Shown: positions 1 to 64,000 of the stretch, one piece after another
Layout of the letters: each line of letters starts with the position of its first letter
Numbering within the stretch: the first letter of the stretch is position 1
Source of the DNA: Lachnospiraceae bacterium
GTDB taxonomy: Bacteria > Bacillota > Clostridia > Lachnospirales > Lachnospiraceae
Direction: 5' to 3'
DNA length: 64,000 bases
Assembly (NCBI GenBank): GCA_021201665.1
Contig: JAJQEO010000071.1
Location: 1 to 64,000, forward strand
The notes under the pieces: model-generated
Databases searched by the model: none
What the model was told of the DNA's origin: nothing
What the model saw: the letters and a program-made list of their open reading frames with translations, nothing else
Translations under genes and position numbers: made by a program

Positions 1-143
1 ACTTCGCAAGTTAACGACAGGGTTCTGCGGAGCAGGTTCCTGGAGTATAACTTATCGGGAGGAAAACGCGCCTGCGGATTTTCACCCGAATCATGTGTAA
101 GGTACCGGGCAGTTATGTAACTTTCAGGCAACAGGAGGATTTC
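1..143 (+). promoter_or_regulatory. Structured 5' leader of nrdD
   Basis: This stretch has no gene. It contains two credible hairpins: a symmetric one (CAGG-GTT-CTGC-GGA-GCAG-GTT-CCTG, about 18-43) and a longer one pairing CGGGAGGAAAA (about 57-67) with TTTTCACCCG (about 79-88). They are followed by the AGGAGG ribosome binding site at 132-137. It may be a regulatory leader of the reductase gene, but I do not recognise a known riboswitch consensus, and the promoter may lie outside the window. Confidence 0.4.
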
Positions 144-2333
144 ATGAGTACAGCAGTAAAAGCAAATGTCATTAAACGCAACGGTGAAGAAGTCACCTTC
201 GACCGTTCCAAGATTGAAAACGCTGTCCGAAAGGCAAACGCGAGCGTGGAGCCGATCCACCAGCTCAGTGAGTATCAGATCCTGGCAGTGGCGGACAAGA
301 TCGTCGAGCAGGCAAGGGCCTCTGCCCACGCGCTGAATGTAGAGGATATCCAGGATCTGGTGGAGACCGGCATCATGGAGATGCGCGGCTACGAGGTTGC
401 GCAGAAATACGTGCGCTACCGCTATAAGCGCGAGATTTCCCGCAAGACCAACACGACGGACAACAGCATCCTCTCCCTGCTAGATCAGATCAATGAGAAC
501 GCCAAGCAGGAGAATTCTAATAAAAATCCGACGATCAACTCGACCCAGCGGGACTATATGGCCGGTGAGGTCAGCAAGGACCTGACAATGCGCGTGCTGC
601 TGCCGGAGGACATTGTCCAGGCACACGAGCAGGGCATCATCCACTTCCACGACGCGGATTATTACGCGCAGCGTGAGCACAACTGCGACCTGATCAACCT
701 GGAGGACATGCTGCAGAACGGCACCGTGATCAGCGAGACCATGATTGAGAAGCCGCACAGCTTCTTTACCGCCTGCAATGTGACGACGCAGATCGTCGCG
801 CAGGTGGCGAGCAACCAGTACGGCGGCCAGTCCTTTTCCCTGGCGCACCTGGCTCCGTTTGTGGACATCAGCCGTCAGAAGCTGCGCAAAAAGGTGATCG
901 AGGAGCGGGAGATCTGCGGCGAAGCTCTGGACGAGCATATTATTTCCATGGTGACCGAAAGTCGTCTGAAGGATGAGATCACCAGCGGCATCCAGACCAT
1001 CCAGTACCAGCTCATCACACTGATGACCTGCAACGGACAAGCTCCGTTTGTGACCATGTTCATGTATCTGGACGAGGCTCCCGAGGGACAGACACGCGAC
1101 GATCTGGCTCTGATTATTGAGGAAGTGATGCGCCAGCGGATGCAGGGCGTGAAAAACGAGAGTGGTGCCTGGATTACACCCGCGTTCCCCAAGCTCATCT
1201 ATGTGCTGGACGAGGATAACATCACCGAAGATTCCAAATACTGGTATCTGACTGAGATGGCGGCGCGATGCACGGCCAAACGCATGGTACCCGACTATAT
1301 TTCCGCAAAAATGATGCGCTCCCTCAAGCGCGGCAATGTCTACACCTGCATGGGCTGTCGCTCCTTCCTGACCGTGGAGGATTCTCAGAGAAACCCGGAC
1401 GGCAGCTATAAATTCTATGGCCGTTTCAACCAGGGAGTCGTCACCATCAACCTGGTGGACGTGGCCTGCTCCTCCGAGGGCGATATGGACAAATTCTGGA
1501 AGCTTCTGGACGAGCGCCTGGAGCTCTGCCACCGCGCCCTGCGCTGCCGTCATGATCGGCTCTTGGGTACCGTTTCCGACGTCGCCCCGATCCTCTGGCA
1601 GTACGGCGCCCTCGCGCGGCTGAAAAAGGGCGAGACGATCGATAAGCTCCTTTATAACGGCTATTCTACGATCTCCCTCGGGTATGCGGGACTTTACGAA
1701 ATGTGCGTGCGCATGCTCGGCAAGTCTCACACCGACCCGGAGGCACGTCCCTTCGCGCTGGCGGTCATGCAGCGGCTGAACGACAAGTGTGCCGAATGGA
1801 AAGCGGCGGAACATATCAGCTATTCCGTCTACGGCACCCCGATGGAGTCCACGACCTACCGCTTCGCGAAGCTTTTAAAAAAGCGCTTCGGCATCATCCC
1901 GGGCGTGACTGATAAAAACTATATCACCAACAGCTACCACGTCCATGTGACCGAAGAAATCGATGCCTTCAGCAAGCTCGCTTTCGAGGCTCCCTTCCAG
2001 GAGCTCTCCCCGGGCGGCGCGATCAGCTATGTGGAAGTTCCAAACATGCAGAACAACATCCCGGCCGTGCTTTCCGTGATGAAATTTATCTACGACAACA
2101 TCATGTACGCCGAGCTGAACACAAAGAGCGACTACTGCGACTACTGCGGCTACAACGGAGAGATCAAAATCGTTGAGGACGAGGCAGGCAAGCTCATCTG
2201 GGAATGCCCGAACTGCGGCAACCGCGACCAAGACAAGATGAGCGTCGCGCGGCGCACCTGCGGCTACATCGGCACCCAGTTCTGGAACCAGGGCCGCACC
2301 CAGGAGATCAAGGACCGCGTACTGCATCTGTAA
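144..2333 (+). CDS. nrdD: Anaerobic (class III) ribonucleoside-triphosphate reductase
   Basis: Glycyl-radical enzyme that reduces ribonucleoside triphosphates to deoxyribonucleotides without oxygen in the cytoplasm. The 729-residue product opens with an ATP-cone (VIKRNGEEVTFDRSKI) that senses ATP/dATP. The catalytic barrel follows, then a C-terminal zinc ribbon with two CxxC pairs (YCDYCG, ECPNCG), and the radical loop RRTCGYIG with the radical Gly near residue 707. The ORF-track start at 93 adds 17 residues. ATG 144 is preferred because ACAGGAGGATTTC precedes it directly and the family begins close to the ATP-cone. Length is normal. A terminator follows, and the activase gene nrdG starts 124 bp downstream. 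Confidence 0.96.
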   Translation: MSTAVKANVIKRNGEEVTFDRSKIENAVRKANASVEPIHQLSEYQILAVADKIVEQARASAHALNVEDIQDLVETGIMEMRGYEVAQKYVRYRYKREISRKTNTTDNSILSLLDQINENAKQENSNKNPTINSTQRDYMAGEVSKDLTMRVLLPEDIVQAHEQGIIHFHDADYYAQREHNCDLINLEDMLQNGTVISETMIEKPHSFFTACNVTTQIVAQVASNQYGGQSFSLAHLAPFVDISRQKLRKKVIEEREICGEALDEHIISMVTESRLKDEITSGIQTIQYQLITLMTCNGQAPFVTMFMYLDEAPEGQTRDDLALIIEEVMRQRMQGVKNESGAWITPAFPKLIYVLDEDNITEDSKYWYLTEMAARCTAKRMVPDYISAKMMRSLKRGNVYTCMGCRSFLTVEDSQRNPDGSYKFYGRFNQGVVTINLVDVACSSEGDMDKFWKLLDERLELCHRALRCRHDRLLGTVSDVAPILWQYGALARLKKGETIDKLLYNGYSTISLGYAGLYEMCVRMLGKSHTDPEARPFALAVMQRLNDKCAEWKAAEHISYSVYGTPMESTTYRFAKLLKKRFGIIPGVTDKNYITNSYHVHVTEEIDAFSKLAFEAPFQELSPGGAISYVEVPNMQNNIPAVLSVMKFIYDNIMYAELNTKSDYCDYCGYNGEIKIVEDEAGKLIWECPNCGNRDQDKMSVARRTCGYIGTQFWNQGRTQEIKDRVLHL

Positions 2334-2365
2334 AGTGAACGATTGATGTATGAACGATTGCCGGT

Positions 2366-2402
2366 ATAAAAGCTCCTGAGTAATTTCAGGGGCTTTTGTT
2401 TT
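2366..2402 (+). terminator. Rho-independent terminator after nrdD
   Basis: A stem AAAGCTCCTGA / TTTCAGGGGCTTTT with a short loop is followed by GTTTT. It lies 33 bp after the nrdD stop and before nrdG, so it may attenuate rather than fully stop transcription into nrdG. Confidence 0.8.
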
Positions 2403-2457
2403 ATGCACAGGAAATACATTCTTTTCATTGAATTTTTTATAAATTGAGGTTTACGTC

Positions 2458-2949
2458 ATGAACTATGGAACCATCAAAAAATACGATATTGCCGACGGTC
2501 CCGGCGTTCGGGTCTCCCTTTTTGTCTCCGGCTGCAGACATCATTGCAAGGGCTGTTTCAACGCCGAGACCTGGGATTTTGCCTATGGGCAGCCGTTTAC
2601 CCTTGCGACAGAAGATGAAATTCTGGAAGCGCTCGCGCCTGATTATATTCAGGGCTTTACCGCACTGGGAGGCGAGCCGTTTGAGCCGGAAAACCAGCCG
2701 GTGGTTGCTGCTCTCATGAAAAAAATCCGGGAACACTATCCAAATAAGGATATCTGGTGCTACACCGGATATTTATACGATGTTGACCTGGTGCCGGGCG
2801 GCCGCGTATTCACGGATGTCACGCGCGAGATGCTTTCTTATATTGACGTGCTCGTCGATGGAGAATTCATCGAGGCGGAAAAGGACATCTCGCTGCAGTT
2901 TCGCGGCAGCAAGAACCAGAGGATCATTCATATAAGTGAAAAACCATAA
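2458..2949 (+). CDS. nrdG: Anaerobic ribonucleotide reductase activating protein (radical SAM)
   Basis: Activase that uses S-adenosylmethionine and a [4Fe-4S] cluster to install the glycyl radical on NrdD. The cluster motif CRHHCKGC (Cys26, Cys30, Cys33, the CxxxCxxC spacing) follows the N-terminal GTIKKYDIADGPG segment typical of NrdG. The GGEP-like SAM-binding motif is TALGGEPF. At 163 residues it has the usual family length. The ATG at 2458 has a weak upstream GAGGTTTACGTC. It lies directly downstream of nrdD, as in most anaerobes, and is convergent with the toxin-antitoxin pair that follows. Confidence 0.95.
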   Translation: MNYGTIKKYDIADGPGVRVSLFVSGCRHHCKGCFNAETWDFAYGQPFTLATEDEILEALAPDYIQGFTALGGEPFEPENQPVVAALMKKIREHYPNKDIWCYTGYLYDVDLVPGGRVFTDVTREMLSYIDVLVDGEFIEAEKDISLQFRGSKNQRIIHISEKP

Positions 2950-2962
2950 GCCAGGAATTCTT

Positions 2963-3368
2963 TTAAAAGCATAAGATGCATTCTTCATTATAATAGGTCA
3001 AAAGTGAATCATGAGTGATAAAGTCTAGATGCTCCGCTTTTGCCTGTGCAATCATAATCCGGTCAAAAGGATCATTGTGCCTCGGAGCATTTTCTGTTCT
3101 CAACAATGTTTCCAGGGCATATACATGGTCATCTCTGATAACCAGCATTTCATAACCTGCTTTCAGGCAACAATCCGATAATTCTTTCCCGGAAACAGGC
3201 ATAATATCCGGATGTAATGTATGCTTAATGGATACTTCCCACACAGAAGCTGTACTATAATAAAATATCGTTTTTTTCATCTATAATAATTTCTTTTGCT
3301 GGCGTCGGCAGCTTTGGATCATTCGTCAGTGCCCATAGTAGAATATGGGTATCCAGCAAAACTCTCAT
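2963..3368 (-). pseudogene. PIN-domain (VapC-like) toxin, frameshifted in an A7 run
   Basis: Two reading frames together make one PIN-domain ribonuclease. The 5' part starts at ATG 3368 with MRVLLDTHILLWAL, including the first catalytic Asp, and runs to DEKND. It then hits a stop soon after a run of seven A (seven T at about 3272-3278 on the + strand). The 3' part continues in the other frame from IFYYSTASVWEVS through the acidic DPFDRIMIAQA and FITHDS motifs. Removing one A restores a continuous PIN protein of about 135 residues, the family norm. The start overlaps the antitoxin stop (TGATG), so translation is coupled. It is either a true frameshift mutation, slippage-dependent expression, or a homopolymer sequencing error. 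Confidence 0.8.
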
Positions 3369-3637
3369 CATACACCTCCAAATAAGTCTGCTATCTCATC
3401 ATTATAGGCATCAATATCCTCCGGAACCTTAAACATCCCTTCCGCAACACCGATTCGAATTCCACTCTTCCTGGGAACTATATGAACAGAAAAGGGAATT
3501 CCATTTTCTTCAAGGCTTTGTACAGTAAACATCCTTACCCCTTCCGCAAGAGTGGTTCCCATGCGCTTATATAACAGTTCTGCCCGTTCCTTAATATCTG
3601 CATCCATTTTCACATGCAGTGTCGCCTCGTTTGCCAT
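3368..3637 (-). CDS. RelB/DinJ-family antitoxin
   Basis: Antitoxin of a type II toxin-antitoxin pair, expected to bind its own promoter as a ribbon-helix-helix dimer and to neutralise the partner nuclease. The 89-residue protein starts MANEATLHVKMDADIKERAE, the N-terminal RHH signature of the DinJ/RelB group, followed by GTTLAEGVRMF. The C-terminal half would wrap around the toxin. An AGGAGGAATTG ribosome binding site precedes the ATG. The partner downstream is a PIN protein rather than a RelE/YafQ fold, a hybrid pairing. The toxin ORF is frameshifted here. Confidence 0.85.
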   Translation of the reverse strand: MANEATLHVKMDADIKERAELLYKRMGTTLAEGVRMFTVQSLEENGIPFSVHIVPRKSGIRIGVAEGMFKVPEDIDAYNDEIADLFGGV

Positions 3638-3771
3638 ATCAATTCCTCCTCATAATAAAAAACTCTGACACAGGCAATCTGCTGTCCGCTGTTCTAAATA
3701 ATTACTATTATTGTACCGAACTCATTCCAAAATGTAAACAGATTTTTTATCATAAAAATAATGCCGTCATA

Positions 3772-3810
3772 AAAATAATGCTATGCGGTATCATCCCACA
3801 TAGCATTTTG
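3772..3810 (-). terminator. Terminator after thiT
   Basis: Read on the minus strand, AATGCTATG pairs with CATAGCATT and is followed by ATTTTTATG. It lies just downstream of the thiT stop. Confidence 0.65.
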
Positions 3811-3823
3811 GATAGTTTCAAAA

Positions 3824-4483
3824 CTATTTTACCGCGCTCTCCTTCACCGTCTGCAGAGCTTTCGCGACCGGCGGAAGGGAGATAATAATTACAGTGATCA
3901 CTCCTTCAAGAAGGATATAGGAGTAATTATAGATGATCGGGTACAGTGCTGCGAGTGCCTGCGGGAAGTTCTCCGGCATGTAGTCCATCCAGTACAGATA
4001 GCCGCCCAGGGAATGGAACGCGCCGCGCACCAGGATGCCCAGTATGTAGCCTTTCATCAGTCCGTTTTTGGATTTCCAGAATACTCCGGCCAGGCCGAGG
4101 CCCGCAAATGCCAGTATGTAATCACAGCATACCTGGAAAAAGCTCAGGACATAGGGTTCCTGGAGAAATTGCAGGATGCCATAGGCCAGGCCGGTCATGA
4201 TGCCGACGCCCAGGCCGTACCAGTTGCCGATCAGGCAGATAAACAGCATGCTGAACAGCGTCACCGAGCCGCCATAGGGCAGATGGAACAGCTTGATGTA
4301 CGAGGTGACGAACGCGAGTGCCATCGCCATCGCGCAGTATACCAGCTGCTTTGTAGACATTTTTTTACTTGTTTCAGCCTTGCCCTGGAGAAAGGATGCC
4401 ACCAGCACCAGCACAATCACGGCTATGGCGCAGAGAACATATCCAAGGGTGGTCAGGCCACCGTCTGCAGTTACAATTGACAT
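3824..4483 (-). CDS. thiT: Thiamine ECF transporter S component ThiT
   Basis: Membrane substrate-binding (S) component of an energy-coupling-factor transporter that captures thiamine and works with the shared EcfAAT module, which is encoded elsewhere. The 219-residue protein has an N-terminal membrane segment (about residues 10-30) and about five to six further helices. ThiT-typical segments are present: YGGSVTLFSMLFI, GLAYGILQFLQEP and FFQVCCDYILAFAG. The extra N-terminal helix makes it slightly longer than some homologues. AAAGGAGGAG precedes the ATG. A TPP riboswitch in the leader shows that it is repressed by thiamine pyrophosphate. Confidence 0.93.
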   Translation of the reverse strand: MSIVTADGGLTTLGYVLCAIAVIVLVLVASFLQGKAETSKKMSTKQLVYCAMAMALAFVTSYIKLFHLPYGGSVTLFSMLFICLIGNWYGLGVGIMTGLAYGILQFLQEPYVLSFFQVCCDYILAFAGLGLAGVFWKSKNGLMKGYILGILVRGAFHSLGGYLYWMDYMPENFPQALAALYPIIYNYSYILLEGVITVIIISLPPVAKALQTVKESAVK

Positions 4484-4650
4484 AAAAAAACTCCTCCTTT
4501 ACATCACCACACAGCATGTGCGGCTTATCTTGTGTACGCAAGGAGGAATCACATCGTCGCGGCCTGATCGGACATAAACGCATGCAGATATCCCGGAAAT
4601 CTGATCGAAATCCCACGAATATCCGCACCCTGTCTATGACAGGTGCTCTG

Positions 4651-4747
4651 CCGCTTATTTTGCTTCCTTACGCCGGCATTATCCGGGTCAAGTAGTAAGG
4701 GTCAGAACCCTCGCGGGTTCATTCTCAGCGATGTGCTCCCCTAGCGG
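4651..4747 (-). ncRNA. TPP riboswitch (THI element)
   Basis: The minus strand carries the conserved TPP aptamer pieces in order: AGGGGAGCA, GCTGAGA, ACCC...GACCC, TTGACCCGGATAATGCC and GGCGTAAGGAAGCA. P1 can be closed by CCGCT with AGCGG. A further hairpin (CACCTGTC / GACAGGGTG, about 4628-4647) lies between aptamer and thiT. No U tract follows it, so control may act on translation or through another expression platform. It senses thiamine pyrophosphate and regulates thiT, whose start is about 170 nt downstream. Confidence 0.94.
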
Positions 4748-4867
4748 ATGAATGATACATCGGCCTGACGCCGATCCTTAGTATTTATACCGCGCATAAT
4801 GAAAATTGTCAACTGGTTTCTTACGTATCCGCACCCTTTGGGTAATATATTCGGACAGAATATTTCC

Positions 4868-4965
4868 CTCACCGGGCAATGTCCCTCGCCGGGCGGCATC
4901 CCACGCTTCGCATGGGATATTCCCTCGCCGGGCGGCATCCCACGCTTCGCATGGGATATGCTCAA
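4868..4965. repeat. Tandem palindromic repeat, 38-bp unit
   Basis: The unit CCCTCGCCGGGCGGCATCCC... followed by the palindrome CCCACGCTTCGCATGGG occurs twice in direct tandem, preceded by a partial copy (CCCTCACCGGGCAATGT). It lies between the TPP riboswitch and the TIGR04086-like gene. The CCCTCGCCGGG core reappears, as CCCGGCGAGGG, at 35.6 and 46.1 kb, so it belongs to a dispersed family of REP-like palindromes. Confidence 0.7.
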
Positions 4966-4989
4966 AGTTTTCTACAGAACGGTCTTTCG

Positions 4990-5388
4990 TCACGCGAGCA
5001 TCCCGCCCAATGTCCCTCCGGCAGTACACAGCACAAATGCTGTAATAGTCCGGGTCAGCTCTGGTTGGAGTGCCTCCTCTCCCATTCCTGATACGATCAG
5101 CAGAAGTAAAAAATACAGGATACCGGTCAGCATTCCCCACAGAAATTTCCTTCTGGCCGCTCTTTTCCCACGGTATATGCCTCCGATGAAACAGGAAAGG
5201 ACATAAATCAACAGAATCCCGATCTCTGTCTTTCCCACATCCAGCTGCAGCTTCAGAAGCAGAAACGCAAACGCCAGCAGCAGAATGACAGTCGTCAGAA
5301 AGGCCGCCATCAGGGAGGTGACCGTCCCCACAATTATTTTTCCCCGTCCCTGCAAAAATTCCATCGGATCAGCTTCCTTTCCAACCAT
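4990..5388 (-). CDS. TIGR04086-like (DUF3792) small membrane protein
   Basis: A 132-residue protein with four predicted membrane helices (about residues 17-45, 55-70, 83-102 and 113-131) separated by a basic loop, YRGKRAARRKF. The pattern and the GKI...G motif fit the TIGR04086/DUF3792 family of Clostridia, whose function is unknown. It stands alone, with a REP-like repeat array and the thiT riboswitch downstream. No function should be inferred beyond membrane location. Confidence 0.75.
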   Translation of the reverse strand: MVGKEADPMEFLQGRGKIIVGTVTSLMAAFLTTVILLLAFAFLLLKLQLDVGKTEIGILLIYVLSCFIGGIYRGKRAARRKFLWGMLTGILYFLLLLIVSGMGEEALQPELTRTITAFVLCTAGGTLGGMLA

Positions 5389-5447
5389 TTTTCATAATGC
5401 CAGATAATTATATGCTTCGACACACTAACAGTGTGGTGCCTTCACAG

Positions 5448-7004
5448 TTACTTTAACAGTGCGGTACCTTCACAGTTACTTTCTTTTTCTTTCTTCAGGG
5501 TGCGACACCAGTAACCGAATTTCCGGCCACAGTTCAATCGTCCGGAAAGCTTAAAATGGTCAAAACCAAAAGTATTTGCGAAGTATTCCTCCCTTGAAGA
5601 AAACATTGACGGCACTCCGAGTACATAGGTGCCATCCGCTGTTTTTCCAAGGAGAAGATGGCGATAAAGGTGATAACCATGCTGCAGAAAATTATTTCTG
5701 CCGACCTGCCAGCCACCCTGCTGCAATGATATCAGGTCGCATAGTCTGATCTGCACGCAGTCCGTAAACTCGTCATCATCAAACGGCCGGAAATGCTGTC
5801 GGCTAAAAAGAAGCGGTTCTGCGGACTCTGCAGACGAAATCTGTAATGATGCAGGCTGTGTAATCTCATCTGGCGGCGAAACCTGCAATTGTTCAGGCTG
5901 TATAATCTCACCTGGCGGCGAAACCTGCAATTGTTCAGGCTGTGTAATCTCACCTGACGGGGATACCTGCAATGGTTCAGGCTGTGTAATTTCACCTGGA
6001 GACGAATTCGGAATCTCCCACGTGTGTCTGTCAGGGGATTCCGCAGGAAAATCGGTTGGTTCTTCCAGAGGATGCCCGGATGGATCAGGGAACTCCTGAG
6101 GCTGCTCCGCAGGTTCTTCATATGGCTGCTGATACGGAGCTTCCGGCTGCGGTATTTCTTCCGGTCGCTGCAGCGGTTCTACTGCAGGCACCTCCGCCGG
6201 AACGTAAGGCGCTTCCTCAGGCTGCTGCTGCGGTTCTACCGACGGTACCTCCGCCGGAACGTAAGGCGCTTCCTCAGGCTGCTGCTGCGGTTCTACCGAC
6301 GGTACCTCCGCCGGAACGTAAGGCGCTTCCTCAGGCCGCTGCTGCGGTTCTACTGACGGTACCTCCATCGGAACGCGGGGCGCTTCCTCAGGCTGCCGCA
6401 GCGGTCCCACTGCCGGAGCCTCCACTGGAACGTCGGGCGTTTCCTCCGGCAAAACCTCTGCCAGGATCTCAGACGGGCGTGCCGCACTCCGTGGCTGGTC
6501 TTCAGAAGCCGCCTTCCCTGGCTCGGGCAGTTCAAGTACAAAGCGGCTCAGATCCACCGGTTCATCATCCCATACGGTCGCAAAGATCCTCCTGTCACTG
6601 CTCTGCATATAAATGCCGGTCAGCTGATCAAAGGTATATTTCCCGGCACCTACCGGCTCATTGGCACTCCACGCCCACTCCTGCGGAGGATTTTCTCCCA
6701 GGCGTTCCCGGCTCCCATTTCCATCCATGACTGAGTCTTCGTCTGCATCCACGTCTACTGTCGCGAGGCGTTCCCGCCCGCCATTTCCATTCATAACTCC
6801 CAAAGGGAACCCCAGCAGATAGCCGCTCTCCCGCACAAACCCATATACCTGCACCGATGCCAGGGGAGCTGCTGCATTTGTCAGACGAAACAGAACCCTC
6901 CAGAGGCCATCCCGCAGCTCTACCTTGGCAAATCCGGCATTCTTCTGTTTTTTGCCATCTATGTATTCATAAAAATATGCTACAAATCTCTTATATTCAG
7001 ACAT
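5448..7004 (-). CDS. DUF6128-like protein with Pro/Glu-rich repeats
   Basis: Function unknown. Start ATG 7004 (MSEYKRFVAYFYEY) has the strong site GCGAGGAGG; the longer ORF-track start reads through a hairpin-rich leader. The N-terminal domain (about 1-155) resembles the conserved half of DUF6128-type Lachnospiraceae proteins. A disordered centre has a 19-residue repeat (VPSVEPQQQPEEAPYVPAE, 57 bp, three to four copies) and then a 14-residue repeat (GEITQPEQLQVSPP, 42 bp, about four copies). The C-terminal domain ends DHFKLSGRLNCGRKFGYWC. There is no signal peptide or membrane helix, so it is probably cytoplasmic. The near-identical 57-bp units suggest that length varies between strains. Confidence 0.65.
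   Translation of the reverse strand: MSEYKRFVAYFYEYIDGKKQKNAGFAKVELRDGLWRVLFRLTNAAAPLASVQVYGFVRESGYLLGFPLGVMNGNGGRERLATVDVDADEDSVMDGNGSRERLGENPPQEWAWSANEPVGAGKYTFDQLTGIYMQSSDRRIFATVWDDEPVDLSRFVLELPEPGKAASEDQPRSAARPSEILAEVLPEETPDVPVEAPAVGPLRQPEEAPRVPMEVPSVEPQQRPEEAPYVPAEVPSVEPQQQPEEAPYVPAEVPSVEPQQQPEEAPYVPAEVPAVEPLQRPEEIPQPEAPYQQPYEEPAEQPQEFPDPSGHPLEEPTDFPAESPDRHTWEIPNSSPGEITQPEPLQVSPSGEITQPEQLQVSPPGEIIQPEQLQVSPPDEITQPASLQISSAESAEPLLFSRQHFRPFDDDEFTDCVQIRLCDLISLQQGGWQVGRNNFLQHGYHLYRHLLLGKTADGTYVLGVPSMFSSREEYFANTFGFDHFKLSGRLNCGRKFGYWCRTLKKEKESNCEGTALLK
6180..6420. repeat. 57-bp coding minisatellite
   Basis: The unit runs from TTCTACCGACGGTACCTCCG to the next TTCTACC. Copies at 6234, 6291 and 6348 are exactly 57 bp apart with few mismatches, and degenerate copies flank them. 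It encodes the 19-residue Pro/Glu repeat of the DUF6128-like protein and keeps frame. Confidence 0.85.
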
Positions 7005-7018
7005 AAAAAACCTCCTCG

Positions 7019-7175
7019 CATTGTCCTGCATCGGGTTTTGATGCTTTGTGTCATAAGGCATCCTCCGACTTCGTCGGCAATCCTTATGACCCAGGACGCA
7101 GGCAATGTTTCGATTTCCAAAAGAAATCGAAAACGGTACCGCGCATCGCGCTTCTGTGCGATTTTGCATGCGCGG
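7019..7175 (-). other. Hairpin-rich leader or palindromic element upstream of the DUF6128-like gene
   Basis: The 520 bp between the DUF6128-like gene and sbcC hold no convincing gene. Here an outer inverted repeat (CATTGTCCTGCATCGGG at 7019 against CCCAGGACGCAGGCAATG ending at 7107) encloses an inner one (CATAAGG...CCGAC / GTCGG...CCTTATG). A second hairpin (TTTCGATTTC / GAAATCGAAA) and a third (CCGCGCAT / ATGCGCGG, 7139-7175) follow. It may be a regulatory leader ending beside the ribosome binding site, or an inserted palindromic element. Confidence 0.45.
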
Positions 7176-7312
7176 CTCTCCCGTTTTTGGTAACACGCCT
7201 TCCATAAGCGTTGCCCATGCGTGAAGCATTTCTATCATAGCGGCGCAGCCAGCCGCCAGGCTAAACGATGGGGCGTTTCCATTACCCAATATATGCGGGG
7301 AGTTTTTTATTT

Positions 7313-7347
7313 ATGCACAGGCACATGTGTCCTGTGCTGTTTTTTTA
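7313..7347 (+). terminator. Terminator-like hairpin, + orientation
   Basis: GCACAGG-CACATGTG-T-CCTGTGC is followed by TGTTTTTTT on the + strand. No + strand gene precedes it. It may be the A-rich face of a terminator for sbcC read leftwards, or a relic. Confidence 0.4.
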
Positions 7348-7377
7348 ATCTGTCAGCGGTGTACTGCAGTAAATCAC

Positions 7378-7513
7378 TTTGCGGTATGTCGCGTTATTAA
7401 TTCATGTACCCTTTAACCTTTCAGCGACATGCCGCAATAAATTATTTTGCGGCATGTCGCGTCGTTAATTCAGGTACCTTTTAACCTTTCAATGACATAC
7501 CGCAATCAATCAC
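7378..7513. repeat. Two tandem 68-bp hairpin units
   Basis: Two copies 68 bp apart each contain an inverted repeat: GCGGTATGTCGCG with CAGCGACATGCCGC, and GCGGCATGTCGCG with CAATGACATACCGC. Each flanks a conserved TTAATTCA.GTACC.TTTAACC loop. They abut the sbcC stop codon. The loop is conserved as well as the stem, so this is a real repeat family rather than chance. Confidence 0.75.
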
Positions 7514-7524
7514 AGCCTGTGCTT

Positions 7525-10500
7525 TTAGCTGATCTGCCATCGGACATGGCTGCCAGCCTCGTCCCGGGTGACGATCAGCTGGTCGTCGATTTCCTGTTTC
7601 AGCTCGGTCACATGGGAGATGATGCCGGTCAGTCTGTCTCCACCTGCCATTTCCCGGAGGACGCGGACAGCCTGATTCCGGGAATGCTCATCGAGAGATC
7701 CGAAGCCCTCATCGATGAACATCATGTCTAAATGGACGGCCGCGGTGCTCATCTGGATCTGATCCGCCATTCCCAGCGCCAGCGACAGTGCCGCCATAAA
7801 GGACTCGCCGCCGGAAAGGGTGCGGACCTCCCGTTCCTTCCCGGTCACAGTCGAATACACCATCAGATCGAGGCCCCGGTTTTTTCCCTTTCCGGCCTTT
7901 TCGGCTTCCACAAGACGCAGCTCGAACTGACCCCCGGACATTTCCAGGAACCGCCGATTTGCCGCGTGGAGGATTCGTTTCATATAATAGCGCTGCACAA
8001 AGGTTTCCAGATCCATCCGACCATCCTTGACGTTGCCGGATACCAGACGGTAAAGGCTATCCAGCCGGGTATAGTCATCCAGAATCTGTCTGCGCCTTGT
8101 ATGACCCGCGCTCAGAGTCTTCCGAGTCTGCTCGTTCACCTTACTGTCCTCCCGGATCCGCGCGAGCTGATCCTGCGCTTCCTGCGCGGCCGCTTCGGCC
8201 CTGCTCAGCTCATCCTTCAGAGCATCCATATCCGGCTTTTGCCTGCCGCCTATGCTCTCAGACGCAGCCTCGATTCTGCTTTTGGCCGCTGTGATCCTCT
8301 GCGTATGCCCTTCGACCATTTCCTGCAGTGTCTTTTCCTCCCTGGGTGAATGCTTTTTCACCAGCTCCATCCACTGCTCTTCCGTAAGATTTCTCTGCTC
8401 CATACAATCCTGATAAGCCTTCCATCTGACGGTGCGCTGCTCCTCCCATCCGGGAAGCTCCTGCCGGTATTTCAGAATCAGCGCGGCAGTCTGGTCTCTC
8501 TTTTTTCTCGCGGACGCGGCTGCTTTGGAGGCCTCGCGCGCAACCGTTTCCTGCTTTTTCAGTGCTTCCTGCGCCGCCTTGCGGATATCCTCTGCCTCCT
8601 GTCTGGTCGGATAAATCATGGACGCCTCAAGAGTTTCCTGATTCTGCAGGCTTTTCAGCTGCCGGGTCCGGGCTTCGGACTCCGCAGCTTTCGCCGTCTC
8701 AGAGCGTTCGCGCAGGGTCTGCTTTTTTTCTTCCAGACCATCCAGATTCTGACGGAGTTTTTTCAATAATACCAGGTTTTGGTCGAGATTCTTTTTTTCT
8801 TCCTCCAGTTTGCCCCCTCTCGAAGCAATCTGTTTTCCGGCGGTCTCTACATCCAAAATAATTTCTTTTTCTGAAACTGTTTCTTCCCCGGACCGCCACA
8901 ATTCCTCCGCTTCTTCCAGCTCCCGTCCGAGCTTCGCAATCTCCTGCCGCAGGGATTCCTGTTTTTCCTTTAAAAGCTCTGATGCCGCGTGTGACAGGGC
9001 AGACTGCTTTTTCTGTTCTTCTGACCGTTCATCCACCTGTTCCTGCAGCTCGTCCAGAATCTCCCGGGTGATCTTCTCGGCAGATTCGCCGCGTCTGGCA
9101 GGATGCGGATGCTTTACGGAGCCGCAGACCGGACAGGGCTGCTGTTCTATGAGACCTTCCGCCAGAATGCCGGCCTGCTCCTGCAGAAAAATCTGTCGTT
9201 TTTTCTCATACAGGTCTCTGCATTCCTGATAGGCCTTCTCCGAGCGCAGATACTCCTGCGTGGCGCGCTCACTTAAGCGCTCCTGTTTCTCTGCCTGCGT
9301 CTGCAGCTTTTGGATTTCCTGTACTCTTCCTGCCAGACGGTCGCAGGTCTCATAGCGGTTCTTCCAGACGGCCAGCTTTTCCGGGGTGTCCGACAGATCG
9401 CGCTCCTGCTGCCGCCAGAGCTGCTCCTGCGCCTCCAGCTTCTCCATCTCTGCCAGACATCTGTCAGCTTCTTTTTTCGCGCTCTTCCAGGTCTTTTCCT
9501 CAGTCTCCGCCTGACGGGCGGCCCGGGCAAGCTCCTCCAGCACAGACAGAGCCTGTTTTACGCGTTCCTCCGTGCGGGCAGTTTCCGACTGCTTTCGTTC
9601 CAGAATCTGCTGCTGATCCTTTTCCTTCTGTTCCGCCGTTTTCAGTGCTTCTTCCTGCGCAGGAAGAGACGCGTTTAGGCTGTTAAGCTCTTTTAGGGAA
9701 CCCTCCGCCGCGTTTTTCGCGTCCAGATATCGCTGATATTCTCCCCGGACCTCAAACGAAGAGCGCAGCAGGATCATCAGTACCCGCGCATCTGCGATCT
9801 CCTGCTCACGTCCTTTACACTCGGCAAGCTCATGCTCTGCCGTTATTTTCTGCATGTAAAGCTGCTCCAGCTCACGCGCTTCCGTAAATGTGGTGCGCTT
9901 AGCGTTTTCCAGCGTTTTTGCCTCCCGCTGCGCCTGCTCTGCCTGGCTCTGCCCGGCCTTCAGCCACGCGCACAGTCCGGTAAGTGCTTCCAGGAACGGA
10001 TCCAGAGCCGTCATTTCCCCACGAACCATCTGTTCTTTTAAGCCGTCGATGCCGGCAGCGTCCGGATAATCCTCGGGGATGAGCACATGGCCGCTCTCCG
10101 TCCGGCTCTCCGCACGGATCGTGGCAATTTCCTGCTCCTTCTCCTTCCTGCGGCGTCCCAACTCGTCTTCAATCTTCTGATACAAGTCCGTCTGGAACAG
10201 TTTTCGGAAAATTACTTTTTTCTCATCCGATTTTGCCCGCAGCAGCTCCATAAACTCACCCTGCGCAATCATGGCAACCTGCATGAACTGCCCTTTGGTC
10301 AGGCCGATGAGCTCCTCCAGCTTACGGTCGGTCTCCTTAGCAGGATATTCCATCCCATCAGGCATCAGAAGAGAAACGCTGCCGCCCACCTCCCTCGTGC
10401 CAGAGCCCTTCTGCACACCGCGCGTCAGCAGCCGCAGATGCCTGGGCACGCGGCGTACGGTATATTCTTCACTTTTCTCCAGAAAAGTCAGTTCAACAAA

Positions 10501-10734
10501 CGGCTCCTGATCATAAGCCGTAAACTGACTTTGCAGGACAATCCCATCTTTCTTATTCGCCTGGGATCCAGTTTCGCCATACAGCGCGAATACGATTGCG
10601 TCAAAAATTGTCGTCTTGCCGGCTCCGGTATCGCCCGTGATCAAAAACAAATTCTGATTCAGGCCGTCAAAACGGATCGTGGTCAGATTTCCATACGACC
10701 CAAATGCCCGCATGGTAAGCTTTATCGGTCTCAT
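7525..10734 (-). CDS. sbcC: Exonuclease subunit SbcC
   Basis: SMC-like ATPase subunit of the SbcCD nuclease, which opens hairpins and blocked DNA ends. The 1069-residue protein begins MRPIKLTMRAFGSYG and has Walker A GDTGAGKTT (about residues 34-42). Long coiled coils on both sides of a zinc hook follow (QPCPVCGSVKHP, about residue 533), then the signature LSGGESFMAALSLALG and Walker B HLDMMFIDEGFGSLD. The length is typical. ATGAGGAAATCAT precedes the ATG. It lies 133 bp downstream of sbcD in the same direction. Palindrome cleavage is notable in a genome region so rich in palindromic repeats. Confidence 0.96.
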   Translation of the reverse strand: MRPIKLTMRAFGSYGNLTTIRFDGLNQNLFLITGDTGAGKTTIFDAIVFALYGETGSQANKKDGIVLQSQFTAYDQEPFVELTFLEKSEEYTVRRVPRHLRLLTRGVQKGSGTREVGGSVSLLMPDGMEYPAKETDRKLEELIGLTKGQFMQVAMIAQGEFMELLRAKSDEKKVIFRKLFQTDLYQKIEDELGRRRKEKEQEIATIRAESRTESGHVLIPEDYPDAAGIDGLKEQMVRGEMTALDPFLEALTGLCAWLKAGQSQAEQAQREAKTLENAKRTTFTEARELEQLYMQKITAEHELAECKGREQEIADARVLMILLRSSFEVRGEYQRYLDAKNAAEGSLKELNSLNASLPAQEEALKTAEQKEKDQQQILERKQSETARTEERVKQALSVLEELARAARQAETEEKTWKSAKKEADRCLAEMEKLEAQEQLWRQQERDLSDTPEKLAVWKNRYETCDRLAGRVQEIQKLQTQAEKQERLSERATQEYLRSEKAYQECRDLYEKKRQIFLQEQAGILAEGLIEQQPCPVCGSVKHPHPARRGESAEKITREILDELQEQVDERSEEQKKQSALSHAASELLKEKQESLRQEIAKLGRELEEAEELWRSGEETVSEKEIILDVETAGKQIASRGGKLEEEKKNLDQNLVLLKKLRQNLDGLEEKKQTLRERSETAKAAESEARTRQLKSLQNQETLEASMIYPTRQEAEDIRKAAQEALKKQETVAREASKAAASARKKRDQTAALILKYRQELPGWEEQRTVRWKAYQDCMEQRNLTEEQWMELVKKHSPREEKTLQEMVEGHTQRITAAKSRIEAASESIGGRQKPDMDALKDELSRAEAAAQEAQDQLARIREDSKVNEQTRKTLSAGHTRRRQILDDYTRLDSLYRLVSGNVKDGRMDLETFVQRYYMKRILHAANRRFLEMSGGQFELRLVEAEKAGKGKNRGLDLMVYSTVTGKEREVRTLSGGESFMAALSLALGMADQIQMSTAAVHLDMMFIDEGFGSLDEHSRNQAVRVLREMAGGDRLTGIISHVTELKQEIDDQLIVTRDEAGSHVRWQIS

Positions 10735-10867
10735 ATGATTTCCTCATTTTCTCTGTCAGCAGGCACATCAACTGCAGGAATTTTAACCTCTTCATTACCA
10801 GTAAACTTAAAGTCATTCCTTTACTTTCCAGTACCCAGATTTTTTAGATTCAACCCTTTTGACCAGT

Positions 10868-12106
10868 TTACCCTGCTTCCTGCACCGCCCGGATGACTTC
10901 CAGCAAAAGCTCCCGCTCCTGCTCATCCGGGTCTTTCAGAAAAGCACAGCACAGTTCAAACGGATCCATATCTTCTTCCACGGTGCTTTCCGCATCATAA
11001 TTCGCTGTGCGCACATGTTCCCTGCGAATCTCCAGCAAGAGAGGAAATGCCAGGCGGAGGCGTTCCTGCATGTCAATTACTTCCAGATCAGACTTATCTG
11101 TCAGAATGACGGTCACGTAATCCCCGCAGGATTGCTTCAGTACCTCTTCGAGTGTCCCTTTGATTACCCGGATCTGCCGAAGCGGCGTAAGCGGCAGCAC
11201 CGTAATCCGGACTTCTCCCGCGTCTGTGTTTTCTTTCACTTCCGCTGTTTCTTCCGATCTTGCAGTTTTCTCCGTCCCTGTGGTTTCCTTCCTCCCCACT
11301 GTTTCTTCTTTCTCTCCCAGCTCCACCATCAGAATCCCTTTGGCCTGCCCCGCCTCACTTACTGAGCATGCCAGAGGCGTGCCGCAATAGCGGAAACGCT
11401 CGTCTCCCACCTTCATAGGCTTATGAATATGCCCAAGAGCAGCATAATCAAACCGTTCCAGAATGTCAGCAGATACCGCATCGATATTTCCTACCGTCAC
11501 AATCTCGGAATCCATGCGCTCTATACTCCCGGCTGATGCCCCCCTTGGCAGATAAAACTGATGGCTCACCAGGACATTGCGCTCATCCAGGGCCAGTTTC
11601 TCCCTCTCGATGAGCCTGTGTACAGACTCATTATATGAATAAAGAGTCCCATCTTCTTTCGTCCCGACTACTTCTTTAATCATGGACGGCTTCACGAAAG
11701 GAAGCAGATAAAAATTCACCCTCCCATATTCGTCCGTGCAAACCACCTTCTCCAGGTACTCCTCTTTGGAGCGCGGCGGCTGCCCGACCATATAAAGCTT
11801 CTGTCTGGAAAGAACGCTGCGAAAACAGTTCACGCGGGAAGCACTGTCGTGGTTGCCGCTGATCATCATGATCACCGCGTCCGGCACCGCAGCCGTCAGA
11901 TCGCCGATAAACCGGTCAAACACCTCGACTGCCTCCGCGGAAGGCACTGCCTTGTCATAAATATCCCCGGCAATCACGACCGCGTCCGGCTGCTCCCTGG
12001 CTGCCAGCTCCGTAATCTGCCGCAAAATGTATTCCTGATCCTCCCTGAGATCCCGGTTCATCAGCTTCAGGCCGATGTGCAGATCTGATAAGTGAAAAAA
12101 TTTCAT
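10868..12106 (-). CDS. sbcD: Exonuclease subunit SbcD
   Basis: Mn-dependent metallophosphoesterase nuclease subunit of SbcCD. Phosphoesterase motifs are clear: SDLHIG near the start, AGDIYDKAVPS, ISGNHDSASRV and LGHIHKPMKV. The ORF-track start adds 28 residues. ATG 12106 (MKFFHLSDLHIG) is chosen because the family starts there. An in-frame Lys/Glu/Thr-rich insertion of about 40 residues (EEETVGRKETTGTEKTARSE-like) sits between the capping region and ITVLPLTPLRQI. It is absent from typical SbcD proteins and resembles the low-complexity insertions elsewhere in this window. It lies 22 bp after larB, so it is probably cotranscribed. Confidence 0.94.
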   Translation of the reverse strand: MKFFHLSDLHIGLKLMNRDLREDQEYILRQITELAAREQPDAVVIAGDIYDKAVPSAEAVEVFDRFIGDLTAAVPDAVIMMISGNHDSASRVNCFRSVLSRQKLYMVGQPPRSKEEYLEKVVCTDEYGRVNFYLLPFVKPSMIKEVVGTKEDGTLYSYNESVHRLIEREKLALDERNVLVSHQFYLPRGASAGSIERMDSEIVTVGNIDAVSADILERFDYAALGHIHKPMKVGDERFRYCGTPLACSVSEAGQAKGILMVELGEKEETVGRKETTGTEKTARSEETAEVKENTDAGEVRITVLPLTPLRQIRVIKGTLEEVLKQSCGDYVTVILTDKSDLEVIDMQERLRLAFPLLLEIRREHVRTANYDAESTVEEDMDPFELCCAFLKDPDEQERELLLEVIRAVQEAG

Positions 12107-12128
12107 AGGTGCGTCCCCGCTCAAATTT

Positions 12129-12980
12129 TTATTTACACGACTGCCGGTTAATCCGTGCTGCCAGTACACCGGCGCCAAAGCCATTGTCAATATTGACTAC
12201 GCTGACGCCGCTTGCGCAAGAATTCAGCATGGACAAAAGCGCCGCCAGGCCTCCAAAATTCGCGCCGTAGCCAACGCTGGTCGGCACTCCGATGACCGGA
12301 CAGGCGACGAGACCTCCGATGACACTCACCAGCGCACCCTCCATCCCGGCCACCGCGATAATCACCTTCGCGTCCTCTATTTCAGGCAGCCGGTGCAGCA
12401 GGCGATGCAGTCCCGCCACGCCGACATCGTACACACGCCCCACCCGGCTTCCATACAGTTCCGCCGTAATTGCGGCCTCCTCCGCAACCGGAAGGTCGCT
12501 CGTCCCGGCCGCCACAACGACCACTTTTCCTGTTTTCTCTGTCGTGGACGGATTTGCCAGACCGATGCGGGATGTGGCATCATACTCGAAAGAAATGTTC
12601 TCTCGATTTTCGCTGCCAGCTCCGAATTCCTTCCGAAATACACAGTCGCCCCTGACCACCTCCTGTCCTTCTCTAACCGGCTGTCGGCACAGAAGGTTAC
12701 GCACTGCGTCGGCTTTTTCCGGTGCAAGTCGCGTCGCCATAATATTTTTCACGCCGCGCTCTGTCATTGCGCGGATAATCCCCGCAATCTGCTCCGCCGT
12801 CTTTCCTTCTCCATATATCACCTCCGGCATTCCCTGCCGGAGGTTCCGATGCAGGTCGATATCCGCGTAATTGCCCACCAGCATATCCGGCTGCATGCAA
12901 ATGTCCTCCATCGCCTGCTCAGGAGTCCTGGTTCCGGCAGACACCTGCTTCAGCAATTCATAAACCTCCTGCTGCTCCAT
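12129..12980 (-). CDS. larB: Nickel-pincer cofactor biosynthesis protein LarB
   Basis: Carboxylase/hydrolase that acts on nicotinic acid adenine dinucleotide in the first step of nickel-pincer cofactor synthesis for lactate racemase-type enzymes. The C-terminal PurE-like half is clear (VVVAAGTSDLPVAEEA, YDVGVAGLHRLL, VAGMEGALVSVIGGL, GVPTSVGYGANFGG). The N-terminal half has the LarB-like YGEGKTAEQI. Start ATG 12980 (MEQQEVYELL) follows GACAGGAGG; the ORF-track start is 9 codons earlier. No larC or larE is seen here. It sits between queA and sbcD, all leftwards, which may be an operon. Confidence 0.93.
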   Translation of the reverse strand: MEQQEVYELLKQVSAGTRTPEQAMEDICMQPDMLVGNYADIDLHRNLRQGMPEVIYGEGKTAEQIAGIIRAMTERGVKNIMATRLAPEKADAVRNLLCRQPVREGQEVVRGDCVFRKEFGAGSENRENISFEYDATSRIGLANPSTTEKTGKVVVVAAGTSDLPVAEEAAITAELYGSRVGRVYDVGVAGLHRLLHRLPEIEDAKVIIAVAGMEGALVSVIGGLVACPVIGVPTSVGYGANFGGLAALLSMLNSCASGVSVVNIDNGFGAGVLAARINRQSCK

Positions 12981-13099
12981 ATTTTTCCTCCTGTCATTTT
13001 CCCTCATCTATGACCAAACTCATTCCAGAGAAAATGTTTTTTACGCGATCAGCACATCTTATCTTCCCACTCGCAACTACGTTGCGCGTTGAACTTCGA

Positions 13100-13135
13100 G
13101 ATTTTCTGCTGCAAGCAGCGAAAATCTCTTCGACT
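13100..13135. other. Long hairpin between queA and larB
   Basis: GAGATTTTC-TGCTGC and GCAGC-GAAAATCTC form a long stem in the 212-bp queA-larB spacer. No T tract follows on either strand, so it is not a classic terminator. It could be a processing or stability element, or a palindromic repeat. Confidence 0.45.
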
Positions 13136-13192
13136 CACATTATAAACAATCGATATTTCATCTTATGTCTTAATGCAGAACAATGCCTTTCA

Positions 13193-14308
13193 TTATTTAT
13201 CATACATCACATTAGCTATGAACATGGCATCGCCAAAGGAAAAAAATCTATATTGCTCCCTGACGGCCACCTCGTAAGCGTTCAGGACATGCTCTCTCCC
13301 GGCAAGGGCGGATACCAGCATCAGCAGCGTGGATTCCGGCAGATGGAAGTTTGTAATCAGCCCGTCCAGCAGGCGGAATTGATAACCTGGATAAATAAAA
13401 ATATCCGTCCATCCGCTGCACGGGCGGATATCTCCGTCGAAGCGCGCCGCCGCGGATTCAATCGTGCGGCAGCTCGTGGTACCGACGCAGATGACACGCC
13501 CTCCGTTTTTTTTCGTTTCGCGAATGGTAAGCGCAGCCTCCTCGTCGACCTCGTAAAATTCCGAATGCATATGATGCTGTGTCACGTCCTCGACCTTCAC
13601 CGGACGGAAGGTTCCCAGACCCACATGGAGGGTCACTTCCGCAATCTGCACGCCCATACCGCGAACCTTGTCCAGCAGCTCCGGCGTAAAATGAAGCCCG
13701 GCCGTCGGCGCGGCCGCGGAGCCGTCATATTTCGCGTAGACAGTCTGATAGCGGTTTTTATCCTTCAACTCGTGCGTGATATAAGGCGGCAGCGGCATCT
13801 GACCAAGCTGATCAAGAATCTCTTCAAAAATTCCTTCATAAGTAAAACGGATCAGGCGGTTTCCTTCCTCCACAATATCAATGACTTCGCCGACGAGCAT
13901 CCCGTCGCCGAAAATAATTTTCGTACCCGGTCTGGCCTTTTTACCGGGACGTACCAGCGTCTCCCAGACCTTGTCCGATTTACGCCGCAGCAGAAGAACC
14001 TCTATCAGAGCTCCCTGCTGTTCCGGCATTCCCGTCTCCATCTGCGCAGAATGTCCTGCAGAACGTTTCCCGGATAACGGTTCCGTCAAAACCCGATGTC
14101 CGTATAGCCTCGCCGGAATTACTTTTGTGTTATTCAGCACCAGGCAGTCGCCCGGGCGCAAATACTCTGTAATGTCATAAAAACGACGGTGCCATATTTC
14201 GCCAGTATCTTTATCCAACACAAGAAGCCGGGAAGACGCACGGTCTTCCAACGGATCCTGCGCGATCAGCTCCTGCGGCAAATCATATTTAAAATCAGAT
14301 GTCTTCAT
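13193..14308 (-). CDS. queA: S-adenosylmethionine:tRNA ribosyltransferase-isomerase
   Basis: Transfers and isomerises the ribosyl group of SAM onto 7-aminomethyl-7-deazaguanine at tRNA position 34 in queuosine synthesis. The 371-residue protein has the family start [18 protein letters not shown], then [63 protein letters not shown] and the end [12 protein letters not shown]. An extra segment of about 25 residues ([18 protein letters not shown]) lies after GHRVLT. No other queuosine genes are seen in the window. A 35-bp repeat array lies just upstream. Confidence 0.95.
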
Positions 14309-14404
14309 GGTTTGTTTTCCTATTACTCCTGTTCCTCAATCGGTGCGTCCTTGTTATCCCTGTCATGCACGGAACCATGTTGCCCACAGTCCCTATCCGT
14401 ACGC

Positions 14405-14580
14405 ATTCCCCATCCCTGCACAACTGCCCGATCGGACACATTCCCTATCCCTGCACAGCTGCCTGTTCGGGCATATTCCCTTTCCCTGCGCAGCTGCCCG
14501 TTCGGGCATATTCCCCGTCCCTGCGCAGCCACCTGTTCAGGCACATTCCCTGTCCCTGCGCAGCTGCCTGTTCGTGCGAA
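14405..14580. repeat. Five tandem copies of a 35-bp repeat
   Basis: In the queA-phosphatase spacer the motif ATTCCC recurs at 14405, 14440, 14475, 14510 and 14545, exactly 35 bp apart. Each unit contains CCCTGCGCAGCTGCC and the palindrome GCCCGTTCGGGC. Because 35 is not a multiple of three, ORFs reported here in several frames are repeat artefacts. The rest of the 317-bp spacer holds nothing recognisable. Confidence 0.85.
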
Positions 14581-14625
14581 AGCTGCCGGATCTCTGCCCG
14601 GTTTCCTGAGTCATATGAGCCTCAT

Positions 14626-15501
14626 TTATATTGCACGCACAAAAAGGACATCCTGTTCTTTGATTTTCCAGTCCCCATTTTCCAGATCTACAATTGTGAC
14701 AGCACAATTTTTAGGCACGCCGCCGCACCAGAAATCCCGCAGCGGACAGCGCGAGATATTGGCAAGCAGTGCTCGGGATGCCGCGCCATGGGTGGAAATC
14801 AGGATGTTTGAAGATCCGCTTTTGCCGGGCCCGCCTTTGCCTTGTCCATCTTCGCCCTTCCTGGCTCGTTCCTTCTGCTTCAGCTCTTCCAGAAATGCCC
14901 CCGTCCTTTTTAGCAGGCTTTGGAAGCTTTCCCCCTCTTCGGGAGGAAGATATCGCTCCGGGTCGTTAAAAAAGCGGATAAAATTTTCCACCACAAGGAT
15001 GCCGTTGTCATCGCGCACCTTTTTCCCTTCCATCACACCAAAGCTGATTTCCAACAGTCTCTCATCCTCCACGATGGGAACTGCGGCCGGACGCGCCCCT
15101 TTTTGAACGACCGTGCCATTTCGCATGCCCGCACCATTTAACACGCCTGCTTGCGCGGCTGTGCCATTTCGCATGACTGCGCCATTTGATACGCCTGCGC
15201 CTGCCTGCGCGGCTGTGCCATTTCGCAAGCCCGCACCATTTAACGCACCTGTGCCATCTTGCACGACTATGCCCTTTCGCACTCTCTCATCATTTTGCGC
15301 GTCGAGCACCAGCCTGGCCGTCTCCAGCGCCCTTGCAAGCGGACTGCTGTAAGCCAGATCGAATGGAACACCGGCAAGCCCCCATCCGGTCTCCACTGCC
15401 AGCCTCCGCCCGTTTTCATTGAGCTGCGTATCTGTCCTTCCCTGCAGGCGGTAGGTGGAATTCCATTCTGTCTGACCATGTCTGATTATGTATAATCTCA
15501 T
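14626..15501 (-). CDS. Histidine phosphatase family protein (phosphoglycerate mutase-like)
   Basis: Cytoplasmic phosphohydrolase of the histidine phosphatase superfamily; the substrate cannot be told from sequence. Start ATG 15501 (MRLYIIRHGQTEWN) gives the catalytic RHG at residues 8-10 in the standard position. A second conserved segment, SSPLARALETARL, follows, and the second His is in ISTHGAASRALL. The ORF-track start is 53 codons too early. An insertion of about 60 residues built from LRNGTAAQAGAGVSNGA-like units separates the first half from IVEDERLLEISFGVMEG. It is encoded by imperfect direct repeats at about 15110-15270. Confidence 0.85.
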   Translation of the reverse strand: MRLYIIRHGQTEWNSTYRLQGRTDTQLNENGRRLAVETGWGLAGVPFDLAYSSPLARALETARLVLDAQNDERVRKGIVVQDGTGALNGAGLRNGTAAQAGAGVSNGAVMRNGTAAQAGVLNGAGMRNGTVVQKGARPAAVPIVEDERLLEISFGVMEGKKVRDDNGILVVENFIRFFNDPERYLPPEEGESFQSLLKRTGAFLEELKQKERARKGEDGQGKGGPGKSGSSNILISTHGAASRALLANISRCPLRDFWCGGVPKNCAVTIVDLENGDWKIKEQDVLFVRAI

Positions 15502-15626
15502 CCTGATTCTGTCGCTCCCTCTGCACTCACGCAGACTGTCTGCAGATTTTCGTGCGTGATCTTTATATTCTTTCTTCTTTGAAATGCCAACCGTACGCGA
15601 TGCTCTCCCGCATATCAATGCACATA

Positions 15627-16502
15627 TCAGTTCCGAAGATGCGCATCCTTTTTCCCCCACGGTGCCGGCACGTCCGGTGAAAACAGCTCCGGAGCGGCCA
15701 GATAATGGTTAATCTCTGCCCCAATGAACCAGAGATACATACATACGTATAGCCACAGCATGATCGCGACCAGCGTAGTCAGGCTGCCATAAATGACCGA
15801 CATGTTTGTGGAATAGTCCAGATAAATGGAAAAAATAAAGGAAAAAATGCTCCATGCGACCGATGCAAAAATCGCCCCCGGCAGCTGGCCGGACATCCTC
15901 ATCCTGTGGTTCGGCAAATAACTGTACATGAACAAAAATAATACTGTCAGCACCACCATCGCGATCAAAGCCGGGATAATCGTGCTGAAATCAGGAAGGA
16001 AGCTCAGCAGCGTGATCTTCTCGGAGACAAATCCGCTGAAGCCATATCCCATCACCATTATCACCGCGCTGACCCCAATTGCGATCACCAGCACGACCAT
16101 ATATGCAGCGGCGCGGAACCGTGTCACGAAATAATTCCCGGGTTCCACAATCCGATAGATCGTGTTCAGGCCGTCTGCCATTCCAAGCACGCCTTTCCCG
16201 GCCGTCCATACAGCAGCGATGACCGTCCCGGAAACCAGCGCGATTGTCTGGTTATAAATAGAATCCAGAATCGGCCCAAGCAGATCCCGCACATCAAAGG
16301 GGGTTATTTCCTCCACCATGACTATGATTTCCTCCGGCGTGACCGAGGTATATTTCAGCATGGTAATCAGCAGCATCAGCAAAGGGAAAAAACACATCAT
16401 GAGGAAAAACGCCGCCTCCGCAGAATGCGCCCGCACCTGGTCCCGATTCACTTTTCTCAATACATTTCTTGCAAATCTGATCGTGTCATGGACTTTTTCC
16501 AT
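15627..16502 (-). CDS. YihY/virulence factor BrkB family membrane protein
   Basis: Integral membrane protein of the YihY/BrkB family, once mis-annotated as RNase BN; the role is unsettled (a transport or envelope function is proposed for the family). The 291-residue protein has six predicted helices starting at AAFFLMMCFFPLLMLLITML. Conserved motifs include GKGVLGMADGLNTIYRI, YSYLPNHRMRMSGQLPGAIFASVAW and IYGSLTTLVAIMLWLY. The ORF ends 126 bp before the histidine phosphatase start, in the same direction. Confidence 0.9.
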   Translation of the reverse strand: MEKVHDTIRFARNVLRKVNRDQVRAHSAEAAFFLMMCFFPLLMLLITMLKYTSVTPEEIIVMVEEITPFDVRDLLGPILDSIYNQTIALVSGTVIAAVWTAGKGVLGMADGLNTIYRIVEPGNYFVTRFRAAAYMVVLVIAIGVSAVIMVMGYGFSGFVSEKITLLSFLPDFSTIIPALIAMVVLTVLFLFMYSYLPNHRMRMSGQLPGAIFASVAWSIFSFIFSIYLDYSTNMSVIYGSLTTLVAIMLWLYVCMYLWFIGAEINHYLAAPELFSPDVPAPWGKKDAHLRN

Positions 16503-16689
16503 ATCCCTGTACTCCTATCCATCCCATTAAATACCGTGCTGCAACTGCATAAGCACCACAGCATCTGCAGCCCCGGTTCGTTCTGCCTCTGGCGAACATT
16601 TGCCAGGCATTTGCTGCCGATCATCTGCGCCATCGTTCATTCAGCGCTAAAACTGACATTCAACACTGCCATCATTCCGCCCTTCTCCG

Positions 16690-18420
16690 TCAATCCCCAA
16701 AGTAATACTCCAGAATTTTCTCGCAGGATGCCCCCTGCGAAGCCATCCATGCTGCGCCGCTCTGGCTCATGCCGTTTCCATGCCCGTAGCCGCCGCCATA
16801 TATGCAAAGCACTATTTCTGCTTTTTCTGCTTCCACCGCTTTCTCCGCCTCTGCTTCTACCGTTTTCTCCGCTTCCTCAGCCTCAGCTTCCTCCGTCTCC
16901 GGCAGTTTTATATAGAAAAAAGCACTTGGCAGCAGCTGCATTCCCGTAACCGTGGTCTTGTCCGAACGCTCTACTTCCATCTCCTCGGAAGAAAGGAACT
17001 TCCTGATCGCGTATTCCCCCGCGATCTCCACGCTTTCCCCTCCTGCTGTCACGCGAAGGAGAAGAGCCTGTCCGTTTCCGGCGCGCGACACAACCTCGAC
17101 CTCGTCCAGATATTCCGCACAGATATCGTATTCCCTGTCCAGCTTTTCCAAAATCCCGGCAGCCGAAATCTCACATTGCCAGCGCACCCAGGCTGACCTA
17201 TATTCCGCCCCATCTTCCACCGCTTCAGAAAGGAACTCGCGAAAAGCTTCCTCTTCCCCTAAGTCGTCCCGTTTTTCCGAAAGGCAGGAGGTCGAATAAT
17301 ACTGCACGTCATCCACAAGAAGAATTTTCCCGTCCGTCTGATCTACCGCGTCACGGGAGCTGTCTGTGGCACGGTAATTATTATATACTTGAAATCGTAC
17401 GCTGTCATCCAAATCAGCAATTAATTTTTCAGTCTTACAATTTTCCAGCCTCTGCAGGACATAGGTCCGGGCACAGATGGCCTGTGCTTTCAATGCTTCA
17501 GCCGGGAAGCCGGAAGACATCTCGCTCGAAACCACACTGTAGAGGTACTCCCGCAGAGAAAGTACGTTTACCAGGGCGAGTCCGCCCTCCATACGATAGA
17601 TGTACAATTCCCCCTCGTACGTCGGCGGGCCATCCGCACGCTCCAGGCTCGTCACAGTCAGCGTTCCATCACCTTCCGGAATCAGATGAAATGCCTCCCC
17701 TTCACAAAGATCATCGGCAGAGAATACAAATTGCCCCTCTTCATAGTCTTCCACATCGGCAGCGGTTTTAACAGAAGCCGTTTCACCGGCATCTGGTTCA
17801 CCGGCAGCCGCTTCGTCGGCACAGTCCAACTGAGGATTGTTTAAATCTTCATCCGCGGTATTCGAACCGGAAAGAAAGGTATAGTCATCGGCATACATCC
17901 CACGTTCTACGATTAAACCATTCTCTCCCGATACCGTAATTTTGTCAAACAGAGAATCCGAATACTCATTGTCGAGGATCTGTACCCGAACCATTGTCGA
18001 TTCATCCGCTGAGGTTTGTGAAAGGAGTGAAAATGATGTATCTTCTTCCTCTGTTTCGGCTGAATCGGCCGCAGCCACGCCTCCCGTCGTCTCATCTGGA
18101 TCGGTCGCAGTCGTACCACTCGCTGTTTCATCCGTATCAGCCGCAGCTGTACATCCCGCCGTCTCATCCGGATCGGTCACAGTCGTGACACTCCCTGTTT
18201 CATCCGTATCAGCCGCAGTTGTGACACTCGCCGTCTTATCCGCATCCACCACAGCTGTGACACTCGCTGTTTCTTCCGAATCCACCACAGTCGTGCCACT
18301 CGCTGTCTCCCCCTGCGTCATATATCTATAAATCAGGTAAAAAGAGAACAGAACAATCGCCGCCAGGAGCAGAAGCTCCACAATAGTCAAAACCCGGTCC
18401 GCTATTTTAGAATGCCTCAT
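16690..18420 (-). CDS. SpoIID/LytB-domain protein with repeat-rich stalk
   Basis: Membrane-anchored protein whose C-terminal SpoIID/LytB domain is expected to act on peptidoglycan glycan strands (SpoIID is a lytic transglycosylase in spore engulfment). An N-terminal helix (RVLTIVELLLLAAIVLFSFYL) anchors it. Residues about 36-130 are a Thr/Asp/Glu/Ala-rich stalk of TASVTTVVDADE-like units. The domain motifs are YRGELYI-like YEGELYIYR, SSEMSSGFPAEALKAQAICARTY and the end YGGGYGHGNGMSQSGAAWMA. An Ala/Glu insertion (about 30 residues of EAEEAEKTVEAEAEKA) precedes IVLCIYGGG. It could be sporulation-linked or a vegetative wall protein. Confidence 0.85.
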   Translation of the reverse strand: MRHSKIADRVLTIVELLLLAAIVLFSFYLIYRYMTQGETASGTTVVDSEETASVTAVVDADKTASVTTAADTDETGSVTTVTDPDETAGCTAAADTDETASGTTATDPDETTGGVAAADSAETEEEDTSFSLLSQTSADESTMVRVQILDNEYSDSLFDKITVSGENGLIVERGMYADDYTFLSGSNTADEDLNNPQLDCADEAAAGEPDAGETASVKTAADVEDYEEGQFVFSADDLCEGEAFHLIPEGDGTLTVTSLERADGPPTYEGELYIYRMEGGLALVNVLSLREYLYSVVSSEMSSGFPAEALKAQAICARTYVLQRLENCKTEKLIADLDDSVRFQVYNNYRATDSSRDAVDQTDGKILLVDDVQYYSTSCLSEKRDDLGEEEAFREFLSEAVEDGAEYRSAWVRWQCEISAAGILEKLDREYDICAEYLDEVEVVSRAGNGQALLLRVTAGGESVEIAGEYAIRKFLSSEEMEVERSDKTTVTGMQLLPSAFFYIKLPETEEAEAEEAEKTVEAEAEKAVEAEKAEIVLCIYGGGYGHGNGMSQSGAAWMASQGASCEKILEYYFGD

Positions 18421-18593
18421 TCTTTTCCGAATCCAGAACTAATGCCTGCGTTCATATCTCTCTATTCTTATTCTCGGCCAGGTGTTTTTATACCTGCGTC
18501 CCGGTACAAGTATTGCAAATGAAAAAAGCAGCTGCCGCGCCTGCAATAGCGCGGCGGCTGCAATGCGCGTTTCTTCTCTTATGGAAACACTTG

Positions 18594-18821
18594 CTAGAAA
18601 ATAATCGCAAGAATCGCGATTACCGCCAAAATACAGAAAAATGGAAAGCTGCAGCAGCCTCTGCGCGGGTATCCGTATCCGCCCCATCCTCTGCGTGGCG
18701 GCGGCGGCGCGCCAGGGCCGCCTCTGAAACCGCCTCCCCGCGGTCCCCCCGGACCGCCTCCAAATCCGCCGCCCGGGCCTCCCGGACCACCACCGTGTCC
18801 GCCTCCTGCTCTTCCTGGCAT
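18594..18821 (-). CDS. Gly-rich small protein with C-terminal membrane segment
   Basis: A 75-residue protein, unrecognised. Residues 1-45 are Gly/Pro-rich with Arg (GGGPGGPGGGFGGGPGG). A short aromatic-Arg part (RRGWGGYGYPRRG) and a terminal hydrophobic helix (CCSFPFFCILAVIAILAIIF) follow. A strong GGAGGAGGAAA ribosome binding site precedes the ATG, so it is probably a real tail-anchored miniprotein. It lies between smpB and the SpoIID-like gene, all leftwards. Confidence 0.65.
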   Translation of the reverse strand: MPGRAGGGHGGGPGGPGGGFGGGPGGPRGGGFRGGPGAPPPPRRGWGGYGYPRRGCCSFPFFCILAVIAILAIIF

Positions 18822-18863
18822 AAAAATTTCCTCCTCCCTGCTACATTCTCCGAATTGCTTCTG

Positions 18864-19325
18864 TCAACGCAGGCGCTGTTTAAATTCCTGCTCTGCCTCG
18901 CGCCTCTGATCCTTTTTCGCAATGTCCTGACGCTTGTCATAGAGCTTTTTGCCCTTTGCAAGACCAATCTCCACCTTTACAAGGCTTCCCTTAAAATATA
19001 CACGCAGCGGAACCAGAGTGTAACCTTTCACGGCAATCTTCCCTGCCATACGCCCGATCTCCTGCCTGTGAAGGAGCAGCTTTTTCACCCGGAGCGGATC
19101 CTTGTTGAAAATATTACCCTTTTCATAAGGACTGATGTGCATTCCGTAAATCAGCACCTCTCCATCCTCAATCCGCACAAAAGACTCCTTGATGCTGCAT
19201 TTCCCAAGGCGCAGAGACTTTACCTCCGTGCCATGCAAAGCAATGCCGGCCTCATAAGTCTCTTCTATAAAGTAATCATGGTATGCTTTTTTATTATTCG
19301 CAATCAGCTTGATGGATTCTCCCAT
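18864..19325 (-). CDS. smpB: SsrA-binding protein SmpB
   Basis: Binds tmRNA and delivers it to stalled ribosomes in trans-translation. Family motifs are present: [56 protein letters not shown]-like [43 protein letters not shown] and the basic tail. Start ATG 19325 (MGESIKLI) follows GAGGAGCAAAAAA. The ORF track uses a GTG five codons earlier that overlaps that ribosome binding site. In many Clostridia rnr lies between secG and smpB; here it is absent. Confidence 0.96.
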
Positions 19326-19404
19326 TTTTTTGCTCCTCACGCAGACCAGGGCGATGTTCTATGAAAAATTTCCTTCTTATTGGCGTGGGCTTTAGCCGTC
19401 ATCA

Positions 19405-19444
19405 CAAAAAGAAAAGGGACTTATGCTTTCCTGCATCAGTCCCC
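19405..19444 (-). terminator. Terminator after secG
   Basis: On the minus strand GGGACTGATGC pairs with GCATAAGTCCC and is followed by TTTTCTTTTT. It separates secG from smpB. Confidence 0.85.
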
Positions 19445-19452
19445 GCCGTTCG

Positions 19453-19689
19453 TTAAAAACTCAGATTCAAAACAACCGCAAATACGATTAAGGCAGCTGC
19501 AAGCCATTTTGTGATTTTAACGATATTTCCTTCCATGGAACGCGATTTATTCTGGCTCCAGTAGGTATTGCCCATACCGCCGATCGAGCCAAGACCCTCG
19601 TCCTTCCCCTGCTGTGCAAGAACAAGCACCGTCAGAACTATGCATATCAATATAAAAATCACGGTCAGAATAATTCTCAGTATTGCCAT
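19453..19689 (-). CDS. secG: Preprotein translocase subunit SecG
   Basis: Small membrane subunit of the SecYEG protein export channel. The 78-residue protein has two membrane helices (about 4-24 and 57-76) joined by the SecG loop LAQQGKDEGLGSIGGMGNTYW. GAGGAGGTG precedes the ATG. The next gene upstream is an enolase homologue, as in the common eno-secG arrangement, but that enolase is degenerate. A terminator follows. Confidence 0.93.
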   Translation of the reverse strand: MAILRIILTVIFILICIVLTVLVLAQQGKDEGLGSIGGMGNTYWSQNKSRSMEGNIVKITKWLAAALIVFAVVLNLSF

Positions 19690-19902
19690 CGGTCACACCT
19701 CCTCGCCAAACATGAACAGTCTACCACACTGACCGTTTAATTGCAAGGATTAATTTCCGCCCGCAGTGAAAAATTTACAACAGAATTTACAGACCAGCTC
19801 CATGAATCCAACATGAATCCGCTCAAAAATGTTCAGGAAGAATCTATTGAGTCGACGAAAAAGTTTACAGGGCAAAGTGGCAGATCTCATGAACAAATAT
19901 TC

Positions 19903-21165
19903 TCACAAATCAATCCCACAGGAAGCCGCCAGTCCCAGGGAATCCTCAATGTGCAGCAGCCGGTTATACTTTGCCGTCCGCTCAGCTCCTCGCGGAGCCC
20001 CGGCCTGGATCTGCGCGGCTCCGGCAGCGACAGCAAGATCCGCGGCAAATGTGTCCTCCGTCTCCCGATGGCAACAGGAAATTACTGTCCTGTAACCATT
20101 TTGCCTGGCAAATTCTGCAAGGGCAAGCATATCCGTCAGCGTACCAGCCTCGTCGGCATTCATTCGAATCGCATTGCCCGCCCCTGAACAGATCCCCCGT
20201 GCAAGCCGTTTCCGATTCGTGTGGAAAAGATCTCCGCCGACCAGCTCTACCCTCCCTCCAAGGCGGTCTGTCAGCATTTTCCAGCCATTCCAGTCATTTC
20301 CGTCCAGGCCATCCTCCAGAACACGAATCGGATATGTCCGGCAAAGCCCCTCAAGATAAGCAATCATCTCTTCCCGGCTTCTGCAGATCCTTCGTCCGCT
20401 CCCGGCGCTTTCTCCCGCAAACACATAACAATCCGAGGATTTCTCATACAGATTCCCGGCCGCCGCGTTCAGCCCCAGCACGACATCCTCCCCGGGCTGT
20501 CCTCCCGCTCTTTGGACAGCCTCCAGCACCAGTGAAAATGCCTCCTTCGCATCTGTCAGCTCCGGCAAAAATCCTCCCATCTCACCGGTCGCAACTGAAA
20601 GCTTTCTCTCCAGCAGGATGTTTTCCATCTCCTGATAAACCCTCACGCACGTCCTCAGTCCCTGTCCATAGCAGCGCATCCGCACAGGCATGATCAGAAT
20701 CTCCTGAAAATCCATAGTGTCCGCAGCAGAGGGATCCCCACTTAAAATACTCATCATCGGGGCCGGCAAAGTACACGCGCCCATCCCGCCGAGATAGCGG
20801 TAAAGCGGCTGACCCAGAGTCTTCGCGGCAGCAGCCGCCAGCGCGAGCGAAACCCCGGGTGCCTCTCCGTGGTGACTGAGAATTCGGTCAAGCACGGCCT
20901 GTTCATATATATTTTCCCCTATCAGCACGCCTGAGAGCACTGTATTCACAAAATGGCAGACATCCGAAACATCCTGTTCCCCACCGCACGTCTTATCATC
21001 CGGACAGGTTTTTGACCCGCACGGTCGACAAAACGCCCTCTGGGGAAGCACGACCCTTCCAATGCTGCCATCTTCCGTCATAACCTCTACTTCCGCCGCA
21101 GGAAGCCCTCTGGAATCCAGAACCTCCCGCGCATATACGTCAGCCACAGGCATATCATTGCACAT
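19903..21165 (-). CDS. Degenerate enolase-like protein (probable pseudoenzyme)
   Basis: A 420-residue protein clearly homologous to enolase over its full length (YAREVLDSRGLPAAEVEV, LEDGLDGNDWNGWKMLT, AKYNRLLHIED). Comparison with the canonical motifs from memory shows loss of most catalytic residues. The SGASTG loop is replaced by a Cys-rich RAFCRPCGSKTCPDDKTC segment. GGxHADN becomes GDPSAADT, GDEGGFAP becomes GEMGGFLP and the Asp ligand in ALDVAASE becomes Asn in GLNAAAGN. The catalytic Lys in NSILIKxNQIGT becomes Asn in NAIRMNADEAGT. SHRSGETED becomes SCCHRETED, and IKTG becomes IQAG. The ORF is intact with a good AAGGAGGG site. It sits in the usual eno slot beside secG. Probably not a phosphopyruvate hydratase; role unknown. 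Confidence 0.85.
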   Translation of the reverse strand: MCNDMPVADVYAREVLDSRGLPAAEVEVMTEDGSIGRVVLPQRAFCRPCGSKTCPDDKTCGGEQDVSDVCHFVNTVLSGVLIGENIYEQAVLDRILSHHGEAPGVSLALAAAAAKTLGQPLYRYLGGMGACTLPAPMMSILSGDPSAADTMDFQEILIMPVRMRCYGQGLRTCVRVYQEMENILLERKLSVATGEMGGFLPELTDAKEAFSLVLEAVQRAGGQPGEDVVLGLNAAAGNLYEKSSDCYVFAGESAGSGRRICRSREEMIAYLEGLCRTYPIRVLEDGLDGNDWNGWKMLTDRLGGRVELVGGDLFHTNRKRLARGICSGAGNAIRMNADEAGTLTDMLALAEFARQNGYRTVISCCHRETEDTFAADLAVAAGAAQIQAGAPRGAERTAKYNRLLHIEDSLGLAASCGIDL

Positions 21166-21240
21166 ACTATTCCCTCCTTACCTGTGCAGCCTGCGGAAAC
21201 GATCTGCGCCGTTTCCTTTCTATAGACCGTGTATGGGGTC

Positions 21241-21324
21241 CATCCCGCCAGGGCGGGGCGAACCGGTCAACGCCGTCCACGAAATCATTCTGCGTGGGAA
21301 CCCATCCCGCCAGGGCGGGGCGAA
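21241..21324. repeat. Duplicated REP-like palindrome
   Basis: The 22-bp palindromic motif CATCCCGCCAGGGCGGGGCG plus AA occurs at 21241 and 21303, 62 bp apart, in the 382-bp spacer between the enolase-like and HtrA-like genes. Apart from these palindromes I see nothing in that spacer. A related palindrome (CCCGCCCATAGGGCGGG) lies inside the ABC ATPase gene at 35.5 kb. Confidence 0.65.
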
Positions 21325-21547
21325 TACCCCGCGCTAAATTCAGGATACTCCCGGCGATGACCGGGAACACGGTCCGGCTGTCACTCTCTGGAAATAGTAT
21401 GTCCTGCTCTTTCCCATTTCACTCAGAATCCATCATTCCACTTTTTCCCTCTGCTGCATCCAGCCCTGCACGAACGAACCTTCCGCAAGGCTGAAACGAG
21501 AGAACCCACACAGGAGCAATTGCGTGGACTGTATGGAATTAGAAGCT

Positions 21548-23395
21548 TTAATCAAACTGGCTGTTGTAGTCCTCAAATCCATCCTCGAAGCCGTCGTCAA
21601 AGCCTTCCCCGAAGTCTTCCTCAAAGTCATCCTCTGAATCATCGTACGGAAGGGTACCAATTTCGCCTTCCCCATTCTGATTCTCGTTCTCATCAGGAAT
21701 AGCCCCTTCCTGGGAATCCTCCTGGTCCTCTTCCTCAGAATCATCCGCTTCAGAAGAGGAGCCTGCCTGAAGCGTCACCTCGACGTCGCGCGCCTCGTAG
21801 ACGCCATTATTCGCCGTCTGGACTTCCAGTGTAATGGTCTCGCCCGGCGCGTAATAGCTCATCTTTTCAATCAGCTCTGTCGAGCTTGTAACGCTCTCTC
21901 CCTCAATCCCGGAGATAATGTCGCCGCTCATAATACCCGCCTCGTCCGCGGCGGAGCCTTCAGTGACCTCATATACAAAAGCGCCGGCCGGCATATTATA
22001 GGTCTCAACCGCCTCATCTGAAACCGTCAGAACCGTCGCGCCGATGTAGCCACGCTCCGAATCGCTCAGCTTATCCCTGGTCTCCTTATTAATCAGCTGC
22101 TCCAGAACCGGGATCGCGTCATCAATCGGGATCGCGTAAGCCATCCCCTCCGCGCCGTCTCCGCTCTCCTTAGCCACGCCGATGCCGATCACTTCACCGG
22201 ACGCGTTCAGAAGCGCGCCGCCGCTGCTGCCAAGATTCGCTGCCGCGTCTGTCACAATCACTTCCATAGTGACTCCGTCCACCTCGACCTCACGGTCCAG
22301 AGCGCTGATCACACCCACCGTCACGCTCTGTCCATAGCCCAGTGCATTACTGATCGAGATCGCCGCCTGTCCGATCTTCAGATCCTCCGAGCTGCCAAGC
22401 GTGGCAACACTGAGCTGGTCAAGCACTGAGTCCTCGATATCGGAAAGCTCGACCGCCACCACAGCCAGATCTGCGGAAGAGCTCGTACCCTTGATCTTCG
22501 CGGAGACCGTCAGATCATTCTCATCCTCTGCCTCTACAGTAAAGCTGACCATCACGCTCTCGGCATCGCTCACTACATGGTAGTTCGTCGCGATCAGAAG
22601 CTCCGAATCACTCTTCGCAATAATAATACCGGTGGCTGCCGTCTCCACCTCTTCCGTGACCTCTTCGTCAGAATAATAATAGAAATAATCAGAATCCTCA
22701 TCCACAGAAACGGTTTCCTCTGATACACAGGTAATCGTCACAATCGAAGACATACACTGCTCAACGATCGCCGAAACATCCGTTGTCACGATCCCACTGA
22801 CCGTCGTGTCATCTTCGGAGGCGGTGCTCAGCTGAATGTCCTCAGAATCTTCAGCATCCTCAGCGGCATTCTCTGCCGCTTCTTCGGCGTTCTCCGCTGC
22901 CTCTTCTTCGGTATGATCCTCTTCGGCTTCTGCATCCGAAGAGGAAGCAGTCTCCGCTTCTGCATCTGAATCACCTGCATCCGCTGATGCTTCCACATCG
23001 TCATCGGAGGAGGCCGAGCCGCCTCTGTTCAGCGTCACTCGTTCGGATTCCTCAGACTGCGTCTCCTCCGTTTTTGAGGAAGTCTCCGCAGCCGCCTCCG
23101 TGGAGTCCTCGTTCTCATCCATCGACACTTCGTCTGCCTGCGTCTCCCCTGTGCCAGACGCGTCTTCCTCTACCAGAGTTTCCTCAGCACCGGAAGTCTT
23201 TTCAGCCGCCGCGCTCTTCTCCTCGTCCGTCTGGTCATCATCGTCTGTCACAATATTCAGCGTCACGCGCTGCGTCTCTTCTGTCTCCTGCGCGCTGACC
23301 TCTTTCAATGCACGCAGAACGCCGGATTCTGCACACACGCCTGTCAGCACCGCCAGCGACAGCGCCACTGCGCCGTATTTTTTCCATTTCTTCAT
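21548..23395 (-). CDS. HtrA/DegP-like trypsin-type serine protease with PDZ domain
   Basis: Exported or membrane-tethered S1C-family protease for surface protein quality control. An N-terminal hydrophobic signal (KYGAVALSLAVLTGVCA) is followed by an acidic Glu/Asp/Ser/Ala-rich linker of about 170 residues. The protease domain has the triad His in LIATNYHVVSDAE, Asp in SSADLAVVAVEL and Ser in AAANLGSSGGALLN (usual GNSGG reads GSSGG). A PDZ domain (GYIGATVLTVSDEA, GSAADEAGIMSGDIISGIEG) and a very acidic tail (DDFEEDFGEGFDDGFEDG) follow. ATG 23395 is preferred to the upstream TTG because AAGGGG then has better spacing. The two acidic low-complexity parts are unusually long. Confidence 0.9.
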   Translation of the reverse strand: MKKWKKYGAVALSLAVLTGVCAESGVLRALKEVSAQETEETQRVTLNIVTDDDDQTDEEKSAAAEKTSGAEETLVEEDASGTGETQADEVSMDENEDSTEAAAETSSKTEETQSEESERVTLNRGGSASSDDDVEASADAGDSDAEAETASSSDAEAEEDHTEEEAAENAEEAAENAAEDAEDSEDIQLSTASEDDTTVSGIVTTDVSAIVEQCMSSIVTITCVSEETVSVDEDSDYFYYYSDEEVTEEVETAATGIIIAKSDSELLIATNYHVVSDAESVMVSFTVEAEDENDLTVSAKIKGTSSSADLAVVAVELSDIEDSVLDQLSVATLGSSEDLKIGQAAISISNALGYGQSVTVGVISALDREVEVDGVTMEVIVTDAAANLGSSGGALLNASGEVIGIGVAKESGDGAEGMAYAIPIDDAIPVLEQLINKETRDKLSDSERGYIGATVLTVSDEAVETYNMPAGAFVYEVTEGSAADEAGIMSGDIISGIEGESVTSSTELIEKMSYYAPGETITLEVQTANNGVYEARDVEVTLQAGSSSEADDSEEEDQEDSQEGAIPDENENQNGEGEIGTLPYDDSEDDFEEDFGEGFDDGFEDGFEDYNSQFD

Positions 23396-23559
23396 AGCAG
23401 CCAATCCCCTTTCATCGCTGTACTTGATAAGAGCGCGTCACCTGAAAATCCATCTCTAATTACAGGAACGCGCTCTGTCTGTCGAACACCTTTCCGCATA
23501 TCTTGTTACAAGATACCGCAGGTTTGTGTTTTTCATGTGAAATTAAGGAACCATTTTAA

Positions 23560-25101
23560 TCACTCATGCGTCAGCAGCGATTTGCCCGTCATCTCGGCCG
23601 GCTGCTCCATGCCCATCAGCTCAATCAGTGTCGGGACAATATCCGCCAGGCGTCCTCCCTTGCGCAGGCCGACGCCCTCGCCGCAGTTCACCAGAATAAA
23701 CGGCACCGGGTTCGTCGTATGCGCGGTAAAAGGCGCGCCCGTCTCGTAGTCAATCAGCTGCTCCGCGTTTCCATGGTCCGCGCAGATAAACAGCTTGCCG
23801 TCCATGGATTTCACTGCCTCGACCACCTTGCCCACGCACTCGTCTACGGTCTCAATCGCCTTGATCGCGGCGGAAAGCACGCCGGTGTGGCCGACCATGT
23901 CCGGATTCGCGAAATTGGTAATCACTACATCGTATTTGCCGGAGGTCACCGCGCCAACCACCTTCTCGCAGACCTCAGGCGCACTCATCTCAGGCTGCAG
24001 GTCGTAGGTCGCTACCTTCGGGGATTTCACCAGAATACGGTCCTCTCCCGGGTTCGGTGCCTCAACGCCTCCGTTGAAGAAGAAGGTCACATGCGCATAT
24101 TTTTCGGTCTCCGCAATCCTGGCCTGCGTCATATTGTGCGCCGCCAGATATTCACCAAAGGTATTCGTCACAGAAATCTTCGGGAAGGCCACGGTCTTGT
24201 TCGGGATCGTTACATCGTATTCGGCAAAGCATACATAGGTCACGGAAACCCGCGGTCCGCGGTCGAATCCGTCAAACTCATCACAGCAGAAGGTGCGGCT
24301 CAGCTCTCTTGCCCGGTCCGGACGGAAGTTGAAGAAAATCACCGAATCCCCGTCCTTTACCGTCGTCACCGGAGCGCCGTCCTTCATCACCACCGTCGGC
24401 AGGACAAACTCATCCGTCACACCCTTTTCATAAGACTGCGCCACAGCCTCGACTCCGGAGGAAGCCGTCTCGCCCTCGCCGTAAACCAGAGCGCGGTATG
24501 CCTTCTCCACGCGGTCCCAGCGGTTGTCACGGTCCATCGCGTAATACCGGCCGGATACCACGCCGACCTCGCCTACGCCAATCTCCTGCATTTTATCCGT
24601 CAGCTCCTGCACATAATCCTTGCCGGAGGTCGGCGGTGTATCACGCCCGTCCAGGAAGCAGTGCACATATACCTTCTTCAGGCCATAATTTTTCGCCATC
24701 TGCAGCAGCGCATACACATGCGTATTGTGGCTGTGCACGCCGCCGTCGGAGAGCAGTCCCCACATATGGAGGCTGGAATCGTTATTCTTCGCGTTCTCCA
24801 TCGCGCGCTTCAGCTCAGGATTTTCAAAAAAGTCGCCGTCCTCGATCTCTTTCGTAATCCTCGTCAGATCCTGGTAAACCACGCGGCCCGCACCCATATT
24901 CATGTGGCCGACCTCGGAGTTGCCCATCTGCCCGTCCGGCAGTCCCACAGAGAGACCGCTCGCCGCGCCCTGTACAAACGGGCAGGTCGCCATCAAATCA
25001 TCCATCACCGGCGTCGCCGCCTGCGCGATCGCGTTGCCCTCCGTCTTCTCATTCAATCCATATCCGTCCAGGATCATTAATACTGTTGGTTTTTTCATCA
25101 T
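23560..25101 (-). CDS. gpmI: 2,3-bisphosphoglycerate-independent phosphoglycerate mutase
   Basis: Interconverts 3- and 2-phosphoglycerate in glycolysis using two Mn ions and a phosphoserine intermediate. The 513-residue protein has VLMILDGYGLN, the nucleophile region PDGQMGNSEVGHMNMGAGR, SDGGVHSH, FLDGRDTPP, SGRYYAMDRDNRWDR, NFRPDRARE, NFANPDMVGHTG and FICADHGNAEQ, all standard. Two adjacent ATG codons follow GAGGAGAAGG. It has its own promoter. It is near, but not adjacent to, the enolase-like gene, which suggests an old glycolytic cluster. Confidence 0.97.
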   Translation of the reverse strand: MMKKPTVLMILDGYGLNEKTEGNAIAQAATPVMDDLMATCPFVQGAASGLSVGLPDGQMGNSEVGHMNMGAGRVVYQDLTRITKEIEDGDFFENPELKRAMENAKNNDSSLHMWGLLSDGGVHSHNTHVYALLQMAKNYGLKKVYVHCFLDGRDTPPTSGKDYVQELTDKMQEIGVGEVGVVSGRYYAMDRDNRWDRVEKAYRALVYGEGETASSGVEAVAQSYEKGVTDEFVLPTVVMKDGAPVTTVKDGDSVIFFNFRPDRARELSRTFCCDEFDGFDRGPRVSVTYVCFAEYDVTIPNKTVAFPKISVTNTFGEYLAAHNMTQARIAETEKYAHVTFFFNGGVEAPNPGEDRILVKSPKVATYDLQPEMSAPEVCEKVVGAVTSGKYDVVITNFANPDMVGHTGVLSAAIKAIETVDECVGKVVEAVKSMDGKLFICADHGNAEQLIDYETGAPFTAHTTNPVPFILVNCGEGVGLRKGGRLADIVPTLIELMGMEQPAEMTGKSLLTHE

Positions 25102-25210
25102 CCTTCTCCTCGCTTTTTTGATCTTTTTTACGATCTCGTTTTATCGATCTCTTATCTTTGATCTCTTTTGATTTGCTTCGGTTTCCCTTTTTGAGCCTTT
25201 GGTCTTCCCG

Positions 25211-25239
25211 AGTATAGCACGCGTTTTATGAAAAAGCAA
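25211..25239 (-). promoter_or_regulatory. Sigma-A-type promoter of gpmI
   Basis: On the minus strand TTGCTT is followed after 17 bp by TATACT, about 110 bp upstream of the gpmI start. The leader between them contains several AGATC/GATC repeats. Confidence 0.65.
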
Positions 25240-25345
25240 GGCTGTGCTTCTTTAGTCATAAACGATATAAAACCGCATAGGCTTTTTGCATAAAAACAGA
25301 CTGTGCTTCCTTTTCCCAAAACACTGACCGTCAGAAACAGCAGTC

Positions 25346-25897
25346 TCACAAACCCTGACCGCGCAAATCACGCTGTCCCAGGCCGCTTCTGCCCAAAAGC
25401 ACAGCCGCGCAGATCAGGCCTCCGGCCACCAGCGCGTCCATCTTGGAATTGGTGGAAAGTAAGCTGTCCATCCGGAAGCAGTAGCACCAGTATAACACTG
25501 CGGCCAGCATAAACGCCGCGGTCTGACGCAGCGCGGCGGGCAAGCGTCCCTGTGCATGTGCAGCAGTAGCAATCCCGCTGTTCTGCGCATCAGCAGCGGC
25601 CGCCGCTCCTCTCTGTGCACCATCGGCTGCGAGTTTTCCCCTCCATACGTCACCAACGGCAGCTTCTCCCTTCGGTGGATTTTTTACTGCAAACACTTTT
25701 TTCAGCTCTCCGTCTTCGATACCTGCCCCCGGAATCAGCAACCATACCCCCAGCAGCACAAGCATCCCCAGCATAGCAAAGCAGGTCGTCTGCACGGTTC
25801 CGCCAATCAGAACCGGACTTTGCTCCAGCGAGCAGACTACCACCAGAATCGCCAGCACAGCCAGCCAGATTCTATATATAATTTGACTAATCTTCAT
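25346..25897 (-). CDS. Unknown four-helix membrane protein
   Basis: Not recognised. The 183-residue protein has hydrophobic segments at about 7-24, 36-56, 124-142 and 154-172. An Ala/Asp/Gln-rich loop (DGAQRGAAAAADAQNSGIATAA) between the second and third pairs resembles the low-complexity insertions in neighbours. AGGAGGGACTTC precedes the ATG, supporting translation. It lies between gpmI and the thiamine pyrophosphokinase gene, same strand, with 187 bp of featureless DNA upstream. Confidence 0.55.
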   Translation of the reverse strand: MKISQIIYRIWLAVLAILVVVCSLEQSPVLIGGTVQTTCFAMLGMLVLLGVWLLIPGAGIEDGELKKVFAVKNPPKGEAAVGDVWRGKLAADGAQRGAAAAADAQNSGIATAAHAQGRLPAALRQTAAFMLAAVLYWCYCFRMDSLLSTNSKMDALVAGGLICAAVLLGRSGLGQRDLRGQGL

Positions 25898-26084
25898 GTT
25901 GAAGTCCCTCCTGTACGCATTCCATCGTTTCTATCTGTCCAGAAACCTGCGGCACTGTCTGTACCGCCGCTAAAGCCTGCAGCTGTATGTTCACTGAGAC
26001 ATACACCTATATATCCCCGGCACATCTGTCATGGGCAGCGCAAGCCTCTGCTTACAGCATTACTGGTCCATCATCTGCCGCTCT

Positions 26085-26945
26085 TCACTCACTGTCTTCT
26101 ATGCTTGTCTGCATCCGGGTATCCGATAAAGAAACCGCCGACGGCAGTCCGTTTTTCGCATCCCACATGATCAGCAGTGTGCCTGAGCGCACTGCAATGC
26201 TGCTTTTTTCACCTGTAAACTCGTTGCTCACACCAAGCGCCCTGTCACAAGTCAGGATGGCATCCTCCAGTGAGTATTTCAATCCCCGTTCATATACGCC
26301 CGTGGCACTCGCTCCCATGCAGAAAACTGAAACCATCCCGGAGGCTGTTTCCGGAAAGGACAGCTTTCCATCCGTAACCGCCGTAATCACGCTGTCTTCT
26401 CCGATCAGGTATCCCTCCAGTCCTTCCTTCGACATGCCCGTCAGCAGCTGAATATTCGCGAGTGTATGATCCAGCCGCCCGCCCAATCCTCCATAGAGAA
26501 AAAAGGTCCTGTATCCCTCTTTTTGCGCGTAGGCAACTGCCAGTGCCATATCCGTATCATCCTTAATCGGCGAATGTCTGATCAGATGTTCATGCTCCGG
26601 CACAACCTCCAGAGAATCAAAATCTCCCAGCAGAACATCCGGCTTCCGTCCAAGACTTTGCAGATGCCGGTAACCGCCGTCCGCTGCAATCAGCAGGTTC
26701 TCCGTCCCCGGATCCGCTCCTGCCAGAAACCCGTCAAACTCACCTGCTCCGACAATAAAACACTTTCTTCCCCCGGAAGCCTTTTCCGTCGATGTCATTC
26801 CTTCAAGTGCTTTTCCTGCATCAGTCTTTTTTGCAGATATCCTTTCTGGCAAATCCGCTTCTGCAGCTCTCTGTTCCGTAAATATTTTTTCTGCAATTGT
26901 TTTTTCCGCAGCTGTCTTTTTTGCGGAAGTCTGCCCTACTTTCAA
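26085..26945 (-). CDS. Thiamine pyrophosphokinase with Lys/Ala-rich N-terminal extension
   Basis: Converts thiamine to thiamine pyrophosphate, which fits ThiT-mediated uptake encoded at 3.8 kb. Conserved motifs: LLIAADGGYRHLQSLGRKPDVLLGD-FDSL, SPIKDDTDMALA, LYGGLGGRLDHTLANIQLL, and the end GVSNEFTG. The TTG start at 26945 overlaps the stop of the upstream gene (ATTGA) and has GGGAGG seven bases before it. About 60 extra residues (SAKKTAAEKTIAEK-like units) would therefore precede the core FIVGAGEFD. An internal start at MTSTEKASGG (26798) is the alternative but has poor spacing. Confidence 0.88.
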   Translation of the reverse strand: MKVGQTSAKKTAAEKTIAEKIFTEQRAAEADLPERISAKKTDAGKALEGMTSTEKASGGRKCFIVGAGEFDGFLAGADPGTENLLIAADGGYRHLQSLGRKPDVLLGDFDSLEVVPEHEHLIRHSPIKDDTDMALAVAYAQKEGYRTFFLYGGLGGRLDHTLANIQLLTGMSKEGLEGYLIGEDSVITAVTDGKLSFPETASGMVSVFCMGASATGVYERGLKYSLEDAILTCDRALGVSNEFTGEKSSIAVRSGTLLIMWDAKNGLPSAVSLSDTRMQTSIEDSE

Positions 26946-27832
26946 TGAAGCACCTCCCGATTCGTCCCGGTTCCTTCGCCGACCGGCAGACCGTCCGTAT
27001 TTTCTTCAAGGGACAGCACCCCTGTGAGCTCGTCATGAATCTTCCCATTTGTCGCGAGGACTGACTGCGGATGCTCTGGCGAAATCGGTTTCCCCTGATA
27101 ATCTGTCACCTCTCCTCCCGCCTCCCGGACAATCAGCATACCCGCTGCAAAATCCCACGGCTTTAAAAACTGCTCAAAGTAAGCATCCACGCGCCCGCAG
27201 GCAACATACGCCAAATCCATCGCGGCAGAGCCAAGCCGGCGGATATCCTGCGACCTCAAAAACACATTCTTAATCTGAGAAAACACGCGGTCCGCATATT
27301 CATGCGAATAAGGCGTAGTCCCAACCGAAACCAGACTGTCCGAAAGCACCGCCGAATCACTTACATGGATCGGTTTCCCATTCATAGTGGCTCCCTGGCC
27401 CTTCACTGCCAAAAACAGTTCCTCCATCCAGGGATTGTAGATCATCCCCGCCACAACCTCATGCCGTTCGGCAAGTGCCAGCGAAATGCAGCTTTCCGGA
27501 AAATGATGAATCAGGTTCGTCGTCCCGTCCACCGGGTCCAGGATCCAGAGGGGCCGTTCAAAATCAATCTCCCGGTTGTCCTTCTCCTCCCCCATAAACT
27601 GAATCATCGGATATTTTTCGGCAAGCCTCCCGCAAAGCGTTCGCTGTACAGCAAGGTCAACCTCCGTCACAAAATCCGCCCGTCCCTTGGCCGTAATATG
27701 TGCGGCAGCCGCATTGTCGCAAAAAAGACCGGCAGCTTCCTTTACCAGAGCCGCTACCTCTTGAAAATCAATCATCGGTAAAATCGTTTCATGTATATCA
27801 ATTTTCATCAGATTCTCTTCCATTTCCAACAT
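26942..27832 (-). CDS. Inositol monophosphatase family protein
   Basis: Mg-dependent sugar-phosphate phosphatase of the SuhB/CysQ/IMPase superfamily; the true substrate is unclear. Metal-site motifs are intact: GEEK (MGEEKDN), WILDPVDGTTNLIHHFP and KPWDFAAGMLIVREAGG. Several starts are possible. ATG 27832 (MLEMEENLMK) is given; 27808 (MKIDIHET) has a nearer GGAAGAG site. Its stop overlaps the TTG start of the thiamine pyrophosphokinase gene, indicating translational coupling. Confidence 0.87.
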   Translation of the reverse strand: MLEMEENLMKIDIHETILPMIDFQEVAALVKEAAGLFCDNAAAAHITAKGRADFVTEVDLAVQRTLCGRLAEKYPMIQFMGEEKDNREIDFERPLWILDPVDGTTNLIHHFPESCISLALAERHEVVAGMIYNPWMEELFLAVKGQGATMNGKPIHVSDSAVLSDSLVSVGTTPYSHEYADRVFSQIKNVFLRSQDIRRLGSAAMDLAYVACGRVDAYFEQFLKPWDFAAGMLIVREAGGEVTDYQGKPISPEHPQSVLATNGKIHDELTGVLSLEENTDGLPVGEGTGTNREVLH

Positions 27833-27982
27833 TCTCCAGAGCCGCTTCCTCCTGGTCACTATTCAGTTTGCCAGGGCGTTCCCGGCACCCGGCAAGGGAG
27901 TCAAAGTATTGGATGGGCAAGTCCATAAACCAGGAAAGCTTTCTCACTGGCGTCCACAACGTACTATTAACGCTGACAAGAT

Positions 27983-29734
27983 CTACGCAAAATATCCGTT
28001 TAACGCTTCTACGATTTTTCCTTCCATTTCAGAAGCAGAGTCCCTGCTTTTGGCGCTCACGGAAATATATACCTTCAGCTTCGGCTCCGTCCCGCTGGGT
28101 CTTACCACCACCGAGCAATCCTCTTCCAGCAGGAATTTCAAGACATCCGACTTCGGCAGTCCGTCGAGTCCCCTGCTGTAATCAAGCGTGGTCAGTACCT
28201 TTTTCGGCCCGATCATATCCAGGCCTTCGTGAAATTTTGCCATGATGCCCTGCATCTTCTCAAATCCGGCAGAGCCTTCAAATGTGAAGGAATGCAATGT
28301 ATTCAGGCAGTAGCCGAATTCTGTGTACAGCTCCTTCAGCCTGTCCAGAAGGGAAATCCCCCGCGTCCTGTAATAGGCGAACATTTCGCAGATCATGAAC
28401 GCGCCGTCTACGGCGTCCTTATCCCGGACATAGGAGCCGGTCAGATATCCGTAGCTCTCCTCAAATCCGAAAACATAAGAATCCGCCTTGCCCTGCTTCT
28501 CGAGGAATCCAATCTGCTCGCCGATAAACTTAAAGCCGGTCAGGACATTCACCGTCCTGACGCCATACTTCCTGGCAATCCGCTCCGCCATGTCAATCGT
28601 CACAATCGTCTTGACCATCACCGGATTTTCCGGCATTTTCCCATGCTTTTTCCTCTGACTGCATATATAGTCCAGCAGAAGCATTCCCGTCTCGTTTCCT
28701 GACAGCAGCACATACTCCCCTGCCTCATTCTTCACGGCAATGCCAACCCGGTCACAATCCGGATCCGTAGCAAGCAGCAGATCCGCATTGCACCTTGCCG
28801 CATACTCCATGCCAAGTGTCATCGCTTCCCTGATCTCAGGATTCGGATACGGGCACGTCGGAAAATTTCCATCCGGCTGCTCCTGCTCCGCGACCACCGT
28901 AATATTGCCAAAGCCGCTCTCCTTAAGCGTCCGCAGCACCGGCTTCAATCCCGTGCCGTTCAGCGGAGAATAAACAATGGAAACATCCTTATCAATCTCA
29001 TCCCCAAACAGCACCGACTGCTTCTTCACCTCTTCCACGAAATCCGTATAAATATCATCATCAATATACGAAATCAGCCCATTCGCCATTCCTGCAGGAA
29101 AATCCATCGTCCGCACATCGTCAAAGATGTCCAGCTTCTCAATTTCAGCGAGGATCTCCGCAGCCGCCTCCGTGGTAATCTGGCAGCCATCCGCGCCGTA
29201 AACCTTATATCCATTATACTTAGACGGATTATGCGAAGCCGTCACCATGATGCCCGCAGCACAGGACAGCCTTCTCACGGCATAAGAAAGGCATGGCGTG
29301 GGCATCAATTCCTTATAAATAAAAACCGAAATCCCATTCGCCGCGAACACCCCCGCGGCCACCTGTGAAAAAACGTCCGATTTGATCCGTGAATCAAAGC
29401 TGACCGCAATCTTCCACTGTTCCTTTGGGAAACTCTTTTTCACGTAGTCCGCAAGCCCCTGTGAAGCCTTCGCAACCGTATACACATTCATCCGGTTCGT
29501 ACCAGCGCCAATCACGCCGCGGAGGCCGCCCGTGCCAAAAGCCAGATCGCGGTAAAACGCGTCCTCTATGGAAGCTTCGATGGATGACCCATTGGATGCT
29601 TCAACAGACGCCCCGGTGGACACCCCGGCAGATCCTTCGGCGGGTGCGTTTGACATTGACTGCAGCTCTTTTATAATATCCTCGTCTGCCGTGGCTCTTT
29701 CAAGCCAGCGGATGTATTCTTTCATGATATCCAT
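27983..29734 (-). CDS. Phospho-sugar mutase (phosphoglucomutase/phosphomannomutase)
   Basis: Interconverts hexose 1- and 6-phosphates for glycogen or cell-wall sugar nucleotides. The 583-residue protein has FGTGGLRGVIGAGTNRMN, the phosphoserine loop GIMVTASHNPSKYNGYK, the metal loop ATDPDCDRVGIAV, the sugar loop GFEESYGYL and the phosphate-binding end VVRPSGTEPKLKVYI. A Ser/Ala/Gly-rich insertion (about residues 30-57, AEGSAGVSTGASVEASNGSS) sits before the first catalytic domain. AAAGGAG lies about 12 nt before the ATG. The 123-bp gap to the next gene is empty. Confidence 0.94.
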   Translation of the reverse strand: MDIMKEYIRWLERATADEDIIKELQSMSNAPAEGSAGVSTGASVEASNGSSIEASIEDAFYRDLAFGTGGLRGVIGAGTNRMNVYTVAKASQGLADYVKKSFPKEQWKIAVSFDSRIKSDVFSQVAAGVFAANGISVFIYKELMPTPCLSYAVRRLSCAAGIMVTASHNPSKYNGYKVYGADGCQITTEAAAEILAEIEKLDIFDDVRTMDFPAGMANGLISYIDDDIYTDFVEEVKKQSVLFGDEIDKDVSIVYSPLNGTGLKPVLRTLKESGFGNITVVAEQEQPDGNFPTCPYPNPEIREAMTLGMEYAARCNADLLLATDPDCDRVGIAVKNEAGEYVLLSGNETGMLLLDYICSQRKKHGKMPENPVMVKTIVTIDMAERIARKYGVRTVNVLTGFKFIGEQIGFLEKQGKADSYVFGFEESYGYLTGSYVRDKDAVDGAFMICEMFAYYRTRGISLLDRLKELYTEFGYCLNTLHSFTFEGSAGFEKMQGIMAKFHEGLDMIGPKKVLTTLDYSRGLDGLPKSDVLKFLLEEDCSVVVRPSGTEPKLKVYISVSAKSRDSASEMEGKIVEALNGYFA

Positions 29735-30133
29735 GCCAGGTAAATCTCCTTTCTCTCGCCTCTCCTCTCACCAACAGTCTTCCCCGACTATTCCTCTGAC
29801 TGGCAAGAGTAATTTAGTTTTGCGCTTATTATATGCTGCTGTTCATAAGACTTTTGCCGTTTTACTGTAGCATATACTACCATCAATAGCAAGTAAAATA
29901 AAGCATTTTTAACCCATCCGGCTATTAACTTACCGTCAGTTAGCTTTGCCTCCCTCCAACCGTGAATAGTAACATTAACTTCTTTAAAGAAAAGACAATA
30001 TTGTTTTAAAACCAGTCTCTCACATTGTCCCCCTTTAAACATATCTTATAAAGAGCTGCCCAGGCAGCGCCATTGAGCGCGAAATACTTTTCTCATGGGC
30101 AGTTCCAAAATAAACCGGTCAGGAGGTATCGCT
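29735..30133. other. Spacer between phospho-sugar mutase and ABC importer
   Basis: About 400 bp, AT-rich, separating divergent transcription units. An 84-codon minus-strand ORF (29788-30042) has no ribosome binding site and no recognisable motifs, so it is not called. On the + strand TTGTCC, a 16-bp spacer and TATAAA (about 30023-30051) form a possible promoter for the importer, followed by a small GCTGCC-CA-GGCAGC palindrome. Confidence 0.4.
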
Positions 30134-30273
30134 GTGTATCCATTGCTTGAACTAAACAGCGTAAGCTACGCATATCACGGCAAAAGCGGTGAAACCGAAG
30201 CCTTATCCGATATCTCGTTTCAGGTATTTCCCGGAGAATTTATTGCTGTCGTAGGACCGAGCGGCTGTGGCAA
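30134..30273 (+). pseudogene. ABC importer ATPase, 5' fragment cut inside Walker A
   Basis: First 46 codons of an SsuB/TauB/ThiZ-type ATP-binding protein. GTG 30134 follows AGGAGGTATCGCT and gives YPLLELNSVSYAYHGKSG...PGEFIAVVGPSGCG. The reading then leaves homology at GGCAA and stops after NAM. The missing Lys-Ser-Thr of Walker A resumes at 35451. Joining 30273 to 35451 restores GPSGCGKSTLLSLIAG in frame, so this gene was interrupted by the serine-recombinase element. As integrated it cannot make a functional ATPase. Confidence 0.93.
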
Positions 30274-30286
30274 TGCGATGTGACAG
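30269..30286 (+). other. attL of the integrated element
   Basis: The core GGCAA (30269-30273) joins host Walker A codons to an element arm GATGTGACAG (30277-30286). The same core at 35446-35450 is preceded by the inverted arm CTGTCACATC. See attR. Confidence 0.85.
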
Positions 30287-30319
30287 CTGCGGCAACACAA
30301 GGCGCGGCATGTGCATCAT

Positions 30320-31975
30320 TCATATTCTGCGGGTGCCGCAGGCTCCCACAGAATATATATGGGCTTCCTCCCCATCCCAGACAACCTTATCCAGAATCAA
30401 TCTCAGGTACTCTCTTTTCTCAGGCACGCTTAAAGTATCGAAACAGTTTTTAAAGGACGACAACTGCTCCATCAGAAATACAAGCTGCCGGGAGTCGTCC
30501 CGTACGCTCATCTCCTTTTCCTGCTGCCTGGCCTTTTCCAGCTCCAGAGCGGCACACTCTTCGTTCAGCTTTTGTACCTGCTCTTCGATCTGGCTGATAA
30601 ACGCTTCGCTTGCGGACGACCTGGCAAGCGCACCGATCAGGTTCTGAATTTCTTTTTTTCGTTTCTGGATTTCTTCTTCCAGAACATCAGCCGCGTTTCC
30701 TGCAGTACCTTTGGTATCGTCCATATTGCTCTTAATTTTTTCGAGTATGGCATGGACACTTGAATTCTCGTCCATATAACTCATCAGATCGCGGCAGACC
30801 AGTTCGTCCAGCGTATTCCCCTGCACATTCTCTACTGAGCATTTCTTTCCGTGCGTAGCATCCTTATATTCACAGATATAGGAAAATTTGCGTTCCCCTT
30901 TTTCTGATAACTGCCTGGTATCATAATACTTCGGACGCATTGCATGTCCGCAGGAACAATAGAGCAGACCTGAAAGAAGAGCCACAGAATTGTGAGGTTT
31001 CCGCCAGCCATCCCCCTTCTCTTTGTTCCTTTTCAGCAAAAGCTGAACTCTGACAAAATCCTTTCCCGAAATAATTCCTTCATGCCTCCCACGGGCAATA
31101 ATCCATTTCCCGGGTTCTGTATCCTTGCTCTTATAATCTGCCGAAGAGGTCTTCCCATAAGAGATCATGCCATATTTGCCATCCGCTTCTTCCTCCTCCA
31201 TGCAGACCTGACAACCGAGGTTCCAGAAATAATCATAGCCCTCTTTATCCGCAGTACAGTACACCGGATTCGTCAGAATATCTCTGATTGTTACTATCGT
31301 GTATCTTTTTCCCCTTTTGGTAAAAATATCATTTGTCAGAAAATAGTCTGAAATGCCCGTCAGAGACTGTTTTTCCAGATATTCTGAAAAGATAAACCGT
31401 ACCGTCTTCAGCTCCTCTTCGTCCGGTACCAGCCGGAAGCTCGTTTTGCTCTTGCCGTTGATCGTAACCTTCGCCTCCGATTTTGCCCGGAACCCCAGCG
31501 GAGTATTGCCGCCGAGCCAGCGTCCCTTTCCGGCAAGCATAATCATATTGTCTCTGACACGCTCAGCGATCTGTTCCCGCTCCATCTGAGCCAGAACCCC
31601 GGCAAAATACAGCATCGCCTTGCCAATCGGCGTGGTTGTGTCAAACCGTTCCTTGATGCTGATGAAAAAAACATTCTTTTTATCCAGCTTTTCAACCAGA
31701 TTTGCAATATCCGCTATATTCCTTCCCAGCCGGTCCAGCTTATAGCAGACCAGATAATCACATTCACCCTTATCAATGCGTTCCATCATTTTCTGAAACT
31801 GTGGGCGTTTTGTATCCTTGCCCGAGTATCCTTCATCTTCAAACTCTGCAATTTCAGCTTTATCCGCACCTTCTATATATTTCTCCACATACTCCCGGCA
31901 CATGACAAGCTGATTCTCCACGCTTTCGCCACGCCCGGTCCATTTTGACTTCCGGCTGTACATAAAAATTTTCAT
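30320..31975 (-). CDS. Large serine recombinase (site-specific integrase)
   Basis: Catalyses integration and excision of the element between attP and attB. The 551-residue protein from ATG 31975 (MKIFMYSRKSKWTGRGESVENQ) has the resolvase domain. The catalytic Ser is in YSRKS, with DEGYSGKDTKRPQFQKMM, LVCYKLDRLGRN and QMEREQIAERVRDNM. The recombinase domain (PLGFRAK...FIFSEYLEK) is followed by the zinc domain (LLYCSCGHAMRP, CEYKDATHGKKC) and a coiled coil. AGGAG precedes the start; the ORF track adds 8 codons. It has normal length and no visible lesions, so it could be active. Confidence 0.95.
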   Translation of the reverse strand: MKIFMYSRKSKWTGRGESVENQLVMCREYVEKYIEGADKAEIAEFEDEGYSGKDTKRPQFQKMMERIDKGECDYLVCYKLDRLGRNIADIANLVEKLDKKNVFFISIKERFDTTTPIGKAMLYFAGVLAQMEREQIAERVRDNMIMLAGKGRWLGGNTPLGFRAKSEAKVTINGKSKTSFRLVPDEEELKTVRFIFSEYLEKQSLTGISDYFLTNDIFTKRGKRYTIVTIRDILTNPVYCTADKEGYDYFWNLGCQVCMEEEEADGKYGMISYGKTSSADYKSKDTEPGKWIIARGRHEGIISGKDFVRVQLLLKRNKEKGDGWRKPHNSVALLSGLLYCSCGHAMRPKYYDTRQLSEKGERKFSYICEYKDATHGKKCSVENVQGNTLDELVCRDLMSYMDENSSVHAILEKIKSNMDDTKGTAGNAADVLEEEIQKRKKEIQNLIGALARSSASEAFISQIEEQVQKLNEECAALELEKARQQEKEMSVRDDSRQLVFLMEQLSSFKNCFDTLSVPEKREYLRLILDKVVWDGEEAHIYSVGACGTRRI

Positions 31976-32269
31976 ACTTACAGCTCCTGATTTCCCCAAG
32001 ATGATAGACCGATTAAAGAAATGGAGCTGCAGCCTTACGGTCGCTTTCAGAAAGGCCCATGATTTCCATAGCCTTCTCCGAAGTACAGCCCATATTCTTC
32101 TTTAAAAAGTTATCCATTCCGAAACAGACTGCTTCGTCTCTCCTACGACCATTATACATAAATTTGCAGGTAAATCAACACTGCCGGCAGCAAAAAAAGG
32201 GCGGTGCCCTCCCTGCCCGGATTATCTGTTGCGTCTGGATAATGGAAACTGCACTGGAACAAACAACTG

Positions 32270-32505
32270 TTGACATTTCCCGATAAGTCGAGATATGTTT
32301 CTTTTTTCCGGTGATGCGTATTCCATGATAATATTTCCCCTTTGCAATCATAGTTTCCCACGGATTCTCTGCCAATTCAATGTTGTCCGTTTTATCATAC
32401 GCTGCCGCAATCCAGGCGTCTGTGCTGTCACATGGGATCACAACACAAGTGAATTCCTGGGCAAAAGTCGTGCCTTAAATCCATATCTCAACGATATCAT
32501 ACCAT
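32270..32505 (-). pseudogene. Degraded gene fragment
   Basis: The minus strand reads FAQEFTCVVIPCDSTDAWIAAAYD, then ENPWETMIAKGKYYHGIRITGKKK without a proper start: a stop precedes it and the only start is an internal GTG. The composition looks like a real protein core whose family I cannot name. The rest of 31976-32778 holds no gene I can support. Confidence 0.45.
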
Positions 32506-32778
32506 GGGTGTCTCGATTAGATGCCTTTTATTTGCATTATTTGACGCTTACTGATTAAAAACTCAATCTGATAACTTTTTTCCAGATCAAAAAGAATCTG
32601 ACATATTAAATGTAGCAGGAGAAGATCCCCCTGCTGCTGTGTATTCGGATGTTGAAATCACTATACGCATACGGTAAAAACATCTGCCTGCAGATATAGT
32701 GGACAACTCAATGTACATAAGCTGTAACCAGAATCGAAAAGAAATCCTGTCCATTTATAGCTGGAGGTGGTTGTTATC

Positions 32779-32967
32779 ATGAGAAGAAAAACAATCCGAG
32801 TGGTTTGCCACTACCCCGATTCATACATAGATAAAAACGAAGATTTTAAAGTACGTATGGAAGAAGCAAATACTTTTATGGTTTCGCTGGCAGTAAAACA
32901 CCTGAGATGTTCTCAGGAACAGATCCAGGAAGTTCTCGACAAGCTTACCACTTCAGAAGAAAAGTGA
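32779..32967 (+). CDS. Small unknown protein of the element
   Basis: A 62-residue ORF starting MRRKTIRVVCHYPDSYIDKNEDF with GGAGGT upstream. The C-terminal half (MVSLAVKHLRCSQEQIQEVLDKL) looks helical. The DNA for that half is duplicated at 34892-34969 on the far side of the AAA gene, there without a proper start. Not recognised. It is the only + strand gene of the element. A long hairpin follows its stop. Confidence 0.5.
   Translation: MRRKTIRVVCHYPDSYIDKNEDFKVRMEEANTFMVSLAVKHLRCSQEQIQEVLDKLTTSEEK
32877..32954 (+). repeat. 78-bp direct repeat, left copy
   Basis: TATGGTTTCGCTGGCAGTAA...AAGCTTACCACTTC matches 34892-34969 with one mismatch. The copies are 2015 bp apart and flank the AAA/PD-(D/E)XK gene. 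Confidence 0.9.
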
Positions 32968-32973
32968 TATGAG

Positions 32974-33003
32974 TTACCACGCCTGATTTGTCAGGCGTGG
33001 TAA
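32974..33003 (+). terminator. Perfect 13-bp-stem hairpin after the small ORF
   Basis: TTACCACGCCTGA-TTTG-TCAGGCGTGGTAA. It follows the small ORF stop by a few bases. Only a weak T-poor tail follows, so terminator function is tentative. Confidence 0.5.
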
Positions 33004-33044
33004 TTCAATTCATCATGGTAAGCTGCCGGACAGGCCAACGTTTT

Positions 33045-33131
33045 TATTTCTTATAACATTGCCAGATACTTTGACTGGTCAGCGCCAGGAATTCCCAAAG
33101 CCTGCTCTGCTGTCAGCTTTAAATTTGCCAT
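33045..33131 (-). pseudogene. Short 3'-terminal gene remnant
   Basis: A 26-codon minus-strand reading MANLKLTAEQALGIPG...SKYLAML ends in TAA. It resembles the C-terminal tail of larger accessory proteins of gut Clostridia but has no body, so it is probably a remnant in the 200-bp stretch between the small ORF and the AAA gene. Confidence 0.3.
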
Positions 33132-33167
33132 GTGATTAATTCAGTTATCCGCGGTTTCCCCCGCTGA

Positions 33168-34760
33168 TTACGCCCTCTCAATCACGCAGCTATGCTTCTT
33201 CGCATCCGCTCCTTTTGCGTCCTTGTCGTAATTGATTCCGACCAGAAGCAGATCGCCAAAATATTTCTTTAAATCACCATCATAACGGTTCTCATGGATC
33301 TGGCGGATTGCGGTGTCTGCATCCTTATCATACTTAAGCTCAACGATCATTGCAGGCTTATCCGTACCCCTGCGAGGCAGGAAGGCGAGGTCAGCAAATC
33401 CCTTGCCTGCAGGCAGTTCCCTGGCTATGCTGTAATATCGTTTTGCCGTATAGTATGCTATGGTGATTGCGCAACTAAGCGAAGCTTCATTATTATAGTT
33501 TAATACTGATGATACTGAGCTGTGTATTTGTTCCAATGTTTCTGCCACAGCTTCTGCCTCTTCCGCAAGAGTTGCATCAAGCAATCTTTCTGAATCAGAT
33601 AACGCTTTTCCAACTGTTCCCCATTCTGGTCCGCTGACCGCATCCTCAAATGCTTCAGCAACCTCAAAGTTTGGAATATATATCTCTCTTTTAGCTGAAT
33701 CGTATGCCAGATAACCCAGATGAATCAAAAGCGTCAGTACATCATTTCCGTTTTTAAATGATGTTATGTCATTCTGGAATGTACTTATTCTGACGCTTAC
33801 CCTCTCTCCTCCAAGCATAGTAGTGACTGCATCCTTCAAGCCATCAAAATCCATTCCAATATATTCTTTCAGGCTTTCAAAGGATTCTGTCTGATTCCAG
33901 TAATTTTGCATTTCCCCTTCCTGTATGGCATTCATTACTGAATTAGGACTGTAGACATGTTTCATGCGGTTAAATGAGTATCCATCATACCAGGACTGCA
34001 TCTCGCCAAAATCCATTTGATACTCACCGCAAAGATGCTTTACTTCGTCTTCAGTAAAACCAATATATTCTGCAAGTCTTTTGGGCGTGGTCATGGAATA
34101 TTCTTTAAAATCTGTCAGTGCGGATTCGGTGCCATATTTCTTAATTGGAAGGATACCTGTCATATAGGCAGCAGCTATTATTTCATCTGTCGTTGTTCCT
34201 CCTTTAAAAAGCCCCCGCAGGAGTTGAATGTATTCCTTTTGCAGGGCAATATCATCCTTTGCTTCTCTGAATAACGCATCGCATTCATCTATTATGATGA
34301 TAAACTGATTCCCCACCTTCTGGCTGACAGACAAAAGAGCGTCCGGCAGAAATGTTTCACTCTCACTCACACAACCCGGAAATGCTTTTCTTAACTCATC
34401 TATCACAGCCGATTGGATATCCAGCACCACATTATCCCCTTTATTTTTTGAACGGGAAATAAACCATGTAATGTCAAGATATATCACATCGTACTTGTTA
34501 AGATACCTGTCAAACGAATCCTTCTTCGAAATTGTCAATCCCTCAAATAGAGACCGTGAATCACAACTCTTGTCATAATAGGCGCAAAGCATCTTCGCCG
34601 CAAATGATTTTCCAAAACGGCGGGGACGGCTGAAGCTGGTCAGCTTCTGAGGAGTATTAATCGTTCCATTTATAAAATCAATCAGACCTGTTTTGTCAAC
34701 ATAGGTTCCGTTTAAAATTGTCCGAAATCCTCTGTTCCCGGGGTTTAAATAAATTCCCAT
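33168..34760 (-). CDS. AAA-ATPase-like protein with C-terminal PD-(D/E)XK nuclease domain (copy A)
   Basis: A member of the AAA-ATPase_like plus PDDEXK_9 family, expanded in gut anaerobes and without a known role. The 530-residue protein has a Walker A-like SFSRPRRFGKSFAAKML (about residues 42-58), a Walker B FIIIIDECDALF and a helical middle. A nuclease core follows: GFADLAFLP, then PAMIVELKYDKDADTAIRQI with the E-x-K pair. CAGGAGGTTACAG precedes the ATG. It is closely related to copy B at 43.2 kb by long shared motifs. It lies inside the integrated element, flanked by 78-bp direct repeats, which suggests it moved as a cassette. Confidence 0.9.
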   Translation of the reverse strand: MGIYLNPGNRGFRTILNGTYVDKTGLIDFINGTINTPQKLTSFSRPRRFGKSFAAKMLCAYYDKSCDSRSLFEGLTISKKDSFDRYLNKYDVIYLDITWFISRSKNKGDNVVLDIQSAVIDELRKAFPGCVSESETFLPDALLSVSQKVGNQFIIIIDECDALFREAKDDIALQKEYIQLLRGLFKGGTTTDEIIAAAYMTGILPIKKYGTESALTDFKEYSMTTPKRLAEYIGFTEDEVKHLCGEYQMDFGEMQSWYDGYSFNRMKHVYSPNSVMNAIQEGEMQNYWNQTESFESLKEYIGMDFDGLKDAVTTMLGGERVSVRISTFQNDITSFKNGNDVLTLLIHLGYLAYDSAKREIYIPNFEVAEAFEDAVSGPEWGTVGKALSDSERLLDATLAEEAEAVAETLEQIHSSVSSVLNYNNEASLSCAITIAYYTAKRYYSIARELPAGKGFADLAFLPRRGTDKPAMIVELKYDKDADTAIRQIHENRYDGDLKKYFGDLLLVGINYDKDAKGADAKKHSCVIERA

Positions 34761-34891
34761 GATCTGTAACCTCCTGTATTTTCAGTACCTTACGTGTTTT
34801 TTAGTGTAGCATATCCCACCATCATTCACAAGCAGAATTTATTGGCTTTTCCAGCGGCTCCATCCAGTTTTTCTATCAGGCTTCTCTCCTA

Positions 34892-34969
34892 TATGGTTTC
34901 GCTGGCAGTAAAACACCTGAGATGTTCTCAGGAACAGATCCAGGAAGTTCTCGACAAGCTTACCGCTTC
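34892..34969 (+). repeat. 78-bp direct repeat, right copy
   Basis: Second copy of the repeat at 32877-32954. It overlaps the last codons of the double-HTH regulator gene on the other strand. A 63-codon + strand ORF here owes its C-terminus to the repeat and is not called as a gene. Confidence 0.9.
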
Positions 34970-35442
34970 TTTTTCCAATCCCTGATTTTCGCCCAATACT
35001 GCAAGGGTATTCGACTTTTTCCCTGCTCATATGTTTTATATGAATCCAGCGGTATATCCGCCTTCTCTGCAAATTCTCTCTGTGTTAATCCCAGTCCCAG
35101 CCGCATCTCTTTTAGATACACCGGGACATCAGTATTTTCTATAAAGATATGATATTCGTTGCAAAAATAGTGTTTCGGAAGTCCCATCACTTTCGCCATC
35201 TGTTTTAGCAGGTCAATATTCATATTTTCCTCGGATGTCTTTCCGCATGCATAAGCATACACTCTATCACGGGAGCATCCGATTCTTTTTGCCAGAGTCG
35301 GCTGAGACAATCCGGCCCGCTTCATCTGATATCGAAGTCTTGCTGATATGGATGCTTCCAAAATGTCCGGATCTGTAAACATTCCTTCGAATTCTCTGCT
35401 TTCAGGGGATAAAATTGCCTGGTTTGTTTCCGTTACTGTCAC
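34960..35442 (-). CDS. Transcriptional regulator with two XRE-type HTH domains
   Basis: A 160-residue protein with a first HTH (ISARLRYQMKRAGLSQPTLAKRIGCSRDRVYAYACG, about 31-70) and a second (LKEMRLGLGLTQREFAEKADIPLDSYKTYEQGK, about 109-142). It probably controls the element. The ORF-track GTG start at 35442 lies inside the attR arm GATGTGACAG. The N-terminal 20 residues and the upstream promoter therefore differ between integrated and circular forms. An internal ATG at 35382 (MFTDPDIL) is the alternative. The C-terminus runs into the 78-bp repeat. Confidence 0.75.
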   Translation of the reverse strand: MTVTETNQAILSPESREFEGMFTDPDILEASISARLRYQMKRAGLSQPTLAKRIGCSRDRVYAYACGKTSEENMNIDLLKQMAKVMGLPKHYFCNEYHIFIENTDVPVYLKEMRLGLGLTQREFAEKADIPLDSYKTYEQGKSRIPLQYWAKIRDWKKKR

Positions 35443-35450
35443 ATCGGCAA
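35436..35450 (+). other. attR of the integrated element
   Basis: Element arm CTGTCACATC (35436-35445) precedes the core GGCAA (35446-35450), followed by host codons ATCCACGCTG encoding the rest of Walker A. Combined with attL, the circular attP would be a near-perfect palindrome: CTGTCACATC, the centre GGCAATGC, then GATGTGACAG. That layout is expected for a serine integrase. attB is the Walker A coding sequence. Confidence 0.85.
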
Positions 35451-35534
35451 ATCCACGCTGCTCTCTTTGATTGCGGGCCTGATAACCCCGGAGAGCGGGA
35501 GTATATTATTGCAGGGAGCTGCTGTGGAAACGCC

Positions 35535-35665
35535 CCCTCGCCAAGGCTCGGCGAATATCCCGCCCATAGGGCGGGGATGCCCGCGCCCCATAATCAGAGA
35601 TTGGGGGCATAACCCGGCGAGGGCAGGTCACAGCCCCATGAAAGATCGCTTCGCGATGGGGGCTG
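35535..35665. repeat. Palindromic element inserted in frame in the ATPase gene
   Basis: Bounded by CCCTCGCC (35535) and GGCGAGGG (35616-35623). Inside are the palindromes CCCGCCCATAGGGCGGG and CCCCATAATC-AGA-GATTGGGGG. A third hairpin (CAGCCCCAT / ATGGGGGCTG) follows to 35665. The segment GATGCCCGC to CATAACCCGGCGAGGGC matches 46044-46091 closely. It encodes a Pro/Arg/Gly-rich peptide with no counterpart in usual ATPases of this family. Confidence 0.75.
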
Positions 35666-36310
35666 CTCAGAAAAGCCGGATCGGATATATGCTGCAGAAG
35701 GATCACCTGTTTGAGTGGCGCACAATCTACCGCAATATTATCCTCGGTCCTGAAATCAGGCATCAGCTGGATAAAAACACCAGAAAACGAATTGATGATA
35801 TGCTCAGAGAATATGGGCTGGACGGGTTCCGCAATGCCCGCCCCAGCGAACTCTCCGGCGGGATGCGCCAGCGCGCCGCGCTGATCCGCACGTTGGCGAA
35901 TGACCCGGAGCTGCTTTTGCTTGACGAACCCTTCTCGGCACTTGATTACCTGACGCGGCTGAGGGTCTGTGACGATGTCGCGGCGATTTTGCGGAAGGAG
36001 CGGAAAACGGTGCTTCTTGTGACACATGATCTTTCGGAGGCGATCAGCATGGCCGACCGGATTCTCGTCCTGACGAAGCGGCCGGCGCGTATCCAGGCCA
36101 TTCTGGATGTAAGTTTTCCAGAAGATAAACCGCATATGAACACGAGATTTTCCCCATCCGCCCGGGGCACGGATCTCACTGAGGGTTCTTCCGACACAGA
36201 TTCCTCTCTGTCAGGTACAAAAAGAGAGGCCGAAAAGCGGCTTACCCCATTCGAACGCCGCAGCACGCCTGAGTTTTCAAAATACTTTCATCTTCTATGG
36301 AAGGAGTTGA

Positions 36311-37270
36311 ATGCCGGTGAAGAGCCTGAAAATGAAGAGTATGAAAACGAAAAGCATGAAAATGAAAAGCACGAAAATGAAAAGCACGAAAATGAAAAGC
36401 ACGAAAATGAAAAGCATGAAAGCGAAAAACATGGAAATGGATAACATGAAAAGCATTAAAATGAATAACACGGAAAGCATGTCCCCTTCACAAAAGCAAT
36501 ATCTGAGGGATCTCGACCGCCGCAGGCACAGGATCCGGGCTGTCCGGATTTTGATTTTTGTCCTGTTTTTGCTGCTCTGGGAAACGGCGGTACGGCAGGG
36601 ATGGATAGATGGATTTATTTTCAGCAGTCCGTCAAGAGTGGCGGAAGCGTTTCTCCGTCTGTGGGCGGACGGCAGCATCCTCCGCCACACGAAGGTCACG
36701 CTTCTGGAGACGCTCGCCAGCTTCGCTCTCGTGGTTTTTCTGGGGGTGGGCTGTGCCGTTCTGCTCTGGTACAATCAGGCTCTCTCAGAGATCCTTGAGC
36801 CTTATCTTGTCATCCTGAACAGCCTGCCAAAGTCGGCACTTGCGCCGCTTCTGATCGTCTGGCTCGGCGCTAACCTGAAGTCCATCATCGTCTCAGGTGT
36901 GTCGGTCGCGATTTTCGGGACCATTCTGAATCTCTACACAGGTTTTAACGAGATGGATCCGGAAAGCTGCAAATTGATTTATACGCTTCAGGGGACGAAG
37001 AAAGATGTGCTGTTTAAGGTACTCCTCCCAGGGACGCTTCCGCTTTTGATCAGCATTATGAAGGTCAACATCGGCCTGTGCCTGGTCGGCGTCGTGATCG
37101 GGGAGTTCATCGGAGCGAGAGAAGGACTCGGATACCTGATAATCTACTCAAGTCAAGTTTTCAAGCTGGATTATCTGATACTGTCGATTGTGGTACTTTG
37201 CGTAATCGCGGTGCTGCTCTATGGGGTACTGAGTCTGCTTGAGAAAAAATGCAATCGCATGGGGTACTAA
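36311..37270 (+). CDS. ABC importer permease (SsuC/TauC/ThiX type)
   Basis: Membrane permease of the same importer, BPD_transp_1 family. After a repetitive Lys/Met/Ser/Thr N-terminus (KMKSTKMKST units, about residues 7-48) come six helices. Motifs include FSSPSRVAEAFLRLW, NSLPKSALAPLLIVWLGAN and the EAA-like loop LQGTKKDVLFKVLLPGTLP with VGVVIGEFIGAREGLGYLI. The ATG at 36311 has an ideal AAGGAGTTGA site that lies within the ATPase codons WKEL. The two genes therefore overlap by 134 bp and share the 15-bp repeat in different frames. Later starts at 36446 or 36479 are possible. No substrate-binding protein gene follows. Confidence 0.88.
   Translation: MPVKSLKMKSMKTKSMKMKSTKMKSTKMKSTKMKSMKAKNMEMDNMKSIKMNNTESMSPSQKQYLRDLDRRRHRIRAVRILIFVLFLLLWETAVRQGWIDGFIFSSPSRVAEAFLRLWADGSILRHTKVTLLETLASFALVVFLGVGCAVLLWYNQALSEILEPYLVILNSLPKSALAPLLIVWLGANLKSIIVSGVSVAIFGTILNLYTGFNEMDPESCKLIYTLQGTKKDVLFKVLLPGTLPLLISIMKVNIGLCLVGVVIGEFIGAREGLGYLIIYSSQVFKLDYLILSIVVLCVIAVLLYGVLSLLEKKCNRMGY
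36345..36430. repeat. 15-bp tandem repeat read in two frames
   Basis: Five to six units of GAAAATGAAAAGCAC or GAAAATGAAAAGCAT. In the ATPase frame they encode ENEKH; one frame over, in the permease, they encode KMKST/KMKSM. Because 15 is divisible by three, copy-number changes lengthen or shorten both proteins without frameshift. Confidence 0.88.
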
Positions 37271-37485
37271 GGCTGCCTGAGAAAAAATGCAACCGCATGG
37301 GGTGCTGATAGCGTGAAAAAAAGCAGGAGATCGGGCCGGAGAGGATTTTCTCTCCTGCCCGCACACCTGCGCAATTTGATATTCATGATATCACTGCCCC
37401 GCTGCCTGCACGGTCTGAGATTCATGATATCACTGCCCCGCTTCCTGCACGGCTTTAGATTCAAGATGTCACTGCCCTATTACTT
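37221..37485. repeat. Two tandem repeats after the permease gene
   Basis: A 38-bp unit (ATGGGGTACTGAGTCTGCTT...) is duplicated at 37221 and 37259 and forms the permease C-terminus and stop. Then a 39-bp unit (ATTCATGATATCACTGCCCC...) occurs 2.7 times from about 37380, running into the 3' end of kptA on the other strand. Nothing else is seen in this 198-bp spacer. Confidence 0.8.
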
Positions 37486-38026
37486 CCCCGAGGTATTCCA
37501 CGCCTACATATTCCGTCAGCCACACGCCGTTAGCGGATATGTAAAACGGGATGCCGTCCCTGCTCATCTTTCCGGCCGGAACCGAAAATGCCAGCGGTTT
37601 TCCATGCCGCCGCCCCACTTTCAGGGCGGTTTCCATATCTTTTGACAGATGGACATAGAGACGGCTCATCCGCCTGATTCCTTCCCGGCGGATGCTGTCC
37701 GCAAATTTTTGAGCGGTACCATGGTATAAGATGTCCGGAGGAATTGCTTTTTCCAGTTCCACATCCACCGGAATGCTGTGTCCCTGGTTCGCGCGGATCA
37801 ACTCTTTCCGCTCGTCAAAGCTATAGCGCTGCTTCTCATCCGAGGCGACGATCTCTTCGAGCAAAGCGCGGTCGATCAAACGCCCGGTACTGTTGATACC
37901 CGCAAGGAGCTCATCAACATCCGCCCAACCGTGCTCATCCAGAGTCAGATTTACCTTCTCTGGATGGTGCCGCAGCAGAAGGCTGATAAATCTGCTTAAT
38001 TTCGTTCTGTCTGAAAAATCTGTCAT
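37469..38026 (-). CDS. kptA: RNA 2'-phosphotransferase (Tpt1/KptA)
   Basis: Removes an internal 2'-phosphate from RNA using NAD+, giving ADP-ribose 1'',2''-cyclic phosphate. It is a homologue of yeast tRNA-splicing Tpt1; the bacterial substrate is uncertain. The 185-residue protein has the winged-helix half (LSRFISLLLRHHPEKVNLTLDEHGWADVDELL) and the catalytic set RANQGHS, LYHGT and SRLYVHLS. GGGAGGACTG precedes the ATG. Length is normal. The last codons overlap a 39-bp tandem repeat. It is convergent with the importer permease. Confidence 0.94.
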   Translation of the reverse strand: MTDFSDRTKLSRFISLLLRHHPEKVNLTLDEHGWADVDELLAGINSTGRLIDRALLEEIVASDEKQRYSFDERKELIRANQGHSIPVDVELEKAIPPDILYHGTAQKFADSIRREGIRRMSRLYVHLSKDMETALKVGRRHGKPLAFSVPAGKMSRDGIPFYISANGVWLTEYVGVEYLGEVIGQ

Positions 38027-38528
38027 TGCACAGTCCTCCCTCCCTGTTGAAGATAATCATCTCTGTTCATTTCCATATTGCTCAAATAATTTTATATAGA
38101 ATAGTATTATTTAGCAAGAATGTCAATTCTGAATTTAATTTTTGCTTGTTTTCTAAATCTTATATTATATAATATTGCATCATAATTTAATTATAAGTCT
38201 CACTACATATTATTTTAAAATCATTTTTCATAAAAATTTTTAAGAGTTAAGTTGGCACACGTGTTTGTACGTGTTAAATTCACTAATTTGCAGTGCCAGG
38301 ACATAAAGGAGAAATTACGCACACCTCTTGCCATTTCGGGATAATTGTGGTATTTTCTATCTGGTTCGGCGAGCCAGAAGCAAAATTTTTGTAACAGTTT
38401 CTGACAGCATCGACGGACACAGACAGAAGTAAACGGATACGGAGCAAGGCAGCGCAGACTCACAGCAGAGCGTTCCTCAGAAACCGGACGCCGGAATTTT
38501 TGCTGACACAGTAAAGGAGACTCCTTTC
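38027..38528. other. AT-rich divergent spacer upstream of the EI-like gene
   Basis: About 500 bp with no supportable gene. The first 200 bp are very AT-rich (TTATATTATATAATATTG) and probably hold promoters for kptA and the EI-like gene. The last 15 bp before the EI-like gene are the palindrome AAAGGAG-A-CTCCTTT, which contains its ribosome binding site. A minus-strand ORF at 38221-38463 has no ribosome binding site and is ignored. Confidence 0.5.
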
Positions 38529-39287
38529 ATGGAACAATACCAGGGCAGAACTATTTGCGACAAAATCGCCATCGGAAGGACATTTTTATATAGAAAAAGT
38601 AAGATATCCTTTTCAAAAAGACACATAGAAGAAGCAGAGATCGAAATAGAAATGAAAAGATTGGATGCCGCACTGAATGCGGCTAACGCCCGTCTGGATC
38701 AGGTCTACCAGAGAGCACTGGACGAGGTCGGCGCGGATGACGCTGCAATTTTTGCCGTACATAAAATGCTGCTCCGCGATGAGGACTATCTGCACTTTAT
38801 CCGTAATATGATCCGATATGAACAGGTCAACGCGGAATATGCTGTTGCTGCGGCCGGTGAACACTTTGCCGAAATGTTTGCCCGGATGGAGGATCGCTAC
38901 ATGCGCTCACGAGCGGATGACATCAGGGACATTTCCGGACAACTGATCGCGGCACTGACTGGCGAAGGCATCAAAATGCGGGACCCGGATGAATCCGTCA
39001 TTCTTCTGACAGATAACCTGACCCCGAGTGATACAGTGCTGCTGGACAAATCCAAAATACTGGCTTTCGTTACCCGCCACGGCTCCGACGACTCGCATGC
39101 AGCGCTCCTGATTCGCGCAATGCAGATTCCGGCCATAACCGGAATTAATTTTCAGGATGACTGGGACGGCCGGATGGCAGTCATCGACGGCGGCGCCGGG
39201 ACTGTTATCATCGATCCGGAGCCAGACACTCTTAAGACGGCAGCTGACAGAATGTGTCAATACAGACAAAGGCTTCGAATCCTCTGA
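38529..39287 (+). CDS. Stand-alone PTS enzyme I N-terminal module
   Basis: A 252-residue protein equivalent to only the first half of enzyme I. It has the HPr-binding helical domain (about 25-145, ARLDQVYQRALDEVGADDAAIFAVHKMLLRDEDYL) and the phosphohistidine swivel (VTRHGSDDSHAALLIRAMQIPAITGI, His of DDSHAA). It stops at LRIL, where the PEP-binding TIM barrel would begin; the following 120 bp show no barrel remnant. It could accept or pass phosphate but not use PEP by itself. The canonical GGxTSH reads GSDDSH. Function unknown. It is convergent with the glycosyltransferase-like gene. Confidence 0.82.
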   Translation: MEQYQGRTICDKIAIGRTFLYRKSKISFSKRHIEEAEIEIEMKRLDAALNAANARLDQVYQRALDEVGADDAAIFAVHKMLLRDEDYLHFIRNMIRYEQVNAEYAVAAAGEHFAEMFARMEDRYMRSRADDIRDISGQLIAALTGEGIKMRDPDESVILLTDNLTPSDTVLLDKSKILAFVTRHGSDDSHAALLIRAMQIPAITGINFQDDWDGRMAVIDGGAGTVIIDPEPDTLKTAADRMCQYRQRLRIL

Positions 39288-39408
39288 GCAAAGCGGCGGC
39301 GCCCCAGGAATATTCTGCTGCTGTTTTGGGACGCCTCTTATCCTTTTTTCTCCGCCAGCAATAAACCTTGTGTCCACACGACCTGCAAGCTATTTTGAGC
39401 GGCGCCGC

Positions 39409-41400
39409 TTACCCCAGCTTTACCACCAGTACACCATCTACCATTGCAATCGACCCTTCATCCGGAAAGTCTGGCATGGCGAGTATCTCTTCATTTTCCC
39501 GCATCTCATTCCACGTATCTGTGTCCGCCATCACAGCCGGGTTCAACAGTACATAGTCAAAATAAGCCTTAAAGTAATCGCGGCTTGCCCTCGGTGCGAT
39601 AAAAGTGCTGGCAGAACCGGTAAGCCTGTAAATATGCCCAAATCCAGACATGCTTTCAAGCAAAGAGTCTGGCTTCCCGACAAATACCACCTCCGTCTCT
39701 CCCGTCACATAGCCGTCCACTTCTTCCATTTTGGACACGACTCTCGTAAAGAAGGATAAATTCGCATCGTATTCTATATCTTTTTTCAGGTATGCCGCAT
39801 TCGATGTCCGCACATTCCCCAGCAAAACCACGCATACCATGGCTGTCAGAACCAAAGCAGCGCCTTTCTTTACAACTGTGCGGCTCTTTGCAGGTTCGAA
39901 GTTCAGCCATCTGACAACCAGCAAAATGAACAGGTATATCAGCCAGACAGAATAATACATCAGAAGATGTGCGTAACCATCTGTCAATATGTAGCAAACA
40001 TTCATTCCCATCGGCAGCAGCAAAATCAGCAGAACCGTCAAAAGCTTTTCCGGTATATGGATTTTTCTTTGCGACAGTCCGTAAATCACCGCTGCCAGGG
40101 TAATTGCGAGCAAAAGTATATGGAGCATAAACGTAAAGTCATCTGAAAATAAAGACGTCTCCGACACGAATGTCTGCAGAGCCGCCACATAGCCTTCCAC
40201 GGCATAGTGCAGCAGCTCCCGGAAAGGCGTAGAAAGGCTCGTGTCCAGTGAATTTACTTTCCCGGTTGAAAGAGAATAGCCGGTAATCAGGCAGCCAATG
40301 TGAATGGATATAAAATATAGCACTCCTCCGCCAATAAGCATCCCGATGCTTTTGGTTCCCTTTTTCAAAATGCTCTGAAATTTTTCGCAATCCAGCAGAT
40401 CCATAATCAGTGTTATCAGGATCAGAGTAATCGTTACAGAGATAAAGCTCTGATAAAGGCCGAGGGAAAGGCAAACGGGGATTATGCCATAGAAATATCC
40501 TTTGTCGAACCTTTTCCAGAGCCAGACCGCGCAGACGGCAAGGAGCAGGGAGAGCATATTAGAATCCAGGTCATGGATATAGGTCGCCGTCGTAGCCGTG
40601 ACAGTGATATTCGTCGTCATTATTCCGGCAGTCAGAGCGACCATCCAGACTGATTTCAGAGCAAACAGTTTAACAATGAAAAACAGCGCAATTCCAATAA
40701 AAAGCAGGGAAAGCAGGCCAATCACCCATGGCAGAGTAAGGACTCCGCGCGAAATTATCCGGTAGACAGGAACAAAGACGCGTCCAGACTGTATTTTTAA
40801 ATCCGTCCCATGGGCAGCGGCGTTAAATTCCACCAGGGAATCATGCGAGATCGAATTGTTGAAATACATATAGGCATACGCGGCCAGCCCCCAGGCATAC
40901 GTGAACGCCATACAGAAAAGGAATGTTTTTTTATTCTCCTTCCATTTTCCGGATACAGCTATCCTGTAACGGGGCAGGTTCTCCGAGAGTTCTGTAAAAG
41001 TGCAGATTCCCGTCTGTTTCGGAATCACCGCGCTCAGAACAAGGTTTACAAAGTAAAACGAAATTGCAGCGCATACCACCGCTGCTGTAAGAACCGTCCC
41101 GCCGACCGGTATTTTGATTTTGTCCGCCAGAGCAGAAAGCTTGCTGCTGTTTACCATGTTGACATAAAAATATCTGCCGGACAGACAGAGTATAAAGACA
41201 GAAAGCACAGCAGATACGACAGAGGAATGCGTCCTCGCATATTCTTTCGTATCATTGAGCCTCAAAGTAAGCAAAAGCAGAAACACCACAGCGATCAGAC
41301 CTGCCAGAAGCCTCGGAATCGTCAGCGCGTTAAGAGCCACAAGCGCGCATCCTGAGACAAAAAACCAGCCATTCTTCCTTAGTTTTTCTTTGACATACAT
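39409..41400 (-). CDS. Glucosyltransferase-domain (GtrII-like) polytopic membrane protein
   Basis: A 663-residue membrane protein with about 12-14 helices. The segment CLSLGLYQSFISVTITLILITLIMDLL resembles the Glucos_trans_II (GtrII) family of polyprenyl-linked sugar transferases that decorate surface glycans. The extracytoplasmic FNNSISHDSLVEF, near an Asp/His-rich loop, would be the expected catalytic side. The C-terminal domain (about 520-663) is soluble. AAGGAAG precedes the ATG. It follows a second polytopic protein, 91 bp upstream, so the pair probably modifies a cell-surface polymer. Confidence 0.75.
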   Translation of the reverse strand: MYVKEKLRKNGWFFVSGCALVALNALTIPRLLAGLIAVVFLLLLTLRLNDTKEYARTHSSVVSAVLSVFILCLSGRYFYVNMVNSSKLSALADKIKIPVGGTVLTAAVVCAAISFYFVNLVLSAVIPKQTGICTFTELSENLPRYRIAVSGKWKENKKTFLFCMAFTYAWGLAAYAYMYFNNSISHDSLVEFNAAAHGTDLKIQSGRVFVPVYRIISRGVLTLPWVIGLLSLLFIGIALFFIVKLFALKSVWMVALTAGIMTTNITVTATTATYIHDLDSNMLSLLLAVCAVWLWKRFDKGYFYGIIPVCLSLGLYQSFISVTITLILITLIMDLLDCEKFQSILKKGTKSIGMLIGGGVLYFISIHIGCLITGYSLSTGKVNSLDTSLSTPFRELLHYAVEGYVAALQTFVSETSLFSDDFTFMLHILLLAITLAAVIYGLSQRKIHIPEKLLTVLLILLLPMGMNVCYILTDGYAHLLMYYSVWLIYLFILLVVRWLNFEPAKSRTVVKKGAALVLTAMVCVVLLGNVRTSNAAYLKKDIEYDANLSFFTRVVSKMEEVDGYVTGETEVVFVGKPDSLLESMSGFGHIYRLTGSASTFIAPRASRDYFKAYFDYVLLNPAVMADTDTWNEMRENEEILAMPDFPDEGSIAMVDGVLVVKLG

Positions 41401-41491
41401 TTTTCTTCCTTTTTCTGACCGGCAGTGCCGGAATCAGATGCCTCCTGTAAAATTTTGATGAAGTAATTCTGTTATAATGAAACAGGAACCT

Positions 41492-42991
41492 TTATTGAAA
41501 GCTCACTGTCATTTCCTGCGGGATTCCATAAAAATTTTTAAAATGCTCCATCCATTCCTCATTTACCGGCTCAGAAATATAGCACCAGGACGGACAGGGC
41601 ATGGCGGGCAGCACCACTTCATCTGCCTCACTTTCCACAGCCTCCTCAATCAGCTGCCGCCGGAGCTGTTCTGTCGTTCCGTTTGCTGTAAAAGCATATA
41701 TGCAGGAGCCTCCAAGAATGGCAAGGGCAGCAGAAACCAGTAAGAAAGGATACCAGAGCGAGATCCTTCTGCCGCTGACCAGACACTCTGAGAGCTTCAG
41801 CGCGGTCAGGCACTGCAGGATATAGTTGAAATAAAAACATCTGGCGCCGATCGGACTTGCCGCCATCAGCGGCGCGGCTGATACTGCGGAGCACAGATAG
41901 AGGATGCAGATACTCAGCCGGCGTTCCGGGTCAACCGTACGCCACGTACTGATCAGAACAGAGCCAAAAAACAGTGCGCAAAAAAGCAGTTCTATCAGAT
42001 TATTTGTTCCTTCATCCGCGGAGAATTTCCAGTCCGGGGAAAAGGAATGCCAGACACAGTAAAACGCGAATCCGCATACCATCAGGGATGCGAACGCGTC
42101 CAGGAATGAACGGCCTCCTTTTCGGATCAGCAGACACAGCACAACAACCGCGATAAATACATTCAATACCACATTGTTGATAAAGAGGTGATCCATCATC
42201 TGATCGCGCAGCTGATAGTACATGCCCGCGACCGACAGGCTGATCGTCTTAAATCCGACAGCGCCGCGGTAGCCTCCGTTTATAAACATAAGGACTGCCC
42301 CGGCAACCGTTCCGGCAAACCAGGCCAGATGGGACGCATAAAATCTCCCCTTTCGGATTCTTGCGTAAACGATCAGCCAGAGCGCGTAAATCACGGCGAA
42401 GACCGTAACATTTTCGCTGAACAGCTGTGTGCTAAGACCCAGCAGGAAAACCAGAGGTGCTTTCCGCGCCGGCAGCCTCCGGCAGGAGGCGGCTTCCCGG
42501 GAGCCATTCTCTGTATAAAGATCCTCGGTCTGGTTGAACCAGCACAAAAAAAGAATCACAGGCGGCACAAAATTCGCGAAGGCAGCAAACCACCCATAGC
42601 TCTGCACAAACAGAGTCTGCGGCAGAGCCGCAATCAGAAAAATGGTCAGCAGCAGCATGAAAAAGCGAGTTCCTGTCTTTTTTCGTTTTAAAGCATGAAA
42701 TATGCCGGCATCCATCTCCCTTAAAAGCCACACCATCCAGAAAGCCGGGATCAGAGTCTTCGCCAGGGTACTCCGCGTAATCAAAAGTATGGTTATATTT
42801 CCAAGATACCTGCCATTGTAGTTCTTAAACAGGTTTTTCATCAGCTCAACGCGGTCCGGCAGCCCCCAGTGCCAGTCGTCGTGACAGTAGGGCAGCTGGT
42901 ATGCAAGGATACAGACCGTTATAAAAAACAGCACATACACAGCCATATGAGCCCATTTCTTTTTATCCACTGTCCTCTTTTCTTTTATCAT
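41492..42991 (-). CDS. DUF6056-like polytopic membrane protein
   Basis: A 499-residue protein from ATG 42991 (MIKEKRTVDKKKWAHM); the ORF-track start lies in a fold-back repeat. It has about 10-12 helices. The first external loop, AYQLPYCHDDWHWGLPDRVELM, followed by YNGRYLGN, has the acidic motif typical of GT-C-like DUF6056 proteins. The C-terminus (about 430-499) is soluble. The role is probably surface glycan modification together with the GtrII-like neighbour. This is inference from fold and neighbourhood only. AAGGGGCGAAAGAGT precedes the start. Confidence 0.7.
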   Translation of the reverse strand: MIKEKRTVDKKKWAHMAVYVLFFITVCILAYQLPYCHDDWHWGLPDRVELMKNLFKNYNGRYLGNITILLITRSTLAKTLIPAFWMVWLLREMDAGIFHALKRKKTGTRFFMLLLTIFLIAALPQTLFVQSYGWFAAFANFVPPVILFLCWFNQTEDLYTENGSREAASCRRLPARKAPLVFLLGLSTQLFSENVTVFAVIYALWLIVYARIRKGRFYASHLAWFAGTVAGAVLMFINGGYRGAVGFKTISLSVAGMYYQLRDQMMDHLFINNVVLNVFIAVVVLCLLIRKGGRSFLDAFASLMVCGFAFYCVWHSFSPDWKFSADEGTNNLIELLFCALFFGSVLISTWRTVDPERRLSICILYLCSAVSAAPLMAASPIGARCFYFNYILQCLTALKLSECLVSGRRISLWYPFLLVSAALAILGGSCIYAFTANGTTEQLRRQLIEEAVESEADEVVLPAMPCPSWCYISEPVNEEWMEHFKNFYGIPQEMTVSFQ

Positions 42992-43018
42992 ACTCTTTCG
43001 CCCCTTTTTCTTTAGGAG

Positions 43019-43165
43019 CTGTCGCGAAATAATATGCTCAGATTGTGCCGAATAATGCGTGAAGCACAAACGAAAAAACGCAGGCGCAGCGAGCTGCGTC
43101 GAGGCTTTTTGAGTTTGCGATTCGCGTATTAGGCGGTGCAAGATGGGCATATAATTCCGCGACAG
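43019..43165. repeat. 147-bp fold-back (MITE-like) element
   Basis: The two halves are imperfect reverse complements over about 70 bp. CTGTCGCGAAATAATATGC at the left matches GCATATAATTCCGCGACAG at the right, and the similarity continues inward (TTGTGCCG/CGGTGCAA, CACAAACGAAAAA/TTTTTGAGTTTG, CGCAGC/GCTGCG). It has no ORF and lies between the DUF6056-like gene and AAA copy B. Confidence 0.75.
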
Positions 43166-43169
43166 ATCC

Positions 43170-44759
43170 TTACTGCCGCTCAATTACGCAGCTGTGCTTC
43201 TTTGCGCTTTTCCCTTTTGCGTCTTTGTCATAATCAATTCCAACCAGAAGCAGGTTTCCAAAATAATCTTTTAATTTCCCATCATAGCGGTTTTCATGAA
43301 TCTGCCGAATCGCGGTGTCCGCGTTTTTATCATATTTCAGTTCCACTATAATGGCTGGCTTGTCCGTATTTTTCCCCGGTATGAAAGCATAATCCGCAAA
43401 GCCTTTTCCAGAGGGAAGTTCACGAACCAGGAGATAATGATTTCTGGCAGTATAATACGCAATATAAATGGCGCAGGCAAGGGAATTCTCATCATTATAT
43501 TTGAGAACAGAGGTACATTCCTCATGCACCAGTTCCAGGGATCTGGCCACCGTCTCGCTGTCGCAGCGAAGGGTGGCATCCAGCAGTTCCTCTGACTGGC
43601 TGATTGCACGTTCTACCGGCTCCCATTTTCCACCCTTCACAGAAGATTGAAATACCTCAGCCACTTCCCGGTTGGGAATATAGACTTCTTTTTCGGACTG
43701 GTCATAGGCCAGGTAACCCAGATGAATCAGCAGGGTAAGTATGTCATCTCTGCTTTCAAAGGATGATATATCGTTCTGAAAGGTTCCGATATCAATTTTC
43801 ACCCGCTGGCCTCCAAGCATTAATATTATTGAATCCTTCAGGCCGTCGAAGTTCCTGTCAATATACTGCTTCAGACTCTCAAACGTTTCTGATTTTCTCC
43901 AGTAGTTTTGTATTTCCTCGTCCTGCAGCGCGTTCATAACAGAATTAGGACTATACACATGCTGCATTCGTTTGAATGAATATCCGTCATACCATGCGCT
44001 CATTTCATCAAAGCTCATATGGCAGGTCCTGCAGAGCTTTTTTACCTCCTGTTCTGTGAATCCAACATATCTGGTCAGTCTTGCCGGACTAGTCATGGTG
44101 AATTCTTTAAAATCTGATACTGCCGACTCGTTTCCATATTTTTTAACAGGAAGAATTCCAGTCATATATGCTGCAGCGATGGTCTCATCCGTTGCCGTTC
44201 CGCCCTTGAACAGGCCTCGAAGGAGCTGAATGTATTCCTTCTGCAGGGCGTCATTCTCCTTCGCCTCACGAAAAATGGCATCCCATTCATCTATAATGAA
44301 AATAAACTCCCTTCCCGTTTTATGGCTGATAGATAAAAGTGCATCCGCAAGAATGGTTTCTCTCTTTTTCAGACAGGAAGGATATTCCTCCTGCAATTCC
44401 TCAATCACCTTTTTCTGAAGTTCTTTTACAACCTCACTGATACATCTTGCAGTAGAGATAAACCATGTCATATCCAGATAAACCACATCATATTTGTTTA
44501 AATACTTTTCAAAAGAGTTTTTCTTTGCTATTTCAAGACCTTCAAAAAGCAAGCGGGAATCACAGCTTTTATCATAGTACGCGCACAGCATTTTTGCGGC
44601 GAATGATTTTCCAAATCGGCGGGGGCGGCTGAAGCTCGTCAATTTCAGAGGAGTGTTTATGGTACTGTTTACATAATCAATCAGACCTGTTTTGTCCACA
44701 TAAATTCCATTCCTGATGGTCTGAAAGCCCTTGCATCCAGGATTCAAATAGGTTCCCAT
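43170..44759 (-). CDS. AAA-ATPase-like protein with PD-(D/E)XK nuclease domain (copy B)
   Basis: Paralogue of the element-borne copy A with the same length (529 residues) and near-identical motifs: YVDKTGLIDYVNSTINTP, SFSRPRRFGKSFAAKMLCAYYDKSCDSR, FIFIIDEWDAIF and PAIIVELKYDKNADTAIRQIHENRYDG. ATG 44759 (MGTYLNPGCKGF) follows AAAGGAG. The 89 extra residues of the ORF track are read-through of a repeat region. Walker B here reads DEWDAIF, against DECDALF in copy A. It stands outside the integrated element, so one copy probably seeded the other. Function unknown. Confidence 0.88.
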   Translation of the reverse strand: MGTYLNPGCKGFQTIRNGIYVDKTGLIDYVNSTINTPLKLTSFSRPRRFGKSFAAKMLCAYYDKSCDSRLLFEGLEIAKKNSFEKYLNKYDVVYLDMTWFISTARCISEVVKELQKKVIEELQEEYPSCLKKRETILADALLSISHKTGREFIFIIDEWDAIFREAKENDALQKEYIQLLRGLFKGGTATDETIAAAYMTGILPVKKYGNESAVSDFKEFTMTSPARLTRYVGFTEQEVKKLCRTCHMSFDEMSAWYDGYSFKRMQHVYSPNSVMNALQDEEIQNYWRKSETFESLKQYIDRNFDGLKDSIILMLGGQRVKIDIGTFQNDISSFESRDDILTLLIHLGYLAYDQSEKEVYIPNREVAEVFQSSVKGGKWEPVERAISQSEELLDATLRCDSETVARSLELVHEECTSVLKYNDENSLACAIYIAYYTARNHYLLVRELPSGKGFADYAFIPGKNTDKPAIIVELKYDKNADTAIRQIHENRYDGKLKDYFGNLLLVGIDYDKDAKGKSAKKHSCVIERQ

Positions 44760-44857
44760 AACGATAAACTCCTTTCTTTTGGTCAGAACAGCTGCGCTGG
44801 ATTTCCCTAAATTTGCGAATATGACAGGTTTCTGCCTGTACCTGTTCGAACACAGAC

Positions 44858-44945
44858 AGATCAGCTCCTGGTACGCCTCGACCTGAATCTGCTCGAATAC
44901 AGCTAGATCAGCTCCTGGTACGCCTCGACCTGAATCTGCTCGAAG
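44858..44945. repeat. 49-bp-spaced duplication at the cobT 3' end
   Basis: GATCAGCTCCTGGTACGCCTCGACCTGAATCTGCTCGAA occurs at 44858 and 44907. The right copy encodes the last residues of CobT (FEQIQVEAYQELI); the left copy lies downstream. A third, diverged GTTCGAACACAGACAGATCAG precedes them. Confidence 0.75.
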
Positions 44946-46018
44946 GTACTCATTCTGTGGTAGATTTCCGCACCCATATCTATCAGCGGGAACGCGGCGA
45001 CCGCGCCGCTTCCCTCCCCCAGGCACATGCCCGCATCCAGGGCAGGCTCGAGGGCAAGCTCTTTTAGAATCCTGCGCGCGGCGGGTTCTTTGGATACATG
45101 GGTCGCGATCATATAATCTCCTGCGGCCGGGCAGAGCCGGACAGCAAGAAGCGCACCGACAGAGGAGATAAATCCGTCAATCAGTACCGGGATGTGGTGA
45201 TACGCGCCGCCGAGGAACAGTCCCGCGATTCCGGCCACATCAAACCCTCCGACACAGGAAAGGACGGACAGAGTATCCGCAGAAGATCCGGTCCGGCCTC
45301 TGGTCGGAGAATCTGCGGACGAGCCGTTGGGGCATCCGGTCAGGCCGTAGCGTTCCAGCGCCTCCTGGATCACACGGATTTTTTTGTTCAGACCTTCGGT
45401 GGAGAGCCCCGCGCCGCGCCCGGTCATCTCCACGGCAGGTACCCCGAGCAGAGCGCTCGCCACCGCGCTGGAGGTCGTCGTGTTGCCGATGCCCATCTCG
45501 CCGGTCGCGATCAGATCATACCCCTGCTCCTTCAGCTCACCCGCCAGCGTGATACCGACCATCAGCGCCTGCACAGCCTCTTCCCTTGTCATGGCGGGCT
45601 CTTTCGCGAAATTCCTTGTGCCGTAAGCGACCTTCCGCTTCTCCACACGAGGAGTATCCGTCACCATTCCGATATCGATCGGGCGGATATCCGCGCCTGC
45701 CAGGCGGCACATGATCGCCGCGCAGGACTGCTCATCCAGGAAGTTCTCCGCGACAATCGCCGTCACCTCCTGCCCGGTCTGCGTCACGCCTTCCGCCACG
45801 ATGCCGTTGTCCGCGCACATCGGCACAAGGATTTTTTTCTGAGTCTGTATTTCAGGACTATGCTGCGCGGCCGCGATCCGCGCCACCGTATCCTCCAGCC
45901 AGCCAAGGCTGTGGAGAGGCTTCGCGATACTGTCCCAGCGCCGGCGGCAAACATCGGCAGCCTCCATATCTCCCGGCGTGATTGCTTCTATTATTTTCTG
46001 TAAATCTCGTTCTTCCAT
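44903..46018 (-). CDS. cobT: Nicotinate-nucleotide-dimethylbenzimidazole phosphoribosyltransferase
   Basis: Activates the lower-ligand base for cobalamin assembly as alpha-ribazole phosphate. The product from ATG 46018 (MEERDLQKII) has DSIAKPLHSLGWLE, MCADNGIVAEGVTQTGQEVT, GEMGIGNTTTSSAVA, the DGFISSVGAL loop and the catalytic Glu in CLGEGSGAVAAFPL. A short repetitive insertion (GSSADSPTRGRTGSSADT) lies after YGLTGCPN. The C-terminus ends in repeat-encoded residues. GAGAGGG precedes the start. cobB lies 2 kb upstream with an unrelated AAA gene between them. Confidence 0.95.
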   Translation of the reverse strand: MEERDLQKIIEAITPGDMEAADVCRRRWDSIAKPLHSLGWLEDTVARIAAAQHSPEIQTQKKILVPMCADNGIVAEGVTQTGQEVTAIVAENFLDEQSCAAIMCRLAGADIRPIDIGMVTDTPRVEKRKVAYGTRNFAKEPAMTREEAVQALMVGITLAGELKEQGYDLIATGEMGIGNTTTSSAVASALLGVPAVEMTGRGAGLSTEGLNKKIRVIQEALERYGLTGCPNGSSADSPTRGRTGSSADTLSVLSCVGGFDVAGIAGLFLGGAYHHIPVLIDGFISSVGALLAVRLCPAAGDYMIATHVSKEPAARRILKELALEPALDAGMCLGEGSGAVAAFPLIDMGAEIYHRMSTFEQIQVEAYQELI

Positions 46019-46043
46019 ATCAGTTTTCCCTCTCTTTAACCCT

Positions 46044-46091
46044 GATGCCCGCATCCACAATCTTCGATTGTGAACATAACCCGGCGAGGGC
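46044..46091. repeat. REP-like palindromic element upstream of cobT
   Basis: GATGCCCGC, then the hairpin CACAATC-TTC-GATTGTG, then CATAACCCGGCGAGGGC. It matches the copy inside the ABC ATPase gene (35576-35624) in order and spacing. The last 17 bases are identical; the hairpin sequence differs. Confidence 0.8.
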
Positions 46092-46179
46092 TAAACGGAT
46101 TTCCGGCGCTCCGCAGCGGATGAATATTGCGGATTTCAAGTATGTCCACAGTTTTCTGGCAGATATACGAGTACAAATA

Positions 46180-47760
46180 TTATACGGTTACTTCCAAAAG
46201 CACCTTGTCTCCCAGTGTAATTTCTTTGATTCCTGTCTCTTTGTTCTTATTAAAACTAAAAGTCAGCAGATAGCCTTTTTTCAGGTGAAGGCGATCCAGA
46301 TAGCCGCAGAGCTGCTGTTCACCGGTTTCGTTGTATTTCGGGCCATACCAGATTTTGATTTCGACCACAAATTGTTCTCCACGGTAGTCCACCACGATGT
46401 CCGTGCGCTTCGCGTCACGTGTCTCGGCCTCCACATAATAATTTCCGGTGCCGTTAATGACCGGTTTTAGATACATCAGGAATATTTTCCTCGCGTGCTT
46501 TTCGACGAACTTCTGATCCTTACTGGTATAAATATCTGTATAGTGTTCCGAAAATCTGCGCAGCAGAGCATCCATATCCAGTTTTCCTTTTTTGATAAAT
46601 TCACTCCGGTTTATCTGCGCGTCTCTGCTGGCAGGACTGCCGAGCTTTTCTTCCGAAAGGAAATAATCGTACAATACCACCTCAAAAATCCGATTGGAAA
46701 CTTCTACATGTCCATTGACTGACTTTATATAATCAAACATTTTCGCCAGATTCAATACTTGATTATAGGCATTAAAGGGAATGATTTCTCCTTCAAATAA
46801 AATGCGGTTCAGCATGTCCTTCAGCTTCGGATAATCCTCTAGCTGCTTAATCATATCTTCCAGCAAAGGAGTCCGTGTCTGCTGTATAATTTTGACGGCC
46901 TCAGCCACTCCCTCACGGGTCCATGCTGCCGCCCGGTCAGGAAAATTCTCAGTCCCTGCAATTGTTTCGTCCAGACGTCTGCAAATATCCGATACCAGAA
47001 CCGGATAGCCGGATGTAAAATCATAAATCATCTCTGCTATGGCATCAATATCCATCCCGGTACGATAATCCTGCTCATACTCTCGCAGCATTCCGGCAAT
47101 CTCATCGGTTGAAAAACTCAGATCCTCCTCAAATTCCACAGCTACATTCCAGGGTGAGTTATATTCATGCTCTTCCTCCGGGCGTATTTTCAGTTTCAGA
47201 TTCTTGATATCATACACACCGGCCAGTATCACACTTTTAAATGTATAGTCTCTTCCATTTTCACGATAAATATATTTATCTCTCAGCATCCCCAGAAGCT
47301 GCAGCATCAGCTGATTATCTGATGCCCTGTCCACTTCGTCGATCATCAGAATAATTTCCCGGTCGCTTTTGGCACACAGCTTTGTAATTCTTTCATCCAG
47401 ATCCGCCAGAGGATCTTTTTCATTAATATCTCTGCTCCAGTCGATAACCAGATTTTCTGGTACATGTTCCAGTATCAATTCTTTTTTTATATATCCCACA
47501 AATCCAGACGCCAAACGATACTCTGACTCAAAAATACCATCCGCCCAGGCAAAGCTTATTTGAAGGCAGTAATAATTCTGGCGCAGCTTACGAGCCATAG
47601 TGCTTAGAGTTGTCGTCTTTCCAAACTGTCTGCCGCGGTTAATAGAAAAATATTTGCCCGGTTCTATGTATCGCGCAATGATTCGGTCGATTTTTTCGGA
47701 AATATCCACCATATAATGTTTCTGAGGGTTACATATCACCGCTGTGTTAAATGTTTTCAT
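46180..47760 (-). CDS. AAA-like ATPase with C-terminal PD-(D/E)XK nuclease domain (divergent, copy C)
   Basis: A 526-residue protein from ATG 47760 (MKTFNTAVICNPQKHYMVD) with GGAGGCGAGA upstream. Walker A-like SINRGRQFGKTTTLSTM (about 42-58), Walker B IILMIDEVDRASD and a winged-helix-like middle (SGYPVLVSDICRRLDE) are present. The nuclease core is RTDIVVDYRGEQFVVEIKIWYG (D...E-x-K). It is clearly of the same superfamily as copies A and B but a different subfamily. Function unknown; such genes are multicopy in gut anaerobes. It separates cobT from cobB. Confidence 0.85.
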   Translation of the reverse strand: MKTFNTAVICNPQKHYMVDISEKIDRIIARYIEPGKYFSINRGRQFGKTTTLSTMARKLRQNYYCLQISFAWADGIFESEYRLASGFVGYIKKELILEHVPENLVIDWSRDINEKDPLADLDERITKLCAKSDREIILMIDEVDRASDNQLMLQLLGMLRDKYIYRENGRDYTFKSVILAGVYDIKNLKLKIRPEEEHEYNSPWNVAVEFEEDLSFSTDEIAGMLREYEQDYRTGMDIDAIAEMIYDFTSGYPVLVSDICRRLDETIAGTENFPDRAAAWTREGVAEAVKIIQQTRTPLLEDMIKQLEDYPKLKDMLNRILFEGEIIPFNAYNQVLNLAKMFDYIKSVNGHVEVSNRIFEVVLYDYFLSEEKLGSPASRDAQINRSEFIKKGKLDMDALLRRFSEHYTDIYTSKDQKFVEKHARKIFLMYLKPVINGTGNYYVEAETRDAKRTDIVVDYRGEQFVVEIKIWYGPKYNETGEQQLCGYLDRLHLKKGYLLTFSFNKNKETGIKEITLGDKVLLEVTV

Positions 47761-47877
47761 ATTCTCGCCTCCGATCCGAAATCGCAAAAAACGCCTGGCA
47801 TCGTTTACTCTAAAACCAGTCATTGCAATCATTGTTCAGTATCTTCATAGCTGCTTAATATATACGCTATCATACGC

Positions 47878-47898
47878 ACTTCGCAGCAGGTGCGAAGT
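47878..47898. other. Hairpin between copy C and cobB
   Basis: ACTTCGCA-GCAG-GTGCGAAGT in the 174-bp spacer downstream of cobB. No T tract follows on the minus strand, so terminator function is doubtful. Confidence 0.35.
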
Positions 47899-47934
47899 AC
47901 CGTCCTGAATAGTTACGGTCGACTTATTTCAATT

Positions 47935-49767
47935 CTATTTCTCTTCACAGCCGCTTCGGGATGTCTGTACCCCTTCCCGAAATGCCGCGCTATGTCTTTC
48001 AGCGCAGGATACAAACCGCGCTACAAAGGCAGGATTTGACCAGTAGTAAAGGTGCGGATACCCTGCCGCACTATGTCCAGATACATGGACGCAATCCCAG
48101 GTTCGTTTTCCGACAGGTTTTTTTGCCGTATAGGCATTGCCCGGATCGGTGCTGTCAAAATAATGGAATTCATGTGCGCGGATGGTCTCTCCAGGCTGAA
48201 GAAAACCTTCCTGGGTACGGATGTCTCCTTGATTGAGAAAGCCTTCCTGGGTACGGATATCTCCCTGATTGAGAAAGCCTTCCGATGTACTTGATCGTGT
48301 ACTTACCGATACGCCTGCCGATGAGGGCAAGGATGCTCCCTTTTCCCGCACACATAGAGTAATATAGCCGAATCTGCCCAGCTTTTCCGTGTGGTAGGTT
48401 CTTCCGGGAATGCAGCCGCACATCGGCCATGGACGTCCTTCCATGTCTTCCATTTCCTCATGCAGGTACATAAAACCGCCGCATTCCGCCAGATAGGGCA
48501 GGCCGTTTTTAATAGCACTGCTTATAGACTTCTTCATCGCCAGATTTTCAGAAAGCTGTTTCGCGTATAATTCCGGATAGCCTCCACCCAGAATCAGTCC
48601 GCAGGTGCCATCAGGAAGCTTCTCGTCCCACAGAGGTGAAAAGAAAACCAGCTTCGCGCCAAGCATTTCCAGAATGTCGAGGTTGTCCTGATAATAAAAA
48701 CAGAATGCATCGTCACGCGCGACGGCGATCTGCAGCTTTATCTGTTCGACAGTACTGGCCTTTTGCGGAAGTCCGGCTGCGTCAACTGCACAAATGCAGG
48801 ATGTTTCCTGACTCCATCCATGTGCAACATATCTGCCCGCGCTTTCCGGCATTTTCAAAGCCTCATCCTCATAATCCACCGCTTGCTGCGCAAGCGTGAG
48901 GATTCCATCCAGATCCAGGCACTGCTCCAGCTCCTTGCCCAGCCGTGAAATCCTGCTTTTTAAATCCATGATCTCATCCGGGGTCACCAGACCAAGGTGA
49001 CGGCTTTCCACAGCGGCGTCGTCCAACCTTGGGACGTATCCGTATACGCGCACGCCCGTCTGTTTCTCAATCTCCTCTTTTAATAAGAGGTATGTCATTT
49101 TCGTTGTCTGATTCAGGATGACCCCGCGGATGATTCCCGGAGTGCCCTGCGGCTTGCCCGCCATCTCTTGAGTACATCGCGGCTTGTTCGCCCCTTGCAG
49201 TTCACAGCTGTTTCTGGCCCCGGCCTCGTCTGAACCGAAGCATAGGTTCTGTATATTATGAGGTTCCGTGTTATAAGGTTCCAGGCATCCGGCTAACGTC
49301 CGCTCAGAGCCGGTCGAAGTAGAACGAAGAGTAGTTATTTTCTCATAATTCAGGTATCCCTGTATCAGCGGAATCACGGACAGACTCATGCCCCGTGCGT
49401 TTACGATCAGAATGATCGGCGTCTCTGTCACTGCAGCGAGATCAAAGGAGGAAGCCTTCACGGAAATGCCTCCCAGCCCATCATACAGGCCCATGACACC
49501 CTCCAGAACGGAAATTCCGGCATTCTGAGCTGTCCTCGCAAACAAATAACGTGTGGTCTGCGGGTCTGTAAAAAAGGTATCCAGGTTCCTTGACGGAGTG
49601 CCGATCACCCTGGTATGAAACATCGGATCGATGTAGTCCGGACCGCACTTGAAGGATGCCGGATCCAGGCCGCGCTCACGGAACGCCTGCAGCATTCCGC
49701 AGGTAATCATCGTTTTTCCACTGCCGCTTCCCGGGGCGGCAAGCATCAATCTGGGCAGATGAAGCAT
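47935..49767 (-). CDS. cobB: Cobyrinate a,c-diamide synthase
   Basis: Amidates cobyrinate side chains using glutamine and ATP in cobalamin synthesis. ATG 49767 (MLHLPRLMLAAPGSGSGKT) has the ATP-site P-loop at once. FKCGPDYIDPMFH, LEGVMGLYDG and the GATase-1 half (GLILGGGYPELYA, LAECGGFMYL, and the late His region RAHEFHYFD) follow. Two insertions are unusual: about 65 residues after LNYEKIT, and three direct copies of EGFLNQGDIRTQ (36-bp unit, about 48185-48290) before the HEFHY motif. GCGGAGG precedes the start. Confidence 0.93.
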   Translation of the reverse strand: MLHLPRLMLAAPGSGSGKTMITCGMLQAFRERGLDPASFKCGPDYIDPMFHTRVIGTPSRNLDTFFTDPQTTRYLFARTAQNAGISVLEGVMGLYDGLGGISVKASSFDLAAVTETPIILIVNARGMSLSVIPLIQGYLNYEKITTLRSTSTGSERTLAGCLEPYNTEPHNIQNLCFGSDEAGARNSCELQGANKPRCTQEMAGKPQGTPGIIRGVILNQTTKMTYLLLKEEIEKQTGVRVYGYVPRLDDAAVESRHLGLVTPDEIMDLKSRISRLGKELEQCLDLDGILTLAQQAVDYEDEALKMPESAGRYVAHGWSQETSCICAVDAAGLPQKASTVEQIKLQIAVARDDAFCFYYQDNLDILEMLGAKLVFFSPLWDEKLPDGTCGLILGGGYPELYAKQLSENLAMKKSISSAIKNGLPYLAECGGFMYLHEEMEDMEGRPWPMCGCIPGRTYHTEKLGRFGYITLCVREKGASLPSSAGVSVSTRSSTSEGFLNQGDIRTQEGFLNQGDIRTQEGFLQPGETIRAHEFHYFDSTDPGNAYTAKKPVGKRTWDCVHVSGHSAAGYPHLYYWSNPAFVARFVSCAERHSAAFREGVQTSRSGCEEK

Positions 49768-49874
49768 ATCGATTTTCCTCCGCAGCATATCTGCATAAAA
49801 ATGTTCGATTCATTTATTGATATAGAATGCTGGCACGCTTTTCCTAAAGCCAATGGAATCGCGGCCGACTTATT

Positions 49875-52517
49875 TCAGGAATTTTCAATCTTGTACTCTT
49901 CTGTCCCCAGATATCCGGTAATCTGGTAGCTCGTACCATCACTTCTGACCGTCATCGCTCCGCAGTCCATGGTCGCGTAGAGTGTGACACCTGCGGCTTC
50001 AAGACGCTCTACGGCTGCCGCGGCCGGATGTCCATAAGTATTATTTTCCCCGCAGGAAATAATGCCAAAGGTCGGCGAGGCAGCAGCGAGAAATGCCTCT
50101 GAGGAAGCCCCCTTGGATCCATGATGGCCTACTTTGAGGACATCGCAGGAGATATCAGCCCCGGAGGCAGCCAGTGCCAGTTCGGAATCTCCCTCCAGAT
50201 CCCCGGTAAAGAGCATCCGGAAGTTTTCGTATTGCAGAAGAAGCACCATGGAATCCTCGTTCTTGTCCCCTGACAGAGAAGTCGACGAAGGAGCCATACA
50301 GGTAAACGACCAGGTATTGGATAGCACAGCCCCCTCTTCCATCCGCAGCACGGTAATGCCAAGCTCGCGGCATTTTTCAATCAGTGTCTCAAAATCACTT
50401 TCATCCGCAGTCGGCGACAGAACCAGATTCTTCATGGAGATCCCGTGGGCATTTTTCTGCGCGAATCCTGGCAGATAATCTTCCAGATATTCCTCAATCC
50501 CGCTGATGTGGTCGCTGTCTGCATGAGAGAGAAAGATATAATCAATGCTACTGATTCCATAGTATTTGATGGTCTGGCTGATCCGATACTCCCAAAGGGA
50601 GCTCACTGAAGTACTCCCGCCATCAATCAGGCAGTTGGTCCCATCCGGCAGCTGAATTAGCGCCCCGTCGCCCTGCCCTACGTCCAGACAGGTCACGGTC
50701 AGTCCGCTGCGGGGATGAAATCCCATCAGGCTGACGCAAAGGACAAATGCCAATATCCACAGGATCGCGGGAGTGCATCGGGGTACAGTTACTGCTCTCC
50801 ACTTTCGCGGCAATCGTGTCTGACCTGTTTTACTCTCCTGCTCCCATGGTGGGCGATCCGCATAGCTGCGAAGCCGCTGGCCCGGTCGGCTCAAAAGTTG
50901 TCGTTTTCGTTTTGACTGGCTTTGGTGCCGCCAATCAGCATAGCTGCGAGGCCGACGTTCCGGCCGTTCCGGCTGACACGCCTGCTTGCGTCCCTCTCGC
51001 TTTCGTTTTCCCTGCGCCTTCAGAACAGCCATCGTCCCCGTTGTCGCGCCGATGAGCAGCACATAGTAAACCACTATGCTCCAGACCGAGGGACGTCCCG
51101 CGATCCAGATGGCACCCGGCAGCTGCTGCTCGAGGGTGCAAAGCCACTCGAAAAAGCCCAGCAGGTAATAAACCGGCGCAGCCAGAAATGTCCCCAGAGG
51201 AACACTGATCAGTCCTGCCAGGCAGGAAAGCAGCGCGGATGCCATCAGGGCGGACATCAGCGGGATCACGGCCAGATTTACCAGGATACTCCACGGCGAG
51301 GTCTGGTAGAAAAACCAGAGTGTAACCGGAAGTGCGCCAATCCAGATCCCCAGGCCGCCGCTTAAGGTCTTCCACAGAAAATCACCGGCAAAGCATACGC
51401 TGCGCGGGCAAATTTTTGTTTTTTCTATGACACCATTCCGGGTATTACTTGTGTTCCGCACATCTTTTGCATTCCGCGCATTTTCTGCACTTCGTGCATC
51501 CCGCTCATTCTCCTTTTTGGTCCGTCGCAGCCGCACATGAAAAGGATTTGCCTTTGCCAGCACCGGCACGAGCAGCGCGATGGATAAAACCGCCCCAAAG
51601 GACAGTAAAAAAGAGGACTGCATCACTGCGAGCGGGTTTCCGGCCAGAATCAGGGCCGCGGCTATGGCAGTAGATGTCAGCATATCATTCTTCCTGCCGA
51701 CGATCTGCGCTCCCAGCCAGAGGATGAACATCAGGCAGGCCCGCATGGCCGATATCCCGAAGCCGGACATCAGCGCGTACAGAACCACAAACGCCGCGGA
51801 CGGCAGTGCTGCCAGCGCAAATGGCAGCCGGATGCGGCGCAAAAGCTTGTAAATGCACATCCCGATCAGGCTGATGTGAAGGCCGCTGATGGAAATAATA
51901 TGGGCAATGCCTCCCTCCTGATAGAGCTGCTTCCACTCCTGCTCCATGAAGCTTTTTTCTCCAAGGCTGATCGCCGACACGGTCCGCGCTTCTTTCTCAT
52001 TTAATATCTGCAGATAAGAATTGCGCAGGGTGCGCCGGATGCCGGAGAGCGTCCGGATAAGCGACCATCCCCCCTCAGAAAGCATCGACACTGTCGGACC
52101 GGATATACTTCCAAGCGTATTTCTGGAAAAATAATATTCCTGCGCGTCAAATTGTCCGGGATTCCCCGCTTCCGTAAATGGTTTCCAGCTGCCGCTTACA
52201 CGTATCCGGTCGCCAGGCAGATAGCTGTCCGTACCGACTGTTACCATAAGCTTCAGCCCTGGCGACAGAGTACCGGACTGACTGCCGGACTGCAGGATAC
52301 TGATCTGATTTATAAAAAGCCGCACACCATCCGATACTGCACAGACCTCGTCCACGCTCGCCTCCAGCGTCAGTGTATCCCCTGAAGCAGCTATATCTGA
52401 CAGGTACTCCTGTGCCGTCAAAAGCGCGAAATTTCTTCCGGAGGCACGGGTTATCCCGGCCAAAACCAGAAAAAGCGCGGCCGCAAGGCACAAAAAAGCC
52501 AGCGGTCGTTTTCTCAT
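49875..52517 (-). CDS. comEC: ComEC/Rec2 DNA internalisation protein
   Basis: Membrane channel for single-stranded DNA uptake in transformation. The 880-residue protein has an N-terminal helix and OB-like DUF4131 region, then the competence domain (HIISISGLHISLIGMCIYKLL, SGFGISAMRACLMF). A C-terminal metallo-beta-lactamase domain follows (TCLDVGQGDGALIQLPDGTNCLIDGG, LSHADSDHISGIEEY, VGHHGSKGASSE). Two charged insertions (about residues 330-365, with ENERDARSAENARNAKDV, and about 500-565, rich in Arg/Gln/Ser) interrupt the membrane part. AAGGGATG precedes the ATG. With the ComEA-like gene at 56.3 kb it suggests DNA uptake capacity. Confidence 0.93.
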   Translation of the reverse strand: MRKRPLAFLCLAAALFLVLAGITRASGRNFALLTAQEYLSDIAASGDTLTLEASVDEVCAVSDGVRLFINQISILQSGSQSGTLSPGLKLMVTVGTDSYLPGDRIRVSGSWKPFTEAGNPGQFDAQEYYFSRNTLGSISGPTVSMLSEGGWSLIRTLSGIRRTLRNSYLQILNEKEARTVSAISLGEKSFMEQEWKQLYQEGGIAHIISISGLHISLIGMCIYKLLRRIRLPFALAALPSAAFVVLYALMSGFGISAMRACLMFILWLGAQIVGRKNDMLTSTAIAAALILAGNPLAVMQSSFLLSFGAVLSIALLVPVLAKANPFHVRLRRTKKENERDARSAENARNAKDVRNTSNTRNGVIEKTKICPRSVCFAGDFLWKTLSGGLGIWIGALPVTLWFFYQTSPWSILVNLAVIPLMSALMASALLSCLAGLISVPLGTFLAAPVYYLLGFFEWLCTLEQQLPGAIWIAGRPSVWSIVVYYVLLIGATTGTMAVLKAQGKRKREGRKQACQPERPERRPRSYADWRHQSQSKRKRQLLSRPGQRLRSYADRPPWEQESKTGQTRLPRKWRAVTVPRCTPAILWILAFVLCVSLMGFHPRSGLTVTCLDVGQGDGALIQLPDGTNCLIDGGSTSVSSLWEYRISQTIKYYGISSIDYIFLSHADSDHISGIEEYLEDYLPGFAQKNAHGISMKNLVLSPTADESDFETLIEKCRELGITVLRMEEGAVLSNTWSFTCMAPSSTSLSGDKNEDSMVLLLQYENFRMLFTGDLEGDSELALAASGADISCDVLKVGHHGSKGASSEAFLAAASPTFGIISCGENNTYGHPAAAAVERLEAAGVTLYATMDCGAMTVRSDGTSYQITGYLGTEEYKIENS

Positions 52518-52543
52518 CGCATCATCCCTTCCGAAATAATTAT

Positions 52544-54004
52544 TCAGTCCACCCCGGCAAGGACTCCATTGTTGTCAGAAGCATCCTCTGCGGAGGCCTC
52601 AGCCTCGCCAGAGTCGTTTCCTGCCGGATCTGTCCCTGAGGATGTCGATTCATCTGACGAATCAGATACGGAGGAATCCACACCTGCTGATGCGTCTGAC
52701 CCGGATGAACCCGCGTCCGCCGACGTATCTGACCCAGTTGAACCCACATCTGCTGACGCATCCGTCCCAGTTGCTCCCGCATCCGCTGATGTATCCGTCC
52801 CGGAAGTGCCCGCATTCCCCGACGCATCTGACACGAAAGTTTCTGCATCCGCTGACGCATCTGTCCCGGTTGAGCCCGCGTCCGTTGATACGCCTGACAC
52901 AGAAGTATCTGAAGCATCCTCTCCGGCAGATCGCGCTTCCGCCGTACTCCCGGCCAGATCCTCCCCGGTTTCGGTCTCACCTGAGTCAGCATCTTCCTCT
53001 GCTTCATCCGCGTTCCCGGCCTCTTCAGTCTCCTCTAAGTTCGGCTCCCCTTCTGCCTCCCCGGATTCCAGCGTCTCCATCTCTATAATCTCCTGATTCA
53101 TAATAAACACATTATTCAGGTCAATCTCATCCCAGAACAACACATTACTGGAGCCTTCGATCGTAATCTTCACGCCATTAATGGTATCAGAGGTTTCACA
53201 GATGGAATTCACGATCGCATAAAGCGCCGCCTCCGCCGAAGGAGCGTTTTCCGCCGGAGCCTGATTAAACTCTTCGCTGAAATTCAACGTACAGATACCA
53301 TTTTTCTCCGAGACATCCACAATCTCCGTGGAGGAATTAAGCACAGCCCTCCGGTCCGAATACTCCGATCCCGCTATCAGCTGCTCCACAATCACGCGTC
53401 CTAAGACCATGTTGCTCGAATAATCCACGTTCCGCACTTCTTTTTTCAGCTTTGTACCGTCCTGATTCGGGAAATACAGCACAAGGGAGGCCGACTGATA
53501 GGAATTAATGCCTCCGTTTTTGGTATCAATAAAGCTCTCCGCATCCATCGCAGCAACAGCTTCCCCATCCGCGTCCACCAGCTGCCTGGAATCCACGGTA
53601 ATCATAATTTTCGTAACGCCCGGAATCTGACAGATCGTCTTAACCACAGCCGCGCGCAGCAGCACCTCGGTCGTGTTGCTCATCTCATAATATTCGGAGG
53701 AAAAATCAATGCGCAGCGCGTCGATTCCACGCTCATAGCCCTGATAAACCACCGTTTCGGGAATCGTACTGGCATACAGGGCATCCTCCGGAACCGTGGC
53801 CATCTGCGTCATCAGCTCCGTCATCATCTCATCAAAGGTCTCCGCTGACGGGACATAGCTGACCTCGTAAAGGCTGGTTCCTGACGAACTCTTATAATAA
53901 ATCGTATAGCTGGTACTTTTGCTGCCGTTATTCGCGCAGCCGCCGAGCATCATCAGCGCGGCAGTCAGCGCCAGTACGGCAAATAATCTTTTTATACAGC
54001 TCAC
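52544..54004 (-). CDS. GerMN-domain lipoprotein with long Ser/Asp/Ala/Thr repeat tail
   Basis: Sporulation/germination-type lipoprotein. GTG 54004, five bases after GGAGGG, gives a clean signal, CIKRLFAVLALTAALMMLGGC, with lipobox LGGC; the ORF-track ATG would add 23 residues in front of the signal. Two GerMN domains (about residues 35-150 and 175-295; for example LRIDFSSEYYEM and CTLNFSEEFNQAP) are followed by about 170 residues of acidic repeats (GSTGTDASADA units). GerM in Bacillus acts in engulfment. It lies 26 bp from comEC and 130 bp from the kinase gene, all leftwards. Confidence 0.85.
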   Translation of the reverse strand: MSCIKRLFAVLALTAALMMLGGCANNGSKSTSYTIYYKSSSGTSLYEVSYVPSAETFDEMMTELMTQMATVPEDALYASTIPETVVYQGYERGIDALRIDFSSEYYEMSNTTEVLLRAAVVKTICQIPGVTKIMITVDSRQLVDADGEAVAAMDAESFIDTKNGGINSYQSASLVLYFPNQDGTKLKKEVRNVDYSSNMVLGRVIVEQLIAGSEYSDRRAVLNSSTEIVDVSEKNGICTLNFSEEFNQAPAENAPSAEAALYAIVNSICETSDTINGVKITIEGSSNVLFWDEIDLNNVFIMNQEIIEMETLESGEAEGEPNLEETEEAGNADEAEEDADSGETETGEDLAGSTAEARSAGEDASDTSVSGVSTDAGSTGTDASADAETFVSDASGNAGTSGTDTSADAGATGTDASADVGSTGSDTSADAGSSGSDASAGVDSSVSDSSDESTSSGTDPAGNDSGEAEASAEDASDNNGVLAGVD

Positions 54005-54134
54005 CGAATCCCTCCATACATCCGCCAGGGCCGACAAAAACTCGTCCGCGCGGTATGTCATAAAGCTCTCCAACGCAGCCAGAAGATTCCTTATGGCTGA
54101 CGTGTGACAATGCTGCTGATTTCAGCCATGCATG

Positions 54135-55652
54135 TCACGGCACATATTTCAGCGGAATGCGCACCGTAAAGGTCGTTCCCTCGCCCTCGCGGCTGTAGAC
54201 CTTGATAGCGCCATGGTGCATCAGCACCGCGCTCCTTGTGATCGCCAGTCCCAGACCGGTGCCGCCGATCTCGCGGGAATGTGATTTGTCCACCCGGTAA
54301 AAGCACTCAAAAATATGCTCCTGGGAATCCTCCGGTATCCCGATGCCGGAGTCCTCCACCTTGATATAAAAATACTTGCTGTCCACGTTCAGGGAGACAT
54401 GCACCCAGCCTCCCTCTTTGTTGTACTTAATGCCATTCTCGACCAGGTTGGAGATCGCCAGCGTCAGCTTGGTCTCATCAACCTCGGCAAGCACCGGCTT
54501 AAAGCTCTCCAGCACCAGCTCGATATTCCGCGTCGCCCCGATCGGGCGCAGTCTTTTCAGCACCAGCTCGATCAGCTGGTTGATATTGGTCTCCTCGATA
54601 TGCACATCCGAGGAACGCTTATCCATCTTCACCAGGGAGAGCAGATCCGTGATGATCTTATTCTCACGGTCGACTTCTTCCGCGATATCTGTCATGAACT
54701 CCTTGTACAGCTCCACAGGCACATCATCCTGCGCCAGGAGAGAATCCGCCAGCACCTTCATGGATGTGATCGGCGTCTTCAGCTCATGGGAGACATTTGA
54801 CACAAACTCCTGTCTGGAATCCTCCTGCGCCTTCATACGTTTGAGCATGCGGTTGTACGCCTCTGCCAGAAGCTGGGTCTCCGTATAGTCCGGAATTGAA
54901 ATCTCCTCATCATTCACACCCGCGACATCCTCCAGGGACTGGGTGATTTTACCAAACGGCCGCGTAAGGATCCGCGAGACATAAAACGCAATCCCAAGGA
55001 TCAGAACGACCAGAATCGACTGCATCTGAAAAACCGTCCTGCTGATGCCGGCCTTTCCATTCGCGATGTCCTGGGTCGGCACGCTGATAATCATAATCCC
55101 GTCCGTCTCCCCGCTCTCAGAGTCCGTCGTCGGGATCGTCATTTCCAGAAACTGATTGTCCTCGTCATAGTTCGTGGAATTTGTCCCCAGGAAGGTCAGA
55201 AGCACCTCTTCCGAAATAATCACCTTATCCACATCAATATCATAGGTATCTTTAATTATGCGAAAATTACTGTTGACCAGAATGACACGCCCTGAATACA
55301 GCGACGCCATCTGGTCAATCAGCTTGTCTACCTGGTCGGAGCTGTTCCCATGCATATAGCCGGACTCCGCGATCTGCTCCAGAATCTGCTGGCACTGCGT
55401 GTTCAGGAGCTGTGCCTTCTGCTCCACGGCCTGTGCTTCGTAATTGGACAGAACCGCCACCCTCATCAGCAGCACCGGAATCACGCCCACCAAAATAAAG
55501 AACAGGAAAATGCGTGCCTGCAGACTTTTAAAATATTTGTAAATGAATGGCTTAATGCTGGAAATAGTAACCCACTCCCCACTTTGTATGTACGTATTTC
55601 GGCTCGCTCGGATTAGTCTCGATCTTCTCGCGCAGGCGGCGGATATGCACAT
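54135..55652 (-). CDS. Sensor histidine kinase (WalK/PhoR-like), start uncertain
   Basis: Membrane sensor kinase of the neighbouring response regulator. Two helices (RIFLFFILVGVIPVLLMRVAV and SILVVLILGIAFYV) flank an extracytoplasmic sensor of about 150 residues. A HAMP region, the HisKA phosphosite FVSNVSHELKTPITSM, the N box NLVENGIKYN, and G1/F/G2 motifs (DSGIGIPED, ECFYRVDKSHSREIGGTGLGLAI) follow. No PAS domain is seen. The only ATG (55652) lies 100 bp inside the regulator gene. The natural protein probably begins near ISSIKPFIYKYF, perhaps at an ATT codon 8-9 nt after GGGGAG. Confidence 0.9.
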   Translation of the reverse strand: MCISAACARRSRLIRASRNTYIQSGEWVTISSIKPFIYKYFKSLQARIFLFFILVGVIPVLLMRVAVLSNYEAQAVEQKAQLLNTQCQQILEQIAESGYMHGNSSDQVDKLIDQMASLYSGRVILVNSNFRIIKDTYDIDVDKVIISEEVLLTFLGTNSTNYDEDNQFLEMTIPTTDSESGETDGIMIISVPTQDIANGKAGISRTVFQMQSILVVLILGIAFYVSRILTRPFGKITQSLEDVAGVNDEEISIPDYTETQLLAEAYNRMLKRMKAQEDSRQEFVSNVSHELKTPITSMKVLADSLLAQDDVPVELYKEFMTDIAEEVDRENKIITDLLSLVKMDKRSSDVHIEETNINQLIELVLKRLRPIGATRNIELVLESFKPVLAEVDETKLTLAISNLVENGIKYNKEGGWVHVSLNVDSKYFYIKVEDSGIGIPEDSQEHIFECFYRVDKSHSREIGGTGLGLAITRSAVLMHHGAIKVYSREGEGTTFTVRIPLKYVP

Positions 55653-56241
55653 CTACGGTCCTGACATCCCCCGGATATTCGTATCCCCATACTGTATTCA
55701 GAAGGCTCTCGCGGCTGTAAACCTTGTTCGGGTTGAAAACGAGCAGCTCCAGCAGATCATACTCCTTGGTCGTCAGATTCACCTCTTTGCCCGCGATGCT
55801 GACCCTCCTGCCGTCACAGTCCAGTACCAGATCCCCCACCTCGACAATCTTGCCCTTCGGCTCAGGCGTATTTCTCTGCGATGTCCTGCGGATGATGGCC
55901 TTGAGTCTTGCCTTTACTTCGAGAATGTTAAATGGCTTTGTGATATAGTCATCCGCTCCATACTCCAGACCCATAATCTTATCCATATCATCACCCTTGG
56001 CTGTCAGCATGACAATCGGCACATCCGAAAACTCCCGGATCTGCTGGCAGACCTCCAGTCCGTCCAGCTTCGGAAGCATCAGGTCCAGGAGAATAATATC
56101 GTATTTGTTCTCCTTTGCCAGCCGGACCGCTTCCTCGCCGTCATACGCGCAGTCCACTTCCATGTCATCCTGCTCCAGACTGAACCGGATTCCTTTTACA
56201 ATCAGCTTTTCATCATCCACTACCAGAACTCTCTTCGCCAT
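55552..56241 (-). CDS. OmpR/PhoB-family response regulator (WalR-like)
   Basis: DNA-binding partner of the downstream kinase. The receiver domain has acidic residues DDEK near the start, the phospho-Asp in IILLDLMLPKLDG and the Lys in TKPFN. A winged helix follows (LTTKEYDLLELLVFNPNKVYSRESLLNTVWGYEYPGDVRTVDVHIRRLREKI), very like WalR/YycF. The 229-residue length is normal. TGAGGAGTAG precedes the ATG. The stop overlaps the kinase reading frame, so expression is coupled. Likely targets in such bacteria are cell-wall hydrolase genes, but none is proven here. Confidence 0.95.
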   Translation of the reverse strand: MAKRVLVVDDEKLIVKGIRFSLEQDDMEVDCAYDGEEAVRLAKENKYDIILLDLMLPKLDGLEVCQQIREFSDVPIVMLTAKGDDMDKIMGLEYGADDYITKPFNILEVKARLKAIIRRTSQRNTPEPKGKIVEVGDLVLDCDGRRVSIAGKEVNLTTKEYDLLELLVFNPNKVYSRESLLNTVWGYEYPGDVRTVDVHIRRLREKIETNPSEPKYVHTKWGVGYYFQH

Positions 56242-56318
56242 AATCTACTCCTCACATTTCCATCCACGCACATCACTGGCAGACGTGCCTCGCGCATCAA
56301 TCACCGGATATGCACAGG

Positions 56319-57341
56319 TTACACTGTTATCAGGTCTTTTATCTGAGAGAACACTCCGCTTTTAATTCCCGAAATGTTCTGGATCTCTTCAATCGACGCA
56401 AACGCGCCATGCGTATCGCGGTAGGCCACGATCGCGTCCGCCTTTGACTCCCCGATCCCCGGCAGAGTCATCAGCTCCTCCCGGGTCGCTGTATTAATAT
56501 TTATCCTTCCGTCCGAAGCAGTCCCTGAATCCGTCGCTTCAGCGGCTGAAGAAGATGTCTCTCCGGAGCCATCCGCTGCCGCGCCTGCAGAAGAAGCATC
56601 CGTGCCGCCGGTGCCATCAGAAGTCCCGGAAATGCCCGTCCCTGAAGCACTTCCAGACATTCCCTCCGGAACCATGCCGGATTCCCTCATCAGGTCTGTC
56701 TCCTCGACCGTATAGATATAAAGCTTCTGCCCGTCGCTGAGCGTCGCGGCCTGGTTCAGCCACTCCTCATCAGCCTCGGCAGAAAACCCGCCCGCCAGCT
56801 CAACCGCGTCACAGACACGCATGTCCTCCCGGATCGGATAGACCCCCGGGTCATTCACGGCTCCACAAACATAAACATATCCCACGATCGCTTCTGTCTC
56901 GGAAGCTTCCGATACAGATGTACTCAGCCCCGCGAGCGTATCTGGCACTCCCGTCTGATTCGATGAGACTTCCGCCTGGGCGTTATTCGCTGTACTGCCC
57001 TCTGTTTTCACATTACCGGACTGCGCATCCGAAGAATCCGCAGATTCTTCCGCATCCGCAGACTTCGTCCCGGCACTCTCCGCACCAGATACTGTCCCTG
57101 TATCGTCTGCGCCAGACGCTGTTCCTGCGCCGTCCGCGTCCGATTCTTTCCCACTGTCGGCCGCGCCAGGCACTGTCCCTGTGCCATCCTCGTCCGATTC
57201 CCTCCCGCTGTCGTCCATGTCCGCCGCTGTTTCCTCCGTCAGTCCTGCCGTGTAGATCGGCGCGGAAGATGAGCAGCCGGAAAGGGTCAATAAAGTAAAG
57301 CATAACAGGGCTGTGACCAGCCCGATTTTTATATTTTGCAT
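56319..57341 (-). CDS. ComEA-like lipoprotein (SLBB plus helix-hairpin-helix)
   Basis: Surface DNA-binding protein of the competence system. ATG 57341 (MQNIKIGLVTALLCFTLLTLSGC) gives a lipoprotein signal with lipobox LSGC. A Ser/Asp/Gly/Ala/Thr-rich linker of about 110 residues follows. The SLBB domain is GYVYVCGAVNDPGVYPIREDMRV, then a second linker and the tandem helix-hairpin-helix ININTATREELMTLPGIGESKADAIVAYRDTHG. No strong ribosome binding site precedes 57341; a TTG at 57377 is the alternative. It lies 77 bp upstream of the response regulator. Confidence 0.88.
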   Translation of the reverse strand: MQNIKIGLVTALLCFTLLTLSGCSSSAPIYTAGLTEETAADMDDSGRESDEDGTGTVPGAADSGKESDADGAGTASGADDTGTVSGAESAGTKSADAEESADSSDAQSGNVKTEGSTANNAQAEVSSNQTGVPDTLAGLSTSVSEASETEAIVGYVYVCGAVNDPGVYPIREDMRVCDAVELAGGFSAEADEEWLNQAATLSDGQKLYIYTVEETDLMRESGMVPEGMSGSASGTGISGTSDGTGGTDASSAGAAADGSGETSSSAAEATDSGTASDGRININTATREELMTLPGIGESKADAIVAYRDTHGAFASIEEIQNISGIKSGVFSQIKDLITV

Positions 57342-57495
57342 TTTTTGCAGCCACAGCTGCCGTTTCCCATATGCCAATTTATTTTAACGAAAAAATTACA
57401 GATTTGCAACAGATTTTTACAGTTTAGGAAAAAATTAAGGACATAAAATGAAACAATCAGGAGGGGTCTGCAAATTGACCAGATTTGAGCAGATA

Positions 57496-57924
57496 CTACC
57501 ATTTAAACAGGATAATCCCCACTACCGCGACTGCCATGCCGATGACTTTCCGTCCTTCGAGCGGCTGCCGCTCCACGCCGAACAGCCCCATCAGTTCAAT
57601 GACATAGGCAATGATCAGCTGCGCGACCACGATGAGCATCGCCGCGCGCGCCGGTCCTAAAGCACTCATTGCCTTTACAACCGTGATGGTAATGAAAGCG
57701 CCGATCACGCCTGAAAGGAGCATATATTTCGGCTCCACGTCCGTCAGCGCCATCACATGTGTCCGGTCGGTAAACAGCCAGGCCGCGAGACAGACGAGCA
57801 GCGCCGTCAGCTGCACAAACGCAGAGGACAGCCAGAGGCTCGTCTGCTTTGTCATTTCCGTATTAAAGACACCCTGGACGCTCATAAGCGTACCTGAAAC
57901 AATCGCTGTCAAAATCCCCCACAT
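57496..57924 (-). CDS. DUF606/DMT-superfamily small membrane protein
   Basis: A 142-residue protein with five predicted helices (GILTAIVSGTLMSVQGVFNTEM, SSAFVQLTALLVCLAAWLF, YMLLSGVIGAFITITVVKAM, PARAAMLIVVAQLIIAYVIEL and VIGMAVAVVGIILF). This matches the YdcZ/DUF606 branch of the drug/metabolite transporter superfamily. Substrate unknown. GGGGAGGATTGGGTCA precedes the ATG. It follows the arginine operon terminator in the same direction. Confidence 0.85.
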   Translation of the reverse strand: MWGILTAIVSGTLMSVQGVFNTEMTKQTSLWLSSAFVQLTALLVCLAAWLFTDRTHVMALTDVEPKYMLLSGVIGAFITITVVKAMSALGPARAAMLIVVAQLIIAYVIELMGLFGVERQPLEGRKVIGMAVAVVGIILFKW

Positions 57925-58018
57925 TGACCCAATCCTCCCCGGTTATTATTTTAGATTAGGATACCCGGATTTTATGAAAAAATGTACTATCCGAATGAGA
58001 AAAAAGCCAATTCTGATT

Positions 58019-58067
58019 AAAAACGCCTGGCACTGCGGTATTCTCTCCCGCAATGTCAGGCGTTTTT
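58019..58067 (-). terminator. Terminator of the arginine operon
   Basis: AAAAACGCCTGACATTGCGG pairs with CCGCAGTGCCAGGCGTTTTT around a short loop, with T tracts on both strands. It lies about 95 bp after the argD stop. Confidence 0.88.
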
Positions 58068-58159
58068 CTATATTGATATATGATCCAGGCGGCATTTGCA
58101 CCTGCTTCTTTCATCATGCGTGCGCAAGCCAAGCCGGCCGGCGTATGCGCCATGCCTTC

Positions 58160-59365
58160 TCACAAAGATGCTTCCAGTCTCCTCACCATCTCGTCGATGT
58201 CTTCTTTTTCAATCACGAGCGGCGGCACGAAGCGGAGTACATTGCTGCCGGCGCTCATAATGACCAGCCCATTTTCAAGCGCTTTGCTTACGATCTCGCC
58301 GACCGGCCGGCCTTCGACCTCGATGCCCTGCATAAAGCCCATTCCGCGGCGTGCTTTCAGGAAGTCATATTTTCCCACCAGCGCGTCCAGCTGCTGCTCC
58401 AGATATGGCGTGAGCGCCTGGACATGTTCAAGAATGTGAAGCTCTTCGAACAGATCAAACACCTTCGACACCGCCGCGCAGGCAAAGGGATTACCGCCAT
58501 AGGTCGTACCGTGGTCTCCGGGTACCAGAGAAGCGTTCGCGACCTTTTCACTCAATATAAACGCGCCGACCGGCACCCCGCAGCCAAGCGCCTTCGCGCT
58601 TGTCATGATATCCGGCGCCACGCCATACTGCTGGCAGGCAAACCAGCTGCCGGTGCGGCCCATACCGCACTGAACCTCATCGAGGATCATCAGTATATCC
58701 TTCTCATCACAGAGTGCGCGGACGCCTTTCAGGAAATCAGGATCCGCGGGATAAATGCCGCCTTCGCCCTGTACGGTCTCCAGAATAACCGCGCAGGTGC
58801 GGTCCGTAACCTGAGCCTTCACGCTCTCCAGATCGTTAAAATCCGCAAACCTCACGCCGCCCATCAGCGGTTTAAACGCTTCCTGATAATGCGGGTTTCC
58901 GGTCACGGCAAGTGCGCCGACGCTCCTGCCGTGGAAGGAGTGATTCATCGCGATGAGCTCATACGCCGGAGCTTCTTTTCTGTTTTTTTCCTGCTCCTTC
59001 AGATACGCGTATTTCCGTGCAGCCTTCAGGGCGCCCTCGATCGCCTCTGTTCCGCTGTTGGTGAAAAACACCTTACTGAGGCCGCTCGCCTTTGCCAGCT
59101 TCTGCGCCGCCTCGGGGAGCGGTTCGTTGTAAAAGAGATTGGATGTGTGGATAATCTTGTCGATCTGCGCTTTCAGCGCGTCATTATAGGCCTGGTTGCC
59201 ATAGCCAAGCGCAAATACCGCGATCCCTGCTCCGAAATCCAGATATTGTTTCCCATCCACATCGGTGAGGTACACGCCCTCGCCCTTTTCAAATACGACC
59301 GGAAACCGGTTGTAGGTATGGAGCACATACTGCTCCGTGAGATCCATATAGTCTTTGCTGATCAT
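58160..59365 (-). CDS. argD: Acetylornithine aminotransferase
   Basis: PLP-dependent enzyme that makes N-acetylornithine from N-acetylglutamate semialdehyde. The 401-residue protein has YLDFGAGIAVFALGYG, FFTNSGTEAIEGALKAARKY, MNHSFHGRSVGALAVTG, LILDEVQCGMGRTG-type LMILDEVQCGMGR and the PLP Lys in MTSAKALGCGVPVGAF. Length is normal. ATG 59365 follows GGAGAAAAAGAGC. It is last in the leftward operon argC-argJ-argB-argD, 135 bp after argB. Confidence 0.96.
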   Translation of the reverse strand: MISKDYMDLTEQYVLHTYNRFPVVFEKGEGVYLTDVDGKQYLDFGAGIAVFALGYGNQAYNDALKAQIDKIIHTSNLFYNEPLPEAAQKLAKASGLSKVFFTNSGTEAIEGALKAARKYAYLKEQEKNRKEAPAYELIAMNHSFHGRSVGALAVTGNPHYQEAFKPLMGGVRFADFNDLESVKAQVTDRTCAVILETVQGEGGIYPADPDFLKGVRALCDEKDILMILDEVQCGMGRTGSWFACQQYGVAPDIMTSAKALGCGVPVGAFILSEKVANASLVPGDHGTTYGGNPFACAAVSKVFDLFEELHILEHVQALTPYLEQQLDALVGKYDFLKARRGMGFMQGIEVEGRPVGEIVSKALENGLVIMSAGSNVLRFVPPLVIEKEDIDEMVRRLEASL

Positions 59366-59500
59366 TGCTCTTTTTCTCCATTTTTCTGCTATTCGTAACT
59401 GTTCAGTGTCCTCACAGCTACGTCCATACTTTGGTTCGACTTCATTCTGGTCAGATGACAGGCTTTCCCTCCATCCCTGATTGAAATACTGCTTATCCTG

Positions 59501-60403
59501 TCAGTTTTCCTGAAAATACCGTTCTTCCTGGTCGCCGATGATGGCCGTACCGATTCCTTTGTTGGTGAAAAATTCAAGGAGCAGGCAGTGTTCAATCCGG
59601 CCGTCCAGAATGTGGACTCTCGATACCCCGGCTTCAATTGCCGCGATACAGTTCTGCAGCTTCGGCAGCATGCCTCCGCCGGCGTTGCCGCTCTTTAAAA
59701 ACTCCTTTGCCTCCGGAATCGTCAGCTCGCTGATCAGAGACGTGTGATCGAGCGGGTCGCGGTAAACCCCCTCAATGTCGCTTAAGAACACCAGCTTCGC
59801 GGCCTTAACCGCCGTCGCGATCGCACAGGCCGCGTCGTCCGCGTTGATATTGAAGGAATGATATTCGTCGTCCGAGCCGACCGGGCAGATGACCGGGATA
59901 AAATCATTGTCGAGAAGCGTGTCAAGCAGCTGGGTATTGACCTCCTTTACCTCGCCGACATAGCCGATGTCCTTCCCTCCGGCAAGCTTTTTGTCCACCT
60001 TCAGCACCGTGCCATCCTTGCCGCTGATGCCGACCGCCTTCAGGCCGGTTTTTTCCATCATGGAGACGAGGCCCTTGTTGATCCGGTTCAGCACCATCTC
60101 CGCCACCTCCATCGTCTCCTTGTCCGTGACGCGCAGGCCGTTGACAAACTGTGTTTCCAGGCCGACCTTGCCGATCCACTTTGTAATCTCCTTGCCGCCG
60201 CCGTGCACAATGATCGGGCGAAAGCCGACCAGCTTTAAAAGCGCTACGTCACGGATCACGCTTTTTTTCAGCTCATGATCCACCATCGCGCTGCCGCCGT
60301 ATTTCACCACAATTGTTTTCCCCTGAAAGCGCTGTATGTACGGCAGCGCCTCGATCAGGACGTTGGCTTTCGCAAGCCAGAGCTCCATATCTGTTGATTC
60401 CAT
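59501..60403 (-). CDS. argB: Acetylglutamate kinase
   Basis: Phosphorylates N-acetylglutamate, usually the arginine-sensitive step in organisms with the cyclic pathway. Start ATG 60403 ([16 protein letters not shown]) has GAGGATAAAGAC and gives 300 residues; the ORF-track start adds 20. Motifs: [55 protein letters not shown] and [37 protein letters not shown]. An N-terminal helix as in arginine-inhibited hexameric kinases is present, which suggests feedback control. Confidence 0.96.
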
Positions 60404-60513
60404 GTCTTTATCCTCTATTCTTTTTCTTTTATCCATAGCGAAACACAATACCTCCTCAGACACACCTCAGGGCTCCGCGTTCCGCCTGTACCGGTCATAA
60501 ATTAGTCTGCATC

Positions 60514-61845
60514 TCAGCTCCGATAGTCCGCATTTATTTTCACATAATCGTATGTCAGGTCGCAGCCCCAGGCGGTGGCGGTGGCGTCACCCATTTTCAG
60601 GTCCACGATGGCCGTAACGGCGGATTCGGAAAGGATTTTCGTTGCTTCCTCCTCGCTGTAACCGTTTGGCACGCCGTTTTCAATAATCTTGATTTTCCCG
60701 GCCGCACTCTCAAAGTACACATCCACCTGTTCTGGATCGAAATCTGCGCCGGAATATCCCATCGCGCAGAGGATCCGCCCGCAGTTGGCGTCGTGTCCGT
60801 AAATCATTGCCTTCACCAGGCTGGAGGAGACTACCGACTTGCTGATGGTCACGGCCTGCTCCTTGCTTTTAGCGCCGATAATTTTCACCTCAAGCATGGC
60901 GGTCGCGCCCTCGCCGTCTGCGGCCATCTTCTTCGCCAGAAGTGTGTTTACCTCATTGAGTGCCGCAAAAAACAGCTGATAATCCTCATTTTCTCTGGTA
61001 ATCTCCGGATTCCCGGCCAGGCCGTTCGCCAGCACGAGGCAGGTGTCGTTGGTCGAGGTATCGCCGTCTACGGAGACCATATTGTAGGTGTCCGGGACGC
61101 TCGCGCTTAAAGCTTTCTGCAGCATTTCCCGGGAAATATCCGCGTCAGTCGTGATAAAGCTCAGCATCGTGCACATGTTCGGGTGAATCATGCCGCTGCC
61201 CTTGCACATGCCGCCGACGGTCACAGTTTTCCCGCCCAGTGTGATCTGTACAGCGGCTTCTTTTTTCACTGTATCCGTGGTCATAATCGCCTCCGCCGCC
61301 AGAGAGCCGCTCTTCTCATCCGGGGAAAGCTGCGGCTTCATGGCCTCAATCCCGGCACAGATCTTATCAATCGGAATCTGCTGCCCGATCACGCCGGTCG
61401 ACGCGATGAGTACCTGATTTTCACGAATATCAAACAATTCGGCTGCCTTTACAGCTGTATCGCGGCAGTAGCCATAGCCCTCCTCACCGGTACAGGCATT
61501 CGCCACGCCGCTGTTGACGACTACCACATGCGCGGTGCCATCCACATCCCTTACCCTCTGTGCGGAACCGACATCCTTCTCCTCCAGATTTCCCGCAGGT
61601 CGTTCGTCGGCAGCACGATACGTGTAACATTCGCTTTCCCGGTTCCCAACACACCCCTTCACAATCGCCTGATCCCACTTAACCGGGGCGGCCTTATAAA
61701 GGTTGGTCGTAAAGGTTCCAGCCACGCGGCACGCCTTTTCGCTGTAGATCATTGCCATGTCTTTTCCGCTTTTCTTAATCCCTGCGGCGATCCCCGTCGC
61801 GCAGAAGCCTTTTGCGGCAGTCACGCCGCCTTCGATTATTTTCAT
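60514..61845 (-). CDS. argJ: Glutamate N-acetyltransferase / amino-acid acetyltransferase
   Basis: Self-cleaving enzyme that recycles the acetyl group from acetylornithine to glutamate. ATG 61845 (MKIIEGGVTAAKGF) follows AGGAGGATATAG. Motifs: GIAAGIKKSGKDMAMIYSE, VVVNSGVANACTGEEG, STGVIGQQIPI, GGMCKGSGMIHPNMCTMLSFITTDA with the cleavage Thr in MCTML (usually MATML), and the end GCDLTYDYVKINADYRS. An insertion of about 40 residues (ESECYTYRAADERPAGNLEE) lies before VVVNSG. Presence of argJ means the cyclic acetyl pathway. Confidence 0.95.
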   Translation of the reverse strand: MKIIEGGVTAAKGFCATGIAAGIKKSGKDMAMIYSEKACRVAGTFTTNLYKAAPVKWDQAIVKGCVGNRESECYTYRAADERPAGNLEEKDVGSAQRVRDVDGTAHVVVVNSGVANACTGEEGYGYCRDTAVKAAELFDIRENQVLIASTGVIGQQIPIDKICAGIEAMKPQLSPDEKSGSLAAEAIMTTDTVKKEAAVQITLGGKTVTVGGMCKGSGMIHPNMCTMLSFITTDADISREMLQKALSASVPDTYNMVSVDGDTSTNDTCLVLANGLAGNPEITRENEDYQLFFAALNEVNTLLAKKMAADGEGATAMLEVKIIGAKSKEQAVTISKSVVSSSLVKAMIYGHDANCGRILCAMGYSGADFDPEQVDVYFESAAGKIKIIENGVPNGYSEEEATKILSESAVTAIVDLKMGDATATAWGCDLTYDYVKINADYRS

Positions 61846-61864
61846 ATGAATTCTATATCCTCCT

Positions 61865-62140
61865 GATCCGGACAAGCCGGAGCCAAAACTTTGCCATTTT
61901 ACGTGGGAAACTTTTCTTAAGCTCCAAAATCCTGCCGTTCCCACTAAATCGCTTTACCCAAAATCTTATCTGTACAGGCGACATCCATAAAAGTCGTCGG
62001 TGCAAAAGCGTTTCATGTCCTGTCTCCACACAAAAGTCCTCATGAGCAATAATGCCACAGTCTTCCCATCCGTCACCCCAGGAGCTTATCCATGTTTCTT
62101 GCGAAAAATGGCAAAATTTCAGTTCCGGTTTGTCCGGGTT
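61865..62140. repeat. 276-bp fold-back element in the argC-argJ spacer
   Basis: Ends are imperfect inverted repeats: GATCCGGACAAGCCGGAGCC then AAAACTTTGCCATTTT at the left, and AAAATGGCAAAATTTC then AGTTCCGGTTTGTCCGGGTT at the right. Pairing continues inward (CTTAAGCTCC/GGAGCTTATC, GTTCCCAC/CTTCCCATC, ACAGGCGACAT/ATGTCCTGT). The 316-bp spacer has no gene otherwise. Confidence 0.75.
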
Positions 62141-62161
62141 AGGTGCCGGCCGCAGCTTGTC

Positions 62162-63208
62162 TTATGGGAACATCGGCGCCAGCCGCAGACCCTCGGCTTC
62201 ATCCAGGCCAAACGCCAGGTTCATATTCTGCACAGCCTGCCCCGCGGCGCCCTTGACCAGATTGTCCATCGCGCCCATCATGATGACACGGTTCGTGCGC
62301 GGATCGATCTTGAAATTCACATCAACAAAGTTGCTGCCCTCCACCCACTTCGTCTGTGGGCAGACATCCTTTTCCAGAACACGCACAAAAGTTTCCTTAT
62401 TATAATAACGGTCATAAATGGCTTTTACTTCCTCATAAGCTGCCGCTCTGGTCAATGACGCATATGCGGTGATGAGGATCCCCCGGTTCATCGGCACCAG
62501 ATGCGGAGTAAAATTCAGCACGACCGGCCCTCCGGCAGCGATCGAAAGCTGCTCCTCAATCTCCGGTGTATGCCGGTGTGTCGTGACGCCGTAGGCCTTG
62601 ATATTTTCATTCACCTCACAGTAAAGGTTGTCCGTCTTCGCGCCGCGCCCCGCGCCCGATGTGCCGGACTTCGCGTCAATAATAATCGTCGCCGGATCAA
62701 TCAGACCCTCCTTTACCAGCGGATAGACCGCGAGCGTGCTGCAGGTCGGATAACAGCCCGGATTGGCGATCAGGCGCGCACCGCGTATTTTCTCACGGTT
62801 GATCTCGCAGAGGCCATACACTGCCTCGTCCAGAAACTGCGGCGCCTTGTGCGTAATTCCGTACCAGCTTTCATATACCTTACTATCCTTCAGGCGAAAA
62901 TCCGCGCTCAGGTCAATCACCTTCGCCCTGGAAAGGATCCCCTCATTCACCAGAGACGTGCACAGTCCCTGCGGGGTCGCTGTAAAGATCACGTCAGCCC
63001 GGTCCGCCAGCTCTTCCATATTATCATCCATGCAGGTCTGATCCACCAGCTGAAACATATTCTGATAAATAGACGCATATTTCTGATCCACATAGCTTCT
63101 GGAGCCATACCAGATAATTTCGGCGTCCTTATGTCCCAGCAAAAGGCGCACCAGCTCGCCTCCCGCATAACCGGTCGCCCCGATAATTCCCACTTTTATC
63201 ATCGTCAA
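62162..63208 (-). CDS. argC: N-acetyl-gamma-glutamyl-phosphate reductase
   Basis: NADPH-dependent reductase that makes N-acetylglutamate semialdehyde. The 348-residue protein has the Rossmann GIIGATGYAGGELVRLL, the catalytic Cys in ANPGCYPTCSTLA, KSGTSGAGRGAK, FTPHLVPMNRGILIT and LVKGAAGQAVQNMNLAFG. Starts at 63208 or two codons later are equivalent; AAAAGGAGAGACA precedes. It is first gene of the arginine operon with its own promoter and operator. A fold-back element lies between it and argJ. Confidence 0.97.
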   Translation of the reverse strand: MTMIKVGIIGATGYAGGELVRLLLGHKDAEIIWYGSRSYVDQKYASIYQNMFQLVDQTCMDDNMEELADRADVIFTATPQGLCTSLVNEGILSRAKVIDLSADFRLKDSKVYESWYGITHKAPQFLDEAVYGLCEINREKIRGARLIANPGCYPTCSTLAVYPLVKEGLIDPATIIIDAKSGTSGAGRGAKTDNLYCEVNENIKAYGVTTHRHTPEIEEQLSIAAGGPVVLNFTPHLVPMNRGILITAYASLTRAAAYEEVKAIYDRYYNKETFVRVLEKDVCPQTKWVEGSNFVDVNFKIDPRTNRVIMMGAMDNLVKGAAGQAVQNMNLAFGLDEAEGLRLAPMFP

Positions 63209-63245
63209 TTGTCTCTCCTTTTCGCACTGTCAAAAAACAAAATCG

Positions 63246-63274
63246 ACTATACCACCATATCGCTGATTTGTAAA
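63246..63274 (-). promoter_or_regulatory. Promoter of the arginine operon
   Basis: On the minus strand TTTACA (-35), a 17-bp spacer, and TATAGT (-10), about 38 bp upstream of argC. ARG-box-like palindromes lie just upstream. Confidence 0.8.
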
Positions 63275-63281
63275 GAGCCAA

Positions 63282-63315
63282 TGAATAAATATTCAGATTT
63301 TATGCATAATATGCA
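63282..63315. promoter_or_regulatory. ArgR operators (ARG boxes)
   Basis: TGAATAAATATTCA (63282-63295) is a near-perfect match to the ArgR/AhrC ARG-box core (TGAATWWWWATTCA). TGCATAATATGCA (63303-63315) is a second palindrome at about 21-bp spacing, as expected for two adjacent boxes. They lie immediately upstream of the argC -35 element, so ArgR with arginine should repress the operon. Confidence 0.8.
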
Positions 63316-63509
63316 GAACTGGTGCATATTTTCATACCCACTGCAGCTCTGCAGATGAAATCCCATTCACAGATGTCCCGCTTTCCCACAGGAAACATGA
63401 AGTGCTGCTCACATAACAGATAAAGTCCGGCAAATGTGTGACTGATTGCATTTTCCTGTAACAAGCGCAAAAAATGCTGAAATATGTGAAAAATACCGTA
63501 CAGCCACAA

Positions 63510-63538
63510 TTGACAAAAGAAGTTAGAGTCTTTATAAT
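63510..63538 (+). promoter_or_regulatory. Consensus sigma-A promoter of the right-edge gene
   Basis: TTGACA, 17 bp, TATAAT: a full consensus match. It lies about 40 bp before ATG 63577. Confidence 0.9.
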
Positions 63539-63576
63539 ACTTTCTAAATCAACCCAGACACCGCGTCACGCGGCAG

Positions 63577-64000
63577 ATGACAAGTTTTTATGAAAAAGAG
63601 GCAAAAACGGCAATGAAACACACAGATACGTTGCTCGAGGATTCCATGCGGATTCTCGCGAGAACCTATCACAAAATCCTGAAAATCAATCTCACTACCA
63701 ATGAGCATCTGGACATTAAAACCTACGAGGAGGAGGTTGATCTTCAAAAAGGCTATGCACCTGGTATCTTTGAATGGATGCGGGGATTTGCGGAATCCGG
63801 GCAGGTCTATCCGGACGACCAGGATGCCTATCTGCGCACGACCTCTCCGAAATATCTGAAACAACATTTTCGCGTTTCAGATGATCCTGTTGACGTCACT
63901 TACCGCAGGAGGACCAAAAACGAATTCCGCTGGGTCATGATGGAGCTCATTAAGGCAAGCGATTATACAGATGACAGCCAGACGGTCATGCTCTACATAC
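63577..64000 (+). CDS. Probable PAS-type N-terminus of a signalling protein (partial)
   Basis: An open frame runs off the window end. ATG 63577 (MTSFYEKEAKTAMKH) or ATG 63613 (MKHTDTLLEDSM) may start it; neither has a strong ribosome binding site. The visible part reads YHKILKINLTTNEHLDI, then EWMRGFAESGQVYPDDQDAY and RRRTKNEFRWVMMELI, ending VMLYI. This is the PAS-like pattern that precedes GGDEF, EAL or kinase domains in many Lachnospiraceae proteins. The effector domain is outside the window, so the output is unknown. Confidence 0.65.
   Translation, partial: MTSFYEKEAKTAMKHTDTLLEDSMRILARTYHKILKINLTTNEHLDIKTYEEEVDLQKGYAPGIFEWMRGFAESGQVYPDDQDAYLRTTSPKYLKQHFRVSDDPVDVTYRRRTKNEFRWVMMELIKASDYTDDSQTVMLYI

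Follow-up and report, generated by a model that had tools for sequence, protein, structure and literature searches.

The 5177-bp element that splits an ABC importer ATPase gene in this Lachnospiraceae genome is best read as a site-specific integrative cassette with one chromosomal attB in Lachnospiraceae, the Walker A codons of a single orthologous ATPase, a reading that can be given a probability of roughly 0.8. In the window, i.e., the whole 64,000-nucleotide stretch of DNA that was analyzed, the element together with one copy of the core occupies positions 30272-35448 and interrupts the gene at the Walker A lysine codon. Both junctions can be read directly. On the left, the N-terminal half ends with GGA CCG AGC GGC TGT GGC (GPSGCG) and is followed by AA TGCGATGTGACAG; on the right, CTGTCACATC leads into GGC AAA TCC ACG (GKST). 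The pentanucleotide GGCAA is present at both junctions (30269-30273 and 35446-35450), and the two halves joined without the element give GPSGCGKSTLLSLIAG, in frame. The preliminary description of this locus, which placed a serine-integrase element exactly in the Walker A codons of an ABC importer ATPase and stated that removal of one GGCAA copy restores the frame, is thereby confirmed. The same junction was found again in dozens of independent assemblies, so it cannot be ascribed to chance.

The crossover common to both ends consists of the two bases AA of the lysine codon; that the preceding GGC is also found at both is due to the GGY in attP itself. The left attachment site, attL (30247-30298, forward strand, crossover at 30272-30273), has the P arm TGCGATGTGACAGCTGCGGCAACA and is the sole exact match of its sequence in its own genome, and attR (35424-35475, forward strand, crossover at 35449-35450) has the P arm TTTGTTTCCGTTACTGTCACATCGGC. 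Put together, the two element ends form CTGTCACATCG-GCAATG-CGATGTGACAG, a near-palindrome with AA at its center, which is the predicted attP of the circularized element. Near-palindromic attP sites are the typical and expected layout for serine integrases. Among the 22 elements with both ends available, the attP halves, compared as inverted repeats over the outer 25 bases, match at a mean of 16.4 of 25 positions versus 6.9 for shuffled letters, and the arms carry a conserved GGAAACA ~20 bases out. The element has a G+C content of 43.9%, compared to 50 to 51% in its flanks.

The N-terminal half of the ATPase (30134-30271, forward strand) begins with GTG after AGGAGGT, ends at the GPSGCG of Walker A, and has a match of 95.8% identity over amino acids 1 to 48 of the joined query. 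The C-terminal part (35449-36444, forward strand) is open from the Walker A lysine (KSTLLSLIAG) to the stop codon, with the signature motif, Walker B, and H-loop intact. In its linker, at ~35525-35680, it carries a palindrome-rich in-frame insert of ~130 to 150 bp; in genome G014, the insert at this position is longer (~290 bp). The importer permease (36311-37270, forward strand; Pfam BPD_transp_1, 3.9e-21) belongs to the same operon. Its relatives are of the sulfonate/taurine/nitrate type, but the NCBIfam search for the importer substrate reached no cut-off. Where the end of the ATPase gene overlaps the start of the permease gene (~36330-36440), a short tandem repeat is read in two frames (NEKHENEKH... 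and KMKSTKMKS...).

Within the element, the gene next to attL encodes a large serine recombinase of 559 amino acids (30320-31999, reverse strand; probable ATG at 31975). As had been claimed, it is full length and adjoins the left end: its C-terminal end points toward attL, and its stop codon lies ~46 to 48 bp from the left crossover. It contains the Resolvase (4.7e-38), Recombinase (5.8e-18), and zinc-ribbon (Zn_ribbon_recom, 1.4e-07) domains of Pfam, and these family features are accompanied by a short common att core and inverted-repeat attP arms. The YSRKS motif with the presumed catalytic serine is invariant in five relatives of the integrase. A small open reading frame (ORF) of 66 codons (32767-32967, forward strand) matches no Pfam family, and its homologue adjoins attR in the 29-kb element of genome G018; its identification as a directionality factor is speculative. 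The cargo gene (33168-34760, reverse strand) codes for a 530-amino-acid AAA-ATPase_like and PDDEXK_9 protein (Pfam, 6.5e-28 and 6.2e-08) and is bracketed by two direct repeats of 78 bp that are 99% identical (32877-32954 and 34892-34969); by this repeat comparison, the second of them (forward strand) is a truncated second copy of part of the 66-codon ORF. The last gene, adjoining attR, encodes a 160-amino-acid protein with a double helix-turn-helix of the Cro/C1 type (34960-35442, reverse strand; HTH_31, 4.1e-13, and HTH_3, 1.4e-12).

Genes similar to the cargo gene are seen next to repeats elsewhere. In the window, two adjoining 47-bp copies (87% identical) are located at 44835-44928, at the end of a cobT-like gene and beside another AAA-ATPase_like gene. 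In genome G015, an AAA-ATPase_like/PDDEXK_9-type gene lies between 123-bp direct repeats (89% identical; locus L064, 6904-9198), and the repeat spans a copy of the N-terminal ATPase half plus attL. In the genome from which the window comes, PF09820 is matched ~50 times. The AAA-ATPase_like/PDDEXK_9 genes of the window element and of G015, both bracketed by long direct repeats of adjoining sequence, may represent a separate kind of mobile gene.

A scan that covered one genome per species yielded 87 relatives. The 79 loci retained from these are, by title, almost all from Lachnospiraceae or close to it. In the integrase tree, 67 integrases of Lachnospiraceae, 38 to 86% identical, make up one side of a single branch with a support of 100. 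For nearly all of these, an ATPase N half that breaks off at Walker A lies no more than ~360 bp away, and the exceptions still touch the same ATPase gene. Thus, the contigs of L140 and L150 show the C half only; in L135 (genome G023), the element is inverted and the integrase is beside the C half, with the same AA crossover; and the L152 integrase is located at the far end, 302 bp from the C half. The N halves have in common the motif H...GET.AL before Walker A, so the targets belong to one ATPase family rather than to any ABC gene. All junctions checked at both ends share AA as the central dinucleotide, with which the invariant lysine codon begins. The Lachnospiraceae clade uses one target, Walker A of an orthologous ABC importer ATPase.

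Integrases more distant than this (below ~43% identity, outside the clade) are not found at this Walker A site. The 40%-identical integrases of the window's genus in the L067-L074 cluster, considered as further members, also fall outside the clade and have no broken ATPase adjoining them. In loci L266 and L275 (genome G047), ~60 bp separate a 38%-identical nonclade integrase from an ATPase that belongs to this family but is broken near the H-loop (THDISEAISL) and followed by a GGAAACA arm; this may be a second att site within the gene.

Occupied and empty sites were compared in two genera, again with one genome per species. Among 47 genomes of the window's genus, the ATPase is interrupted in 6 (G000, G008, G010, G015, G018, and G023) and intact at Walker A in 37; G028, at a contig edge, was left unclassified and three genomes had no clear ortholog, so that 43 were classifiable. 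The intact ATPase gene that the preliminary description had proposed to look for in relatives is therefore common. In the genus of Blautia sp. An81, the gene is intact in 12 of 20 genomes, while the other 8 have it interrupted or carry attL or attR. Seven related Blautia species carry the integrase, and their close relative L212 has a clean empty site. Carriers are also found among cultured commensals, namely, Blautia sp. An81, Sporofaciens musculi WCA-9-b2, Schaedlerella arabinosiphila DSM 106076, and Eubacterium sp. 14-2. No second full-length ortholog of the ATPase was found in the 14 interrupted genomes searched. Of the excision products that had also been proposed as a check, circular attP did not appear: a pattern search of the 47 assemblies of the genus returned no real match (one match had 3 mismatches).

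In every element read through both junctions, both halves of the ATPase are open, joining them restores the frame, and Walker B, the signature motif, and the H-loop remain recognizable. Five Blautia species with orthologous cargo, each represented by one genome, allow selection on the split gene to be estimated. For the C half, dN/dS is 0.005 to 0.027 at dS values of 0.26 to 1.40 (rough NG86 estimates from pairs that are not independent), compared to ATPase dN/dS of 0.02 to 0.06 in intact Blautia pairs. The dS of the integrase (0.31 to 1.28) tracks that of the C half, and the permease shows 0.24 to 1.11, so the element and its host appear to have been inherited together. Given the low dN/dS, the tracking integrase dS, and the empty site in L212, the Blautia ATPase looks functional over evolutionary time even though almost all sampled genomes of that group have it interrupted. 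Apparently strong purifying selection on a split gene whose element seems to be co-inherited suggests that gene-restoring excision takes place in Blautia often enough to matter. That excision would turn the importer on again is plausible and gains indirect support from the apparent constraint on the split gene. The possibility that the C half has been fused to a substitute Walker A was considered and rejected: the frame upstream closes after 9 to 85 codons, and no conserved upstream extension could take the place of Walker A, so that, judging from these sequences, the C half cannot work alone through a newly gained motif. In the window's genus, the integrase is less diverged between the window and G018 (dS of 0.50) than the flanking ATPase and permease (1.3 to 1.6), which points to its movement by horizontal transfer.

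The elements with both ends are 2.4 to 10 kb long, apart from that of G018 (29.5 kb), and have almost nothing in common except the integrase. Their cargo includes a Lon protease with a chaperonin, a DnaG-like protein matching the N-terminal part of a DRT family, Fic, leucine-rich-repeat and InlB-like surface proteins, a chemotaxis receptor, GH30, and beta-galactosidase with AraC regulators; in Blautia, it includes a PfkB kinase, a cupin regulator, a LysE exporter, and a serine dehydratase. Defense systems were rejected as the common cargo, as PADLOC gave only occasional matches. No directionality or excision factor common to all elements was found across the clade. A basic ORF of 65 codons (MRKHHINCKIEGKTRES...) is conserved upstream of the integrase in 10 loci of a single subclade (L140, L142, L145, L146, L150, L151, L159, L162, L169, and L170) and is a candidate excision factor there.

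A preliminary suggestion was that the integrase, because Walker A is conserved in many ABC genes, could have many potential targets. The attB core does encode a motif common to many ABC ATPases, and the genome has 12 other GGNTGYGGNAARTCNAC sites. However, all 12 are uninterrupted, attL occurs there only once, 67 of 67 clade members sit in one ATPase family, and the integrase does not contain DUF4368, a domain linked to multitargeting (PMC10083194), so that an enzyme attacking the Walker A codons of many ABC genes is very improbable. The other alternatives considered are refinements of the core reading, and the confidences attached to them overlap and do not add up to one. Large serine recombinases are common in phages and integrative conjugative elements (ICEs), and the cassettes could be what is left of a prophage or conjugative element after the loss of structural or transfer genes. 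The 29-kb size of the G018 element fits such an origin, as do the RecT/RadC-like, phage- or ICE-like genes that, judged by eye, seem to be present on the G023 contig (L135/L066). Yet no phage or conjugation families were detected in the window element or among the cargo proteins of the other elements tested by family models, no clade members were found in phage or plasmid records, whose best full-length relatives are only 34% and 39% identical, respectively, and none of the 12 loci with the attP pattern in viral contigs has a clade integrase or the ATPase. This origin is quite improbable.

Two further refinements differ in the fate they assign to the importer. A plain selfish island would have killed a dispensable importer for good, with the halves looking intact only because each insertion is young. 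The patchy presence of the element (6 of the 43 classifiable genomes of the genus), its horizontal transfer there, and the retention of an intact gene by most species are in line with such an island, but no decayed half was seen among the elements read through both junctions, and the Blautia integrase and cargo seem to have been co-inherited over dS of up to 1.3 with the ATPase as constrained as in intact species. A plain island is accordingly rather doubtful. The same Blautia data, namely, tracking dS with low dN/dS in the split ATPase, seven carriers next to one empty relative, and open halves throughout, favor a programmed gene-intervening element of the skin, gin, or fdxN type, stably inherited and excised upon a signal (growth stage, nutrient, or sporulation), which would make the importer conditional; the integrase also has a match, below the cut-off, to XisF of the fdxN element. 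Such a program is nevertheless unlikely for several reasons: intact genes make up most of the orthologs checked in the two genera, so control can do without the insertion; in the window's genus, the integrases are passed on horizontally; the elements share no conserved regulatory gene or directionality factor; and the target is an importer rather than a developmental gene.

In the preferred reading, that of a site-specific cassette with a single attB, the large serine recombinase would recombine the palindromic attP of the element with attB and presumably performs the strand exchange itself, with the crossover on the AA that opens the lysine codon (AAA/AAG). Serine integrases need an exact two-base match between their att sites. 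Since the catalytic lysine codon can hardly change without loss of ATPase function, and a synonymous change cannot remove AA, the match would be kept in every host; the observed pattern suggests that the site was chosen for this reason. Integration splits the ATPase and should shut off the importer, with probable loss of transport, and precise excision would restore the frame, presumably often enough to keep the gene under selection. The only part that the elements have in common is the recombinase, with cargo exchanged freely. A more far-reaching version, in which host-inherited cassettes in the lysine codon constitute a reversible, family-wide on/off switch of the importer with regulated excision and a slot for the exchange of metabolic, adhesion, or defense cargo, is tentative and unlikely; if it is true, the importer works only in those cells or conditions where the cassette has left.

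The cassettes resemble several known systems. Similarly to SCC and the Enterococcus cassette chromosome (CcrA, CcrB, and CcrC; PMC6222049), they combine a core large serine recombinase, one conserved attB, and variable cargo. CcrB is the best NCBIfam match of the integrase (4.7e-40), but its 138 bits are far below the 900-bit cut-off, and the match to XisF likewise falls far short of its cut-off. The attB of SCC is the 3' end of rlmH, whereas the attB used here is mid-gene, in an ABC ATPase, so that the target is split; SCC uses the CcrA-CcrB pair, in contrast to the one recombinase and mostly small elements (2.4 to 10 kb) of Lachnospiraceae. A split host gene whose frame is restored upon removal is shared with gene-intervening elements of the skin, gin, and fdxN type. 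One of these, gin in gerE of Bacillus cereus (PMC5595907), is likewise a nonphage element with a serine recombinase whose excision rebuilds the gene, but it has three recombinases and the 42-amino-acid factor GirX, and its sporulation-specific excision has been demonstrated (PMC5595907), while the elements described here have one recombinase, no common factor, an importer as the target, and putative excision. Skin in sigK of Clostridioides difficile (PMC5025042) and SP-beta in spsM of Bacillus subtilis (PMC4191935) are also located inside host coding genes, and their precise removal by a serine recombinase gives a working gene, according to the summary in PMC5595907; they differ in being prophages or prophage-like, in residing in sporulation genes, and in that their excision has been tested. 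Clades of large serine recombinases with one target gene have been described for magnesium chelatase and prolyl isomerase (PMC10083194); there, as here, a single conserved site within a coding gene is used by diverse recombinases. The main text of that paper mentions no ABC ATPase target; in the present case, the crossover dinucleotide belongs to a catalytic lysine codon, and the analysis extended to the cargo and to selection on the split gene.

One-target recombinase groups (PMC10083194), nonphage gene-intervening elements (PMC5595907), and cassette chromosomes (PMC6222049) are therefore already known. No serine integrase family with a Walker A or ABC ATPase target was found in a search of the main texts of openly available papers, and as far as the literature searched shows, this family of small gut-bacterial cassettes is unreported. 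The mapped att site could serve in the engineering of Lachnospiraceae. The cassettes indicate that a serine integrase can secure its landing site across a whole bacterial family by borrowing the two-base core from an unchangeable host codon. If excision occurs as the Blautia data suggest, a point that cultured carriers like Blautia sp. An81 make accessible to testing, they would represent gene-intervening elements that control metabolism rather than sporulation.
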